A stretch of DNA of 64,000 nt, taken from NCBI RefSeq assembly GCF_014066305.1, contig NW_023501047.1, positions 496,001-560,000 on the forward strand, in the 5' to 3' direction. Shown here in pieces: positions 1 through 64,000 of the stretch (within the stretch, counting starts at the first letter, position 1; the number at the start of each line of letters is the position of its first letter). The position numbers and the translations under genes were made by a program. Below the pieces are notes generated by a model. It was not told where the DNA came from and ran no database searches. It saw nothing but the letters and a program-made list of their open reading frames with translations. The DNA is from Letharia columbiana (lineage: Eukaryota; Ascomycota; Lecanoromycetes; Lecanorales; Parmeliaceae).

Positions 1-3000
1 CAACGCCTCTTCCCACTGGCCTTCTACAACCCCAACCTTTTCCTTCAAATCCTCCGTCAACCTCGTCTCCTCCCTTCTCTGTTCCTCCTCCGCTGCCCAG
101 CTCGCATCCTTGCCCTGCGCCTCGACCTTACATCTAGCCGCTAAAGCGTGAGAACGTATCTCATGGAGGAGGCAGAGGAGATTGATCTGGGATTCGATGA
201 ACTGATATGTCGATTTTTCCGCGTGGCCGAGGAGTGAGTAGAGATATTGAAGTGGATGGTCGTAGTAGGATGGGTTTTCGGCATATTCGTCCGCTGGGAT
301 CTGGACCTCGAAGCCGTCCAGTTGCAAGGGCACTTTATGCAGGACTTCGAGGAGCGAGGGGGCAATATCCCAGAAAGCGGAAAGCTGGAGTTCGACGCCA
401 CGGCTCACATTGTTCTCTATGACAGACTGGAAAGCTTGAGCACGCTTGCAAACGGCTTGTTGAAATGTGGATCTGCGTTCTTGCGCGTCTTTTGCAAAGA
501 AGAATTCGGCTTCGACATGCTTCTCCCGGTTCTGGGATTGTTTGTAGGGCAAGAGTACGATAGCTTTATATCTATCATTACGTTCGCTTAGGAGATCATA
601 GATTTGCCGATGCAAAGTCTCGCGGGCTTCAAAGAGCCTAAGCCGATATCGGAGTCAGCATTGCTTAATCAAGGCACGAAAGCTGGGTTAACGACATAGA
701 CCTCAGGAGTAGGGGCAGGGGTTTGCTCCAAGACTATGTCTTGTGGCTCAAGATTTGGTAGAAAATAGGGAAGAATAACTCTGAAATGTGCGTACCATTT
801 TAGCTGGGTTAGTTTCTCCAGCAATTCGGGCTGAAAATCGCCTTCTTCTTGAGGCAGGTTCGGGTTCTGCGACTGTGAATCCGAGAAGAGGCGGCTGCTG
901 AGCTTGTCAAGGGAGGCATCGGCTAGTTTGATGCGGTCTGAGAAGAGTGCATGCAGCGGTGTGAGGACAATGTGCTGGTAAAGGTCGAAATCTATTTGAA
1001 TGATCTCTTTTTCGGAACTTGCAATCTTCTCCTTTAGCTCATTCTCAGCATCATCGAAGTCCTCTTGAGAGATTTCGCCGTGCTCAATGCGGAACTCGAT
1101 ATCCTGTCTGTGCAGTGAGTGTTGATGCTTGCACCATGATTCGGCTCGTTGCCTTTTTCCGAGGACTTGCGTGCGGTAAGAACTTGTAATAGTTTCTGCT
1201 TCCTCTTTCTCGTGAAGTGATCGAACCACGCCCCGTACGTCTGCTAGATCTGGGTGACTGTTGTTGACTGCTGGGTGATGTCGCGGATACGGTGGGGGGA
1301 GTGTCACAAGCCGCGAGATGTCTAGTCTTCTCGGGTCAGGAGTGATTGGTGCAGACGAGGGTATTGGGGGAAGGAAAGGTGGTGGAGGTAAAGAGGAATC
1401 TTCTTCATGCAAACCAGTCTTTTCTGGGGGGTACTGGTTTGGACCATATGAAGGCTGTCGACTCGCTCCTGAGGGCTGCCATTGCCCGCCCCCTGTTGAT
1501 ACGGAAGTTAGATTTCCATAAAATGCTGGTGGGTTGCGTGTTTCTTGAGGGACCCCCATATACTTAGATTCGCGTTTTGACCTTTCGAGAACCCTGAAAG
1601 CTTCACCCAGTGGGCCATCGCCGGGATGAGAATGATCTTCGAACCAACGGCTAGCAGCTCTGCCCCTTGAATCTTCATCTTGCCCAGTCACAATACTCAT
1701 ACTTGCTATAGGCGAAAGACATGGTACATAGTCTTTCCAATAGGCACTCTCTGGCCGCTGCTGAGTGCTGCTGTTCGTGGTGGCGCTACTGGGAGACTCG
1801 TGCTTCCGACTGACGGCGGAGGAATCATCTTGTGAGGAGGAGTCTCCCAAAGCACTAGATGCAATGCTTGTCCGCTTCGACATATTCTGCCTTGATAGAC
1901 TTTGATGCCGATCGTGAAGGCATTTATCAGTGCTGGAATGCCCGAAGAGGCCTTGTGTCAACTCATCAACCTCTATGCCGTCTTCTTCGAAAACAGAGGC
2001 GTACTGCTCTCGCCGTATCCTCGACTCAGCTTTCATGAAATGGACAAAGAGATCGAGCCTCTCAGAGTCATTGGCAGCTGCTGCTTCACGTTCTGCAAAA
2101 TTTCGATGTCGTTCAATGGCTCGTCCAGCAAAGAGTTTCGGGCTTTCAGGGCCTAGGAGGTCTTCTAGTGGTTCTTGAGCTGCCTTAGTCGATGGGGTCA
2201 GAGGAACTTGCATGGAGTCATCGAGGTTTGGCGTGTGAAGAATATGAGACACAGGACGCTGTTCAGGCCCAGGCGGCACAATCAAAGACAATGCTTTGGA
2301 AGGACCACTCAGTCGTTTAGGGGGCGATACTGAGAACGTTTGCAGCGGTAAAGAAGGCGATGCGACAGCTGAGGTGGATCGGTCTAGAGTCTCTCTGCCG
2401 GGGGGGAAAAGAGGCGTAGAGATCAAAGTGCCTGAGAAGTGCTGTGACCGGCTAGATCCTGGCTGTGGCGTGTTACACGACGAGACGAACGACACAGCTT
2501 TACCAGAGGATTTTTGGATTTCCGGGCTGTTCAATGCGCCATCCAGACTCTGCATACTCTTACCGCTCTTAGGAGTAGACCTTGCGGTCATCCTTTGCTT
2601 CGAGGCATCCATTTGAGAAGCTGACAGAACCAGATTGGTTGGTCTCACATCGAGACCGTCTGCCCATGGAGCCACACTGCTTGAAGGTTCGACAGCGGAA
2701 TCCTCCACAGCTCTACCCTTGCCATTTCTGCTCTCACTGCGCCGCTCTCGGATACCCATCGCACTACGATTTCTGACTGCAGGGCTACGAAACAACCCTC
2801 CGGCTGAGGAGTCTCTCCGTGGGTGGGCTAAGGCCCCAGCGGTGGCAGTCAATGGATAATCAGTCCCCAACCGTCTCTTTTGTAGTACACTACCAGTATC
2901 TATATGCAACGGCGATGGCCCATGCGAACGGGGTGCCTGATCATTTGTGCCATCTTCATCCCTCCAGTCCGCTGGAGTCGGTGGTACCGTATCAAGGCTA

Positions 3001-4193
3001 GTTCCTGTGCCAGGCGGACGTCTGGACCGGAATGGAAGCGTGGGTACCAATCCGGAAGACGGGCTTTCCATAGGTCGATTTAGACTTTGTGAACGCGCAG
3101 ATGTTGGGGGAGGCCCTGGTGGAGGCGGTGGCAGGGGCATATTCGGCTCCCAGGTGACTGGACTAGGTGAATGACTGCTGGAGCGCGACGATCCCCCAGC
3201 TAGGCCTATTCCACCTGTAGATGCAGCCCTTCTAGCTGCTGGTGGGTGTACCATTGGATCGTTGTGTTTAGCTGAGGATGCTTGAGCAAGCATTTGAGCT
3301 GTATGATCCTGCAGTGCATCAATAGCATCACCGGCCAATGATACTTTCGAGGCTTTTCCTCTCAAGGTCAATGAAGAGAGTAGACGATCTGCATGGTTCT
3401 TGGAACCTGCGCGTATCCGCTGCCCTGGTCCTGGAGGAGGAGGAAATGAAGGCGCCGATGCAGCGTTTGGAGACTGATTTGGAGATGTGTGTTGGCAGAT
3501 CAAAGGAGACCGACCCCCAGGAAATCGTGGGACAAGGTCCGGCGACAAGGTTGTAGCGGCGCTCACTGGCGTACCGTAACGTGAGGATTCGGTGTCAGGT
3601 GATGTAGTATCGGTAGGAGAGATAATATCTGAAGTGCGGCGTGGTGAGTCCTGAGGTTGTTGATCTCGACGAGGTGAATACGGTGGTGGTGGAGAAGCGA
3701 CTGGTTCTATACCGGTCTTCATCAGTTGGGTCCTGGCCAGATAGGAGTCACCCTTACCATCAGGTCCCACAAGACGGGGAGCTAGGTGCGCTGTCCTCGA
3801 TGATTGACTTGTCTGCCTGTGCTCTCCTGCCATTGACATTGAATTGGGGGAGATGTTGACGCTGTTCACCGCACCCCATTGTTGAGGATTGTAGTGACCA
3901 CTGAAGCCAGAAGCGGACCGGGAGGCCGTGGGCGATGCTCCTCTCATGGCTCCACCTGGAGATGGATATGCAGAGAATGGGCTACTCAGAGTAGTGCTGG
4001 AGATGGGTGTCTGTACCACTCCTCCAAGTCCAAGACCAAGACCAGCGTTGCGTGCATTTCCCAGACTTGTCGTGAGGAGGTTTGGGGGCTGGTTGGGGGT
4101 CTGACGCTGTCGAGGAGGTGTTTCTATTCCTGCTGGTCCTCCCGAGACGTTATACGGGTGAGGGAGACTCATATCCACTGGGCCAGGGGTCAA
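1..4193 (-). CDS. Uncharacterised large Ser/Pro-rich protein with helical C-terminal region (3' end outside window)
   Basis: I do not recognise this protein. Exon 1 is 4193..796 and exon 2 begins at 637 and runs off the left edge. Roughly the first 900 residues are low complexity, rich in Ser, Pro, Gly and Thr, with PPPPYSPRR near residue 170 and further proline runs near 350, which suggests a disordered scaffold. From about residue 1000 the sequence becomes charged and predicted helical (HEKEEAETITSSYRTQ, ENELKEKIASSEKE), and this continues through exon 2 (LFEARETLHRQIYDLLSERN, AEEEQRREETRLTEDLKEK), so a coiled-coil or helical-bundle domain is likely. The exon junction is phase 2 and joins QLKW to LFEARE. 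The intron is a long introner-like element. The first in-frame ATG, at 4193, was taken as the start. Unread intron sequence is open for about 46 codons and would truncate the protein. The gene itself is clear; its function is unknown. Confidence 0.8.
638..795 (-). mobile_element. Introner-like intron, copy A (158 nt)
   Basis: Intron of the large uncharacterised gene, with donor GTACGCAC at 795 and acceptor TTAG at 638, phase 2. It is two to three times longer than ordinary introns here and aligns without gaps to the 158-nt intron at 21386..21543 in an unrelated gene (about 22 mismatches by eye). It contains a perfect hairpin, CAAGAC-ATA-GTCTTG, and an AATGCTGACTC branch-site block near the 3' end. 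Known biology: introner-like elements are multiplying spliceosomal introns reported in Dothideomycetes. Membership in that class is inferred from repeated sequence inside introns of unrelated genes. Confidence 0.8.
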
Positions 4194-4801
4194 TAGAGGC
4201 CTGCGGTGAGGCCACTGTTGGCTATCGCATCGACAGGGTCACCAGGGTGAGAGTGGGCTCAAAGGCAATGCGATGTGCCAAATCAACCAGGGTCAATGGA
4301 GAGGACATGCTGCAGACACAGAATGCGCACCGCAAAGCAAAGGCAGGATGAAAGAAGCGCGAGATTCCAATGTGCCATCTCTGGCGTGCAATTGGTGGGA
4401 GAGTTCTAGATCACATCCCATGAGGAGGGCGTTCTATTCTTTGCATCAGCTAGAGCCAAAGGGCTCTGCTAGGGCGGGAACTGGAGCATCAGGGGTTGGC
4501 ATGGCTGGCCAATGGGAGGATAGGTCACAAACCCTGGGCGCTTACGGAGGTCTTGGCGGGCTTGGACATTTGCGATAGGTACTTTACACTTGACTTGCTC
4601 TCAGAATTCTGCGTGAGGAAGTTCTGTTAGATCGTGACACATCTCGATGGTAGAGGCATCACCCAATTATAGCGTGGTAGTCTGAGCTCAACCTTCAAAA
4701 TCAATGCCATTCCTATCCGATACTGTCGTCTTCCATCCGCCAGGTTCTTTGATAGACCAATTGAGCTCTTGCTGTTTGTCTATCTGCCCCAATGCACGAA
4801 G
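4194..4801. other. Intergenic, promoter side of the uncharacterised gene
   Basis: This stretch lies upstream of the large protein gene and downstream of the helicase relic. No convincing coding sequence or repeat is visible. It should contain the 5' leader and promoter of the gene ending at 1. Confidence 0.4.
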
Positions 4802-6225
4802 TCAACGTGAGACCCAGGCATTGTTTGTAGCACCCCATTCCTGTCCAGCGTCGTTTCCAGTAGCATCAACTCCCTCGACCGTGTCTGCAGATGCATTACC
4901 AGCGCCCCAAGCATCCATTGCAGTACCCCAACCCGGCCCAGCGTCGGAGTCTGCGACTATTCTCGCGGCTGCTTCAGGGTAATGCGCCCACATATCATCG
5001 CTCGAGTACGGCGAAAAGGCCTCAACCCTGCCTGGAGGAATTGTTTGCCTGTTCTTCTGTAGGAACAACAATAGTTCTTCGTCCATGACACCGGAGAAAT
5101 CTTGATAAAAGGCTATGGTTGTAGCCTTGTATCCCACGCGTCCGACACGACCCAAGCAGGACTTGTATTCAGCCAACGTGTCTGCCAGATCCGAGAAAAT
5201 GAGCGAGCTCACACCATGGACATTGATCCCTCGTCCGCAGAGCTTCATCGTGGCGACCAGAACAGTTACATGTCCATGTTTGAACGAGAACATCGCTTGT
5301 TCGCGATAGAGCTGCATCATCTCGCCGTGCGTCTTCTCGCATTTGATCACCATGTCTCCGGCGATGATGTTTTCGAGTATGTCAACATCATTCTTCTTGC
5401 GGAGTAGAATGAGTGTTTTGCCTTCGCGTGGACAAGACTGTCCGAAATGAATGCCATGGAGTTAGCCAAGCTTTTTTCCGTTGCGACTTAGCTTCGGTCT
5501 GACCACTCTGCCATACTTGACGAATTGTTGATTGACAAGAGTGTAGCACTGTAAGGCGTCCTCCTTCGGATGGTCGAAGTCAATTTCATCGTAGTGGCCT
5601 TATTCGAGGCGCATAAACCCCTCAGCTCTAAGACTCTGCTCCTTGGAGTACTGGGAAGAGAAGTACCAATGGTAGAGGTGTTTCTTGGTTGGGAGGCGCA
5701 GTTCAACCTCGTCGACTTCGTCTTTGAATGTCTTCGTCTTGGACATCTTCGACGAGACATCTTTTAAGGATTCCGACAGTAGTTCATCGGCCTCATCGTA
5801 GACAATGAAACTCAAATTATCCAGAGAAAGGATGTCACGGTACTTCGGGTTGCCGAACTGCAGTGCCTTCTCCCTCAGGATGGCTAGGAGTCGTCCAGTT
5901 GTAGCAACCAAGATATCGCAGCCTTGGCCGAGCTTGTTCATCTGGGGCACTGATGGAGCTCCACCGTACACCACGCAACAACGGACTTTCTCATTCCAGC
6001 ATTAGTCAAGCAGAGTGGCATGAATCTCAATCGCCAGCTCGTGCGTCGGTGCAATGATCACGTCGAATGGCTCAGCCATCCCCATCGAACTTGCATCTTT
6101 TGGATGCGAGGTCTAGTCTGCAGGAACTCTACCAGAGGGATTCCGTACGACAAGGTCGTTCCCGCACCTGAAGTGTATAAGCCCATAGTTCGCGGAGATT
6201 AGGGACGTAACTTACCGGTCTCCGC
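4802..6225 (-). pseudogene. Decayed DEAD-box RNA helicase (Ded1/Vasa-like)
   Basis: Helicase motifs appear in the correct order but in broken frames. Motif I reads AETGAGTT across a probable intron, so the Walker lysine is replaced by Thr. Motif Ia reads APTHELAIEIHA. VVYGG, GCDILVATTGRLL (motif Ib) and FIVYDEADELL (motif II) follow. Motif III should be SAT but reads YFSSQYSKEQ. Motifs V and VI read VATMKLCGRGINVHG and CLGRVGR, lacking the usual HR of HRxGRxGR. In-frame stops occur after IHATLLD, after GFMRLE and after GKKLG. The C-terminal tail is Gly/Trp-rich (GPGWGTAMDAWGAG), as in Ded1-type proteins. No N-terminal region or Q motif was found beyond about 6225. Stops together with loss of catalytic residues indicate a pseudogene, probably a decayed paralogue. 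Introns could hide one of the stops, but not the missing motif residues. Confidence 0.75.
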
Positions 6226-7404
6226 CTTACCGAGACGCGTATATAGATGCATGTATACATTATTGCATTCATGAACACATAGTGAACGTGCTATCACTGA
6301 GAAAGTTAGTCAATGAATGCGAAGCCGAGCAAAGAGTATTAGGTAATTACAAAGGTGTATTCTTTTGCGAGGTGACGTAAAAGTCGGGAGCTTTGGAGCT
6401 TGATGACTTCTGTGGAGAATTCGCGCGTCAGTAATGTCTCGGGGCTCCTGAAGGTGAAGAGGGTTGGATGGGGAGAATTCTGACTGAGCCAAATTGAGAA
6501 GCAATACCAAGGTGACAAGCTGTACTGAGTGAACGTTGCCCACTTTGCCAGAGCAATTGATATCATACCGTCTGACGATCGAACAGAATTTGGCTTGCGC
6601 TTTGTGAGTCGAGGGTGGGAGTCAAATGAGAAAACCAGGGGGAGGTGATCTTGACTGCAGTGAGAGATTGGGACTGGGATACGGCTTACTTTTGTCTGCT
6701 TGGTAGGCTCCGGATAGGACTATGATCTATAGACTATGTTATGATCAGGCATGACGAGTGTAAAATGAAGAGACTGGGTGATGTTGATAGTCCTGAGGTG
6801 GTGTTGTCGTGGAGTAAAGGGTTTAATGAGGTACAGGTACACAAGGATGCCGCCAGGTGGCGCTAGTCCTCGATTTACCGGGCAAAATAGAAAACCTCAG
6901 CCACGAAGACTCGATCCACCCGGCAACACAAAACACTTCAGTCACAAAGATCCCATCAAATCGCGCTAGCCCTGGAGCGTTGAGCATTATTGTGACATCA
7001 AGTCTCCGTAGCACGTTGAATGAAGTCTAGTTTTCATTAATAGGTACCTGGCACGTCTATCATACAATGGTAGCACGATAGCTTCCATATCTCCTTCCAT
7101 CCCTGCGAGATAAGCCTAAGCTCACGTCCACCTGTAAGATGTACCAGTCTGGCCGGGAGCACCTTCTATGATACATGACCCTCTCAGCGAAGTCGTTAGA
7201 AATATTAAAGGTAGTCTTGGTATGGCTTTTAGAGCCAGGCCCAAGCACCTTGTCAGCTCAGCTGCCAAGGACAATGTGGGCTATGAAGAGAATATAGAAC
7301 CATCCGCTTAGCGACATGCTGAGAGAACCTAATCATGAAAAATGCTAGAGGATGTGTACGGGTATGCAGGAGGTGCTGCTGGGTGATGGGCCGGATATCA
7401 TAGT
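6226..7404. other. Intergenic region, nothing recognised
   Basis: About 1.2 kb between the helicase relic and the 3' end of PAB1. Only short frames without family resemblance occur on either strand. Part of it may be the vanished N-terminal portion and promoter of the helicase relic, and the last 200-300 bases are expected to hold the PAB1 3' UTR. Confidence 0.4.
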
Positions 7405-9889
7405 CTATGCCTTCGTCTCTTCTTCTTCGCCATTAGGTTGTTGTTCTGAAGAGACGCCCTCTTGTGTTGTGACACCATCGGGATTTTGAGTCTTGACGTA
7501 ATCGTTGAAGACTGCAAGTGCCTCATCGACTTTCTCGCGCAACTTGTCGTTATCGTCAATCCTAATTTTGTCAGCACGTGAAATCGCTCATTGCGATTAA
7601 CGGGATTACTCACAAAGACATCAATTCTGGGTTGTCCATTTCCAGTAGCATGCCAGTTATCTTGCCAGCCAGATCTGGCTGCAGGACTTGGATCTTGGGG
7701 TAGATTGCTTCGCCAAGTAGTTGCTTTTGTTGGTTTGGCGGTGCCGCGGCAAGAGCTTCGAGAGTGGCAGACGGTGCTCCAGCTCCAGATGCCTGTGGCA
7801 TACCTTGTTGGCCAGCTCCGAATCCCATAGCTCCACGTCCCTGCTGTGGGAATCCACCCATCTGACCTGGCTGTATACCCATGTTCATGCCCATGCCGCC
7901 ACGACCTGACTGGCTGGGGAACTGTTGGGGACGGCCATCTCTACCGCGCATACCTTGAAGACCCATCATCTGTTGCGGCATTCCCTGGAGACCCTGCATA
8001 CCTTGCATCTGCCCGCGACCACCTTGCCCACCGCGACCTAGTTGCGCTTGTACTTGTGCTAGAGCCTGAGGATACGCTAGACCGGTGGGGAAACCGCCAG
8101 GACCACCTTGAGGCATGGCACCGAACGGCACCTGTCCAGGCATACCGAAGGCTTGAGGTGGCATTTGCTGTTGATTCATAGCACCACGGCCACCTTGTTG
8201 AGGCTGCATGCCAGAAAATTGGCCACCACGACCACTCGGCATGCCCGGAAGCATCATGCCTTGCTGGGGTCCGAAAGGCATTCCACCGCGCCCAACGTTG
8301 GGCGCTACAATGCCAGGCTGCTGGCCGGGGCCGTAGAACATCGCAGGCTGGATGAATTGTTGATTTGGCATTCCCGCGGCAGCGGCAGCTTGCTGCATGC
8401 GAACAGCGTTACGTGCTTGAATGCTCTGTTCCAATTGCGTCTTGCGGACTTCCTTGCGCATAGCCACTGCAACGTACAGTGGCTTTCCATTCACCATCTT
8501 CTGATGGAAGTCGGTAACGGCTTTCGTAGCTTCGTCGGCATTGCTGAAGCAGACGAAACCAAATCCCTTACTCTTGCCGAGTGGGCGCTTGGTGGATTTG
8601 GCGGTGTCCTTCTCGCTATCTTCTTTCTCGTCATCTTTCTTTCCGCCATCCTCCTCTTCAGCCTCTTTCGTGGACTCTTTCTTGTTCTCTTTGCCCTTCT
8701 CACTGTCTGGAGAATCGGTCCTATCAGGCCCAGAGTCTCGCATGACTTTCGCAGAAGTGACCGTTCCAGCACCTGCAAAGATCTCCCGGAGCTTCTCGTC
8801 ATCGATATCATCGTCCAGGTTTTTGACATATAAATTCACGCCTGTATACTTGGACGCCTTCTCGACACGGGCCGCCTCGTGCTGCTTACGAAGCTCTTCC
8901 TCACGCTCAGATTTCTTCTGTGCACGACCGACGTAGAGGACTTGGCCTTTAAAGTCTTTGTTGTGCAGCTCGTCCACGGCAGTGGCCGCATTTTCGTGAT
9001 TGATGTAGTTGACAAAACCAAATCCACGGCTCTTGCCCGTTTCCGAGTCTCGAGCAATGGAAGCTGACGTGACGTCTCCATATTGTTCAAAGAGTGCTCG
9101 AAAGTCTTCGTCTGTCACCTCAGGCTCAATGTTCTTCACATAGATGTTGGTAAAGTTCGCTTTCATCTCATCGAACTTGCTGTCGCGGTCCTTCCTCGGA
9201 ATGTGGTATCCCACGAACACTTTCTTCTCGTTCAGCAACATACCGTTTACGGACTTGATGGCGTTTGTTGCTCCCTCTCCAGTCTCGTAATGAACGAATC
9301 CATAGCCCTTGGAATTCCCAAACTCATCCTGAGCAACTTTGCAGCTGAGAATGTTACCAAAAGATGCAAAAGTGTCATGCAAGGCTTTGTTGTCGATGGC
9401 AGTATCCAAGTTTTTGATGAAGACGTTCCCTTGACCAGTCTTGCGCAGAGCAGGATCGCGCTGGGACCACATGATACGACAAGGACGCCCCTTGATGACA
9501 GTGTAGTTCAGCTCCTCCATGGCGCGCTCGCCGTCCGCAGTGTTGTTGTAGTTGACGTAAGCATAACCGAGTGAGCGACGAGTCACAGCGTCGCGACAAA
9601 CACGGATTGAAGCAACTTGACCGATAGAAGAGAAGAGCTCGAAGAGCATAGCCTCGGTCACGTTGGGGTCTAGCTCACCAACGTAGAGTGACGCAGAGTG
9701 AGGCTGGTTAGCTCCGCCTGGAGCTGCAGAGCTTGGAGTTTGGAGGGCATCTTGATCGCTTGGAGACTGTGGTCCACCAACGCTAGTGTCGATACCGTTG
9801 GGCAGTCCGTTGGTAGGAGCGGATGACTTGTCATCGATCGAAAGCTTCTCAAGCGAAGGCGGGGAGCCAGAGGCAGCTTCGGCAGACAT
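7405..9889 (-). CDS. PAB1: Polyadenylate-binding protein
   Basis: This protein binds mRNA poly(A) tails in cytoplasm and nucleus, supporting translation initiation and mRNA turnover. Exons are 9889..7614 and 7561..7405 (intron 52 nt, phase 2), giving about 810 residues. Four RRMs are visible: RRM1 ([10 protein letters not shown], about residue 67), RRM2 ([10 protein letters not shown], about 155), RRM3 ([10 protein letters not shown], about 248) and RRM4 ([10 protein letters not shown], about 351), with RNP1 motifs such as KGYGFVHY and [11 protein letters not shown]4 is interrupted by an acidic/lysine-rich insertion of about 50 residues before KGFGFVCF. A Gln/Gly/Met/Pro-rich linker leads to the MLLE domain ([25 protein letters not shown]). 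The intron splits MLLE: exon 2 supplies [18 protein letters not shown], which completes the helical bundle. Without splicing the protein would stop at a TGA within the donor. The start is the first ATG before the acidic leader. Confidence 0.97.
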
Positions 9890-11012
9890 GGTGATGATAC
9901 TGTTATGCTTGCTTTAATTAGTACGGTTGGGGGACTATATGCCAGAGGAGCCTGCAGCGACCGAAGTTTGTAGAAATTTCGTGAAGCGACTGGGAAGAAA
10001 TGTGTTCAGGAGGTACAAGGATTGAGCTGGTCAATATGGACCGGTATGAGGTATGAAGAGCGTGGAGAGGGGTGCTGGATGATGCAGTGTTAGTTAGAAG
10101 CAACTAGAGATGACCTTCTGCCATGAGATAGATGGAGAAGTGTGCGGAAGTAGCTTTGGTGGAGCCTGTTGAGCGGTCAAGTGACACTTACACAGCTTCA
10201 GTTTACTATTGATTTTTTGGGGGTATTTTCAAGTTTTTTTCTGATGTCACGAGGGTTTTCTGATAGGGGAGGAGTGCAAAGATAGAGGAAGGTGTACGAT
10301 GTATGTTCCAGACGGTGGACGTGGTGTTGTGTCACTTATAATGTGAGAGCAAGCTGCAGAAAAAAGAGATTATCGTGAAAGAGGAAATTCTTCTCTAGCG
10401 TGTCCGGCTAGCATGGCAAGACCGACCGATATTTAACCGGTACCCTTTTTACCTTTGTTTTCTCCTCATACGATTACAGCAACTACAATCATAAATTCTT
10501 TCTTCAGTCGGATTAAGCTATTACCTTTTTCGAGTATATGGGTTTTTGACAACGCGGTTCATTGTGGAGGCTTGTCGCAAAATAGGTGGTGAACTTCATA
10601 TCTGACATATTGCCCAATGTGTAGCCCTTTTCGGCGAAACTTTCACTCAATGTACTTCAACGAAGCTCCGACCAGCTCGAAGACTAGGGGAAGAAATATA
10701 TAGACCGCAGTGTGACATCAACGCCGGCCTCCTAAGACTAGATGGTAGCGACTTCCATTAGTAGCCTCTTCACTGACAGCGGAACACTGTGGTGTGGCGG
10801 ATATAAAAAATTTAAGCCCGAGGATTCTATTAGAAGTAACACCGTGCGCGTACCTATCTGGTGCTTGAATTCGCCTTAATAAGTCTTGTGGCGAATTAGA
10901 CCACAACAAGATTCTTTCGATCACTGTCATCGAGCATGTTACTTCTGTGTCACTTCCAAGTTTATCCTCACCCGTCCAGGGCCGCCTCGCGATCCGAAGT
11001 CCAGCAGTAGCA
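9890..11012. promoter_or_regulatory. Divergent PAB1 / HUL5 intergenic region
   Basis: A shared upstream region for PAB1 (-) and the HECT ligase (+). On the PAB1 strand it contains A-runs (complements of T-runs at about 10213..10218 and 10234..10240) roughly 320-350 nt upstream of the ATG. Known biology: PAB mRNAs in several eukaryotes carry A-rich leaders used for autoregulation. Whether these runs lie in the transcribed leader cannot be decided here. No other gene was seen. Confidence 0.35.
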
Positions 11013-14000
11013 ATGTTTCCGTCCTTTACAGGCAGCACACGGCCCAAGCGACAGGTGAACCTCTCAGGTCGTAACAACAATCCTTTCGCTGCGTTACCTG
11101 GCTCTCGAACCTCCTCATCCCCGCAGACCGCGCAAAATGCGCTCGCTCAAGCTCAGCATGAGCGGATGTTGAGACAGCAAGAGAGGGAACGTCCACCTGC
11201 GGCGACTAAAATTCAGAAGACATGGAGAGGGCACAAGGGGCGAAAGCAGGCCAAGGTCATTTGGAGGCAAGAGTGGGACAACAGAGAAGGGTGGGAATCT
11301 AGAGGACCTTCGGAGACCCGTGGATCTCTATCCCAGCTTGCTGCGCCGGCTGCTTACGCTTCGGAAGATGAGTGTTTCGGCTCGCTCAGACTGCTCGTAC
11401 AGTTTGCTTCGCTGAGGAACGAGCTTGATATCCAGCGCCTTGATCGTTTCACAACCAGATACCTCCAGTCCCTTCAAATGCAGCCATGTGGGTATCCGGC
11501 AAACGTATGGACATACCCTTTGCTACGTCTGGCGAAATTGTCTCTAGCAACACTGAGTGCGAAGCGGACTCCTCCGTTATCTACTTGCACCGTGGACAAC
11601 TTGATAGCTCTTCTCAATGTTGTGGCTACTGCTATCCCGAGACAGCTCGCTTCTTACTCGCATCAGTATTTTCGGACGCTAGCCGAAGCAGGAATCGGCC
11701 GTCGATGCTCCAATTCACCCTCGATAGAGTCAGCAGCTCTTGCACTACTCCAGCCGACCAGTGACAGAACCGAACAATGCTACGAAGGTTTTGTGTCTGA
11801 ATTTCTGGCCACACCAGATCTTCCTGCAGTGTTCGGTGGCCTGGAAGGATTTGGTCGTGGAATACGATACCATACGTTGGCTGATGTACTGAATAAAGTT
11901 CTGTCACCCTCATCACACGACGATATACTACAGCTTAAAAGCCGGGAAAGTCTTCTTTGGCTACTGGCCTACTTCATATATTTTCGCCGGTTGGCCTACT
12001 CTGACCAGCAAAAGTCTACAGACTCGCCGGATGTGCAATATGTTAAGATTGTATCAAGACTAATATCATTCCTAGCAGACGACATCGGCTCACGGATAGA
12101 AGTGTCCAATCGGCTACCTTCGTCTGGTAGCAGCATCTCCACTCCTGCAGCAAGTCCTGTTGAACCATTGCCATCCTTTGTGAGCTCCGAGATATTAACC
12201 CTGATAAATCAGCAGAACGTAAGCAGCCTTCTTGCAAATTTTGACGTGGTGCCCGCTTCAAGTGAGGGTGTGTCGGGTACGCCCAGTGAGGCATCTGCGC
12301 TGGCAAGTTATGCCTTAACTCTGCTGAGAGCCTTTCCACGTCGTGGGGACGAGATACGGATGTGGCTCTTCCGTGGTTCAACAGCAAGAGGGTCCAGCCA
12401 GGCAAGTCACGCTGCAGAGCCACTCCCGGCTATAAAGTACTTCTACCAGGTTGCAAGCAAAAGCAAGATTTACCAAATGATCAGCAAGGACCCTCGGGAA
12501 ACAGTAAGCATGTTGAGGCCAGATAAGCCTCAGATCCGAGAAAACAAACCATCATATTCTATTGCAGACGAGTCCCGAGATCAGCAATGGCGTGTGATCC
12601 TCCTCTTCCTGGAGCTGTACACATTTGTCCTTAAAATAATGGATGACGAAGAATTCCTTGCTGGCACTTCTGCATATAATGACCAATGGTCGTGGACAAG
12701 GAAGAGCGCTTTACCACTCGATCAAGTCAAAGAGCTGACCAGTTTCCTTAAGAACCTCTCATTCTCTATGTACTGGAACGCTTCAGAAATTGCCGGAATT
12801 GAGGCAGCAGAAGTCAAGACGAGCCTTGCAGAGTACTTTGGCGGCAACAAAGCAGCACAGAATGAATATCGACAAGACGAAGGTTCAGCCAAATTGCAAG
12901 AAATGTCAATTGCCGGTGTAAGTGGCATGACTCTAGTCTATATGAAAGGTCTGGTCACTGGTGTACTCCGCATGGTATACGAGCGAGAGTAGGTCCCTAT
13001 CGTGGCAGTATGATTATGTTCAGACTTGGCTGAGAGTATCCTAGCTCTCGTCGAAAGTTCCTACCCAGAGACCATTGGTTGATGACAAAGTATTTCGAGA
13101 TGGACCGATTTATTTCTGCCGTGGTAGAAGAGGAGGAACATAGACATCAGATACAGGAGTCTTACGAATCTTATGAGGCCGATGGCAATAGTCAGGGCGG
13201 AGGGGATGTTGACATGGACGATGATGACGATGATGACGATGGGCTCGCCCTCATTGGTAATTCACACGTACAGCAAGTCCGGCGTGCAGAGCGCTTGAAA
13301 AGGCAGCAGCGGAAGACCTCAAGGAGAAAGCAGCTCGAGTCTGTTGCACCGAGACTGGAGATTCTACAGAACATGCCCTTTTTCATACCTTTCGCTACTC
13401 GTGTTCAAATCTTCCGCCATTTTGTTGCCCTGGACCAGCACCGAAGAAGGGGCACGTCAGATCCCGACATGTGGAGGTTTGCGCAGATGAACTCCGCAGC
13501 TGGAGATATAAGCAAACACCGCGCCAAGGTTCGAAGAGAGCACATCTTCGAAGACGCATATGCTCAGTTCTATGACCTAGGTGAAGGCCTCAAAGAACCG
13601 ATTCAGATCCGATTCGTGGACAAGTTCGATACCATTGAGGAGGGCATCGACGGCGGCGGTGTGACAAAAGAATTCCTCACCAGTGTGACCAACGAAGCTT
13701 TTGGCGCTGTCAATGGTATGGAAGCACTGTTCATCGAGAACGATCAGCACCTGCTCTATCCAAACCCTTCTGCTGTGGAAGAGCGGAAAGCGACCCTTCA
13801 GCAAGCCATGTACAAGGAAGGCTCCCTGGACTGGAACGAAAATATAAGAGACTTACTACGAAGATACGAATTTCTGGGACGCATCATTGGTAAATGCCTT
13901 TACGAAGGCATTCTGGTCGATATACATTTTGCACCTTTCTTTCTTCTGAAATGGGCCCTAACTGGAGGCTCTGGGTCTGCAACCAAAGAATCAGGCTATC

Positions 14001-14794
14001 GTGCCAATCTCAATGACCTGAGAGACCTTGATGAAGGGCTCTACGAAGGACTGGTATGTACCAATACTTTCAAAAATGACCAGCTAAAACCTTCCCCTAC
14101 TACTACTAATACTTCTTCCCAGCTGCAACTGAAGAACTACCCGGGAGATGTTGAAGACTTCTCCCTCAACTTTGCCGTAACGGACACCATCCGTACCTCC
14201 CCCACAGAGACCAAACAGATCACCCATGAACTCCGTCCCTCAGGAGTTTCTATCTCCGTCACCAATGAGAATCGCCTAGTCTACATCTCCTACATGGCTC
14301 GTCATCGCCTCCAAATCCAACCACATCTCCAGACCTCAGCTTTCCTCCGTGGCCTCGGCACCATCATCTCCCCGTCCTGGCTGAGCATGTTCAACCAGTC
14401 TGAGCTGCAAACCCTTGTTGGTGGCGCTAGCTCCGAGATCTCTGTCTCTGATCTCAGAGCCAATACACAATACGGAGGTCTCTATGCCATTGGAGATGAC
14501 GGTGCCGAACATCCTTGCGTACAGATGTTCTGGAAAGTCCTGCAAAGTCTTGAAGATAGTGACAGGAAGAAGGTGCTGAAGTTTGTGACTAGCACGCCTC
14601 GAGCGCCGTTGCTTGGATTCGGCAATCTGAACCCGAAGTTTAGTATCCGAGACAGCGGAAGCGATCAGACGCGGCTACCGAGTACGAGCACGTGCGTCAA
14701 TCTGCTGAAGCTGCCAGTGTATAGGGAAGAAAAGGTTTTGAGGGAGAGATTGTTGTATAGTGTGAATGCTGGAGCTGGATTTAACCTGAGCTAA
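11013..14794 (+). CDS. HUL5: HECT-type E3 ubiquitin ligase, Hul5/UBE3B-UBE3C family
   Basis: A probable proteasome-associated or cytosolic quality-control ubiquitin ligase. Exons are 11013..12988, 13045..14053 and 14123..14794, about 1218 residues. The ATG at 11013 (MFPSFTGSTRPKRQVNLSGR) matches the usual N-terminus of the family. An IQ motif (ATKIQKTWRGHKGRK) lies near residue 65. The HECT domain starts around residue 840 (DGGGVTKEFLTSVTNEAFG), continues through LKNYPGDVEDFSLNF, and carries the catalytic Cys in STSTCVNLLKLP (about residue 1186). Intron 1 (56 nt, phase 2) restores YERDSRRKFLP...HWLM, typical of this family. Intron 2 (69 nt, GTATGT...CCCAG) has no stop and keeps frame, so retention would insert 23 residues before LQLKNYPGD; family alignment argues it is spliced. 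A run of Asp follows GGDVDM. Confidence 0.95.
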
Positions 14795-16814
14795 GTGGAG
14801 ACGACAACACCCCGGGTGTGGAAAACAGATATATGGGAATGAGACACGTGTTATGACGCTTTCAAAGTATTTCAGCGGCATAGGACAGGATTAGAGATTC
14901 AGTGAACGTTGTACAGCGCATCATTGCATCTATCAGATATACAAAGAAATGTCTCACTGCTAAAGTTCGTAGAATATAAGTCTCTGAGATGACTTCTGTT
15001 CAGGGCAGTTGTAGTGAGGCTCATTGGTGAGATGAGCCAGCAATTTGCTGTTTTGGAGCTGAACCTTTCATCTTTCAAAGACCCACAAACGACCAGACTG
15101 ATATTATTACGTGCGGTGGATACCGTTCGAAACATTAGAAACTGTCAGGACAGTGAAGGTACGGTACTCGAGCACTGACCACGTCCCATTCACTCCACCA
15201 ACTCCTTCCCATCACCTTCTCCGTCCCTCAAAGCCACGAAAAAGATGGAACAACCGATGGGTATACGGACCTACTCCAAACAAAACCAGAGCTCAACTCC
15301 CGAAATCTCCGGGGCTCCTTGCTCTCCGTCTGTGTGAAGCCCAATCCCATGATTCCGTCCAACACAAAGTGCCACCACCGCTCTTTCGAAACCCCAACGC
15401 TCGGGCCCCGCGCCATTCATATACCACACTCAGGATGTCGCAGGTTTCCCACATGCTTGAAAATTTAGATTTCTTCCCATGATCATAGCCTTTAATCATA
15501 GCACCTTCTAGCATTTCCTCAGCAAGGACCACCCCTCAAAGCCCGCGGCAAAGCCGCGCCTGCGTTCTCTCGTGCACGACTGGAGAGTATGCTCCTATTG
15601 CAACTTCGCAATTGGGAAGACTGCCGACGCAGTATTTATGTAATTGATAGTCGTAGTTAATGATAACGATATCCTGATGACCCTATCGCTCTATAAAGCA
15701 AACCCCTGAAAAGCGCCGTATCAAGAATTCTAATTCCACACTCCTCTGCTATGTTAAATGGTAGGGCTCGTTCCTTTCCTATTCCTTCCCTACTAGGTAA
15801 ACTCCAGTGACCCGATTTCATCTCACACATCCCGTATGACCTGCTCATTGTCTTCCCGGCTTGAAAGCTCGGGGCTTCTCCTTTCGGCAAACGTCCACTT
15901 AACGTGGATGAACAAACTCCTGGGGCTTGTAATATATATCTTAACCTTGAGCGAGACGTTCGTCTCTGGCCTTGGGAAGAAACGTCCAGCAGTCCTCATG
16001 GTAACGGTAAAGCTCAATTAATTGCTCGTCGTGGCCGTTGGTAAAAAGATAGAGTCTGCCAGGATCGGTGCCGCGGCGAAAAGGCTGTGGCATGCTCTTG
16101 ATGTGCAGAGGCATCCGGACGTCGCAGCTGTAGTGTATACCTGCATGACAATTGAGGACTCTGCTTCGGTTTTTGGCTTTCGCTCCTTTCTTTCCACTCC
16201 CCAAGTCGTCACAATATGCTCCCATTGTGATCTTGCGTTAGACACAATCGTGGAGGCTACAATGAGATAGTTGATTTTCGGCTCCTGAGTGAAAAGTACA
16301 TGGCCAAAGACTCGGGCGACGGAAAATAGCATTAAGATCTCCATTGGCGCTGCATGCATTTGTGGAAACTACCACACTGTCCACCTCAAAGGCCCAGTAC
16401 GCACTCGGACGACTACCGCGGTCTCCAGAATGGCTAACACATCTTGTTGGTCTTGAATCAGCCTTTGTTGCGGCTTTGATGGTCTCACTAGAGGCAGTAT
16501 CGATATTGTCGGCAGGCCAAAGGAATGAGTAGAGGCCCATGCTGTACATTTGTGGGGCAGAACTTAGACGATTACCCTCTAACAATTATGCTTTGTATGC
16601 TCTGCGATTGTTTGGGCGCCGTTGGCACAGCAAACCAAGCCACCGCAAGATCGATACGTATCATGCCGTAGCCGACCCATTTCCTGCTCTTCCAACGAGT
16701 TAGGACATGTTTACGATGCCCTGCCTTGCCTTGGGACAATTGGCAGCCCTCGAGCCCTGCATCCTTTACACTCCTCCGAAACCATTCGGAGCCCGGCGTC
16801 ATCACGTTGCCAGC
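14795..16814. other. 2 kb intergenic region, no convincing gene
   Basis: It separates the HUL5 3' end from the MRPL27 3' end; the two genes converge on it. Several frames of 60-120 codons exist on both strands (for example 15941..16225 and 16018..16359, both minus), but they overlap one another, lack a recognisable domain and do not join into a sensible protein. A short decayed gene cannot be excluded between 15900 and 16600. Confidence 0.4.
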
Positions 16815-17180
16815 TCAATCGGTTCCATTTTCCTCTTTCCATCTTTTCAGATACGCTTCCCCGCTCAATGGGCCCTTGAATTCTCCTTCGAACCGTCCTT
16901 TCGAAGGTCTCATCTTCCTCGTAACAAATGGTGTGAGCTGCGACAGCGAATCAGCAATCCCCACGAGGCCTAGAATACGGAATCTGCGTACCTTGCAGTC
17001 TTTCAACTGCTCTGGCACAACGTAGGTCCGGACTTTACGCCATTCGATCACGTAGCCCCCATGCTTCGTATGCCGACCCGTTGCCCCTGTGCCTGTGCCT
17101 TTGTAGAAGCCATTGCTGACTTGCTTGGTCGTGAGTGGCAGGCGCCTGACTCTGCTGCATAAAGCTGCTGTGGGTTTCAT
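16815..17180 (-). CDS. MRPL27: Mitochondrial large-subunit ribosomal protein L27 (mL41)
   Basis: A single exon of 121 residues encoding a mitoribosome large-subunit protein. Diagnostic segments are RLPLTTKQVSNGFYKGTGTG, GRHTKHGGYVIEWRKVRTYVVP and LTPFVTRKM. The last two are strongly conserved across fungal MRPL27/mL41 proteins, and the C-terminal SGEAYLKRWKEENG is typical of filamentous ascomycetes. A basic N-terminus (MKPTAALCSRVRRL) is compatible with mitochondrial import. The length agrees with the family, so both ends look complete. It is divergent to UTP14 with 259 bp between start codons. Confidence 0.93.
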   Translation of the reverse strand: MKPTAALCSRVRRLPLTTKQVSNGFYKGTGTGATGRHTKHGGYVIEWRKVRTYVVPEQLKDCKVRRFRILGLVGIADSLSQLTPFVTRKMRPSKGRFEGEFKGPLSGEAYLKRWKEENGTD

Positions 17181-17439
17181 GATGAATGCTGGTTTGCGTG
17201 GCTGCGAGATCTTGGGATGTTGAAATTAGAAGATTTTGGCAAAGCTCAGAACCATTTACTTGTATTTAGCGCAAAATTTTCAGCCCTATCTCGCGGGAAA
17301 AGTTTCCCTCCACAAAGAGCCTCTCACACTGAGACGCTTGAACGAAGCTGAAGCTTGAAGCCATGTTTTGACTAGTCTCTCTGTTTCTTGAGACGCAAGA
17401 GGAGTGACAAGCTCGAAACAACCTTTTCGGCTTCACGAA
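17181..17439. promoter_or_regulatory. Bidirectional MRPL27-UTP14 promoter with an RRPE-like motif
   Basis: Between the two start codons the sequence AAAATTTTCA at 17273..17282 reads TGAAAATTTT on the minus strand. This matches the rRNA-processing element (RRPE) consensus known from budding yeast ribosome-biogenesis promoters. No PAC (GATGAG) motif was seen. UTP14 is an SSU-processome gene, so the match fits biologically, but a short A/T motif can occur by chance. Confidence 0.4.
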
Positions 17440-20400
17440 ATGCCTGGCAGACAGTCTACTACGGCCCCTTCGCTCAAGAAGCCTAAACCTAAGAGGCAAA
17501 AGGCCAAACGCTCCCTGAATGCTCTCGCTATAGCGGAGCAACAGAATCCTACAAGATCTAAAATCCGTCAAAGTCGCCTTGGCAAGTCTGAGCCCGAACC
17601 AACCAAGCGCAAGAGGCCGGAAGATGACGAAGATGGCCAGTTTGAAAATGGTGATGGGAAGGAAAAAAGGCGGAAAACTTGGGGCAAAGATCAGTATGGG
17701 GGTGAAATCGAACACGGGAATGATAGCAGTGGGAACGAGTGGGTAGTTGGTCAAGTCAACAGTGACGACGACAGCGACCTAGACAGCGATGAGGCCTTGG
17801 GCTCGAGTGATGAGGAGAGATTTGAAGGATTTGGATTTCCAGGTTCTCAAGATGAGACTTCGCGCAGGAAGGCTCATTCGAGAAGAGCAGACCCGGAGGT
17901 AGATAATGATGAGCTACGAGACGTTGATCTACGTGAGGATGGCGATGAGGTCCTTGGCTCGGATCAAGAAAGTGATGGCTTGGGCGAAGGTGCTGTCGAC
18001 TTGGATACTATGCTAGATGCTAGTGATGATGATTATGACGACAATTACCTACATCAAAGCCCAGGTCAATCCAGCCAAAGTCTCCATGGGTCAGAGAGCG
18101 ACGGAAATCCAGACAACGGATCATCAACAGAGGATGGAGAGTCCGTGCTTTCGTACTCCGGGGATGAAGACGATGCTCAAGAATCTGCGAAGCTAGCTTC
18201 GCTACAGACCATGGTCTCTACTATGAATGAGCAAAACCTGAATACTGGTCGCAGCAGAGCTCCTGTTGATGCTCAAGAGTCCACCACTCCGTCAGAGTTC
18301 GGACTGAAATCGAAGCGCAAGCTCACGATCGCTGATATGATTCCTTCTGTGACGGATCCTGGATTACGAAAGTCGCTCAAACTTCTCGCGGACAATGATC
18401 CCAAACCCACCAGCAAACGTGGTGGGATACCGAAGAAGCTAGATGTCCCTCTTCCGAAGAGGCAACAAGATCGTTTGAACCGAGCTGCTGCCTATGAACA
18501 GAGCAAAGAGACTCTCAACCGCTGGATAGACACAGTAAAGCACAATCGGAGAGCAGAACACCTTTCTTTCCCTTTAAAGGACCCTAACGCGACTGCTCCC
18601 CCGGGTTCGCAGCGTTTGATGCCTGTTTCTCACTCGCAGCCTTTGACAGATCTCGAGGGTACCATACAACATATCTTAAAAGACAGCGGCCTAGTGGGTC
18701 CAAATGGCAGATCCGAGGAAGAACAGATGCAGGCATTCGAAGAGCTGGAAACGAACAAAATGCCCCTTGAAGAGGTCCAGGCGCGAAGAGCAGAATTGCG
18801 AAGAGCTCGGGAGCTTCTGTTCAGAGAAGAAATCCGTGCGAAGAGGATCAAAAAAATCAAGAGCAAATCGTACCGGAAGGTACACCGTAAGGAACGCGAG
18901 AGAAACCTGCAACGAGAGAAGGATACGCTCACAGCGGCTGGTGTGGATGACTCTGAGAGTGAAAAAGAAAGACAAGACCGGCGACGAGCTGAAGAGAGGA
19001 TGGGAGCTCGGCATCGAGAGAGCAGGTGGGCGAAGGGCGTCAAGGATAGCGGGAGGGCTAAGTGGGATGAAGATGCTCGTGGTGGAATGACCGAAATGGC
19101 GAGAAGAGGAGAGGATCTCAGACGAAGAATTGAAGGCAGAACAGTGGCTGGAGATGATGATGGAATGGTTTCATCAGAGTCTCAGTCTGACGAGTCTGAA
19201 GAGGAGGAGGACATCGAGGACGGAGACACCAGGAACAGTCGCAAATTCCAGGATCGATTGCGGAGACTTGATGAGGACGGTAATGAACTCGACTCTAATG
19301 ACAAAGGTTCCAGGCTCGCATCGATGGATTTCATGAAGAAAGCAGAAACACTTCGCAAGACAAGAAATGATGCAGATGTGGAACACCTTCGACGAGACTT
19401 CGCCGGTGAGGAGACTCCTAGCGAAGAAGAGGGTCAGGAGGGCCAAGGGAGAAAGTCGTATGGTCCCATGAAAAGCCAGACCTCATCTACAAAAGGTCGT
19501 CAATCAGATCGGAAGGCTGAGAAGAACGAGTTCGAAGAGCGACCTGACTCCGACAACGAAGACGAGGAAGATCAGGACGGAACCAAAGACGAAGATGTTG
19601 ACATCGTGGTCGACAACTCCAGCGTTCAGGTAAAAGCTAACGCCGTAGTAAAGCCATCGCTTGGTGACAAGCCTAGGAGGAAACCCTACGAGAACCAAGA
19701 AGTCCCCATACAAGAAGCGAGCGAGAACCCGTGGCTGATGGGTACCAAGAAAGATTCAAGTGTCAGTAGACGACGAACACAGAATCCCAATGCAGGCGCC
19801 ATCATTTCCAACAATCAAGCAGTAAACGCTATTCCACCTCCTGCTGAGAAGATAAGACCACGTTCCGCCCTTAAAGGAGCACGGCAAGCAGAAGCTTCTC
19901 GTCAAAGCGTCCAACCATCCAAAAAAGCATCCACCCCAGCTATCCCCAACACCGACAACCCCAACAGCGAAAATGAGTCCGACGATGCCGCAAATCTGCC
20001 TTTCGTCCTTCGCAACCAAGACCTCGTGCGCAAAGCCTTTGCCGGCGACGAAGTCGTCGCCAACTTCGAGCAGGAAAAGCGCGCCACTATCCAAGATGAA
20101 GACGAGAAGGTCATCGACAGTACCCTCCCCGGCTGGGGTTCCTGGACTGGTGCCGGCATTGGCAAGAAAGCCGAAAGACGCAACAAGGGCAAAGTTCTCA
20201 CCAAGATACCCGGAATAGTGGCAGAGAAAAGGCAGGATGCGAAGCTGGACAGGGTTATCATCAATGAGAAAAGGGTGAAGAAGAATAGCAAATATTTGGC
20301 AAGTAGTCTGCCGCATCCGTTTGAGACGAGACAGCAGTATGAGAGGAGCTTGAGGCTGCCAGTGGGGCCGGAGTGGACGACGAAGGAGACGTTTCAAGGG

Positions 20401-20466
20401 ATGACGAAGCCGAGGATTCTGATGAAGCCTGGGGTCATTGCCCCTATGAGTAAGCCTATGCTTTGA
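17440..20466 (+). CDS. UTP14: U3 small nucleolar RNA-associated protein 14
   Basis: A nucleolar SSU-processome component required for 18S rRNA maturation, known from yeast to activate the helicase Dhr1. Single exon, about 1008 residues; the ATG at 17440 (MPGRQSTTAPSLKKPKPKRQ) begins a basic N-terminus. Long acidic Ser/Asp/Glu blocks occupy about residues 110-260, followed by the Utp14 core: LPKRQQDRLNRAAAYEQSKETLNRW, then a basic helical region (KRIKKIKSKSYRKVHRKERER). Near the end is the hallmark LPGWGSWTGAGIGKK followed by a conserved C-terminal tail (KYLASSLPHPFETRQQYERSL). Length and motif order match the family. Large frames on the opposite strand are shadows of the acidic codon bias. 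Confidence 0.97.
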   Translation: MPGRQSTTAPSLKKPKPKRQKAKRSLNALAIAEQQNPTRSKIRQSRLGKSEPEPTKRKRPEDDEDGQFENGDGKEKRRKTWGKDQYGGEIEHGNDSSGNEWVVGQVNSDDDSDLDSDEALGSSDEERFEGFGFPGSQDETSRRKAHSRRADPEVDNDELRDVDLREDGDEVLGSDQESDGLGEGAVDLDTMLDASDDDYDDNYLHQSPGQSSQSLHGSESDGNPDNGSSTEDGESVLSYSGDEDDAQESAKLASLQTMVSTMNEQNLNTGRSRAPVDAQESTTPSEFGLKSKRKLTIADMIPSVTDPGLRKSLKLLADNDPKPTSKRGGIPKKLDVPLPKRQQDRLNRAAAYEQSKETLNRWIDTVKHNRRAEHLSFPLKDPNATAPPGSQRLMPVSHSQPLTDLEGTIQHILKDSGLVGPNGRSEEEQMQAFEELETNKMPLEEVQARRAELRRARELLFREEIRAKRIKKIKSKSYRKVHRKERERNLQREKDTLTAAGVDDSESEKERQDRRRAEERMGARHRESRWAKGVKDSGRAKWDEDARGGMTEMARRGEDLRRRIEGRTVAGDDDGMVSSESQSDESEEEEDIEDGDTRNSRKFQDRLRRLDEDGNELDSNDKGSRLASMDFMKKAETLRKTRNDADVEHLRRDFAGEETPSEEEGQEGQGRKSYGPMKSQTSSTKGRQSDRKAEKNEFEERPDSDNEDEEDQDGTKDEDVDIVVDNSSVQVKANAVVKPSLGDKPRRKPYENQEVPIQEASENPWLMGTKKDSSVSRRRTQNPNAGAIISNNQAVNAIPPPAEKIRPRSALKGARQAEASRQSVQPSKKASTPAIPNTDNPNSENESDDAANLPFVLRNQDLVRKAFAGDEVVANFEQEKRATIQDEDEKVIDSTLPGWGSWTGAGIGKKAERRNKGKVLTKIPGIVAEKRQDAKLDRVIINEKRVKKNSKYLASSLPHPFETRQQYERSLRLPVGPEWTTKETFQGMTKPRILMKPGVIAPMSKPML

Positions 20467-20986
20467 GGACATGGGTTATGTAGACTTACGTAGCTATCTA
20501 ATGCGCTTCAATGTGCAAGCGTGCAGGCTTTAGATGCTTTGATGATGTTCCATTATAACATCTCTATTTACACATTGAGATAATCGCATATGCCAATCGA
20601 GACTGATCTTTGTCTTCGAAGGCGGGGCAGCCCACGATGCGTGACTTCATCTTGCTGCCCTTTCGGATGCGGGAGATTCGGCCCCAGGGTCGTCGACTCA
20701 CGCGCAGAAGGCCGATGAAAGACTGCAGGTCAAAGCTCATGTCCAAGTAGACACCTCGGTTTCTGGGAGATCAATTCTCTGAAGTTCGACCAGGCGCTAA
20801 CCTTATGGCCATTAAGTCCGCTAATCTGGAGGGTTCTTTTCCCCTGCAAATCCACTGGGGAGGACGGTTGACCGATCTGTGTGGTTTCGTAAGGCCAGGG
20901 TTCTGAGTGTAGCCGGTGGCACTTTTCCCACGCCAGAGAGAGCTGACTGCTTATTTCCCGCGAGCAAAGTATGTCATCTCCTCTGT
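20467..20986. other. Convergent 3' intergenic region
   Basis: Lies between the 3' ends of UTP14 (+) and the mannosyltransferase (-). It is expected to hold both 3' UTRs. No gene or repeat recognised. Confidence 0.4.
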
Positions 20987-22620
20987 TCAACTCGGAAACA
21001 TGTTATCCACCTCAGTGGCTTCAATGATCATTTTCTCCATAACTTTAGTCAACCCTGCTTTTTCAAGGCTTTTCACCTTCTCCGCCTTCGTATCCGTACA
21101 AAATACACCATGTTTCAAGTACCGCCATCTGGGTTGCTCTGCCCATGTTACGCCTGCCGGAATATAATCTGTAAGTGTTGCAAAGTCCTTTTGGCCGAGT
21201 TCTTGATCCAGCCTTTTGTTATCTCGTAAGCCACCATTTAGCCAGAATGGGTCCCCTTTCGAGTCAAGATGCAAGAGTTGGACGCTGCACATTTCCTTTG
21301 CTCCCGCCTCGTAATGGCCTATCATGCCGGTGTAGAAGGGGTTAAAATAGTAGGGTGTGGAGGCGAGTTCGCAGGCGAGCCAGAACTGAGCACAATTCAG
21401 AGTCAGCATTGCTTAGTCAAGGCACGAAACCTGGGTTAATGACATAGATATCAGGAGTATGAGCAGGGCTTCGCTCCAAGACTATGTCTTGCGACTCAAG
21501 TTTTGGTACAAAACGGGGAAGAGTAACTCTGAAATGTGCGTACCGTCTCCTTGTCGCCGAAGACATGCTTGTTTACAGAAACCCTCGCAGCTTTAGTCAT
21601 CATCCAGGCTGCAAACATCAAACTAGTGAAGACGCCGGGTTTCTCTTTGTCCATGAAGACAACGCCGGACTCTTGTTGGTGCTCCAGCTTTTCAGTCCAA
21701 AAGATGCTTTTCTTAAGCACGGCGCTAGGGTTCCGGTCTTTGAGCACCTTCTTAATCCACTTCAGGGTATCGATCCAGCCGGTGTAGCCTCCTTTGACCG
21801 CTCGGTCATGATAGAAAAGCGTTCCCGTCTCCCTCAAATGCACATCATCGTCGAAATAAGCATCAGGCCGTTGCAAGAAAATGGTATCCGCATCAACGAG
21901 TATGGCTTTCTGAAATCGGCTGGCGAGCATGGCGAACGGCTTCATGACCCAGCCGTTACCCGTCAAGCTCTCGTTTATCCCAGCAACAGTATCATCGTAG
22001 AAATCGAGTATGTTCAGAGTCTGGATATTGGGGGCAAGATCCCAGAGCTGTTTCCGCTTTTCCCAAGGCAAGTCATGCTCGCCAGCGTAAAAGATCTGGA
22101 TTGGGAGGGTTGACCCAAGTACATTGCGAAGGATTCGGATGTTCTGCGCAGCCAGGACAAGATCTTTCTGACCTACGCACATGACTATGCCCACTTCTGA
22201 CTCCAATGTGTTTCCCCATGGCAGGTATGTTTTGCTCGAAAGCCTCCACCAGCCAAATTCCTCGGTTCGAAAGCCAAAGAAGCTGTCTCGAGGGATAGTA
22301 GGATCTTCTATGATGGCCCCAAGTAGAGTAGAGAGGGCGGAAACGCGCCGACCTTTGCCCCCAAGATCTGATACATCTATATCCTGTTCAAGCAAGCTTT
22401 CCAGGGCGGAGGTAGCCTCTTGGGCAATACGAACATAGCTGCCTGTGGTTGTTGACTGGTGACTATGGGTGCTCGAAAATGAATTTCCATTCGCCCCCTG
22501 CTGTCTCGAGGCATTGAAGCTTGAACTCCTCGAAGCGAAGTATAGTGCGGAGGCGAGGATGAGGGAGACGGCCCCCAAGATAGCAAGCCTCCCCCGAGGG
22601 TTCCTTAGGTCAAATTTCAT
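20987..22620 (-). CDS. GT71-like alpha-mannosyltransferase (MNN1 family), type II Golgi membrane protein
   Basis: Likely adds alpha-linked mannose to N- or O-glycans in the Golgi. Exons are 22620..21544 and 21385..20987, about 491 residues. A short cytosolic tail (MKFDLRNPRGR) is followed by one membrane anchor (LAILGAVSLILASALYFAS), then a Ser/Thr-rich stem and a lumenal catalytic domain. The DxD metal/nucleotide-sugar motif is in ILVDADTIFLQRPD. Family segments include GIVMCVGQKD, LPIQIFYAGEHDLP and the post-intron FWLACELASTPYYFNP. The splice is phase 0 and joins FGDKET to FWLACEL, as expected in the family. The intron is a 158-nt introner-like element. The exact member (Mnn1, Mnt2-4 or Mnn2-like) cannot be assigned by eye. 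Confidence 0.9.
21386..21543 (-). mobile_element. Introner-like intron, copy B (158 nt)
   Basis: Intron of the mannosyltransferase with donor GTACGCAC at 21543 and acceptor CTCAG ending at 21386, phase 0. It has the same length as copy A (638..795) and aligns without gaps, about 86% identical by eye. The hairpin CAAGAC-ATA-GTCTTG is retained unchanged and is flanked by TCGC and GCGA, which could extend the stem across a bulge. The AATGCTGACTC block near the acceptor is also retained. Confidence 0.8.
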
Positions 22621-23465
22621 TTAGCTATCATTTTGCCAGTAGATGGCTAAAGCTGTGGATGCACCCTATCCTCAAAGCTGTTCTTCTTACGGCTTTAGCA
22701 AGGGCAAAGCGATCAGGAAGGACCAAATTGTTCAAAAAACAAGGCTCGCGCTTGGCTCGCTGCTCGGAGGAAGCGATTCATACTTTTTTGATCCTTTCGC
22801 TGGATGTGTAAGAAGAAGACGGTGGTGACGGCGAGCCTCGGCCGAACCATAGGGCTGAGAACAGATAGGAGCCCTGGTGCGCCCAAGCTGTTGTTACTTC
22901 TTACTTTTACCTGTCTAACAGTTTTTTGATACTGTAGACGGTCTGTCTGATATCCATATCTCTATCCTCTCCAATCCTATGCTCTACCGTTTTTGGCATT
23001 CCAGCACTGCAGCGTCACCAGCGTTTGCCCATCCACGAGGTCTCTGGTCTCTTGGAATGTAGTCCTGGTTGGGATGGCTCCCCTACTCAATTGAGTAGGT
23101 TCTTGTCTCATATACACTCCTTGCCTATTCTGTGCCCACGTGGTTCGCGTTGCCCATTCCCCCTGGAATGCTCTATGTTTATATGTTGGCCTCAAAGCGT
23201 GCTACATAAGATTTATTTATCCTGTTTTACACCGATACTACAAGCATTTCATGAGAAGCCACCTATTATATCCCTCGACTCCGTTCGAAGCACAAGACAA
23301 GAGATTTTGCGGCTTGTTTCAAGAGAAAAGACTTTACTCGTCGATGAAGATATATTTTCGACAAGACCCGGCCTCTAGGACTCTGAACGAGAAACATTGT
23401 CTTTGGCTTTTGGCTTTTGCTTGATGATTGTTTACAATCATCTCCCCTTCCCTGCTCTCGCAAAC
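22621..23465. promoter_or_regulatory. Divergent mannosyltransferase / glucanase upstream region
   Basis: About 845 bp between two divergent cell-surface genes. No further gene was recognised and no operator-like repeat stood out. It should hold both promoters. Confidence 0.35.
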
Positions 23466-26400
23466 ATGGCCTTTTTCACGCGAGCCTGTGTATTAATATT
23501 CTTGCTGATATTTTCCCAGAAAACTCAAGTCAGCGCTTTACCAATCGGCAACGCAACGGGCTTACTCTCCACATCCATACTTAGCAAGACACTTATTCAA
23601 AATATCTGGGAAAATACAACTACTACCCAATATCCACCCACAACAACAGTACAAAACACAATTCCTGGTACAATAGGGGTCAGTGGCTTTTCCTTCCATC
23701 ACCTGGAAACGTAGAGTTTCAAGTTGTCCTTCAGAAAAATAGGGAGCTTACTTGGATCAGACCGTTGTTACAAGCCTTGAGACACAGGGCCAGCCATCAT
23801 TGCAACCATTCCCGACCTATATACCACCACCCATCATACTAACAACAGCATTCTCCCGAGATCTTTCACTGATCACGGATAGGTCATCGAAAGCGTTGTC
23901 TACCAAGGTTACGAGCATTAGTAGCGTATTGTGGTTGCCAAAGAGCCACCTCCCATCCACGAAGATGGAGAGAAGAGGAGCCACAGACTGTTTCCAGCCG
24001 GTTGCCACTGGAGCATTGCCCAGACAATTACCATCGAGAGGAGATCATCCAGTCCCTAGACTTGGTATAGTAAGTTCCACATACCCCTAGGTCATTCGAA
24101 AATGCCAGAGAAGCTGATACAACCACAGGCCCCGCAGAGCAGCCCAGTCTCTACCAACAAGTTCTATGCCAACCTTTTCCTTGGAATTCAGAGCCAAGGG
24201 GTATGGACTCATCCATACTCTGTGACATGGAGCAAAGGAAGCGGCAACATTGGTAGTTGGGGCATGGCCGTCTCTCATATTGATGCAAACCAGAGAGCCG
24301 ATGGGCCACAGAATACTGCCCTGTCGGGAGCACCAATACAGTATTTCATCAATCCTATTGGCATTCAATCCGTCATTTTATCCGCAGTAGAGCTGGGACC
24401 TTCCGCGGTCTTGACTACCTCCAGCTTAAAGGCATTCTCGGCCAATGCAATTCTTTCGCCCCAGGCAGGCTCTTCCTCCAATATCACGTTTCCGCTCGTT
24501 CAAGGCATGGGATTCGTAACCGGTATTTACAACAGTCTCATGCCCGCGATTCAAAGCAGTGTATTCTTCCAATCGGTCACTCTAGTAGCCTCTCCAAGGG
24601 TTGGTGTCTTCAAGTATCGGATTATTCTCGAAGACAACAAAAACTGGCTTCTCTACGCAATGCCAAGCAACCACCAAGACCCTAATTTGCAGCTTGTGTC
24701 GAACACACAAATACAAGGTCTACGATTCTGGTCAGGTACGATTCAAATTGCGAAAAACCCTGCTGGCTCAGAGGGCGAGGAACTTTATGATAAATCTGCG
24801 GGAATCTACCCCATCAGCGCAGCGGTCACAGGCTCTACATTGGATAAGCTTGGTACCTATACTATCTCATGGCGTATTAAGGGACTGATAACATATCCAC
24901 CTCGTTCGCTTCTGATGTACGCTTTACCGCATCATACTCAGTCTTTTGACAGCGCTACCACCAAGCACAAAACAAATTTACAGCTCCAGACAACTACGAA
25001 AGGAGTGGCAACAGCGGTTGTCGCTGATAGGTATGTACATTTCGGAGCAATCCTCTCCCAAATGACGCCACAATTTGAGGTGCAAGACTTATTTTGGGAG
25101 CACCAATGGCCTTAAGCCCCCTCATGCTGTCTCGTTCCTCCGAAGTTCCTCTCGAAGAAACAAAGCTGACTTGAAAATTTCCATAGCTGGACGATGCAAG
25201 AGCAAAGCCTGCCTTTAGACATTGGTTTTGCACCTTGGACTCCAAGAACTAGAAGCAGATCGACCCTGTCCGCAGCGACAAGGCAGCTCATCCAACAGGT
25301 GGCAGTCTCTGAGATCAATCAAGACTACAACGCCCAGACCAATCTAGACAGTACGATTCAGAGTTTCTCCCGAAAGAGCAATGCTGACTCCGAAATCATA
25401 AAGGCATGTATTTCAGTGGCAAGGCTCTAGCCAAGTTCGCAATGATCATATACACGACCCACGACCTGTTGAACGAACCCAACCTTGCGACTCAGGGACT
25501 GAATGAACTAAAAGGAGCCTTTGCTGTATTTTCGACCAATCAGGTACGTACATTTTGGAGCTGATCGTTCCCATACAACATTGGAATTGAGTCGCAAGAG
25601 GACCTTTCTGCCCCCGAGACCTGGCTTGCAGCTCCGTTACCTACCTCGAATAAGAAATGCTGACTCTGAAATCTGCGTAAGCAAAAATACCCATTGGTAT
25701 ATGATACAGTCTGGAACGGAGTCGTGTCTTCAGTGAGCTACATTACGGGTGACCCCGGCCAGGATTTCGGAAATACATATTACAGTCAGTCTACTTTTCG
25801 AATTGTTTCTACCCCCCCACCAGAAGCCTACCGCTTTCCGAGTCATCAGACATGTCCAAAGAGTATATGTACTCCTCTTACCTGTATCACCTCAGACTTC
25901 TACCCATAGAAGGAATGCTGACCCAGAATTCTTGAAGACGACCATCATTTCCATTACAGCTACTTCATCTACTCGGCTGCCGTTATAGGCTATCTCGACC
26001 CCTCCTGGCTCTCCCTCAACAAGGCTTGGGTCAACACCCTCGTCCGCGATGCTGCCAATCCAAGCACGCAAGACAACGCGTTTCCCTTCTCTCGAATGTT
26101 CGATTGGTATCATGGCCACTCGTTCGCCCCAGGCCTCTTCCCATTAGCAGATAGCAAAGATGAGGAGTCCTCATCCGAAGACGCTTTCTTCGCGTATGCA
26201 ATGAAGATGTGGGGCCATGTTATCGGCGACATCTCCATGGAGGCGAGAGGTAATCTCATGCTATCGATCTTGGCCAGGACTCTGGACAATTACTTTCTGT
26301 TGTCAAGTGATAATGAGAACCAACCAGCCAATTTCCTTGGCAACAAAGTCACTGGCATTGTGAGTCCTCTCCCGGCCTCCCGTCCCAGATAGGCCCTCGC

Positions 26401-26755
26401 TAACGAGCCATTCCAGCTCTTCGAGAACAAAATCGACCACACCACCTACTTCGGCGCCAACCCCGAGTATATCCAAGGCATTCACATGCTCCCTCTCAGC
26501 CCCTCCTCACCCCTGACCCGAAATCCAAAGTTTATAGCCGAAGAATGGGAAGCCTACTTCAACAGCACATCGCCCTACCCTGCCTCCACCATCGCTGCCG
26601 GCTGGAAGGGTGTTCTGTATGGGAACTTGGCGTGCATAGATCCGCAGCAGAGCTGGAATTTCTTCGCGCAGCAGAATTTTGATGGGTCATGGTTGGATGG
26701 TGGTGCGTCAAGGACGTGGTATATGGCTTTTGCTGCTGCGATTGGGGGACTCTAG
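23466..26755 (+). CDS. GH81 endo-1,3-beta-glucanase (Eng1/Eng2 type), secreted
   Basis: Hydrolyses beta-1,3-glucan, for wall remodelling, cell separation or autolysis. Eight exons are inferred: 23466..23678, 23761..24069, 24129..25030, 25187..25350, 25404..25543, 25682..25784, 25938..26359 and 26417..26755, about 863 residues. A signal peptide (MAFFTRACVLIFLLIFS) is followed by a Thr-rich spacer. The GH81 domain starts at LPSRGDHPVPRLGI and continues through STNKFYANLFLG, QDYNAQTNLDS-MYFSGKALAKFA, PLVYDTVWNG and GDPGQDFGNTYY. The catalytic region DHHFHYSYFIYSAAVIGY is assembled across intron 6, and FDWYHGHSFAPGL follows. The domain ends at the stop with a typical SWLDGGASRTWYMAF. All phases close without frameshift. 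Four of seven introns (25031, 25351, 25544, 25785) resemble introner-like elements. Exon 1-2 joining (GTCAGT donor) is the least certain boundary. Confidence 0.93.
25031..25186 (+). mobile_element. Introner-like intron, copy C (156 nt)
   Basis: GH81 intron 3, donor GTATGTACATTTCGGAG, acceptor CCATAG, phase 2. The 5' third follows copies A and B (ACATTTC-GAG, then TTTGAGGTGCAAGACTTA). The palindrome is degraded, but GGTGC and GCACC flank it and could still pair, which may be a compensatory change. The 3' end has only AAGCTGACTT. Confidence 0.6.
25351..25403 (+). mobile_element. Minimal introner-like intron, copy D (53 nt)
   Basis: GH81 intron 4, phase 1, joining TNLDS to MYFSGK. It starts GTACGATTCAGAGTTTCTCC and ends with AGCAATGCTGACTCCGAA before ATAAAG. 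These are the two end blocks of copies A and B with the central hairpin region missing. It looks like an internal-deletion derivative that has shrunk to ordinary intron size. Confidence 0.6.
25544..25681 (+). mobile_element. Introner-like intron, copy E (138 nt)
   Basis: GH81 intron 5, phase 0, donor GTACGTACATTTTGGAG, ending AATGCTGACTCTGAAATC...GTAAG. It retains the TTGAGTCGCAAGA block of copy B. Its centre (GGACCTTTCTGCCCCCGAGAC) is closely matched by copy G in the YTH gene. Confidence 0.65.
25785..25937 (+). mobile_element. Divergent introner-like intron, copy F (153 nt)
   Basis: GH81 intron 6, phase 1, rebuilding the NDHHFHYSY catalytic region. Length and the GGAATGCTGACCCAGAATTC block near the acceptor place it with the family. 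The 5' end (GTCAGTCTACTTTTCGA) is only weakly similar, so this is the least certain full-length copy. Confidence 0.45.
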
Positions 26756-27085
26756 AGAGGGTAAGGAAAGGAAAGGAGAGATTAGTATGAGATGAGGTGG
26801 AGGGTAAGTAATCAGGTAAGTAGTATGGCATATGGGTCATTGGTGTTGGATAGAGCATTGTGCGGGACAGATTGCATACAGATGTCATGATTCATGAGAC
26901 GACGACGACCATGGCTTGCTTCGGATTGAGGTTATTGCGCCTTCAAGAAAGAGAGGAAAGGTCTATAGAATGGAGTTGCTCCTTCAAACATACCAAATAA
27001 TCCCATATTTGCCCACGAGAGCCGGTGCCATATATACGGCCGACTATCTAAGCGGCTTGGCCAAAGTCGTCCGCTAGGTCTGTAT
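26756..27085. other. Convergent 3' intergenic region
   Basis: 330 bp between the 3' ends of the glucanase and the DUF1295 gene, both expected to terminate here. Purine-rich just after the glucanase stop. Nothing else recognised. Confidence 0.4.
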
Positions 27086-28178
27086 TCATAGCTTGGGGAT
27101 CAACATCGGCGTCTCCCTCTTCCACTTTTTGTAGTCCTCCCTATCACCGTACCGCTTATCATACTTCCCCTCGCTCATCGGCACCCCACTGACCTTGAGC
27201 AACAAGAAGCTGACAAAAGCCGGGCTCACACCACACACACCCGCCGCGATGGCCTTGCCCAACAACCCCCAACCGGCCAATCCCATGCCTACCTGTCCAG
27301 GTCCACTCATCAGGACCCCTCCAGCAACGGTTGCGATGCCGGTCCACAACGTAGCCTCGCCAAAGTAATTCGGATGACGGCTCTTACTCCACAGTCCCCG
27401 CGTCAAGAAATCCTCTTCGTGTTTCTTCTCCTTCTTCTCCTGCACCCATCCGTTCTTTTGGCGATCGGCCACCACTTCAAAGGACAAGCCGCCCACGTAG
27501 AGCAAGATGCCAATGACGTCGGTGATGCCGACTGCGGCGGGCAGTGAGGCGAAGACCGAGACGGGGAGGGAATTGATGGCTAGGATGGGCATCAGACAGA
27601 GGGAGACCCATGTTGCCTGGGCGAAAAAGGCGCCGAGGAACTTGGGCGGGGATTGTCTGATGTCGTCGAAGCGGGAGTCGGAACCGTCGGCGGAGATGCG
27701 CTGGAAGAGATAGGTTCCCACTGCAACGTGCACGGTTTGTTTAGCCCATTGCCCAAGCCCCATGGAGGGGTACTTTAGACAGTGCCCAAGCATACAACAC
27801 CCTTCACGGGGGATCAGGAGACTCACATCTCGTAGCCCACACGCTCACCGCCGCGCTCAGCACCAGCTGTCTCCAATTCAGCCCCGCTCCGCTCGCACCC
27901 CTCAATGCTCCCAAAACGCTCGGCCAGGCGGGCTTGATTGCGCCGGCGGCAGCCGCTGCATATCGTGCTCTGATCGTAGGCAGGTACAGACTGAGCGCTG
28001 TGCAGGATAGGTAAGTGAGGGAGCCTGAGAGGTCATAGAAACGCTCGGACTGGGCGATTATGGAGGGCACCGCTACGGCGGCTTGGAGGGTGTAGGCGAG
28101 GGCGATGGAGGGGACAATGGTGGAGAGGAAGGGGCGGGAGAAGGCGGTGGCGTGCAGGAGGGTGGAGAGGACGGCCAT
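27086..28178 (-). CDS. DUF1295 / steroid 5-alpha-reductase-like membrane protein
   Basis: A multi-span ER-type membrane protein of the DUF1295 family, related to steroid 5-alpha reductases; its fungal substrate is unknown. Exons are 28178..27827 and 27720..27086 (intron 106 nt, phase 1, joining VWATR to LGTYLFQRI), about 328 residues. Hydrophobic segments include IVPSIALAYTLQAAVAVPSI, FFAQATWVSLCLMPILAI and GITDVIGILLYVGGLSFEVV. The signature LWSKSRHPNYFGEATLW near residue 220 is the conserved NADPH-side motif of the family, and the protein ends KRYGDREDYKKWKRETPMLIP, also typical. Complete at both ends. Confidence 0.9.
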
Positions 28179-28609
28179 TGTTGTGGTGGTAGCAAGAGAG
28201 TCAGGAGAAATTTGGAGGGCGAGGTTACAATGGGAAGGAGACTGGGTTGCACATGTAGGTGCCTGTGCATGTTTACTTTATGTACATTTTCGGGATCGGT
28301 TCAACTGTTGGACCCCTCTGACGACATGGACTCGGGAAAACGAATACGAATCGGACTTCCAAAAGTAGCGTAATGCTTACGCTGCAATCTCGAGAGTTCG
28401 GCCAAAGGGTGGCATCAAAGGCCATGATATTCTCGCTCACCTCAGATATCGCTGATGGCACCAATTGAGTCGCGATATTTGGGACAAATGTCGTAAACCA
28501 GGAGTAGGTTGCAACAGCGGGTCATTCATGTCGTTGCCATTGGCCCAGGAAATACCGTAAGTATATACAAGATTTATTTTATAGAAGATTGTCAAATTGG
28601 AAGGGAAGG
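28179..28609. other. Intergenic, DUF1295 promoter / VCX1 3' side
   Basis: 431 bp between two minus-strand genes. It should contain the VCX1-like 3' UTR and the DUF1295 promoter. No other feature seen. Confidence 0.4.
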
Positions 28610-30210
28610 CTATGACGAGCTTCCTGGCAGCAATGACAGCAGGTTGAGTCCTGAATTCTTCACATCGTCCGGGTAGACATACTAGGATTTGTAAGCACGA
28701 GCTCAAATATGGAAGAGGCTAGTGACAGAAGACTTACGAATGCGAGAGCGATAATAGTGTACATACCCAATAGCATGGCACCCTCAAGGTAATTGGATTT
28801 TCCATCCTGGCCAGTCGTCAGCTTCCGTGGAACTAATTGCCCGAGAGAAGAGGGAAAACTCACAGCGATCACATAGCTTGTAATCAGCACACTTAGAAAG
28901 AATACCACAGTCTCGAAGGTCTCAAAGTGCAGTGTCATTGGCTTGTCCATAATCCACCCCAAAATAACCAGGAAAGGTGTCACAAGAAGCGCGATCTGCA
29001 TACTACTTCCGATCGCAACTCCAATTGCCAGATCCATCTTGTCTTTCAGAGCCACCACAACTGCGGTTACGTGTTCAGCCGCATTGCCAACGATGGGAAG
29101 CAGCACAAGACCAATGAAGGTTTTGGAGATATGCGCCGTTTCGACAATGCTGTCGATGCTGTCCACGAGATATTCTGCGCAGACGGCAACCAGGACAGTG
29201 ATGAGCACGAGGGCGACGCCTGCAGCCGGAGGAGAAAGAACTCTGCCTTCTTCTGGCTCGCCGTCCTGTTCCGCCTCGCCTTCTGCGTCAAAAAGATCCG
29301 AATGAGTCCTCAGCTGGAAGAGCAGATACAGCACATATAGCAATAGAAGTATGACAGCGGTCCCATGAGAGAGGATCAAGATATTGTTGTCTTGATTTGC
29401 GTCTGTGCCTTTCATGACAGCGTATAGTGTTGCCGGGATGATCAGGGAAGCGGTCGAAACGACCATGAGGGAGGACATGGTCGAGGCTACTACGTCGTTG
29501 AATCTTTGCTGTGGATATTTGATGCCGCCGGCGAGGAAACAGCAGCCGAGGACGAGAAGGATGTTGGAAAGAATGGAGCCGAGCATAGACGACTGGACTA
29601 TGCGGATCTCGTTATTCTTGAGTGCAACGATGCTGACCTACAGATTCAATCAGCTTCTGTGGCGCACTGAAAGGTAGCGCGCCCATACAATCAACTCGAC
29701 AGCGTTCCCGAACGTTGCATTGAGCAGACCCCCTAGTGTCTGGCCCAGCTTGGCTGATAACTCTTCCGTCGCGAAGCTTAGCAATGAGGCAAGTGGTATG
29801 ATGGCGAGAAAATTCAGTATAAAGGTTGCGGCTGGACTCCATCCCACTGCTCCCGAGACGATGCCCAACGGCACGAAGACCAAAAACACATTAACATAAT
29901 TGCTCGTCAAAGTCTGCTGCACCTTGAGCCCGAAATATGCTGGCCATTTAACGAAGGGTCTCGCATCGTCCTCCCATAGATAGACACCATTTGAAGTTTT
30001 AAAGTGCCTCGCAAGGAGGGGAGTCTGTTCGTCGGTGTGTTCGTTGGTGTGTTCGTTTATTGGACTGATGACACCACCTGTAGCACCTGAGGAATTGCCG
30101 TTTTCTCGAGATACGTTACGGCCGCTACGCATGCTATTGCTCCGGCTATTTGATGGCCTTCCATGATTTCGAAATTTGGACTTCATCCCGGTGGCAGCTG
30201 GATTGTCCAT
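28610..30210 (-). CDS. VCX1: Vacuolar Ca2+/H+ exchanger (CAX family, Vcx1-like)
   Basis: Moves cytosolic Ca2+ into the vacuole in exchange for protons. Exons are 30210..29689, 29637..28864, 28806..28738 and 28681..28610, about 478 residues. A hydrophilic N-terminus with a TPLLARH segment precedes about 11 membrane spans. Both CAX selectivity repeats are present: [14 protein letters not shown] in the first half and [17 protein letters not shown] in the second. An acidic loop ([15 protein letters not shown]) separates the halves. Intron 2 (57 nt, GTGAGT...CCAG) has no stop and keeps frame; skipping it joins SYVIA to DGKSNYLEG, as in the family. Intron 3 restores the classic ending ALAFYVYPDD. 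The ATG at 30210 is the first in frame. The nearest relative could be another CAX paralogue. Confidence 0.94.
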
Positions 30211-31667
30211 AGCGCTTGTCAGTCTTGTACGGTGGGTGGAAGAACGAGGGAAGGGGACGGCTGTGGACAAAGGGACTGCGCCAATGTGCCAGTGTGGGTG
30301 AGAGATGCAAAGGACGACAAAGCTCCCTTTATCGCATTGGAAGAGGGGTGGCAAGTAGTCGTTGTTTGAGCGCTTTACTTACACATATCCACGGTACCGG
30401 GCTCGTATTTGTATCTGACAGACTCTGGGCTCTCGAGGCCAATTGAGAAATGCTGCTTCTGCTGCGCAAGGGAATTAATTGGCACTGTCGGGACTTCAGG
30501 GAGCGAGGGAAGGTATGCGATTATTGCTGACGTCCTCGTGAAGATTGCTCAATGCAGTACCAGATGGTTGACGTGGATGGTGATGCGCTACCATGCATCC
30601 CGCGAATCAAAATTGACGCCGGCTTGGCGGAATTGTGGCAGTGCTCTTGGCAGAGCAAGTATAATTCGCCCAGGTACTTTTGAACTTTTTAGGTAAAGTA
30701 AGGTAAGGTAAGGTAGCTACTAACTAAAGTAAGGTAGAGCCCAGTACGGGTATATCCGCCACTAGCACGGGCCCTGTTGAAGTTGAAGCCCCCCACCACA
30801 CCCCCACCACCCCTATTTATTGACGCGCCTTGAAGCTCGACGATTGACCATTGACGCCTGGCTGGTGGCCTCTATCGTGAACTTCTTCTGTAGGATCTTA
30901 CCTTCCCTTCCCTTACTCCAAGGTATCCTCGGTACTTTACTACCTAGCGCAAATCTGCCTCCACATTTTCACAACGCTCTTGACGACGACGCAGGCGTTG
31001 TATTTTCCAATCGTCAAACACACTGCTACAATGTTGCTAAATACCAATTACTTCCGTGTGCTGTGAAATGTCACTTTTCGCCTGGATCAAGAAGGTGTCG
31101 TGAGATGGTTTACGTTGGCAAGCAACCGATACAGCTCACGGCTGCTATTTTGTCGGATGATATGCCTGTAGGGCTTTTGAAAGCCTCCCACCGCCTCCGT
31201 GCATCCTAGGCCTCTCCATGCTTAGCTAACCAATGAGCCCAAGTAAATGAAAACCAAGAATTTTTACGTAGACCGCCCCCTTCGAAGTAGCATCATGAGA
31301 AGTCCGATAAGCTGACCAAAAACAACAACAGTCGCGTACACGTCGATAATGTCCAGCCCAGAGAATGCCGTCGCAATGAGTATCAATGAACAAGACTCAA
31401 TTCAAGCTACCGGCTAGCAACCCATTTCCAAAACACAAATGTCCAGAGTCTCTTCCTATACTAATACACCGGCTCGAGCACCGAACTCAAAAGGTGTCCA
31501 CATCGCCCACGTACGACCAAGTGACACCATCTACCGGATGTTTCAAAGTCAGCGCTTCTCCACCAGAATGCAAATCAAGTCACAGGACGAGTCCTGAGAG
31601 CAGTGTCGAAGACGAAACACATGTGTAAGCTCAGGAACATGGCTTGAGACTCAGAAAGGGATAGACG
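30211..31667. other. 1.46 kb intergenic region
   Basis: Upstream of VCX1 and downstream of the lectin-like gene. Apart from the short AGGTA tandem repeat at 30691 no structured element was seen. A few short plus-strand frames (for example 30820..31209) have no recognisable domain. Confidence 0.4.
30691..30737. repeat. AGGTA pentanucleotide microsatellite
   Basis: Imperfect tandem copies of AGGTA/AAGTA at 30691..30715 followed by degenerate copies to about 30737. A simple intergenic repeat with no evidence of function. Confidence 0.7.
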
Positions 31668-33168
31668 TCAGGAGAAGAAAACCCCGAAATATGCCATACC
31701 TGGTGCAAGTTGATACTCCTTCACACTCCCATCCTGGAAAGCATAGATGTGCGACGCGGCGTTGGCAGCAATGGAGGAGTAGTTTTGGACCTGGGCCAAG
31801 ACTCCAGAACTCGGTACTGAGGTCCAGTCGCCGTTCGTGAAATTGAAGTAATTGACAGTAACACCGCTTGGGCCTGTGCTCACAATGTCCAGATACTCAG
31901 CTCCGGATACATTCCAGGTAAAGCCGGCGAGGGGTGCCTGTGTAGATAGGTCGGAAATAGGGTTGCCTTCGTTGACAGTCCAGCCCTGGGATTCATTGAA
32001 GCTGGCTGAGCAGAGTCCTTGATTAGCGGGCTGATAAAACACAAGCAAACCTCCCGTATCGTCTGTTCCATGCACGAGGTTGAAAGCCAATCCTGTTCCT
32101 GGCATTGGATTGGCGTCCAATGTTATCCATTGAGGCCCCGCGTTAGCGGTCGAGTTGAATAATGCTAACTTATCGTCGCTATTTTGGCACACAAGCAGGA
32201 GATCGTTCGAGCAATCGTTACATTCATCGTGTCTAAACCAGAGTGTAGCTAAATTTGCACCATCGGCAGGAATCTCACTGAGGCTGCTCGGACTCCAGGA
32301 CTGGTCCTTCTCCTCGAATTTCGTAAAGATTATACTACCATCCTCAGAAAGGTAGAATAGGCTAATTTCCTATGAGCCGCAAGGAACAGTGAATTAGCCC
32401 ATATCACGGTCAGTGACTCAAATCACCTACGAGCAGCCAATCCGGAGGACCCGTGTAGGAAGCTGCGATTGGCGAGCCACGTTTCGCCGGTCCATGCGAT
32501 TGGCCGGATGTATACCACTGATTTCCCGTGTCATTCTTCCCAACCTCCCTAATCATGTTGTCTTCCGTCTGATACCACATTCGATATTCTGTCACGCCAT
32601 TGATATTCCAAACTACAGAGGCAAGTTTTGTGGTGTTGAGTAGTGTAGTGTTAAGCTTTGCTGCTGGCGTGGGAAAGGAAGACGCGGTCGACATGGTCGG
32701 GATTGAGACACTAGAAATAATGGTTGACGACGACTTTGCCGATGAGCTCATTTTGGTCATTGTTGACGAAGGCGCTTGATCACTCAAAGAACCTGAGCTG
32801 ACCGAGCGATGGCTTGTACGGGTACTTCCAATACCACCACCTATTGCAGCAGCGGCACTTATGATGACAATGCCCAGTGCTACGAGGAACCAGATAGCTC
32901 TTTTGCGTGGGCCACGACCTTCCCGGACGAGTGTGGTATGATTATCGCTCTCTATATTGCTGGGTGTATCGAGCGAGGCATCAAAGATCTCAGGTTGAGG
33001 TAACACGGTAGTCGATTGCTTGTATGTGTCGAATAGTGAGGAATCGGGCTGTCGGGACTCCAAAGTACTATAAATCTGGGGCGGATCAGGTTGATGCCCT
33101 ACCTCCAAAGTACTGTGCACCTGTCCGACTTCTGGGGCCCTGTAGAAATCACGATCGGACATCTGCAT
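31668..33168 (-). CDS. Type II membrane protein with fucose-specific-lectin-like beta-propeller
   Basis: Exons are 33168..32431 and 32369..31668 (intron 61 nt, phase 0, joining PDWLL to EISLFYLSEDG), about 479 residues. A cytosolic tail is followed by one membrane span (AIWFLVALGIVIISAAAAIGG, about residue 90), a Ser/Thr-rich stem, then repeated short modules with Trp/Tyr and acidic residues: VVWNINGVTEYRMWYQTEDN, LLVGDLSH-side ISLFYLSEDGSIIF, LLVFYQPANQGLCSASF and AEYLDIVSTG. This pattern resembles the six-bladed fungal fucose-specific lectin family (AAL-like), common as membrane-anchored proteins in ascomycetes. Ligand-binding residues could not be verified by eye. Two ATGs lie close together (33168 and 33162). 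Function, possibly glycan sensing or adhesion, is inference. Confidence 0.75.
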
Positions 33169-34737
33169 CTCCAAGATAGTCCTTATAATTCCGAAAGAGC
33201 ATGCGAGGTTCACCAACTTCCATTCTCAAAAGACCACAGGAAGAGAGCATGATGGAAGACAAGCTGGGGGCTATGCCAGTAACAGCCTTGCGGGCCATAT
33301 TCTTGCATGAACCACTTGCCTCCCCTAGACCGATGAGACCTCTCTTTTGGGATTGGCGCGAAGAAACATCAATGTGGCCACAATAATAGCCTTCAGCCTC
33401 CGTCAGAAAGCTTTAATCTTGCACATTTTTTTTAAAATGCATGTATGACGACGCCTGCTCCCAAGGCGTTACTCACAACTGCGCATAACTGCAAGGCGGT
33501 GCGATCCTTGGGCTTGTACAATTCGCAAATACGTTTCAGCAGCCCTGTGCTGTGGAACTTGAGCGATCAGGTTAGTTTTTGATGGAAAAGGGGATGTTGC
33601 GTTTCAAGATGGGGTTTTCACCAAAGGAACTTAAATAAAGCAGGTACTTATGCTCTATCAAGGGATACAAACGTGCTTCAAAGATTTGTAGGAGACAAAT
33701 ACAGTATGTCAGCCGCCGGGATGCCTCACCTCCCTCTCGTCATGATCGATCCGAATTGTTCCAGGTCTAAGTGCACATGGCAGAAAAATGGTAGATTCTA
33801 TCCCATCGTCTGGCGCCTGGGGGTAAAATGTCTTGGCAGAATATCAAATATTTTATGTTCATACACAACGATTTTGAACCTCTGTACAGACTTATTTTCT
33901 CATTATGGAATCTTAGATCTCTTATAAAAATTAATCCAAAAAAAATATTTTTTTTTGAAAGAAGGGGATTTAATTAAAAAAAAAAAAATTTGGGGGGTTT
34001 TTTTTTTTTTTTTGGAAAAAAAAAAAAAAAAAAAAATAAAAAAAAAAAAAAAAAAAAAAATAGAGGTCATCCAACCTCTAGTACAGTCAAGTCTAGGTCC
34101 TTCCTCGCCGAATCATACTGGAATTGAGACAAGCCTCAGGATATTCCCATATGTAATTGGCAACTTCGTGAAGTAGTCTGCGGACGGCGTAAGAAGGGCA
34201 TGAGTAATGTGGTATTTCTAAGTTGCTTGGAGGCTTCCTTGGGCATCTCGGGCATCAGCGGCACCTTGAGTTTCTAGCGTCCCGGCGGAGCTAACTCTTT
34301 CTCCGGGCTTTTCTTTGGCTCGTATATGCAGTATTAGCATTCCAGGTATATCTTACTTCCTGCCTTATACTCTGTCACTCCCATTGTCTTCTTTGCTGTA
34401 CGAGTAAACTGTCAGTATCAGTTGTTGATTGTAACTTTTCTGCCGCTCTCGCCGCTTCAGTAAATCACCTAGGGAATCACTCAGGCTGTGTCTTGCCGCA
34501 AGGAATCCCGTATTCAGTCCTTACTCACCTACGCTCCTTGGCCGTTTATCTCTCTTTGTTATATTGTGTTCATAATCAGACACCGCCGGCTGAGACAAGC
34601 TCAGAAAACCCGACCCTTGTTTCTCGGCGCCAGCATTTGCGGGCCCAATTTCAACAAGTTCCCATGGGTTGGACATCGCTAAAATCCACGGTCCTGGAAA
34701 AGTTTGCAGCGATCCAAGTAGCAGAAAAAAATACAGA
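33169..34737. other. Divergent 1.57 kb intergenic region containing an A/T homopolymer tract
   Basis: Upstream of both the lectin-like gene (-) and the carboxypeptidase (+). It contains the homopolymer tract at 33937..34061. No gene recognised; frames across the tract encode only Lys/Phe runs. Confidence 0.4.
33937..34061. repeat. Complex poly(A)/poly(T) homopolymer tract
   Basis: About 125 bp made of long runs: A8, T10, A13, G6, T17-18, then A-runs of roughly 24 and 23 separated by single T. Nothing else in 64 kb resembles it. It may be a genuine low-complexity tract, but the alternating homopolymers look like a sequencing or assembly artefact at a weakly supported join. Confidence 0.7.
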
Positions 34738-36947
34738 ATGGCATATCCAATGAATGTGGGTGGATTCTTGATGCTTGTTTATTGAGGTGCTAACTTCAGC
34801 AGCAAAAGTTCACAGCCTTCTCAAGCATCTTCGCCTTGGTCTTAATCTTCCTCTTTCAAGTCCCACATTCAAGTGGCCAATTCTCTTCGTCCATCATACC
34901 AGATTCTAATTTTACCACTCTGCATTCTCCAGTCAATGGCAACATCACCATACGCTTCAAATCGCCGCCCGCAGGTACATGTACAACAGCATTCCAAACT
35001 CAAAAGCAATACACCGGATATGTTTCTCTGCCGCCGTTCACACTCGCCCCCATACAGCAAAATTACTCAATTAATACTTTCTTTTGGTTCATTGAAGCTC
35101 GGACGGAGTCAAGCACAGCTCCTCTTACAATATACATAAACGGCGGACCGGGAAGCAGCAGCATGGTCGGGCTATTTCAAGAGAATGGACCCTGCCAGGT
35201 AGTGGAGATAGCTCAGGATAAGCTTGGTACAAAGCCCAATGACTGGGGATGGGATCGGAGCACCAACATTCTGTACGTGGACCAGCCAAATCAAGTGGGC
35301 TTCTCCTACGATACGCCAACCAATGGATCTATGAATCTGTTCACCTCCATCACGACTGAGCCACCCTCGGACGTACCATCCGGCCAGCCAGACTATACCT
35401 ACCTCAATGGTACTTTCAGCTCCAACAGCGGCAACTCGACGGCGAATACCACTGAAATTGCTGCACACGCAGTATGGCACATGTTGCAAGGCTTCCTTGG
35501 AGCATTTCCCCAATACAATCCGGGCAGGTACTCGAACAGTTCAAAACCAGGGGCTGTCGGTGTCAACCTCTTCGCGGAGAGCTATGGAGGGAAATATGGT
35601 CCCGCCTTTGCGACACTTTGGGAGCAACAAAATCTGCTGCGCAAGAATGGCTCCATACCAAGTAACAAAACTTTGGAGATACGTTTGTCCTCTCTAGGCA
35701 TCATGCAGGGATGCGTCGATGATCTGGTTCAAGGGAGGTTCTACCCAATATTTGCCAACAACAATACCTACGGGATCCAGGCACTCTCGCTGACCGACCA
35801 GCAAGCCGTTGCTAGCAGCTTCTTGAGTGCCAACGGATGCCAGCAGCTTATCGAATCCTGTAGAAATGCGGTCACTGCTCAAGATCCTCAAAATGAGGGG
35901 GATGTGGCCTCTGTGAATCAGATCTGCGCAAACGCCCAGAACACCTGCAACAACGAGGTTTTTGGGCCCTACTATTCGTCTGGTCGAGATGTATACGATA
36001 TCACTCAGAACATGCCGGATCCGTTCCCTCCAAGCACATATTTGGAGTACCTCAACAATGCAGATGTCCAAGCTGCGATTGGTGTGGCTGTAAACTATAC
36101 CCAGACGAACGCAGCGGTGGCAAACGCTTTCCTTCAGACGGGGGACTACGAACGTGGCGACTACATCGGCGAGATGGCTCATTTACTCTCACTAGGTGTC
36201 CGCATCGCTCTAGTGTACGGAGATCGGGATTACATATGCAATTGGTTTGGTGGAGAGGCAGTCTCATTTTCTATCGCAGCGCAAGCGGCCGGGTACTCGC
36301 CATTCTATACAGCCGGCTACGCCGACATAGTGGTCAACACCACCTACATTGGTGGTGCAGTTCGTCAATACGGCAATCTGTCTTTCTCCCGAATTTACGA
36401 TGCCGGCCATCTCATACCTGCATACCAGCCCGAAACTGCCTTTACCGTTTTCACAAGGATTATCATGGGCAATGACATCTCGCTTGGCGAAGCTGCTGAT
36501 CTATCAACTTACACGAGCAATGGTACCGCAAATGCCACGGAGACCCGCAAGGCCCCTGAACAATTGGACCCAACTTGCTGGGTTAGAAATATCGAGAACA
36601 CGTGTACGAATGACCAGAAGGTGATGTTACAGCAAGGCCAGGGCGTCATCGTCAACGGTGAACTTTACGACGAGGCTAGCGATTGGAAACCACCTCCGTC
36701 CTCGGTTTCCGTGATGGCAGGCTACCCTGGGACCTACCCGACTTCGACAACGACTACAGGGCCAGCGCCTACTGAGAAGGGCAGCTCTCCGAGTACAACT
36801 AGTGCAGTCCTGACTGGTGTCTTCACTGCAACGTCTACACCAAGTCCGACCCCCTCGAAGGGAGCTGCTTCCAGCGACAAAGCCGTTAATGCGGGGTGGG
36901 CTTTGCTGGGATGTATGCTGGCTATGGGGGGAGCCTGCGTGACGTAA
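34738..36947 (+). CDS. Secreted serine carboxypeptidase (peptidase family S10), possibly GPI-anchored
   Basis: Releases C-terminal residues from peptides outside the cell or at the wall. The main exon is 34800..36947. It lacks its own ATG before the signal peptide, and a short intron (about 34756..34799, GTGGGT...CTAAC...TTCAG) joins it in frame to MAYPMN at 34738, giving about 721 residues. The hydrophobic signal reads FSSIFALVLIFLFQ. The catalytic set is complete: oxyanion region NGGPGSSSM, nucleophile in AESYGGKYGP, Asp in LVYGDRDYICNWFGG and His in DAGHLIPAYQPE. Many N-glycosylation sequons are present. The C-terminus is a Ser/Thr/Pro-rich stretch ending in a hydrophobic tail (AGWALLGCMLAMGG), as in GPI-anchored proteins. 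The first exon is the uncertain part; an acceptor three bases later (34802) is equally possible. Confidence 0.9.
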
Positions 36948-37628
36948 GAGATGGAATGCATTATACGAACTGTCGCACTATTTTTTTATCGGAAAGTCCA
37001 ATGAATCAGGATAATCGTTGGGCAAAAAGTTTCAGCATCGATACCCTTTTCGCTTTTCAGCATTGTAAGTAGTTGCGATAATTCTCGCTGTGAATGGCTA
37101 TGTTGAAGCCATGTACGAGTCAAGTCCATGAGTGAGGTGAAAGGCTCGCTCTAGTGTCGGAGGGCTTATCAGATACGGTATCTGCTAACGCACTGCCCGT
37201 TGATATTGGCTCTGACTGTCGTGCCTTGTAAGAATGCGACTTTAATTAGTGCTTTCTAGCTGGCGCAATTCAAGCTGAACGTGGTTGGTGAGGCTCACTA
37301 TTCCAAGCGGTTCATGCTTGCTGCAAAGTCCTATTGAGCCATGCTAACTTCGCCGAGTTCTCGTGCTTACTCAATTTGCTATTATTCTAAACAAATCATT
37401 CCTGATTTCAAGGGCCGAAGAAAGTCCACTTCAAATGATTTTTTCTTGTAACCGACCTTCAAGAACCACTACTACTACTCATACAATCCGAGTCCGCTAT
37501 CTTTCTGTCTGCTTCTGTACCTCACTGACCCCAAACAACTTATCTTCCCCTCTGGTGGCTCTAGTAGGTAAATATGGCACTACTAGCGGCCGGGAACCGC
37601 CAACTTCCGTTGTAAGGGCCAGAAACAG
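36948..37628. other. Intergenic region
   Basis: About 680 bp between the carboxypeptidase stop and the first assignable exon of the orphan gene. The missing 5' exon of that orphan may lie at its right end. Nothing else recognised. Confidence 0.35.
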
Positions 37629-38828
37629 CATTCCGATACACTAAAGACGAGGTGCGTCTTCGTTCACAAGCTATTGTACTTTCAAAGCATGGAGGTGGCA
37701 TAGAGAGGAAGCTGACGTGTTTGCGTGAATTGATGAGCAGATCTCAACATGCATGAAGAAAATTGCGGCCAGTCCACAAGCTTGGGGCGTGGCGGCAGAG
37801 TACATTCGAAGTCCTGGTATCAAGGAAGCAACGGAACAATTGATCAGTCAGATGCAAGTCTGGATTGGAAATCCCAAGCGATTCCCTAAACTAAAGATCA
37901 GTGCACAGAAATAGGAACGCTGTCTACAACTACCTAGATCAGGCCCTAGCGCTGCAGTATAAAGGAGAGCAATTGCCGGTGAACACTGCCTTCGACGTCT
38001 TAGGATGGATTTTGTCCGTCTGTGGTTCAGGCCCTCCAGGTGCCACGGCGAAGAACTACTATCTGCCAATGCTGGCGCTGTATTCGAAATGGTGTTCAGT
38101 CCTGGGCGAAAGCAGATTCGAGGGCATGACCCACATTACTTGGTTCACCAACACCAAGTCAAAAGGCACGGACGTTCTTCTTGGCGCCACACTCGGCCAG
38201 CCAGAAACAAGAAACACTGTACGAAACAAGGACAAGGTGACAGGCCAGACTGTTCCACAGGTCAAAGACCGAGGCCTAATCATGAGACGTGAGAGGATAG
38301 AGTATCTTGAGAGAGCGGGCTTCCGGGCTCCCGATATTTCCATTCCCCAGACAGAGGACGTATCAAGGCAGAAGAATCAAAAGGATGGCACGCATGGTGA
38401 TCCAGGCTTTGGCGGCTGCGCTGAAACTTTCTTCTTCATCGTTGCGATGAAGTAGGCAGAGACAGAGGCCCAATTCCGGTTTAGGTTTCTAACAGATTTC
38501 ATGCAGGAACAAGATTGACAAAGCCGACGTCCATGATTTCGCATTGAGGCCCACCGTCGACCTCATGAAACAGCTCAACAACTACTCGGAGGCGGCTGTG
38601 GTGGCCCAACTACGACCTCCATGCGACTATTCATGCCAGAAGTTGTTGGATCAGATGTACCATACCAGAGACTGGCAATCGACGTTCGATTATCACACCA
38701 TAATCCTTCGCGAAAGTGGAGGAGCCGGAGCTGGCGGAGCTGCCGGTCCGAGTGGGAGTGGTGTTTCTGCGAAGTACTGCTCCGGGTACAAAAGTTGGAG
38801 CAGCATCCAGCAAGGCTGGCAAGAGTAG
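37629..38828 (+). CDS. Orphan multi-exon gene with a possible deaminase-type zinc signature (5' end unresolved)
   Basis: Family not recognised. Inferred exons are about 37629..37651 (FRYTKDE), 37741..37846, 37902..38451 and 38507..38828, with introns of 89, 55 and 55 nt. An in-frame TAA just upstream (37611) means either another 5' exon or a broken gene. Visible segments are AASPQAWGVAAEYIRSPGIK, LALQYKGEQLPVNTAFDVLG, MLALYSKWCSVLGESR, GDPGFGGCAETFFFIVAMK and, after the last intron, QLRPPCDYSCQKLLDQM. A CAE followed about 48 residues later by a PC-x3-C could be the zinc ligands of the nucleoside/nucleic-acid deaminase fold ([HC]AE and PCxxC), which has divergent fungal members. That spacing is long and the second motif has one extra residue, so the assignment is tentative. 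The C-terminus is Gly/Ser-rich. The last intron is well supported; the second is a choice between alternatives. Confidence 0.5.
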
Positions 38829-39213
38829 GACGGAATCTGGGTTTCAAGAAAGTATGTTCAAGGTTCTTTCTCTCGAATGAAGGATCAGATCGGCTAATTC
38901 GATGTGAGCAGAAATGGCAAGTGGACTTGGAGCTGCGTTCAGCCCCATAGCAACGGGGAACCTCAAAAGTAGACTTCTTTTGACATCACAAACGCTGACC
39001 ATGTGGTAACTTGTTGACTCGATTCAACAATCATTGTTTTAGAGGCATTTTTATCGTACAATATGCTTCGTGTTGTATGTGCAACGACCAATACCTCGCA
39101 ATGTGAATGCACTATGCAGTATCTGACGGCTCAGAAAAGTAGTCTCCCGTAGGGTTGACCGGATATATACTACCTTATCCCCGGTTCCTTCCATCCCCAC
39201 AGCCTCACTCGAT
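38829..39213. promoter_or_regulatory. Intergenic, FMC1 upstream
   Basis: 385 bp between the orphan gene and FMC1, expected to hold the FMC1 promoter. Nothing distinctive seen. Confidence 0.35.
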
Positions 39214-39570
39214 ATGTCCACTCCCATTACATCCAGCCAATTAATCCTTCATCAAGCCATGGCAGCATCACCTTCCCATCTCCGCTCTCTCTACCGCTCT
39301 CTCCTACGTGAACTACCTCATCGACCGCTTTCCACTCCTTCCCCAATCCAGCAACGCATCCGAAATTCCATTTCCTCCAATTCCGCCCCAATGCAAGTCG
39401 AAGAAGCCGAACAATATATCCAGTACGTGAAGGCACAGAGGATGTACGCTACGCTGTTGGAGAGGTATAATCCAGGAATGTCGATGGATGAGGAAGAGAA
39501 GGTTCGGCTGACGGCGAGGAGGGTGGGTATGGATTTGCCTGAGGAGTGGCGGGCTGGGAAGAAGAATTGA
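39214..39570 (+). CDS. FMC1: Mitochondrial ATP synthase assembly factor Fmc1 (LYR family)
   Basis: A single exon of 118 residues. The LYR-type signature is LRSLYRSLLRELPHRPL, followed by IQQRIRNSI and the helical EEAEQYIQYVKAQRMYATLLERYNPG. The ending LTARRVGMDLPEEW is characteristic of fungal Fmc1 proteins. Known role in yeast: supports assembly of the F1 sector of ATP synthase in the mitochondrial matrix. The ATG at 39214 was used; an internal ATG at 39259 (MAASPSHLRSLYRSLL) would give a length closer to yeast, so the first 15 residues are uncertain. Confidence 0.88.
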   Translation: MSTPITSSQLILHQAMAASPSHLRSLYRSLLRELPHRPLSTPSPIQQRIRNSISSNSAPMQVEEAEQYIQYVKAQRMYATLLERYNPGMSMDEEEKVRLTARRVGMDLPEEWRAGKKN

Positions 39571-41120
39571 TGGAGCGTCGTACATTGGACATGTCGTGAT
39601 TGGGAAACGTGAGAGTGTGTATCACAGCGTCACGTATCAATCCAGTCGTCAATTGCTGATGTTGACAAAGCTCGACAGACGTTGGAAGTCCACCGGACAC
39701 AGAGCTGAGTTGACAAAATCTGGCAAGCTTCGCTTGACTGGAGGGCCAAAAGGAGAAAGACCCAGCCCTATTCGAGATACTTCTTGGACTTCAGCATGCA
39801 AGAGAAGTTAAGGTCTGGGATGGGAAGTCGCCATGCCGCCCAGGACGCAGAATCGAAAAGAGTCATACGACTAAAGGATTCCACCACATCATTTCGAACC
39901 TGGGGTTACAGAGGCCCGGCATCAAGTGCCGCAGCAGCAAATTGCTGCTTTTTCGATTGCGAAATAGATTGAGGACAGCGTTCGGTCACAGAGACATGGA
40001 AAAACCTGGGCCAACGTTTGGCAGAAAAGCTTTGGTAGAGGCATATCAACTTGGCGTACTTCTTGCTGCCGGTCCATGAGCTCGGATATATACAGAGAGA
40101 GCGGCGACCATGATCCAGAAGTCTATGCGCCAGAGCAAGATTCTTGGTCGTTCAGGACCAAATACCTGGGTCTTGATTCCATGTCCCCAGCCTCAAGTCC
40201 TGTAGACTTGACGCACTCTCGAGTGCGAAGGAGCCTTTACTGCTTAACGGCTATCCATCGATCTCCATCATTCGAGGCTTTCGAGATCAAGCATTGCATA
40301 CCTTCAAATACCTCACTGTGCCCTTGTCACTCTCAAACCTGCTCACTTGGTGCATTGCCAATTAATTCCATTTACCAGGCTTGACATTTGACAATGCCTA
40401 TAAACCACCTGATCTCCCTAAATTCTCTCCCTCCTTCATAATACTCAATACTCCATACTCGCTTCTTCATCTTTGCTCTGCCCCTGCCGCTTCTCCGCCT
40501 TTGCCTGCCCTTCTCTTTTTTTATACTCCCTTGCTTTCTCCGTCTGTGCCTGCCCTATCCTTCCGTCCTTGCACCCTTTTTTCTTCTTCTTTGTCCTTCC
40601 CTCCGCCTTCACACATACGCCTACACATACTTTCCTCCCGCATACGGCCACAAATCCCATTGTCTACATGTCTTACTATCTACAAATATATCTACCAATC
40701 ATCCCGGGCTACTGTCCAAATGGCCCCTAAATTTACTATCTCTTTCTTTCACATACAACATGTTTCTCTACCATCTATACTTAGCCACCTTCTCAGCCAT
40801 CGTCTTCAAATGTGCTGCTTATCTCTGCCATCTATTGCTCTCGTAGCTGTAGCACAAATGAGTCTCGTAGCACAGGTTGATTGACACCTTCTTCCTTTGC
40901 GGTCCTCCCTGTGCTTTCTTTCTTTCTTTTGTCAATGTGTGGGCCATGCTATGAGAAACTTCGTTGATGCTGGGCGGCCCCATCATGGCGTTCGTTATAT
41001 ACGAGACCATGGAGGGGTTACACATTTGGATCGGATTGTTACAGTTCATCCAATCAATGCTGGGCTTCAAAATTATCTCCACCTCCTGACTTCGTCCAAA
41101 AATCAAGCCTACGGCCTCCA
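39571..41120. other. 1.55 kb intergenic region
   Basis: Lies between FMC1 (+) and the acyltransferase (-), which converge. The stretch 40430..40640 is strongly pyrimidine-rich on the plus strand. Short frames here are compositional. No gene recognised. Confidence 0.4.
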
Positions 41121-42710
41121 TCACTCCTTCTCCGCAAAAGCTCTGATTCCCTCATCCTCCATCAACCTCCTCATAACATCGCTCCTCAGATAAACGCTGA
41201 GATTCACCCCCTTGCTCCACCATTCTTTCTTTGCGTCATGTCCTTCCTTTGCACCATCCCCTTCGACCCCACCCTCACCCACAATCACAACCCCATCACA
41301 TGACGGAATCAGCGGTTCCGCCCACCTCACCTTCTTCCCCTCCTCAAAAACCACCTCCCCCACCCCAATACCCACCCAACTCGTAACGATAGTATGATAA
41401 TCGCCCAAACAGCAGTTCCACCGCCTCTGCCCACTCAGCTCAAAACACATTTCATGCAACAGCGCTGCTACAGCTTCCCCGTCAAATTCGGCGATGGTGT
41501 TGCGAATGGCGGCTGCTTTGTCCGCTACGTCTTTCGCACTGCCTGCAGGGGAAGCGGTGGCTGCGGCTTCGGTGCGGACGCCAGCGTTGAGGATTGGTGA
41601 GCCGATGAATGAAGGCGGCAAGGGCTTCTGTAGGCGTCGCCGCCCGTCGATGCTGACGTCAAGGAAATGCTCGTCCCCTTCCTTCAGCCCGCGGGCGCGA
41701 ATCAGGGCGGCCCATAGGTGGGCGAGCAGGGCATCTTGATGCGATATTCGTGTCTGAGTATGCGCAGCGGCGTGGAGATAGATTGCGTGCGTTTCGGCGG
41801 CCGAGAAGAAGAACGTCGTGTGCGAACAGGGGGCTGTGGCATCCCAGGTATGGTACGGTACGGGTCTGCCGAGCTTGATGTCATGAGATTGAGATGCGAG
41901 CTCCGGTGGGATTTTCGTTAATGACAGCGCCCATTCCGGGGTTGAAGGACCGGCAGAGGCCCAGTGGTCGAAGCGGTGCACGGGTAACCTGGCGGCGACT
42001 TCGAGGATGTACGGGTCGGGTCTCTTGGCGTCGATGTTGCCGGCTGCAGCAGCGTCGATGAGGGAGGGGTCGAAGAGAGGTTGTAGCTTTGGGACAGATT
42101 TTGAGGACGAGAGGGCAAGGTTCGTAGCGGCCCAGTCTTTCATGAAGGTGAGTAGAGCGGCGGCGTCTGCGAGAGAGTGGACTATACCGACGGCGATGGC
42201 TATGCCGCCGTCTCTGAAGGTTGTGAATTGAACTTTCATGGATGGTAGACCTTGGCATTCTTTCGAGTCGTGAAGAGCGTATTCGGTTTCCATGTCTAGA
42301 AACTCTTCGTAATTGACATGCGTAGGATCCCAGTGTTTCTCGGTCTTATCGGCAGGAACCATGGACGCCATAGGAGAGTCAGCTTCGGCGAGGATGCATT
42401 CGACGCCTGGATCAGAGTCTGATCCATGAGAAATCTCCATTCGCCCTAAGCGATAGATGTGTCCAGCATCGGGGTCGTATTCAGCAAAGCGCAGCTGGCC
42501 CGCCCATTGAGGATAAGCATTGAGAGTCTTGCGTAGACTGGACATCAGTCGATCGGTGTCCTGTGATACATCGTAGAACCAAACGCAGGCGCTTTTCGCG
42601 AAATGCAATACAATTGCATCGATGATGGATAAGGGTTCGACTTTGGGCTGGGAAGAAGGGACATGAGAGTCTGGAAAGACACGCGAGCGAGACTGAACGG
42701 TAATTGCCAT
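41121..42710 (-). CDS. BAHD/trichothecene-acetyltransferase-like acyltransferase
   Basis: A single exon of 529 residues of the transferase family that moves acyl groups from CoA to alcohols or amines. The catalytic HxxxD is in VGIVHSLADAAALL (about residue 180). The N-terminal half has the usual AYPQWAGQLRF segment, and DVSIDGRRRLQKPLPPSFIGSP corresponds to the conserved central channel region; the C-terminal DFGWG is not evident. Filamentous fungi use such enzymes in secondary metabolism and detoxification (Tri101-like), but the neighbours here are housekeeping genes, so there is no cluster to suggest a substrate. The ATG at 42710 gives a full-length protein. Confidence 0.88.
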   Translation of the reverse strand: MAITVQSRSRVFPDSHVPSSQPKVEPLSIIDAIVLHFAKSACVWFYDVSQDTDRLMSSLRKTLNAYPQWAGQLRFAEYDPDAGHIYRLGRMEISHGSDSDPGVECILAEADSPMASMVPADKTEKHWDPTHVNYEEFLDMETEYALHDSKECQGLPSMKVQFTTFRDGGIAIAVGIVHSLADAAALLTFMKDWAATNLALSSSKSVPKLQPLFDPSLIDAAAAGNIDAKRPDPYILEVAARLPVHRFDHWASAGPSTPEWALSLTKIPPELASQSHDIKLGRPVPYHTWDATAPCSHTTFFFSAAETHAIYLHAAAHTQTRISHQDALLAHLWAALIRARGLKEGDEHFLDVSIDGRRRLQKPLPPSFIGSPILNAGVRTEAAATASPAGSAKDVADKAAAIRNTIAEFDGEAVAALLHEMCFELSGQRRWNCCLGDYHTIVTSWVGIGVGEVVFEEGKKVRWAEPLIPSCDGVVIVGEGGVEGDGAKEGHDAKKEWWSKGVNLSVYLRSDVMRRLMEDEGIRAFAEKE

Positions 42711-43074
42711 TGAAGATGATACTAATGAATTGTCCTCCTCGAATAAAGGATTGACAACGATTTGCGTCTATTGCTAGGATTGGTATTCCGCTCGAGGCGT
42801 TCTATCTGGTTGCAAATAATTGTCAAGCCAAGTTCTTATATAGGAAGCAGACCTTTGATCACTCTTTGCCTTTTGCTTACACATGACCACGGCCAAGTAT
42901 AATCACACAGCAAGGTGAGTCAGACGGTTGACAGGTTCATGCAGGGCCCCTCCAACACTAAACACTGAGGCAACGCCGGAGAAGGCTCCTGACTCGAACC
43001 CCATTAAGTCGCGAAGAGACTGAAGTGTTCACGTGCAACGGTTCGCGTGTTTCAAAGTCACTGATCTATCTCGC
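42711..43074. promoter_or_regulatory. Intergenic, acyltransferase upstream / FBP1 3' side
   Basis: 364 bp between the acyltransferase start and the FBP1 stop, both on the minus strand. It should hold the acyltransferase promoter and FBP1 terminator. Nothing distinctive seen. Confidence 0.35.
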
Positions 43075-44251
43075 TCAATGACTATGCTTCTTATGCACGT
43101 CGATCACTTTTTGTACTTCGTCGTAGCTGCCCATGAAGATACCAGATCGGTCATGGATATGCTCGGGAACAACAGTAAGCATACGTTCCATACGGCTATT
43201 GACTGCTTGACCTCCAGCTGTTTTGATCGCGTCAGTACATGAGGAAATCATCAATAGGAATGGCGTTCAGGAAGTACCGTTCTCAAAGACCATAGCCATA
43301 GGTGCGCATTCATACAAAATCCTCAGCTTTCCCTTTGGGCTCTTCTTGTCCGCTGGATACGCGAATATTCCCCCGTACAATAACGTCCGGTAGGCGTCTG
43401 CCACCATACTGCCGATGTATCGAGCGCTGTATGGCTTTCCAGATTTTTCAATGGGGTACTTCAGGCTGTTGAAGTACTCTTTGACCTCTTCTTCCCAATA
43501 TAGGCTGTTCCCCTCATTGACGCTGTATATCGCACGAGACTTGGGCATTTTCATGTCATGGTGGGTCAGTATGAATTCACCCAAAGCATTGTCCATGGTA
43601 AAGCCATTGACGCTGCCTCCCTTCATGGTAATGACCAGTTGAGCACTCGCACCATACATAGTGAATCCGCTGGCTACCAATTCCGATCCGGGAAGAAGAA
43701 GCTCTTCTTGTTTTCCTTGACTCCCTTCTGCCAGCCTGAATATTCCAAAGATCGTTCCCACGCTGACACCTGCATCCAAATTGCTTGAGCCGTCTATAGG
43801 ATCGCAGACGACGGCGTACCGCGCCTTTGGGTTTTCATCGAAGACAAGACACCTCTCTTCCTCTTCGGAAACCAGGAGTCGACATTTGCCCGAGGTCCGC
43901 ATGGCGGCCACAAAGATATCATTGCCAATAACATCGAGTTTCTTTTGATCGTCACCTGTGCTGTTGGATGAACCGGCAAGACCACTGAGGTTTATGAGAC
44001 TGGCTCGACGGATATAGTAGGCAATGGATTTGAAGGAGAATTGTAGAGCATGGCATAGCAGGCTTGTAGACGGGGATTAGCATGGTAGGAGAGCGGATGC
44101 TGATGGAGAGGGGGTTGAAAACGTACGTGAAGTCCCCAGTGGCCTCCTTATGCTTCGATTGCTCTTCGGTCAGAAAGCGAGTAAGCGTGACAATATCAGT
44201 GTTGATCTTCTCTTGGGCTACAGGAGCCGCTTCGCTGTTTTTCAGAGACAT
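43075..44251 (-). CDS. FBP1: Fructose-1,6-bisphosphatase
   Basis: A gluconeogenic enzyme converting fructose-1,6-bisphosphate to fructose-6-phosphate in the cytosol. Exons are 44251..44127, 44062..43278 and 43217..43075 (introns 64 and 60 nt, phases 2 and 1), giving 350 residues, the normal length. The N-terminus has INTDIVTLTRFLTEEQSKH. Splicing of intron 1 gives GDFTLLCHALQFSFKSIAYYIRRA, as in all fungal FBPases. The metal and active-site motif is CDPIDGSSNLDAGVSVGTIF. Other conserved parts are VNEGNSLYWEEEVKEYF, RYIGSMVADAYRTLLYGGIFAYP and GKLRILYECAPMAMVFENAGGQA, the last restored by intron 2. Complete and intact; glucose repression is expected from the family, not seen in sequence. Confidence 0.98.
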
Positions 44252-47200
44252 GCCTGGAAGTTGGATATTGAGGATGATTTTCTGTACTTATTAGGGCAGA
44301 TATGGCTGGGAGGGAGGTGAGACGGTGTTCACAACGTCAATTTCCAAGCAAAGCCGAATGCATGGATAGGATACAAGCGGTACATTTGGGCGGATGTCAT
44401 ATTTTCCATATTTTCGATATTTTCGGATCAATTACAAGTCATGGCTTTCCCTCAACTTCCTCTGCCCCACCACTGAGCCCCTCTCCCATCCATCTCAGCC
44501 ATGTCTCCACAAAGACCGCAAGTACCCGCTTCCATCCGATCATCTTCCAGTAGAGTATGTAGAGACAAGAGTGTGCTCGGCAGGAAAGTAGCGGGCTCGT
44601 CCGCAGGTGCAATGAATGGGAAGCCTGGATCTATTGAATCTATGTGGTTCCTGATAGTCTGAGAGTCTGACAACAACTACTCGTTTCAAGTTCAAATCCA
44701 AGATGAATCACGTGATAGCTTCTTGGCAAGGCTGCAACTTAGTCGCACTCTCTTTTCTACAAGTCAAAATTTCAGCAACTTCACAGCCCGAGCATCATTT
44801 CACGACATCACAAAGCCACCCCCGAGCATATGCTGAATAGATAATTCTATATGTCGTTGTCATTGTAAGTGTTCTGGTCCTATATCTTCCCTTCCGAAGC
44901 CCCTTCCTTACCTGATGATTTGTTCAAACCGCAAAACTAGAGTCTTTGACCCTTCCGGGGCATGAAACTTTTATTGCACACGTCAGTCTGATCCGTGTCA
45001 TTGTCTTTCGCTTCATATCATTGAAATTTTGACGCCAATCCTCAAATTGACGGCAATGCAGGTCACGGTCAAGTTTGGAAGCCTCATACGTACGGTACGC
45101 ATCCTCAAATCTCGTCTCCCCCGCCTAGCACACCTGCCTACCTTTCTACAACTGAGCGACGATGATCATTCGTACTATGTACGCTGGAAATTACCGACTG
45201 AGACCCTAGAGGTCTTTGACGACAATAAATGGCTTAGACTGAGCTCTTCTACAATTATACATCATGCCATCTATAACATGGGCTAGGAACATTTGACTGA
45301 CTGGACGAGCGTCACAGGCCAGGAGCTGAGTCGGTTGTCTCCTGGTGGTAGCACATCTATTGGCACCTCATTGAACATGGGAACCTGCCCTTGAAAACCT
45401 AAAGACGTTTGGCAATCATGAAGAGGGAAATCAGCAGTAAGCGACCTTGGGCCAAATATCCGCCCTCTTTTCCAGCACGGATCTTATGATGAATGGCACT
45501 GGGCTCCGATAAAAGCAATAAGAAGATATGCCTTTCTGTGGCAGGCCTAGAAAACCTCGCCCACTGAATACCACACACCTGTTCCCTGTTACTGTCTCGG
45601 AATTTTTTCAACGCAGCAGCTGATCCTAGATTACAGTCTTCTTTTGAATTTTTCACGTCGAGGGACCCTCAACCCAAAGATCTCGTCTCTGCTTCCAGAC
45701 CCCCCTAGTATGTACATACAGAGACGGCAACTCACACCTCCGCTACACAAAACGGTGGGCGAATCAGTAACGACAGCCTCACCTTTGGGGAGACTGAGTA
45801 AGGTATGCCGCCCCTGTTCGAGTACCTAGATGCTTCTGTGATGATCACCTAGATGACGAGTCTGATTCGGGTTTCCGATGTAGACACACTTATTATATAT
45901 ACCATTCATGCATATCTGACGAAGCCATACTGTTCCTTCTTTAAGACCTGTTCTTTTGTGCGTGTGCTAACAACACTCCAAGCTCACAGGTCACAAATTA
46001 TTGTCGCATTGGTGCGATCGAGGCCCGATCAAGCATCCCTACCCTTGAAAGCGGTACGTCCTCCATTCTCGATGCGTTCAACCTTCTTAAATGATGATTC
46101 CAAACAATCAAAAGACAAGCATATGTCCAAGTTAGCTTGACCGCTATCAAAGAAGAGACTGTTCGTACTGATCCGCTTCTCGCGATCTTTAATCGGCTAT
46201 AACACCATGAGCCAGTACAGGTACTGACATACTCGGTGAAGGTTTTGTTATCCACTTCTTTGGCCTGTCGAGCTGTGAACATCTCTAACGTCCGGTATGT
46301 TTCCCTACTTGCAATCCATAGCCCCCTTCAAATGATGATCAAATTTCTACAATCTCACGACGGTCGGCATAGCTACACTCTAGCATTGATGAGATTGCCC
46401 ATGACCGGGCATCAGATCTGACATAATTCCTGCACTGTCACTGTTGCGGACATTTCCGAAGCCTCTTTGCTGTGACGTCATACTTACTTTCATCTTCAAG
46501 CAGATGAGAAACGCCTGCCAGCGAGTGAAAGGAATGGGTTACTCGACGCAGATTGACGAATTCGGCGACGCGGACCAGCGACAAGTGCTTGAACGGGTGG
46601 GCCAGATTTGCTACAAAACTACGCGAGTCTGCGGATGGATGATGGTACGGGCTTTAAGGGATTAAGATCAGCACAGCGGGCTGAGGAATGTAGCAACACA
46701 TCAGCTTCCGGATAGGAAAGATCGAGGACGTTCAATGAAATCTTCCACTTCTCTCAAACTATTCATCAATGATTCTATCTAGACATGATTCGGCGAATTT
46801 GCTCTTGGCTTGTCAACAAGATTGATGCTACCAGTACATTCTCCGTAACAGACGCCGAAGCTTCTCTCTTCTCCGGAAGAAAACCATACAGGTGAAGGAT
46901 GATGGCCTCGAGCCAAAAGATGTCATCCCCTACGACTCAAGATCTAGACATCAACCTACGCTTCTGACAATATCACCTGCGCATGGGACACGTCAAGGTG
47001 GGACAGTTGAATCATCACTGATTGAGCTAAGCATCTAGCTAGATCAATCACATGCCTCTTCCAGGCATTTCATCATTCGATCCAAAGCCACCGCCTGATG
47101 GTGTCATTCCAAACTTCCATTATCCATGCACGCACATAAGATGCTCAAAACAGATTCGTATAGATGGAACGCCGTCACAATGCCGCTTGCTAAAACGCTC

Positions 47201-47296
47201 GATTTAAGCAGTATAGATGAGGGTGAAGAGCTCATGATAGTAATGTAGATGTGTGATGAGGTTGGGACTATGCAACGGTCCAGACCGTGTTGCTTC
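44252..47296. other. 3 kb region without a convincing gene; possible gene relic
   Basis: Upstream of FBP1 (-) and downstream of the PCL cyclin. Several short plus-strand frames between 44851 and 46665 look exon-like, for example 45061..45286 and 46501..46665 (GMGYSTQIDEFGDADQRQ), and are preceded by plausible branch and acceptor sites. They do not assemble into one protein and match no family I know. A decayed multi-exon gene or a rapidly evolving orphan is possible. Confidence 0.35.
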
Positions 47297-48526
47297 TCAC
47301 ACCCGGACTCGGTATGGCTGAGTCGAGTTCAAGAAGCGTGAGATGATGCTTCCGCCCATCATCCCCGTTCGCATCTTCTTGGCAGGCTTCTCCTCTACGC
47401 CGTAGCTGCTCAGCTGATGATTCCCCAGCATTGGCCTGAGCTTGTACTCCCCACCATAGCCATCATCCTTGCCAATGATTGGCACGTAAGTGTCATCCAC
47501 GTATGAAGATATGGTGGAAGCAGGCGTTCCATGTGTTGTTGAAGGTGGAGAAGAGGAAGCAGAACGGGAGGAGACGCTGTAGTTGTCCGTAGATGTGCCA
47601 GGACGACTAAGAGCTGGGACATTGTCCGCTGCAGGAGGAGAGATGGAGCGGGCTTGACGGATCGGGCGGCGCGGTGTGCGCGCTGGGAGATTAGACGATT
47701 GAGAGATGGAGGTAGTGGATGTTGAAGAGAAGCGCTCGAGGTCGGAAATGTAGGATGAGGAGCTGTAAGCGGTCGGCGAAGCATACACGCCCACTGATGG
47801 TGGAGGTGTAGGAAGAGCTGTTGTGGAAGCGTAGGCACGGCCTGACTGGGGTTTGCTGTAATATGCTCGTTGTTGCTGGAGCAGCTCGTGCTCGCGGGCA
47901 TGTTTTCTGCGCTTGAGCTCGGCTTGTTCCTGTTGAAGGCGGATGGGAGCGAGGAAGGGCTCAAAGTGGGTGAAGAGATCCTCATTTGTGATTCGCAAAT
48001 CCCAGTCAAGGAGGAAGAGGAGCTGCTTTTCCATGAGGTTAACTTCTGTGATGGAGAAGCCGAAGCCCTCGAAGCCTTTCACCGACGAATACCGTGCCCA
48101 GTGTTTATTCTTGGGGGAGCTGTCGTTCAAGTTCTTGGCCGCGAGGATGAGAGAGGCGAGGAAAATGCGGTGGACGGTGCAACGCATTCCTTTGGCGACT
48201 GGAGGTAACCGTTGTTGTAACCTTGAGAGGTAGACTAGGGAGCACATGAGGGTGGGGACCTGAACGCGGGATCTGTCCACCAGAGACTGAATGAATGCCT
48301 CCAAGGACGGAAGGGATGGTTGTAAGGGTGATAATGGCTCTGCATCGTGAGGCGGTGTTGCAGGTGGAGTAGGAGGAAGTGTCTTCTCTGTCTGAGCACG
48401 CCGATTCTCGCAACGGATGACAGAGGTCGCCTTCTGTGCCAGATACGAAACCATCTCAGATGTTACTGGCATCATAACAAAATGATCCAGGGCCATTCGG
48501 TTCTGCGAGGATGTGAAAGCCGCCAT
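47297..48526 (-). CDS. Pho85-type (PCL) cyclin
   Basis: A single exon of 409 residues. The cyclin box spans about residues 70-195: [65 protein letters not shown], then [23 protein letters not shown]. This is the pattern of PCL1/2-type cyclins (PclA in Aspergillus) that partner the Pho85/PhoA/PhoB kinase at G1 and in morphogenesis. The long C-terminal tail is Ser/Thr/Pro-rich with many SP/TP sites and ends with a basic [13 protein letters not shown] segment. A long upstream region (to 52.4 kb) is consistent with tight transcriptional control. Which PCL member it is cannot be settled by eye. Confidence 0.93.
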
Positions 48527-51500
48527 GGTGGTAATGATGAAGATCTAAAGCTTTGATTACGAGAGCGGCAGCTGCAGATAAGTATGTCTCTAGGACAAAT
48601 CCAATATAAGGTGTGACGTCGTAGGGGGATTGGTTGTGTTGGCGAGTATGCCAGAAGGACCCTTGACAGATATTGTGGATAGGCTGATCTGGAGTCGGCT
48701 GGATCCCAAGTTGGTTTAGGGCAGATTATCGAAGGTGGATGAAGGATTATGGTTTATGGGGGCCACGGAAATGCCGAATGGGGCAATAAATATTTGGTCA
48801 GGTCGTGGTGAAGGTCGTGGATCGCTGGGGCTATGAGCCGAATGATCGAAGGAGAAGGTGGCTCTTCTCGAAGTAGCGGACTATCAGAGTGCTGAAGGAG
48901 TGGTGGAGGATTATGTCTACCGTTTCCCGGCCTGCGGAAAGACAGTCTCCTAAATTCGAGGTAGTCGTGTCGTGTGTGCTTAGAGCGTCGAGCTCGTAAA
49001 GCGTAAAAGATTGTTGTAGTTTGAATGCCGTGAAGCAAATTGGAGGAGTGAAGCGGTTGGAGGGGCTTCAGTGGGGGCTCTCCGCCTTGGAGACGGACAG
49101 TGTAAGAGAGTTGGGATTAGGTTGGTTTTGCCGTATTAGATCGGAGCCTCGGGCGGTGCCTGGTGATGTTCAGGGGCCAAAAGTCTTAGTGCGAGTTGGT
49201 AACGCGAACTGAGCAAATCTGGCAAACAAGACAGGCTGAATGCAGAACGAGTTGGCCGAGCTGCGTGGAAAGGCTAGCTGATGGGCTGTCGAGGAATATA
49301 AGTATAAAGTTTGTGCCCAAAGTCTGTCCACGATGAAATGCGAACCTCAAACCAGTTGAGGGTGATGGGGCGAAGTGGTGAGAAGAGGGCAGAAGAAAAG
49401 ATGAAGCGGTCAGTAGATCCAATTGACTGAGGATCGAGTTGTTGATGTTGGGAAGAGAAGGCAGAGCAGCGGAGGGGAAGCTTCTTTATCAATTTGCAGT
49501 GATGAGGATCGCCCTTGGCGTGAAGATGAAGCAAAGACGGGCCCCTATGCTTGGTGCCCCGCTCTTGTATGAGGTTAAAGTGAAGTGAAGATTCAAGTGG
49601 TTGAGAAATGAATGAGTATAATAAGAATGGAATCAATGGACCTGGGGTCTTCCCCCCTTCCCGGCGGGTGGCTAGGTTGGAGGAATTTCGACGACCTTGT
49701 TTTGCTTGGTGGTGGAGAAGTGCCCTTCTGCAAGCAGCACTTGAAACGAAGGGGTTGATTGGATACCCGCACTCCCTTGTCTTCGCTTCTGCTTCACTTA
49801 GCGCGCGGCCTTGGAGACAGCCAATCAGACATGCATTTTCCACATACCTTTAAAATAGTAAGAAGGGAAGGGGTTGGGCCGCTGCTTTGTGCGTCGCTAT
49901 GACTCTTTCCACCCACTGCCTTTGGTTTCACCCAATCTTCTGCACCTTTTGAAACGTCAAATCGATGATGAGCCAAAATGCAGAGTTGGTGAGGCGGTCA
50001 ACTCTTGAAGCAGACCGAATGCGGGTCTGCGGCGGGAGTGTAAAGATGAGGCTTGACTGGCTCGACAGAGATGATGAATTTCTGATCGCACTCGTCAACG
50101 TGTAAGGAGGTTGAGACGCGTTCCAGCAAGCAAGACCTCCGAAGCGTTAACACGAACCAGTAGATAATTGAATGGCCAGATATGAAGATCTTTCGATGTC
50201 TATCGAAGGAAGCTATCAAGTGGAATGAAGGAAAGGATCCATCTTGACCTTATACTCTGGACCTCGTGTCCCATGGTCTTGCCGTGTGCGCAAAGGGGTG
50301 AATGGCCCACGAAGGAAGAAGATACCTATTACACATTGTCGATTATGGTAGTGGCTGTCGGCTGAATCGTCGGCGATGATCTGGAGCAGGCAGCTGAGGA
50401 GACCCAGTGGTTGAGCATTTCATTCGACGGCCTTGTGATCAAATTTCAAGAAATGAGCCCCTCCACTATTTGGCTTCCGCCAGTAGCCGGAGAGAATGGC
50501 CATGCGGTTCAGGCTTCAAATAGCTTTGAATTTCATGGCGTCCGAACTCATGAGATCCCAGTGCCCATCTTCTGCTAATTGTCCGGTAATACTTGGCCAG
50601 AGATGGTAGGTGCTTCATCCGGGAGTCGGGTCTGGATTTCGATTATGGAGGATGGAGAAGAAGCGTAGCGTATCACCAGTATGATTGGACTTCGCCGCCA
50701 AGATTGAGGCTGACACCGTATTGTGGCTGGTTTGCTGCGGAGAAGAGCCCCTCCATCGTGGCGCTCTACCAATTCGCGCTGGCTTATCCCCGCTCATTCC
50801 ATGCAAACCTCGGCAGATATTTAAGGACTTGCCTTACGGAGCAAACTCGAGGCGAGATCTTTTTGCCTCTTCTTCCATCTCCCACTTCCCCGAGACGAAC
50901 TGCTCCCCACCGACACGGCTCCTTTGTTTACGCACGCAAAACATACGGAGCTACTTGCCGACTTCCTCGCATAAAGTATTATTGAGCCCCAATTGTATAC
51001 ACGATGTCCGAACGACACGAACATCTTCCTTCAGGATTAGTCCTCGGCGCCCGATGGTTAAAGTAGTACTAGTATCCGCTGTAAAGATTCTCAACATCCT
51101 CATCCATCTTATCATCCCCTGACCGCTCTGTAGACGGAATTGAAAGTAAGAGCAGTATGATGCGCGCCAACCGATGACTCTAATTTCTGCAAATTTGAGA
51201 CAGAGTGCTAAGCTGACTGCATCATCATCACTGAGTGAGTCCAAAATTGTGTTTCCCCCACAAGCCCCAAACGTCAAAGGCGGCTCGGCTGGCTCAGATG
51301 CGCTGATCTGCAATCTGCACCATGCCCTGCCCATGAAGAAAGAACACCGGCCAAGGCGGTCCTATTTACGGCGTAGGGTCTCAGATTCGGTTTTCTGCCT
51401 CTCCAACATCCCGTACTCGATAAAAATAATTGCGTGTTTATTTCAAACCCCCGTAATTATGATGCCGTTCTAATTAGGCGCTGTTCCTATTTCATGTTGC

Positions 51501-52391
51501 CAGTCGCTGGCCGTTTCAAGCTGACCGTGATTCTTCGTATTACTTAGGGACGGACAAGAAATAAGAATATTGTGAGGCGGCATTAAAGCTGCGTGCTCGC
51601 GTCTAGCCAATCATGGCCTTTAGCCGCTGTTAGTAAGCGAGAATCATCACTCGGAATAGCCTGGTCTCTCAATGCTCTTACCCCTTTATGGAGTATGGCC
51701 CACGTAATCGAGGTAATGCCGCGGACCATTCTGTTGCTATGCAGAGCTTTCCTTTTGCATCTCAACGGATCTATCTTCCTCTTAGAGCGACGTTGTAAAG
51801 AACGCCACCGATGGCGGAGAGCTGAAAGGCTGAAAGAGCGCCTGGGACATCAGCCATCAAATACCCCAGGACGCTAAAGGCGGGATTTGTCTTGCTATAT
51901 ATGAGCTGTACCGTCAAAGAATTTTCTATTCAGCTTGCTTGTATCCTGAGGTGGTGTTCGAAAGCGTTTTGAGCGCTAATAGCCATCATGATGGTAAACA
52001 GGGTACAGGCCGTCAAGAAGCCACATCAAGCGACACCGCTGTTCATGACTTTAGACACGCTATCAGTGGACTCCGACGGTCAGATGACAAGCTCACGCTA
52101 GGTGTCTGTCTCTTGAACGATGAGCAAAATCAGCGACGAGTCGTAGCATTCGGAGACTGTCTCCCTTGGGAAACCGGCAGAGAGAGAAGTTAATCCCAGG
52201 AAGCCAGGAAGCCAGGAAGCCAGACAATGAACGCACTAAGCCAAGGACATGAAGTTGTGGGTGATTTATTTGCTATCTATCGTCTAGTCGTTCTATCATA
52301 TGATGCAGGTGTCTTCCGCTTTTCAAGTCGCTCGGTTACACTGTGCGTTTCAGTTGCGCGGCCATCTTGAACCATGTTCACTCATCACTCC
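48527..52391. promoter_or_regulatory. Long PCL cyclin upstream region (3.9 kb)
   Basis: No convincing gene was found between the PCL start and the AHA1 3' end. Short minus-strand frames (for example 49274..49843) would lie in a leader transcript and could act as upstream open reading frames, but they have biased composition and no family resemblance. The 8-bp tandem repeat at 52196 is near the right end. Confidence 0.4.
52196..52223. repeat. 8-bp tandem repeat (CCAGGAAG)3
   Basis: Three exact copies of CCAGGAAG at 52196..52219 followed by a partial copy. A small intergenic minisatellite with no visible function. Confidence 0.8.
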
Positions 52392-53572
52392 TTACAGAAC
52401 AGTGCCAAAGCTGTGTACATGAAGATCAGTTTCTGTCTTGTCCAGAGAGACTTTGGACATTTGTGACTCCACTTACCCGAAAGTAGTCTTGATACTCCTC
52501 ACGTAGTACTCGCCCCAATTTCTTCTTGTAACCTCTTCCTGTCCCACAGGCACCCCATCCCATTGAACCCTCATGACAGTCACGGCATCTGAATCATTCT
52601 GATCAAACCCTATTGTCAACGTCGAGTAATGTCCTTCCACCCACTGCCCTAATCGCCATTTCTGAACGATCTTCGTAGGCTCTTCAAGAGTTAGATATTC
52701 ACCAGAAACGTTACCCCCGAAGAGTTCGAACTTGCCACCCTTGTGAGCGCCTTCGAACAGCTTCGGAGGAGCACGCGTGAAAGCGGCGATGCGGGTAGCG
52801 TCGGTGAATGTTTTGTAGAGTTCTAAAGCAGTGGTACGGAATTCTTCGTTCGACGTTAGTGACGTAGTATTCACAGAGGGATGGCCAAGTGTGTTGGTTG
52901 TGGTTGTTTTGGGAGCAGATTTGGCGGTGGCAGGCTTGGCGTTCGCTTGGGAGGCAGTGGAGGAAGTAGTGATGGTCGTGGGCTGCAGAGAGGGTGATGC
53001 GCCAGTCGCATGCTGAAGATCTTTGCCATGTTCAGCGATGAGGGCGGAACCAAGTTGAGACAACTTTTGTCGAAGTTGAGGAACTACTCTGGACCGAACC
53101 AAATCCTTCACAGGCTGTTTGGAAGAAGAGTCTGAGTAGATGTCTATGTCGAACTGTAGAGACACACTGGGTCAGCTTCGAAGAAGAGACTAGCTCACGG
53201 GAAAGATAGGGAACATACGACGTACTCATCTTCCTCCGTATCATGTGCTACCTCTGGGACTGTGATAGTCCCGCTGACATCCTCTTCATCCTTGGCCGAG
53301 CCTGCAACAAGTCAACATATGCCCCAATTGCTCTTGAGAACACCAGTACCTTGGTACTCCATCTGTAGCTTCACGTCGAACAGTGTGATCACTTTGCCCT
53401 TTCGCTGGCTGACGTCCACATCTCCATCCATGCTCAATATCTTTGAAACAGTGGCGGAGACATCCCCCTGTTCAGAGGATGTCCCAACAAGAGATTGTTC
53501 TAGATACTGTCGAGCCCACTCTCTGACGTCTTTATTCACCCAATGCCAGTTGTTCGGATTGTGGAGGACCAT
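52392..53572 (-). CDS. AHA1: Activator of Hsp90 ATPase
   Basis: A cytosolic co-chaperone stimulating Hsp90 ATP hydrolysis. Exons are 53572..53350, 53301..53219, 53153..52477 and 52410..52392 (introns 48, 65 and 66 nt), 333 residues. The N-terminal domain begins MVLHNPNNWHWVNKDVREWA, contains GDVDVSQRKGKVITLFDVKLQMEY, and continues after splicing with VSGTIT and EDEYVFDIDIYSD. The C-terminal AHSA1 domain has ALELYKTFTDATRIAAFTR, GGKFELFGGNVSGEYL and IVQKWRLGQWVEGHYSTL. The final 19-nt exon completes the conserved TTFGFG end (TFG-FGTVL). All junctions keep frame. Upstream it is divergent to the EngB gene. Confidence 0.96.
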
Positions 53573-54060
53573 GCTGGGCAAAGCTCAGCTGGAGTAAGTA
53601 TAGAAACCTGGGGAATGCGATCAGCTACAGATCCCAACCAGTTGTTGAAGCTGAAAAGGACAAAACGGTGGTCTATCAGATAAATGGAGATCTAAGCTCC
53701 GACAAAGCTAATCAGCAGAAAAAGAGTACAAATCTTCTATGACTGGTGCCAGCTGAATGTATCATCGTGTATTGGACGTAACGTAGAGGGAGCGAAGAAT
53801 GTACGGCTTACTTACTAAGGTCAATAAGGTCAGAAATCTTTTCCTTGCCAGTAATACTGTTGGCTGCTTTCAATCACTCACCAATGTAGCAATGAGGAGA
53901 ACTGCCGTCACAGAGAGAAAGCTCTTCAAATAAGGAGGTGGAAAGCTCTAGAAATTCTGCGGAGTGCATGTCCGAGAGCCCGCTAGCTCAGCCCTACGGA
54001 CTTCTCGATCTCTAGCTGCAAAATTGCAGCACAATCCCTCTTCCCAGTGCACTTGATTCT
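53573..54060. promoter_or_regulatory. Divergent AHA1 / EngB promoter region
   Basis: 488 bp between start codons. I found no clear heat-shock element (nGAAn arrays) despite AHA1 being a chaperone gene. Nothing else recognised. Confidence 0.35.
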
Positions 54061-55084
54061 ATGTCATTGAGAATCTGTTGGAGGACTCGATCTTGCGGCA
54101 AACGTGTATCTTGGCTCTTCAAGGAGCTGAATACACGTTGTGCATCCACAGCTCCTTCTCATAATGGCTCCGCCAAATGCCCAAATCGCGAGCTTGCATA
54201 TTACTGGGACACAGCTCCGCCGACACCTACCCAGCTCCGGCGGGCTGAGAAATTCTTCGGCGCAGCGCCCCCAAAGCTACTCTTCTCTGCGACGAAATTC
54301 CGGACAGTAAACAACAGTGCAATACCTGAAGTTGCTTTCCTTGGGAGGTCCAATGTAGGCAAATCCAGCCTCCTCAACGCATTGATGGGGCAGAAGATAT
54401 GTCATACGAGCAGCAAGCCAGGAAGAACGAGATCTATGAACTTCTTCGGAGTTGGAGGTGAAGATGGGCGTGGTAGTCCAGGCAAACTGGCAGTATTAGA
54501 CATGCCAGGCTATGGAAAGGGCAGTCGAGAAGAGTGGGGACAGGAGATCATGAAATATCTTGTCGGGAGGAAGCAGTACGCAAGAGCTACAGAGCGTGGG
54601 AAATGATTACAACTAGCTGACAATGTGTAGATTACGGCGAGCCTTTTTGCTGGTTGATACATTACACGGCCTCAAACGCTCAGACGAAGAGATTCTTTCG
54701 TTGTTCCGTCAGAACGCAATATCTCATCAGATCATATTGTCCAAAGTTGATCGTATATTGTTTCAAAAGTCTCGCCCATCTTTAGCCCGCATGGAACAGA
54801 ACTCCCCAGAGTTGGATCGCATATGTGAAGAATTGAAGGTCAAGATACAACCCGGGAACGGAGACGGCCCGGAAGCTCTCGGTGAGATCTTGGCGTGCAG
54901 TGCTGAAGTGACACTCGAGGGGAAGAAGCTCGGTATCGACAATGTCAGATGGGCAGTGCTTGCAGCCACAGGCCTTGGTGAAGAGAAGAGGAAGCTTTCG
55001 TTGTCAGAGATCTCGACCGATACACCAAATGATGGTGTTTCCATTGGGAACACTGTCCATCCGGACTCTAGTCTCGAACGCTGA
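54061..55084 (+). CDS. EngB/YihA-family GTPase, probably mitochondrial
   Basis: Exons are 54061..54575 and 54631..55084 (intron 55 nt, phase 2, joining GRKQ to LRRAFLLVDTLHG), 322 residues. The G1 motif is FLGRSNVGKSSLLNALMG, Gly/Thr of switch I follow in KPGRTRSMNFF, G3 is VLDMPGYGKGS and G4 is ILSKVD. Bacterial EngB assists large ribosomal subunit assembly. The basic, acid-poor N-terminus with Ser/Arg (MSLRICWRTRSCGKRVSW) suggests mitochondrial targeting, and fungal homologues (Mrx8-type) act in mitochondria. The C-terminal tail beyond about residue 270 is not conserved. Confidence 0.92.
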
Positions 55085-55687
55085 TCATATCAGATCACCG
55101 AATGTACCGGGTCTAATGCTCTAAAGCTTCGAGCAATCGAATCCCGATGTCGATCGGAATTTCTGTAGCAGATGATGGTGTTACCGTTGGAAAAATTACC
55201 GATATGGACCTGACGATCAAGACCTGATTATCCTCACATCACCGGGTATTCTGGATGTGATTCCTCACTTCCTCAGCTATTGAATCTTCTTCATCCTCAA
55301 GTCAGCGACTGTAATCAATCTGATCCCAAACTATCCCTCAAGCGGACTCTGACAATCCTCACACCAGCAAACTTTGCAGGTCTGATTCCCAAATCGCGCA
55401 GCAGTTGAATGGTAAAGAACGAATTGTCAGCCAAGTATATGGGTCTGAGTCCCAGATTCTGGGCAACCGAATTGCCTTTTTCCATAGAGTCTTGCAAGAG
55501 CTTCCATAGGTTGCCCTTTATCTGTTATACCACTTCTTCATTCCTCAAATTATTTACCCAGGCGTGCATACGCATTCCTTTCAGGTATCTCTCTGCTACA
55601 GTACGATAATTTCAATTTCTTTGCACCATTCATGACCTTCCTTATTTAATAGCACGTGCTTCAAATAACCGCACTCCAAGATCCATT
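55085..55687. other. Convergent intergenic region
   Basis: About 600 bp between the EngB 3' end and the small orphan's stop codon. Contains loosely repeated phrases (AATCTGAT / TCTGATTCCC) but no clear repeat or gene. Confidence 0.35.
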
Positions 55688-56309
55688 CTAATACTGCTTC
55701 TTGACATACATATCAAGACCCAGCTCCTTCAAGCTCGGTAGAGTGCAGCCTCGGACCTTTTTCAACCTGCTCAAGTCCTCAACAGCAGATGTCTGCGGTC
55801 CTTGACTAATGCGATCCCCACCATGACCGGCCAAGCCTGGCAACCAACCCTGAGAGCCCAGTGGCACATTGCCCTCTTCACAGCCTTCGTCAAGCAAGAC
55901 GTCAGCGACTTTACCCTCTTGGGAATGATCCTCCTCCTTATCGACTGCAGGCTCTATAACGCCACCCCACCCTGACCCTTTCAGCAGCTTCACATCTGGA
56001 GGCGTCGTAGGTGACCGGTTCCGAGTTGGGGTCTCGAGTGCAGGACATTCCTGGAAGCATTCGGTGACGAGTTCGGCGTGTGGATTGGCTGTAGGTGCTG
56101 GATCCATCGATGCTGTATATGGGTTAGAAACCAAGCTCAATGATCTTGGGTGGGGAAAGAAAGAGAGGTGAGAGCAAAAGGGTTGGACTACCGAGAAGGA
56201 GAGAAAGTGGAGCGATATTGACGGTATGGATGAGAGATCCGCCATGCTCCAACGAAGAGAGGGGTGAGGGCAATTCCTGGTGGGTAAACATTGCTTCAGG
56301 GTGCCTCAT
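55688..56309 (-). CDS. Small hypothetical protein
   Basis: Not recognised. Two exons are proposed, 56309..56192 and 56112..55688 (intron 79 nt, phase 1, GTAGTC...ATACAG), about 180 residues. The first exon reads MFTHQELPSPLSSLEHGGSL after a short leader. The second is acidic, with PTTPPDVKLLKGSGWGG, DEGCEEGN and a C-terminal basic LKKVRGCTLPSLKELGLDMY. An unspliced version starting at an internal ATG (MDPAPTANPHAEL) would give a shorter protein of about 140 residues. No signal peptide or membrane segment. The continuous frame and composition suggest a real gene, but there is no family support. Confidence 0.5.
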
Positions 56310-57290
56310 GATTGTGGAGGTGAAAATGGTATGAGCTGGGAGTAGCAGGAAGTGTTATGTGGGAAGAATGGATGCTGAACGAAAAGGACTGATCGATTGA
56401 AAGTCATTAGCAGGAATCTGGTATAAGCTCTTCCCGATACTCTTCGTAAAGCTCAAGCCAACAAGATGAAAGTTCGGAATTGGACAGCTCTCTCGCTAAG
56501 GATCGATAGAGGCTGACCATAGCCAGCGTAAGCTAGCTATGAGGATGGAGATGCTGCTGAAGAAAAAGAAAGTGGACCGATGGTGACTTGTGAGATTGTC
56601 AAGGGGACCTAGATTTTGAAAGTACTGGTGCTTAAATCTGCTTACTCCATGTGTTGCGTGTATATGTATAATTGCCCAGCAGTAGCGAAGTGCTGACTTG
56701 AGGAGTAATATTGAAAATAGAAGTTGGTGTGAATATCCCAGAAGACAGCAGGTTTCTCGCATCACAGATCGTGAACGGCCATCCAACTTGCCTACCGATG
56801 ATTGGTGACCGCTGCAAATAGCTGTTAATCGACTATCAACGAGGTCGCAGATTACAAGACAATAGCAAAGGTAGTAACACAGGGCATTTACTTATCAACG
56901 TAATACTACGACTAGTCTCCTGGGTAATATTGGTCCTCTCTATATCATTGTATGTGAGTAGGTGATCGTAAGTCGACCTCCGTCCATTGAGGCGAACATG
57001 CCTGAAAATGGTGGACAGGGAATGAAAACGAGTACTCGAATAATATTTGGCTATGCTATGCTTGCTGTACTTGCTATCGCTATGCTCTTCTAAGGGAACC
57101 GCTATTCGTAATGTATCGATATCGCGTAAAGCTTTTCGGGTATCTTGCTTGGGACATAGGCTATGCTGTTTAAAAGAATAAAGACAATCTTTCCGCGAAG
57201 CGACTATCCCTGTATGTGTATAACAGTTGGAGCTCGTCAGTTATGCAGTCGTCTTGGAAGACGATGACGGGTAACGCAGAATGATGTAGA
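56310..57290. other. Intergenic region
   Basis: About 980 bp: promoter of the small orphan (-) and 3' UTR of CDC4 (-). No gene or repeat recognised. Confidence 0.4.
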
Positions 57291-60200
57291 TTAGTCTTCC
57301 ACGATGATATCGGCGTCGGCGGAGGTATCGTGAGGGTCAGAAACTTCTTGCCCATCCATATTGACAACGATACGGCGGCCTCGCTTGTGTCCCGGAACAC
57401 CGTCCCTAGAGGCGCCAAAGTCCAGTACCTAGATGAAGTTCTTAGCAGTTGATTGAACGCATACCCATCGGAAATCTTACCTCGATGTAGGTTAAATTGT
57501 TGCGCTGGACGGCAGCAACGCATCTTCGCTCATTGAACTTAACTTGCCATACTCCGCTTAGATCGGTCAACAAATCTTTGACGAAGTCGCCAGTTGCGAC
57601 GTCCCACATCTTCAGAGTTCGATCTGACCCAGATATGACTTTCTGGCCGTCGTGTTGAAAGCAAGTGATCGCGCCAGTATGTGCACTCAATGTGCTTCTA
57701 CAATGCCCGTTTTCTGGGTCCCATATTCGCAGAGTCGAGTCAGCTGCGGCAGACACAAGACGATCCTGCTGCAAATCCAGAAGACCCACCAGAGATGAAT
57801 GGCCTTCGAGGTTGAACAACACGGTCCCAGTTTCGAGCGACCAGACCTTGACGAGGTTGTCCATCGAGCCACTGATGCAACGCTTTCTTTTGTTATCTAG
57901 GACAACGCTATATACCTTCTGAGTATGCCCTTGTAGACGGTGGAGGGTTTCCCCCGTTGAGATTTTCCATACTCGTACACTGCAATCATAGCTTCCACTG
58001 ACGAGCGTATCGGCGTAAGCAGCAATTGCACGAACCGAATGATGGTGACCAGATAGAGTACGGACAAAGTATTTACAATCGGCGTTTTCGTCTGGTGCTG
58101 GTCCTGTTTGGAAGAGTGGCGCATCTCCAGGTTTAGGCAATTTCCATACTCGAAGGTTTGAATCTCGAGAACCGGTAATGATGAGTGGCTGTTTCGGCAT
58201 CATTTGATTTCGACTCTTGCCTTCGACGGGCGTGGGCATCAGGATTTGCAAGCATCGTACAGTAGATGTGTGCCCCTGAAATACTTGCGTGCATTTACCT
58301 TTCTCGATATCCCACACTCGGACAGTCCGGTCGGTGGAACCGGAGACCAGGACGTTACCTTCGTATTGCAATGCCCAGACGCCTCCTTCGTGTCCTTCGA
58401 GTGTGGCTCGGAGGGCGCCGGTCTTCGTATCATAGACGTTGATGTTAGAATCATCACTGCCGGTGAGAATCTTATCTGCGTCAAACTGCAAGCATGTTAC
58501 CACATGCCGTTGATGTGCTCTGAAGGCTATGTGGCGAGGTGTGACTTCGTCTTGCATCCAGGTCTTACGAATGATGTGATGTCTCATGAAGATCGACTTG
58601 AACAGATGCAAATTCTTTAGACTCGGTAGCCCAATGCGAGGATATGGCACTGCTGCAGCGGCCGCATTGGCAGCTGCATATGGACCGTCGGCCGATGCCA
58701 TGTCCAGCAAAGCTTCTTCTTCGAGGTCTATTGAATCGACCGAGGCCGAATGAATCCTCTTTTGGTACTTGCGACTTGATGGCTTCGACTTTGACTTTGC
58801 TTTTCGCTTTGATTTCTTGGTCTGTGGAGTCGCAGAACCGCTCTGTGAGGCAGCAAATGGACTCGTCCCTGAATGTTCTCGGTACATGCGTGACGAGACC
58901 GACAAATCCGTATCCGAGGGGTTTGTCGAGAAAGCACTAAGATCCTTTTCATGGTCTTCTGTCTGAGATTCAGACTGCCAGCCCCATCCCTCGCGGATTG
59001 CCCTTGGGAGCTCGCCTTCTGGCAAAACGTAGTTATCGACATCAAAGAGACGTTTCCATATCTTCTCGGAAGAATCAATGAGCTGCCTCCATCTCTTCGA
59101 AACTTGAGCGGCACGACAAAGCGTCTTAACATCAAGGTTGCCGATCACATTGATACAGAGCTCCACAGGAAGAAGCCTTAGAAAATCGCACTTGAGTGCC
59201 GGGTTGACCACGTCAGCGACAAAATGAAGTACTGGCTTTGAGCAACGACGTAAGAATTGATACATGAGATAACTTTTCATTTCCTCGGGCATGGCTTCGA
59301 AAGTATCGACCATTGACGGCAGGCTCAGAAGAGATCGTGTGGAGATCTGGCCGTTGGCTGGGGCCACTTCCTTGGATGCTGGTTCTGATGTCTCTCCATT
59401 CAGGGAAATGTGCAAAGCTTCGTCGGAAATGCTTGATCTCATGCTGTTCTGACTCTGAGAGAGTAGAGATTGAAAACTTCCAGGGGCATTTGTACGTCCC
59501 AGAATAGGTTGCTCAAAATACCCTCTGCGACTCTGCATGTTCGCCGCCGCAGTGACTGGAGACAGACTTGGACTAGGTAGGCTAACATCTTGTGCAGCAG
59601 TCGTATCGAGTATAGTTGGCCTTGGACGATCTGGCTGTCGGAATTGTGGAAAAACCTCATCTTCATCATTCTCCATACGAGGAGTCATGGCGGATCCGAT
59701 GCCCAGATCTCGCCACGCCGATTGGACTTCTGAATCTTCGATCATGTCATTTTCATGATTGGCAACACCGTCCTCTCGAGATGTTACTCCTCTTGTGGTC
59801 TCTGACCTGGGACTCAAGATCTGAGGATCATCCTCGTTTGCTGCAGATGCATCGAAAGTGCTTGACACCGGATCTTCCCTCTCGTGTTCCTCCATTGCTT
59901 CTGACAGCCACACTGGGGGTGTTTGGTTTTGGACAGTATTGCTCCTACCAAGATGCGGAGTGATTGGTGTCGATGTCTGAACGATCTGCAATCTTGACTG
60001 TGAAGCTTTTCGTGTTGAAAAGTCAGCGTTTCCCAAGCTTGAGCTTGTATTACCTCCTGACACTAATCTTCTCTTGCGGGGGACTTGCCCACTAGCCAGC
60101 GTAACGGCTTCTGAGATGGATACTGGTGACGCCGATCGCTTCCGCCTACTACTCGGAGCTGTGCTGGACGCTTGCTGATGTGATAACGCGTCTGAGCTTC

Positions 60201-60776
60201 CCATTCGTAACTCCTCTGGTCTGGGTCTCTCAAAAGCATGGTCGGATTTTGCAACGGAGCGTAGCGCACCGTCAGACGCTGTTAAGGCTTTTTGCTGATG
60301 CTTGAGCTATAAAGGAGCACAGATTGTTAGCCAGAAGCTTTTTTCACCTAGCTAAAACGATATTTCATAGGTTCACACACCTTCTCTAGAGTTTCAAGCG
60401 TGTCGTCTGCTTCCTGAAATAATGTTGGTGTCCCATCCACATCGAAGCACAATTTCTTAATGGATGTCGGTGTTGGTGAAGAAGCCAAGGGATACAGCTT
60501 TGGATCCAAGTCATATAGATGCTGGGGAGCCTTCATCATGATAGGTGGGAAATTGGTGGTAGTCGTTGTAGTCGTAGTGACGACTGTAGTCTGAGTAGCT
60601 GGAGCGTAGGAGAATTGTCCCAGCGCATCCTCGGACCGGATACCCTCTAGTGGCTGTAATGCTTCTTCCTGCATTGCCTGACCTGTCAACATAGTCGGTG
60701 GAGTAGCATTCGACTGCGTGGGAAGGACAGTTTCAAGTCCCCGAGAGGGAGGGTTCATAGTAGGATGAGGTACCAT
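57291..60776 (-). CDS. CDC4: F-box/WD40 protein, SCF substrate receptor Cdc4
   Basis: The substrate-recognition subunit of an SCF ubiquitin ligase controlling cell-cycle inhibitors. Exons are 60776..60381, 60306..57481 and 57428..57291 (introns 74 and 52 nt, both phase 0), about 1119 residues. The N-terminus has a Thr run and the fungal Cdc4 segment MKAPQHLYDLDPKLYPL. The dimerisation (D) region reads MPEEMKSYLMYQFLRRCSKP, then the F-box LLPVELCINVIGNLDVKTLC with VSKRWRQLI. Eight WD blades follow, e.g. LTGSDDSNINVYD, VSGSTDRTVRVWD, ITGSRDSNLRVWK and ISGSMDNLVKVWS; the final exon completes the last blade (IEVLDFG). The first in-frame ATG is at 60776, but open frame continues upstream to about 60890 beside an AG acceptor, so a further 5' exon is possible. 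Confidence 0.94.
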
Positions 60777-61641
60777 AGAGCCGTCTTGAAGGGGGAAGAG
60801 ACCATCAGACACGAAGATGACACGAGCGGGAGCGCGTTGTACTCGAACAATCTTGTATGGGACGCTATGGTTTGTCTGTCATGTTCAGCGGCTCATGACG
60901 GTATTATCGGAGCCGCTCCGAGAGGTCCCAAGTGTGTAAGTAAAGGTGCCACGAGTGGTGCGGTGGACAGAAGCCAGGTGGGGAAGTCGCATAAGGACTG
61001 ATTACGGGAAAATTGGAGTACTCGCGCCAGCCGATTAACGGTAACTCGTGAAGAGGCTTGAGCCGAGAACAGTGGCGTTTCAGTGAGGGACAGACCAGTG
61101 TTAAAGTACTGTCACAGATTCCGGCTTGGCTGTTATTGACTCTTTGACTAGCATAAACAGGAAAATAAGGAGGATGAGAAAGGGAGAAGGAATTTTGAAG
61201 CTGAAAAGAAGGTCTGGGAGTTACTGCTGTTGGGAGGTACAGTATAACGCTGCTGAGAGGGGCGGTGACGGAGCGCGGCTGATAATTGGGGCAACGACCC
61301 TTGAAAACGCCAAAATTCTGAAGGAGACTTTAGGCATTCTATTAATTACCCTCGACTTTCCTATTGTTAGACTGTCAGACTGTCATACTGCAAAATATTC
61401 TTCAATTTCGCTAACATTGTTACATCAAGCCGTTTTGTCCTCGCAGTTGTCAAAGCCTAGAACTGTTGACCTCGTGAAAGATTCATATTACAGAATGGTT
61501 TCGCTCATCTTCACTACCAACCCTGGAATTCCCTCCTTCAGCTCGACATTCACCGAGGATCTAGTACATGCTTGAGCTCAATATCGAGAGTTAACCATGT
61601 CCTACTTCCCCGTACAATCTTCCTCGCATCATACACTCAAC
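60777..61641. promoter_or_regulatory. CDC4 upstream / YTH gene 3' region
   Basis: About 865 bp between two minus-strand genes. The first 120 bp may be coding for a 5' exon of CDC4. Otherwise no gene recognised. Confidence 0.35.
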
Positions 61642-63956
61642 TCAATAACGAAATGAGAAGGGCCCGTGTCCGTACATTGGGTAAGTGGTGGAATCACCCC
61701 TGTTGTTCGTGACGGCACCATAAGGCATCTGAGAATGTGGCAGTCTATTGTCCAAGGGAGTGTACACCGGATGTGGCGGGTATGCCGGAGCTGCTTGCCC
61801 ATAGATGGATCTATAGGCAGGATGAGGGCCCTGAGCTGGTGCTGTGGGGCGTGGCGGCAATCCCCAAGGAACTCGTCTACTGGAGTTGGAAGCGCTCGGG
61901 GGGTTTGATCGCCTGTCTCGTCTGTCTGGAGTAGAAGATGCAAGCTCTGTCTTGGGGTGGAGGATTGCGGTCGCCGAATGCTCTGCTTCGAAGTACCTCT
62001 GCACAAGGTTGCGACCTGCTTCGCCAGGAACCCTAGAGAAGACGTTCGTGAGCACAGCCCAACCAACCGATGAGAACCCTCCTTACGTGTTCTAAAAGAT
62101 TTCGGAGTCAGTACTTCTCTTGTCGCATGGTTATAGAGTCAGGAGACATGTCTCAGGAGGCGGAAAAGGTCCCTGGCCCCCAAGATATGTTGAAAAGGGG
62201 AATGATGGGTCGGAAAAGGTAACTCACTGCATGTCTCAATTGGGTGACACGTTTGTCATTGTAATTCAAGTCGTCAAAGGCGGAGAATTCAACATCTTTG
62301 GCAACGATCCATCGCGTCGGAATCACTCCTTCATTGCCTTGAAGTCCCTCTGTCCAAATATTAACTTCCCTCTCTGGATCGAATGGTCCGGACATTTCCG
62401 CCAGACCACAGTACTTTCCACCATATCTATGACTGCTTAAATGGTCAACGAAATTCTCTCCACCAAAGGAAACACACCATACCTATGGGTGATGGAAAAC
62501 ATGAAAATGATCTTTTCCCCTGGCTTCCTGCTCTCCCAAGCATTTTGGAGCACTCTATTTGCACCCTTCGTTGATGACCAGACTTCGTGTTCCACCGAAG
62601 CTCGCAGGTTATGGATATTGGTCGATTTCATGATGAACACTTTCGACTGCCATTCCGTCAGCTGATGGATGTCCACATGCAACAGCAACTGCGACCTACT
62701 CCATAGGGAAGAGAGAGTGTTTCAGGATCAAGACTATAATTTTGGTACCTCAGATGAACGCGCAGCCCACTCCGTGCTCGGCGGTTCTCTTCGAATGGAA
62801 GACCTTTGCGTGACCATACTGGTGGCTCTTTTGCCTCGATGGAGCTGACTTCATCCGTCTGAACAAGGCTATCTTTCCTGACGGCTTTAATATCATCTGG
62901 TCCCAATACCTTCATATTTGCTGGTACCTGCGGTTTTGGAGCTTCCAGCTCTACGCCTACAGAACATTGTCGAGCCTGCGGGGCTTCTTTCAAGTCGGAG
63001 AGGGATCTTCGCCGTTGAATTAGAGTACAAAGTCTCGAGGGTTTGACAAGCTGTGGTGTGAAGGGTCGTTTCCACGGTCCAACCTGACCGAGAGCTAGCA
63101 ACTGGTACGACTCTTCATCAGGCGTTGAGCTGAGGACTAGATCCGCAAGAGGAGACCGAGTACGACAATTAGCACTCATAACGGACCGCTCTACTTTGAC
63201 AGATGGGTTCTGATCTCCCATCGCCGCCAAGGTCCTAGGCAAAACGGCAGATCTAGTCGAAGCAAGATGATCTCCTACAGCACCGAAGCTGCTCGTTGTT
63301 CTCCCGCTCGATGAGGAAGAAGACGAGGTGTATGCGTAAATGATGGATTTTCCGGTGATAGCTTCCCCAAGAATTAATGATGTTGGCGCGTTGCTACTCG
63401 GTACTTGGATCTTCCAGTGTTCGGAGTCAGTCGTTATTCTTCGAGATGGCAAAGGGGTGACAACACAAGGCATGTGAGTATGGTACTCTCGAAATATGCC
63501 TCTGGGTTCTCATTGGGGTACGGATTTGGAAGAAATTGCTCCGAAACGTAGACGTACCTGCAGTCCACTTTTGGATCGGCCGGTTGCCCTGCGACTGCTA
63601 CCCCATCTCAACGGCATAAGAGCCTGATCGCTTGGTACCTTTCTGATAGTGTTGATTGCCTCGTCTCCCGGCTCGACGATTGGCAGACCTTGCAGGAGTA
63701 TCTCCTCATCTTGCAGTGGATCACCCTTCTCGATGTACTTCGGCTTTCGAGAATCCTTTCGATAATCAAACGGCTCGACATCTGGAATCTTGTTGGCGGG
63801 AGTCCAGCCTGATGTGTGTTTTTGACGACGATATGGTCCGCAGCCCAATTTGGAGAGCCGCGCAGATGGAGTATCTCCTTGCTTGGAGTAATCCGAAGGT
63901 AGTATCGACCTATTGCATCTTGTAAGCTTCGGCAACGGAAGATATGCTAAAGACAT
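61642..63956 (-). CDS. YTH-domain RNA-binding protein (m6A-reader type), 5' end possibly outside window
   Basis: Exons: 63956..63558, 63410..62749, 62695..62483, 62432..62228, a 5-nt exon 62091..62087, and 62032..61642. The YTH domain spans QSKVFIMKSTNIHNLRASVE to NLVQRYFE and includes HEVWSSTKGANRVLQNAWES, IIFMFSITHSHRYGGKYCGLAEMSGPFD, VNIWTEGLQG and VIPTRWIVAKDVEF. Aromatic-cage positions: Trp in EVWSS and NIWTE are present; the third position is Leu (in EGLQG), as in YTHDC1-type readers. The N-terminal half is Ser-rich and basic; the C-terminal tail is Pro/Tyr-rich. The micro-exon (AACAC) is needed to connect QLRHA to VPGEAGRNLVQ as -HANTVPGEAG- in frame. Known role of the family: recognition of N6-methyladenosine in mRNA. 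The start at 63956 is only the first ATG available; translation may begin upstream of the window edge. Confidence 0.85.
62087..62091 (-). other. Proposed 5-nt micro-exon (AACAC) of the YTH gene
   Basis: Lies between intron copy G (62092..62227) and a 54-nt intron (62033..62086, GTAAGG...CTCTAG). Omitting it makes the phases incompatible: the donor before it is phase 0 and the acceptor after it needs phase 2. Including it gives HANTVPGEAG. The in-frame TAA just after AACACG is removed with the 54-nt intron. Confidence 0.6.
62092..62227 (-). mobile_element. Introner-like intron, copy G (136 nt)
   Basis: YTH intron with donor GTGAGTTACC at 62227 and acceptor TTTTAG at 62092, phase 0. Its centre (GGACCTTTTCCGCCTCCTGAGAC) closely matches copy E in the glucanase gene, and it ends AGTACTGACTCCGAAATC before TTTTAG, like copies D and E. 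The 5' end has diverged to a standard donor. Confidence 0.55.
63411..63557 (-). mobile_element. Introner-like intron, copy H (147 nt)
   Basis: YTH intron with donor GTACGTCTACGTTTCGGAGC at 63557, phase 0, ending with CGACTGACTCCGAACACTGGAAG. The 5' block is very like copy C (ACATTTCGGAGCAAT) and the 3' block like copies A and D. Central sequence is diverged. Confidence 0.6.
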
Positions 63957-64000
63957 AGGCAATCTCCCCGTCTATTGGCGAATCACATCGTGAAAGTCCA

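What the first reader, a model, noticed from the sequence alone, without database searches (positions are those of the whole stretch)
638..795. Same 158-nt intron in two unrelated genes (copies A and B)
The intron at 638..795 and the one at 21386..21543 have identical length, orientation relative to the gene, and about 86% ungapped identity (22 mismatches counted by eye), yet the host genes share nothing and the splice phases differ (2 versus 0). That is what intron multiplication by an introner-like element predicts. The elements are long and include a conserved internal palindrome.
Basis: partly seen in the sequence, partly recalled or inferred. Interest (0 to 1): 0.88.

Follow-up and report, generated by a model that had tools for sequence, protein, structure and literature searches.

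The report
Self-copying introns in a lichen fungus
Two unrelated genes of what is very probably a lichen-forming fungus carry the same intron of about 155 letters because it belongs to a large family of introns that appear to copy themselves into new genes, and whose two ends are predicted to pair in a hairpin, which bears on the open question of how genes acquire introns.

Summary
In detail: 638-795 and 21386-21543 are 158-nt introns with 22 mismatches, unrelated flanks and phases 2 and 0. They belong to a large introner family. Two end patterns find 140 places in the 52-Mb genome, 0 in reversed controls; the window holds nine members, four of them in one GH81 glucanase gene. The best named relatives are Lecanoromycetes (lichen fungi). 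Copies are GT-AG introns, median 155 nt; ordinary introns here are about 55 nt. Where a host could be read they sit in sense orientation in coding genes, insert seamlessly, and show no target-site duplication. Terminal inverted repeats of about 17 nt hold both splice sites, with the branch-point motif at their inner edge; five group consensi fold into long hairpins, single copies more weakly. Homologues in relatives lack introns A and B, and some relatives carry family members at other positions of gene B. Two paralogues carry different copies 12 nt apart. This fits known fungal introner-like elements, in a class for which my searches found no report. The likeliest mechanism is RNA-mediated re-insertion of the excised, folded intron; a DNA transposon fits less well. 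Splicing was not tested (no reads).

The parts
638..795 (-). Introner copy A, 158 nt, GT-AG, phase 2
21386..21543 (-). Introner copy B, 158 nt, GT-AG, phase 0, inside a mannosyltransferase gene (PF11051 spans the junction)
25031..25186 (+). Introner copy in a GH81 glucanase gene, 156 nt
25351..25403 (+). Cropped introner in the GH81 gene, 53 nt: ends kept, middle lost
25544..25681 (+). Introner copy in the GH81 gene, 138 nt, third-best match in the window
25785..25937 (+). Diverged introner in the GH81 gene, 153 nt
31531..31699 (-). Diverged introner; frame open 670 nt upstream but only 41 nt downstream when removed
62092..62227 (-). Diverged family member; boundaries and host frame not resolved (scores on both strands)
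63411..63557 (-). Diverged introner, 147 nt; frame open 414 nt upstream and 750 nt downstream when removed
796..4193 (-). Host gene A, exon upstream of copy A (long ORF, no Pfam match in the 260 residues scanned)
1..637 (-). Host gene A, open frame downstream of copy A (runs off the window)
21544..22620 (-). Host gene B (mannosyltransferase), exon upstream of copy B
20990..21385 (-). Host gene B, open stretch downstream of copy B
24102..25030 (+). GH81 endo-beta-1,3-glucanase gene, first exon found; the coding sequence continues between and after the four introners

Best explanation
Copies A and B belong to a mobile family of spliceosomal introns (introners) that has spread in sense orientation into many genes of a Lecanoromycete genome. 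SHOWN: at least 140 related places, seamless junctions where tested, strong sense bias, no detectable target-site duplication, lineage-specific positions, and group consensi predicted to fold into long hairpins. INFERRED: each copy is removed from the pre-mRNA by the U2 spliceosome; the excised RNA folds by its terminal repeats so that its first and last G come to lie next to each other; this RNA is occasionally put back, by reverse splicing or ligation coupled to transcription, into the coding strand of another gene and copied into DNA; afterwards the copy loses symmetry, and some shrink by internal deletion to ordinary intron size (53 nt at 25351-25403).
For: Copy number: blastn 15 places; 3' pattern 75 and 5' pattern 97 places, 0 in controls; 32 shared, 140 distinct, capture-recapture about 225 well-conserved copies. 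Seamless and coding: the spliced frame is open at least 90 nt on both sides in 57 of 79 copies against 33-36 of 79 for joins shifted by 1-2 nt; mean codon score 2.58 for the exact join against -1.1 to -1.4 for shifted ones; a Pfam domain spans the junction in 15 of 20 spliced peptides, one by two residues only (the 20 were picked from 54 printed because they looked like known enzymes); removing four members from the GH81 gene gives a protein that aligns to solved GH81 enzymes with no gap at the four junctions. Sense: of 40 flank ORFs of unclear copies (40 of the 90 listed, from 23 of 30 loci) 9 of 22 sense and 0 of 18 antisense ORFs hit Pfam; 61 of 65 neighbouring copies have the orientation of the best copy of their locus. 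No TSD for k = 1-10 in 68 of the 79 copies. Gain: 120 of 120 listed homologues read across junction A, four close ones across junction B; both introners of a glutathione reductase gene are absent from 120 of 120 listed homologues; paralogues L047 and L082 carry different introners 4 codons apart, each empty at the other's site. Family in relatives: of 8 ORF tails of gene B homologues tested, 4 (P0017, P0018, P0019, P0027) match translated introners better than any of 160 shuffled tails, best E 2.6e-9, at two positions other than ours. Hairpin: group consensi fold at -65, -50, -71, -53 and -48 kcal/mol against shuffles of -35, -30, -37, -25 and -26; 60 of 67 copies still form at least 8 terminal pairs.
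Against: No RNA reads, so splicing is inferred. RNAalifold on 60 copies found no common structure, and the consensus of the A/B group keeps only 62% of the main group's pairs with no compensatory change. Reverse splicing alone does not need a hairpin. The open-frame test is weak for a single copy, since shifted joins also pass in 33-36 of 79; counting it and Pfam, 16 of 79 host contexts stay unresolved, as does the window copy at 62092. 4 of 65 neighbours are opposite (two loci). The codon score favours sense in only 57 of 79, and antisense joins pass the shuffled threshold in 16 of 79 against 46 sense. The closest pair outside a segmental duplication differs by 6.6%, so no very recent activity is shown. 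Three gene B homologues (P0005, P0006, P0009) stop at the site of intron B, so some relatives may have an intron there. Inverted repeats are also what a DNA transposon would have.
Confidence: 0.66

Rival explanations
1. The introners are non-autonomous DNA transposons (MITE-like) moved by a transposase acting on their terminal inverted repeats, whose ends happen to be splice sites.
For: Clear inverted repeats at both ends in the consensus; most introner families outside the ascomycetes have TIRs, TSDs or both (PMC9860276, sections 7 and 8 read).
Against: No target-site duplication; both splice sites lie inside the element, so none is borrowed from the target; strong sense bias; no copy was shown to lie between genes, though 16 of 79 contexts are unresolved. 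No search for a transposase was made.
Confidence: 0.13
2. Excised intron RNA, or a DNA copy of it, is captured at random double-strand breaks (the filler model of Fekete and co-workers), and selection leaves only copies that can be spliced.
For: Seamless insertion, weak site preference and no TSD; adjacent and nested copies, as that model allows (PMC12403724 discussion read).
Against: Random breaks should also leave neutral copies between genes and in either orientation; the evidence here is sense and genic, although 16 of 79 contexts are unresolved.
Confidence: 0.18
3. A and B descend from an old segmental duplication or exon shuffling that carried an intron along.
For: One such pair exists elsewhere: L046 and L048 share host gene and intron.
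Against: Flanks of A and B match at chance level; the 140 places have flanks near background composition in the 68 copies examined.
Confidence: 0.01
4. The shared sequence is a conserved structured RNA housed in introns (for example a snoRNA) that was copied for its function.
For: A long hairpin in the consensus.
Against: No Rfam match at any family member in the window; RNAalifold finds no structure common to 60 copies; introns are lineage specific where compared.
Confidence: 0.02

Closest known systems
Introner-like elements (ILEs) of Dothideomycetes (van der Burgt 2012, not read, cited by others; Collemare 2015, PMC4457414, abstract and introduction read)
   Same: Canonical spliceosomal introns in many copies in unrelated genes, seamless, several sequence groups in one genome, predicted stable structure (as cited in PMC8469720), decay towards ordinary introns, parallel gains within a few bases
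   Different: Another class of fungi (Lecanoromycetes); terminal inverted repeats of about 17 nt holding both splice sites; the closest pair found outside a segmental duplication differs by 6.6%, whereas active ILEs reach 98-99% identity. Sequence similarity to ILE families was not tested
Symmetrical sister stwintrons and cropped introns of Hypoxylaceae and Xylariaceae (PMC8469720, parts read; PMC12403724, abstract and discussion read)
   Same: Terminal inverted repeats that bring the first and last G together, seamless insertion, no TSD, sense strand only, cropped derivatives, symmetry strongest in the least diverged copies
   Different: The six copies tested here (A, B, four in GH81) are single canonical introns, not nested (D1,2) introns; the 10-nt palindrome WTTCTAGAAA is absent from the five consensi (read by eye); 140 places here against 23 full-length sister stwintrons in Hypoxylon sp. 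CO27-5
Introners moved as DNA transposons in algae and other protists (PMC9860276, sections 7 and 8 read)
   Same: Inverted repeats in part of the families; many copies creating introns
   Different: No TSD, both splice sites carried by the element; that paper states that ascomycete introner families have neither TIRs nor TSDs, so this family is a further exception on TIRs

Membership tests
Fungal introner-like elements (ILEs) | Spliceosomal introns at coding positions that restore the frame | tested here: met
   57 of 79 open at least 90 nt both sides against 33-36 of 79 for shifted joins; Pfam across the junction in 15 of 20 chosen; four introns of the GH81 gene. No RNA reads
Fungal introner-like elements (ILEs) | Hundreds of copies in unrelated genes | tested here: met
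   140 distinct places by two end patterns, estimate about 225, and further diverged copies beside them
Fungal introner-like elements (ILEs) | Near-identical copies (98-99%) in active families | tested here: inconclusive
   Among 67 copies the closest pair outside a segmental duplication differs by 6.6%; not every genomic copy could be read
Fungal introner-like elements (ILEs) | Seamless, without target-site duplication | tested here: met
Fungal introner-like elements (ILEs) | Sequence relation to a named Dothideomycete ILE family | not tested
   No such sequences were at hand
Hypoxylaceae symmetrical sister stwintrons | Internal intron nested between G1 and T2 of an external donor | tested here: not met
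   A, B and the four GH81 copies restore the frame as single GT-AG introns; L006 has a nested arrangement that resembles it. Not tested copy by copy
Hypoxylaceae symmetrical sister stwintrons | 10-nt palindrome WTTCTAGAAA | tested here: not met
   Absent from the printed group consensi (read by eye)
Hypoxylaceae symmetrical sister stwintrons | Terminal inverted repeats pairing the intron ends | tested here: met
   At least 8 terminal pairs in 60 of 67 predicted folds; terminal stem in three group consensi
Transposon-type introners | Terminal inverted repeats | tested here: met
Transposon-type introners | Target-site duplication, often supplying a splice site | tested here: not met
   68 of 79 copies; k = 1-10, largest z 2.1; 845 offset combinations, largest z 3.0

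The most novel reading that the evidence does not exclude
One hairpin-shaped, RNA-propagated introner family has been inserting introns across a whole clade of lichen fungi, separately in each lineage and in thousands of copies per genome. It reached the same terminal-stem design as the Xylariales stwintrons independently, which would make a stem joining the two intron ends a general requirement for intron copying in ascomycetes.
Probability: 0.35. Interest if true: 0.8.

Novelty: new member of a known kind. Interest (0 to 1): 0.62.

Why it matters
How new spliceosomal introns arise is a long-standing question. As far as my literature searches show, this family adds the Lecanoromycetes to the known sources of intron gain. 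It is a further exception to the published statement that ascomycete introner families lack terminal inverted repeats, and it offers filled and empty sites in close relatives, with which RNA-mediated insertion and transposition can be told apart base by base. It also shows one plausible step from introner to ordinary intron: a 53-nt remnant in a gene that still has three long copies.

Tried and rejected
From those two tables I took 63 of 124 rows, picked by eye because a neighbouring exon match lay near, to measure intron gaps.

Rejected: that most ordinary introns are visibly decayed introners. 28 of 29 candidate short introns score 6 or less of 15 for the 3' motif, one scores 11, and 1 of 29 intron gaps in P450 and chaperonin genes has introner size. 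Rejected: segmental duplication for A and B, and known RNA families in the window. Set aside: a preference for insertion beside existing introners; several copies lie 0-9 nt apart, but some of these are fragments of one element.

Caution on empty sites: proteins marked only lgn or ena look like ORF calls without splicing, because several stop inside introns; that is my inference from their shape. Contigs of a few kb could still be assembled mRNA, so I lean on hits from long contigs: for B P0001 (19,853 bases) and P0002 (59,072), for glutathione reductase P0069 (152,106), for A P0197 (149,161) and P0201 (137,826). P0189 (97% identical, source not shown, 6,828-base contig) reads straight through junction A and may be either mRNA or an allele without the intron. 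Of the 8 gene B tails tested, P0016 (6.6e-4) and P0008 (0.31) are at most suggestive, and P0007 and P0014 give no match below 0.03.

Full report
WHAT IS THERE. On the coding (-) strand both begin GTACGCACATTTCAGAG and end in AG, with a GCTGAC branch-point-like motif near the 3' end. The 60-nt flanks match at 12/60 and 11/60. Without its intron gene A reads open over 1,345 codons; gene B is a mannosyltransferase whose Pfam domain crosses the junction. Phases are 2 and 0.

HOW MANY. Blastn with copy A finds 15 places in the 52.2-Mb genome. The 3' end pattern finds 75 places and the 5' end pattern 97, with 0 for the reversed patterns. 32 are shared, so 140 distinct places, and a capture-recapture estimate gives about 225 well-conserved copies. 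A profile of 60 copies finds nine places in the window at E below 1e-4; the reversed window has nothing below 0.38, the block-shuffled window nothing below 1.5, and the reversed loci nothing below 0.26. Beside the best copies of 83 loci the profile finds 65 more copies. Seven extra members in 64 kb would extrapolate to some thousands per genome; this rests on one window and is weak.

WHOSE GENOME. The best named relatives are lichen fungi. For glutathione reductase they are Lecanoromycetidae sp. Uapishka_2 (81%), Lecanora helva (77%) and Psora testacea (76%); for gene A, Lecanora helva (71%). Lecanora helva is in Lecanorales, Lecanoromycetes.

THE ELEMENT. Median length is 155 nt (79 copies). 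Ordinary introns, measured as gaps between neighbouring P450 or chaperonin exon matches, cluster at 44-77 nt (26 of 29 gaps, median 55). The consensus starts GTACGTACATTTCGGAG and ends CTCCGAAATGTGCGTAG, an inverted repeat that contains both splice sites, with the branch-point motif CTGAC at the inner edge of the 3' arm. Five sequence groups each have a consensus predicted to fold into a long hairpin: main group (37 copies) -64.8, group of A and B (12) -50.3, GTTC group (9) -70.9 kcal/mol; two older groups (10 and 9) -53.3 and -47.8. Means of mononucleotide shuffles are -25 to -37. In the main and A/B consensi the first and last G are unpaired, next to the terminal stem. Against the main group's 55 pairs the other four consensi keep 62, 85, 72 and 69% of comparable pairs (slid controls 27-58%), with 0, 3, 4 and 7 two-sided compensatory changes. 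Single copies fold less well: median -43.7 kcal/mol, median z -2.2, although 60 of 67 still form at least 8 terminal pairs. RNAalifold finds no pair common to 60 copies, and copies further from their nearest relative have weaker hairpins (Spearman 0.37, p = 0.002, n = 67). The hairpin thus looks more like a property of the copying element than something the host gene keeps; that is inference.

WHERE IT SITS. Of 79 copies, 57 have a spliced frame open at least 90 nt on both sides; for joins shifted by 1-2 nt the number is 33-36, and for the reverse strand 33. The exact join alone has coding-like codon use (mean 2.58 against -1.1 to -1.4); by this score sense beats antisense in 57 of 79, and 46 sense and 16 antisense joins pass the shuffled threshold. 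A Pfam domain crosses the junction in 15 of 20 spliced peptides, chosen from 54 printed because they looked like known enzymes. For unclear copies I scanned 40 of 90 listed flank ORFs: 9 of 22 sense ORFs and 0 of 18 antisense ORFs hit Pfam. 61 of 65 neighbouring copies share the orientation of the best copy in their locus; the 4 others are in two loci. 16 of 79 contexts pass neither the 90-nt test nor Pfam, and the window copy at 62092-62227 is unresolved. In 68 of the 79 copies, exon flanks show G at -1 (60%) and a purine at +1 (74%), otherwise near background, and no target-site duplication. Phases are 19/24/14 for the 57.

SEAMLESS. The GH81 gene at 24102 has four family members as introns (156, 53, 138 and 153 nt). 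Taking them out gives a protein that aligns to GH81 crystal structures (4k35, E 1.2e-74) without a gap at any of the four junctions. The 53-nt one keeps only the ends of the element.

GAIN. Junction A is continuous in all 120 listed homologues (of 1,055 found), 99 of them from lgn/ena only; ORFs cut short by an intron would rank lower and could be missing from that list. In the glutathione reductase gene of L033 one introner sits at residue 371 and a second adds 45 codons in frame that no listed homologue has (120 of 120 lack it and read across residue 371; the best 120 of 7,996 were listed). For gene B, four homologues (P0001 to P0004, 79-86% identical) read across the junction, while P0005, P0006 and P0009 stop exactly there, so some relatives may have an intron at or next to this position. 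Of eight ORF tails tested, those of P0017, P0018, P0019 and P0027 match translated introners (E 3e-5, 2.6e-9, 2e-7, 1e-5; best of 160 shuffled tails 3.6e-4), at two positions where the window's gene has no intron; the other four tails do not beat the shuffles. Within the genome, paralogues L047 and L082 (66% identical) carry different introners 4 codons apart in the same phase, each empty at the other's site. So insertions happened after these lineages and paralogues split.

MECHANISM. Shown: copies, seamlessness where tested, orientation bias, absence of TSD, lineage specificity, predicted hairpin of the consensi. Inferred: splicing, RNA intermediate, re-insertion. Sense bias, both splice sites within the element and no TSD argue against cut-and-paste transposition; the inverted repeat argues for some role of pairing between the ends. 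The Xylariales work proposes that a near-terminal stem keeps the terminal Gs together and may protect the RNA (PMC12403724, abstract and discussion read; PMC8469720, results parts 1-2 of 3, discussion and part of the legends read). The same anatomy here, in another class, fits that idea.

KNOWN OR NEW. It works like, and meets most tests of, fungal introner-like elements. Searches for introner with Lecanoromycetes (0 papers), introner with lichen (2 papers, listing only, titles not about lichens), stwintron with Lecanoromycetes (2 papers, listing only) and spliceosomal intron with lichen-forming and intron gain (4 papers, listing only) showed no report of lichen introners. The library holds open-licence papers only, and the supplementary species list of PMC9860276 was not seen. 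I therefore call it a new member of a known kind, notable for its terminal repeats.

Noticed in passing
window 45155-45921 (+) and 53675-53770 (-): Three C/D-box snoRNA genes in a cluster (Afu_300, Afu_513, snR75) and one more (Afu_190), above Rfam gathering scores.
   Followed up: no
L006:1329-1795: Three family members in a row; one lies between G and TAAGGC of the next donor, so the arrangement resembles a (D1,2) stwintron.
   Followed up: partly
L070:1366-1665: Two introners of different groups abut with no exon between them.
   Followed up: partly
L046 and L048; also contigs C77 and C109: L046 and L048 are a segmental duplication with the same introner and host gene; C77 and C109 give equal match scores in two searches and may be another.
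   Followed up: partly
L055:1338-1714: A tandem pile of introner pieces beside a mitochondrial carrier gene.
   Followed up: no
P0005, P0006, P0009 (gene B homologues): ORFs stop exactly at the position of intron B, which would fit an intron at, or one base from, the same place in relatives: a possible parallel gain.
   Followed up: partly
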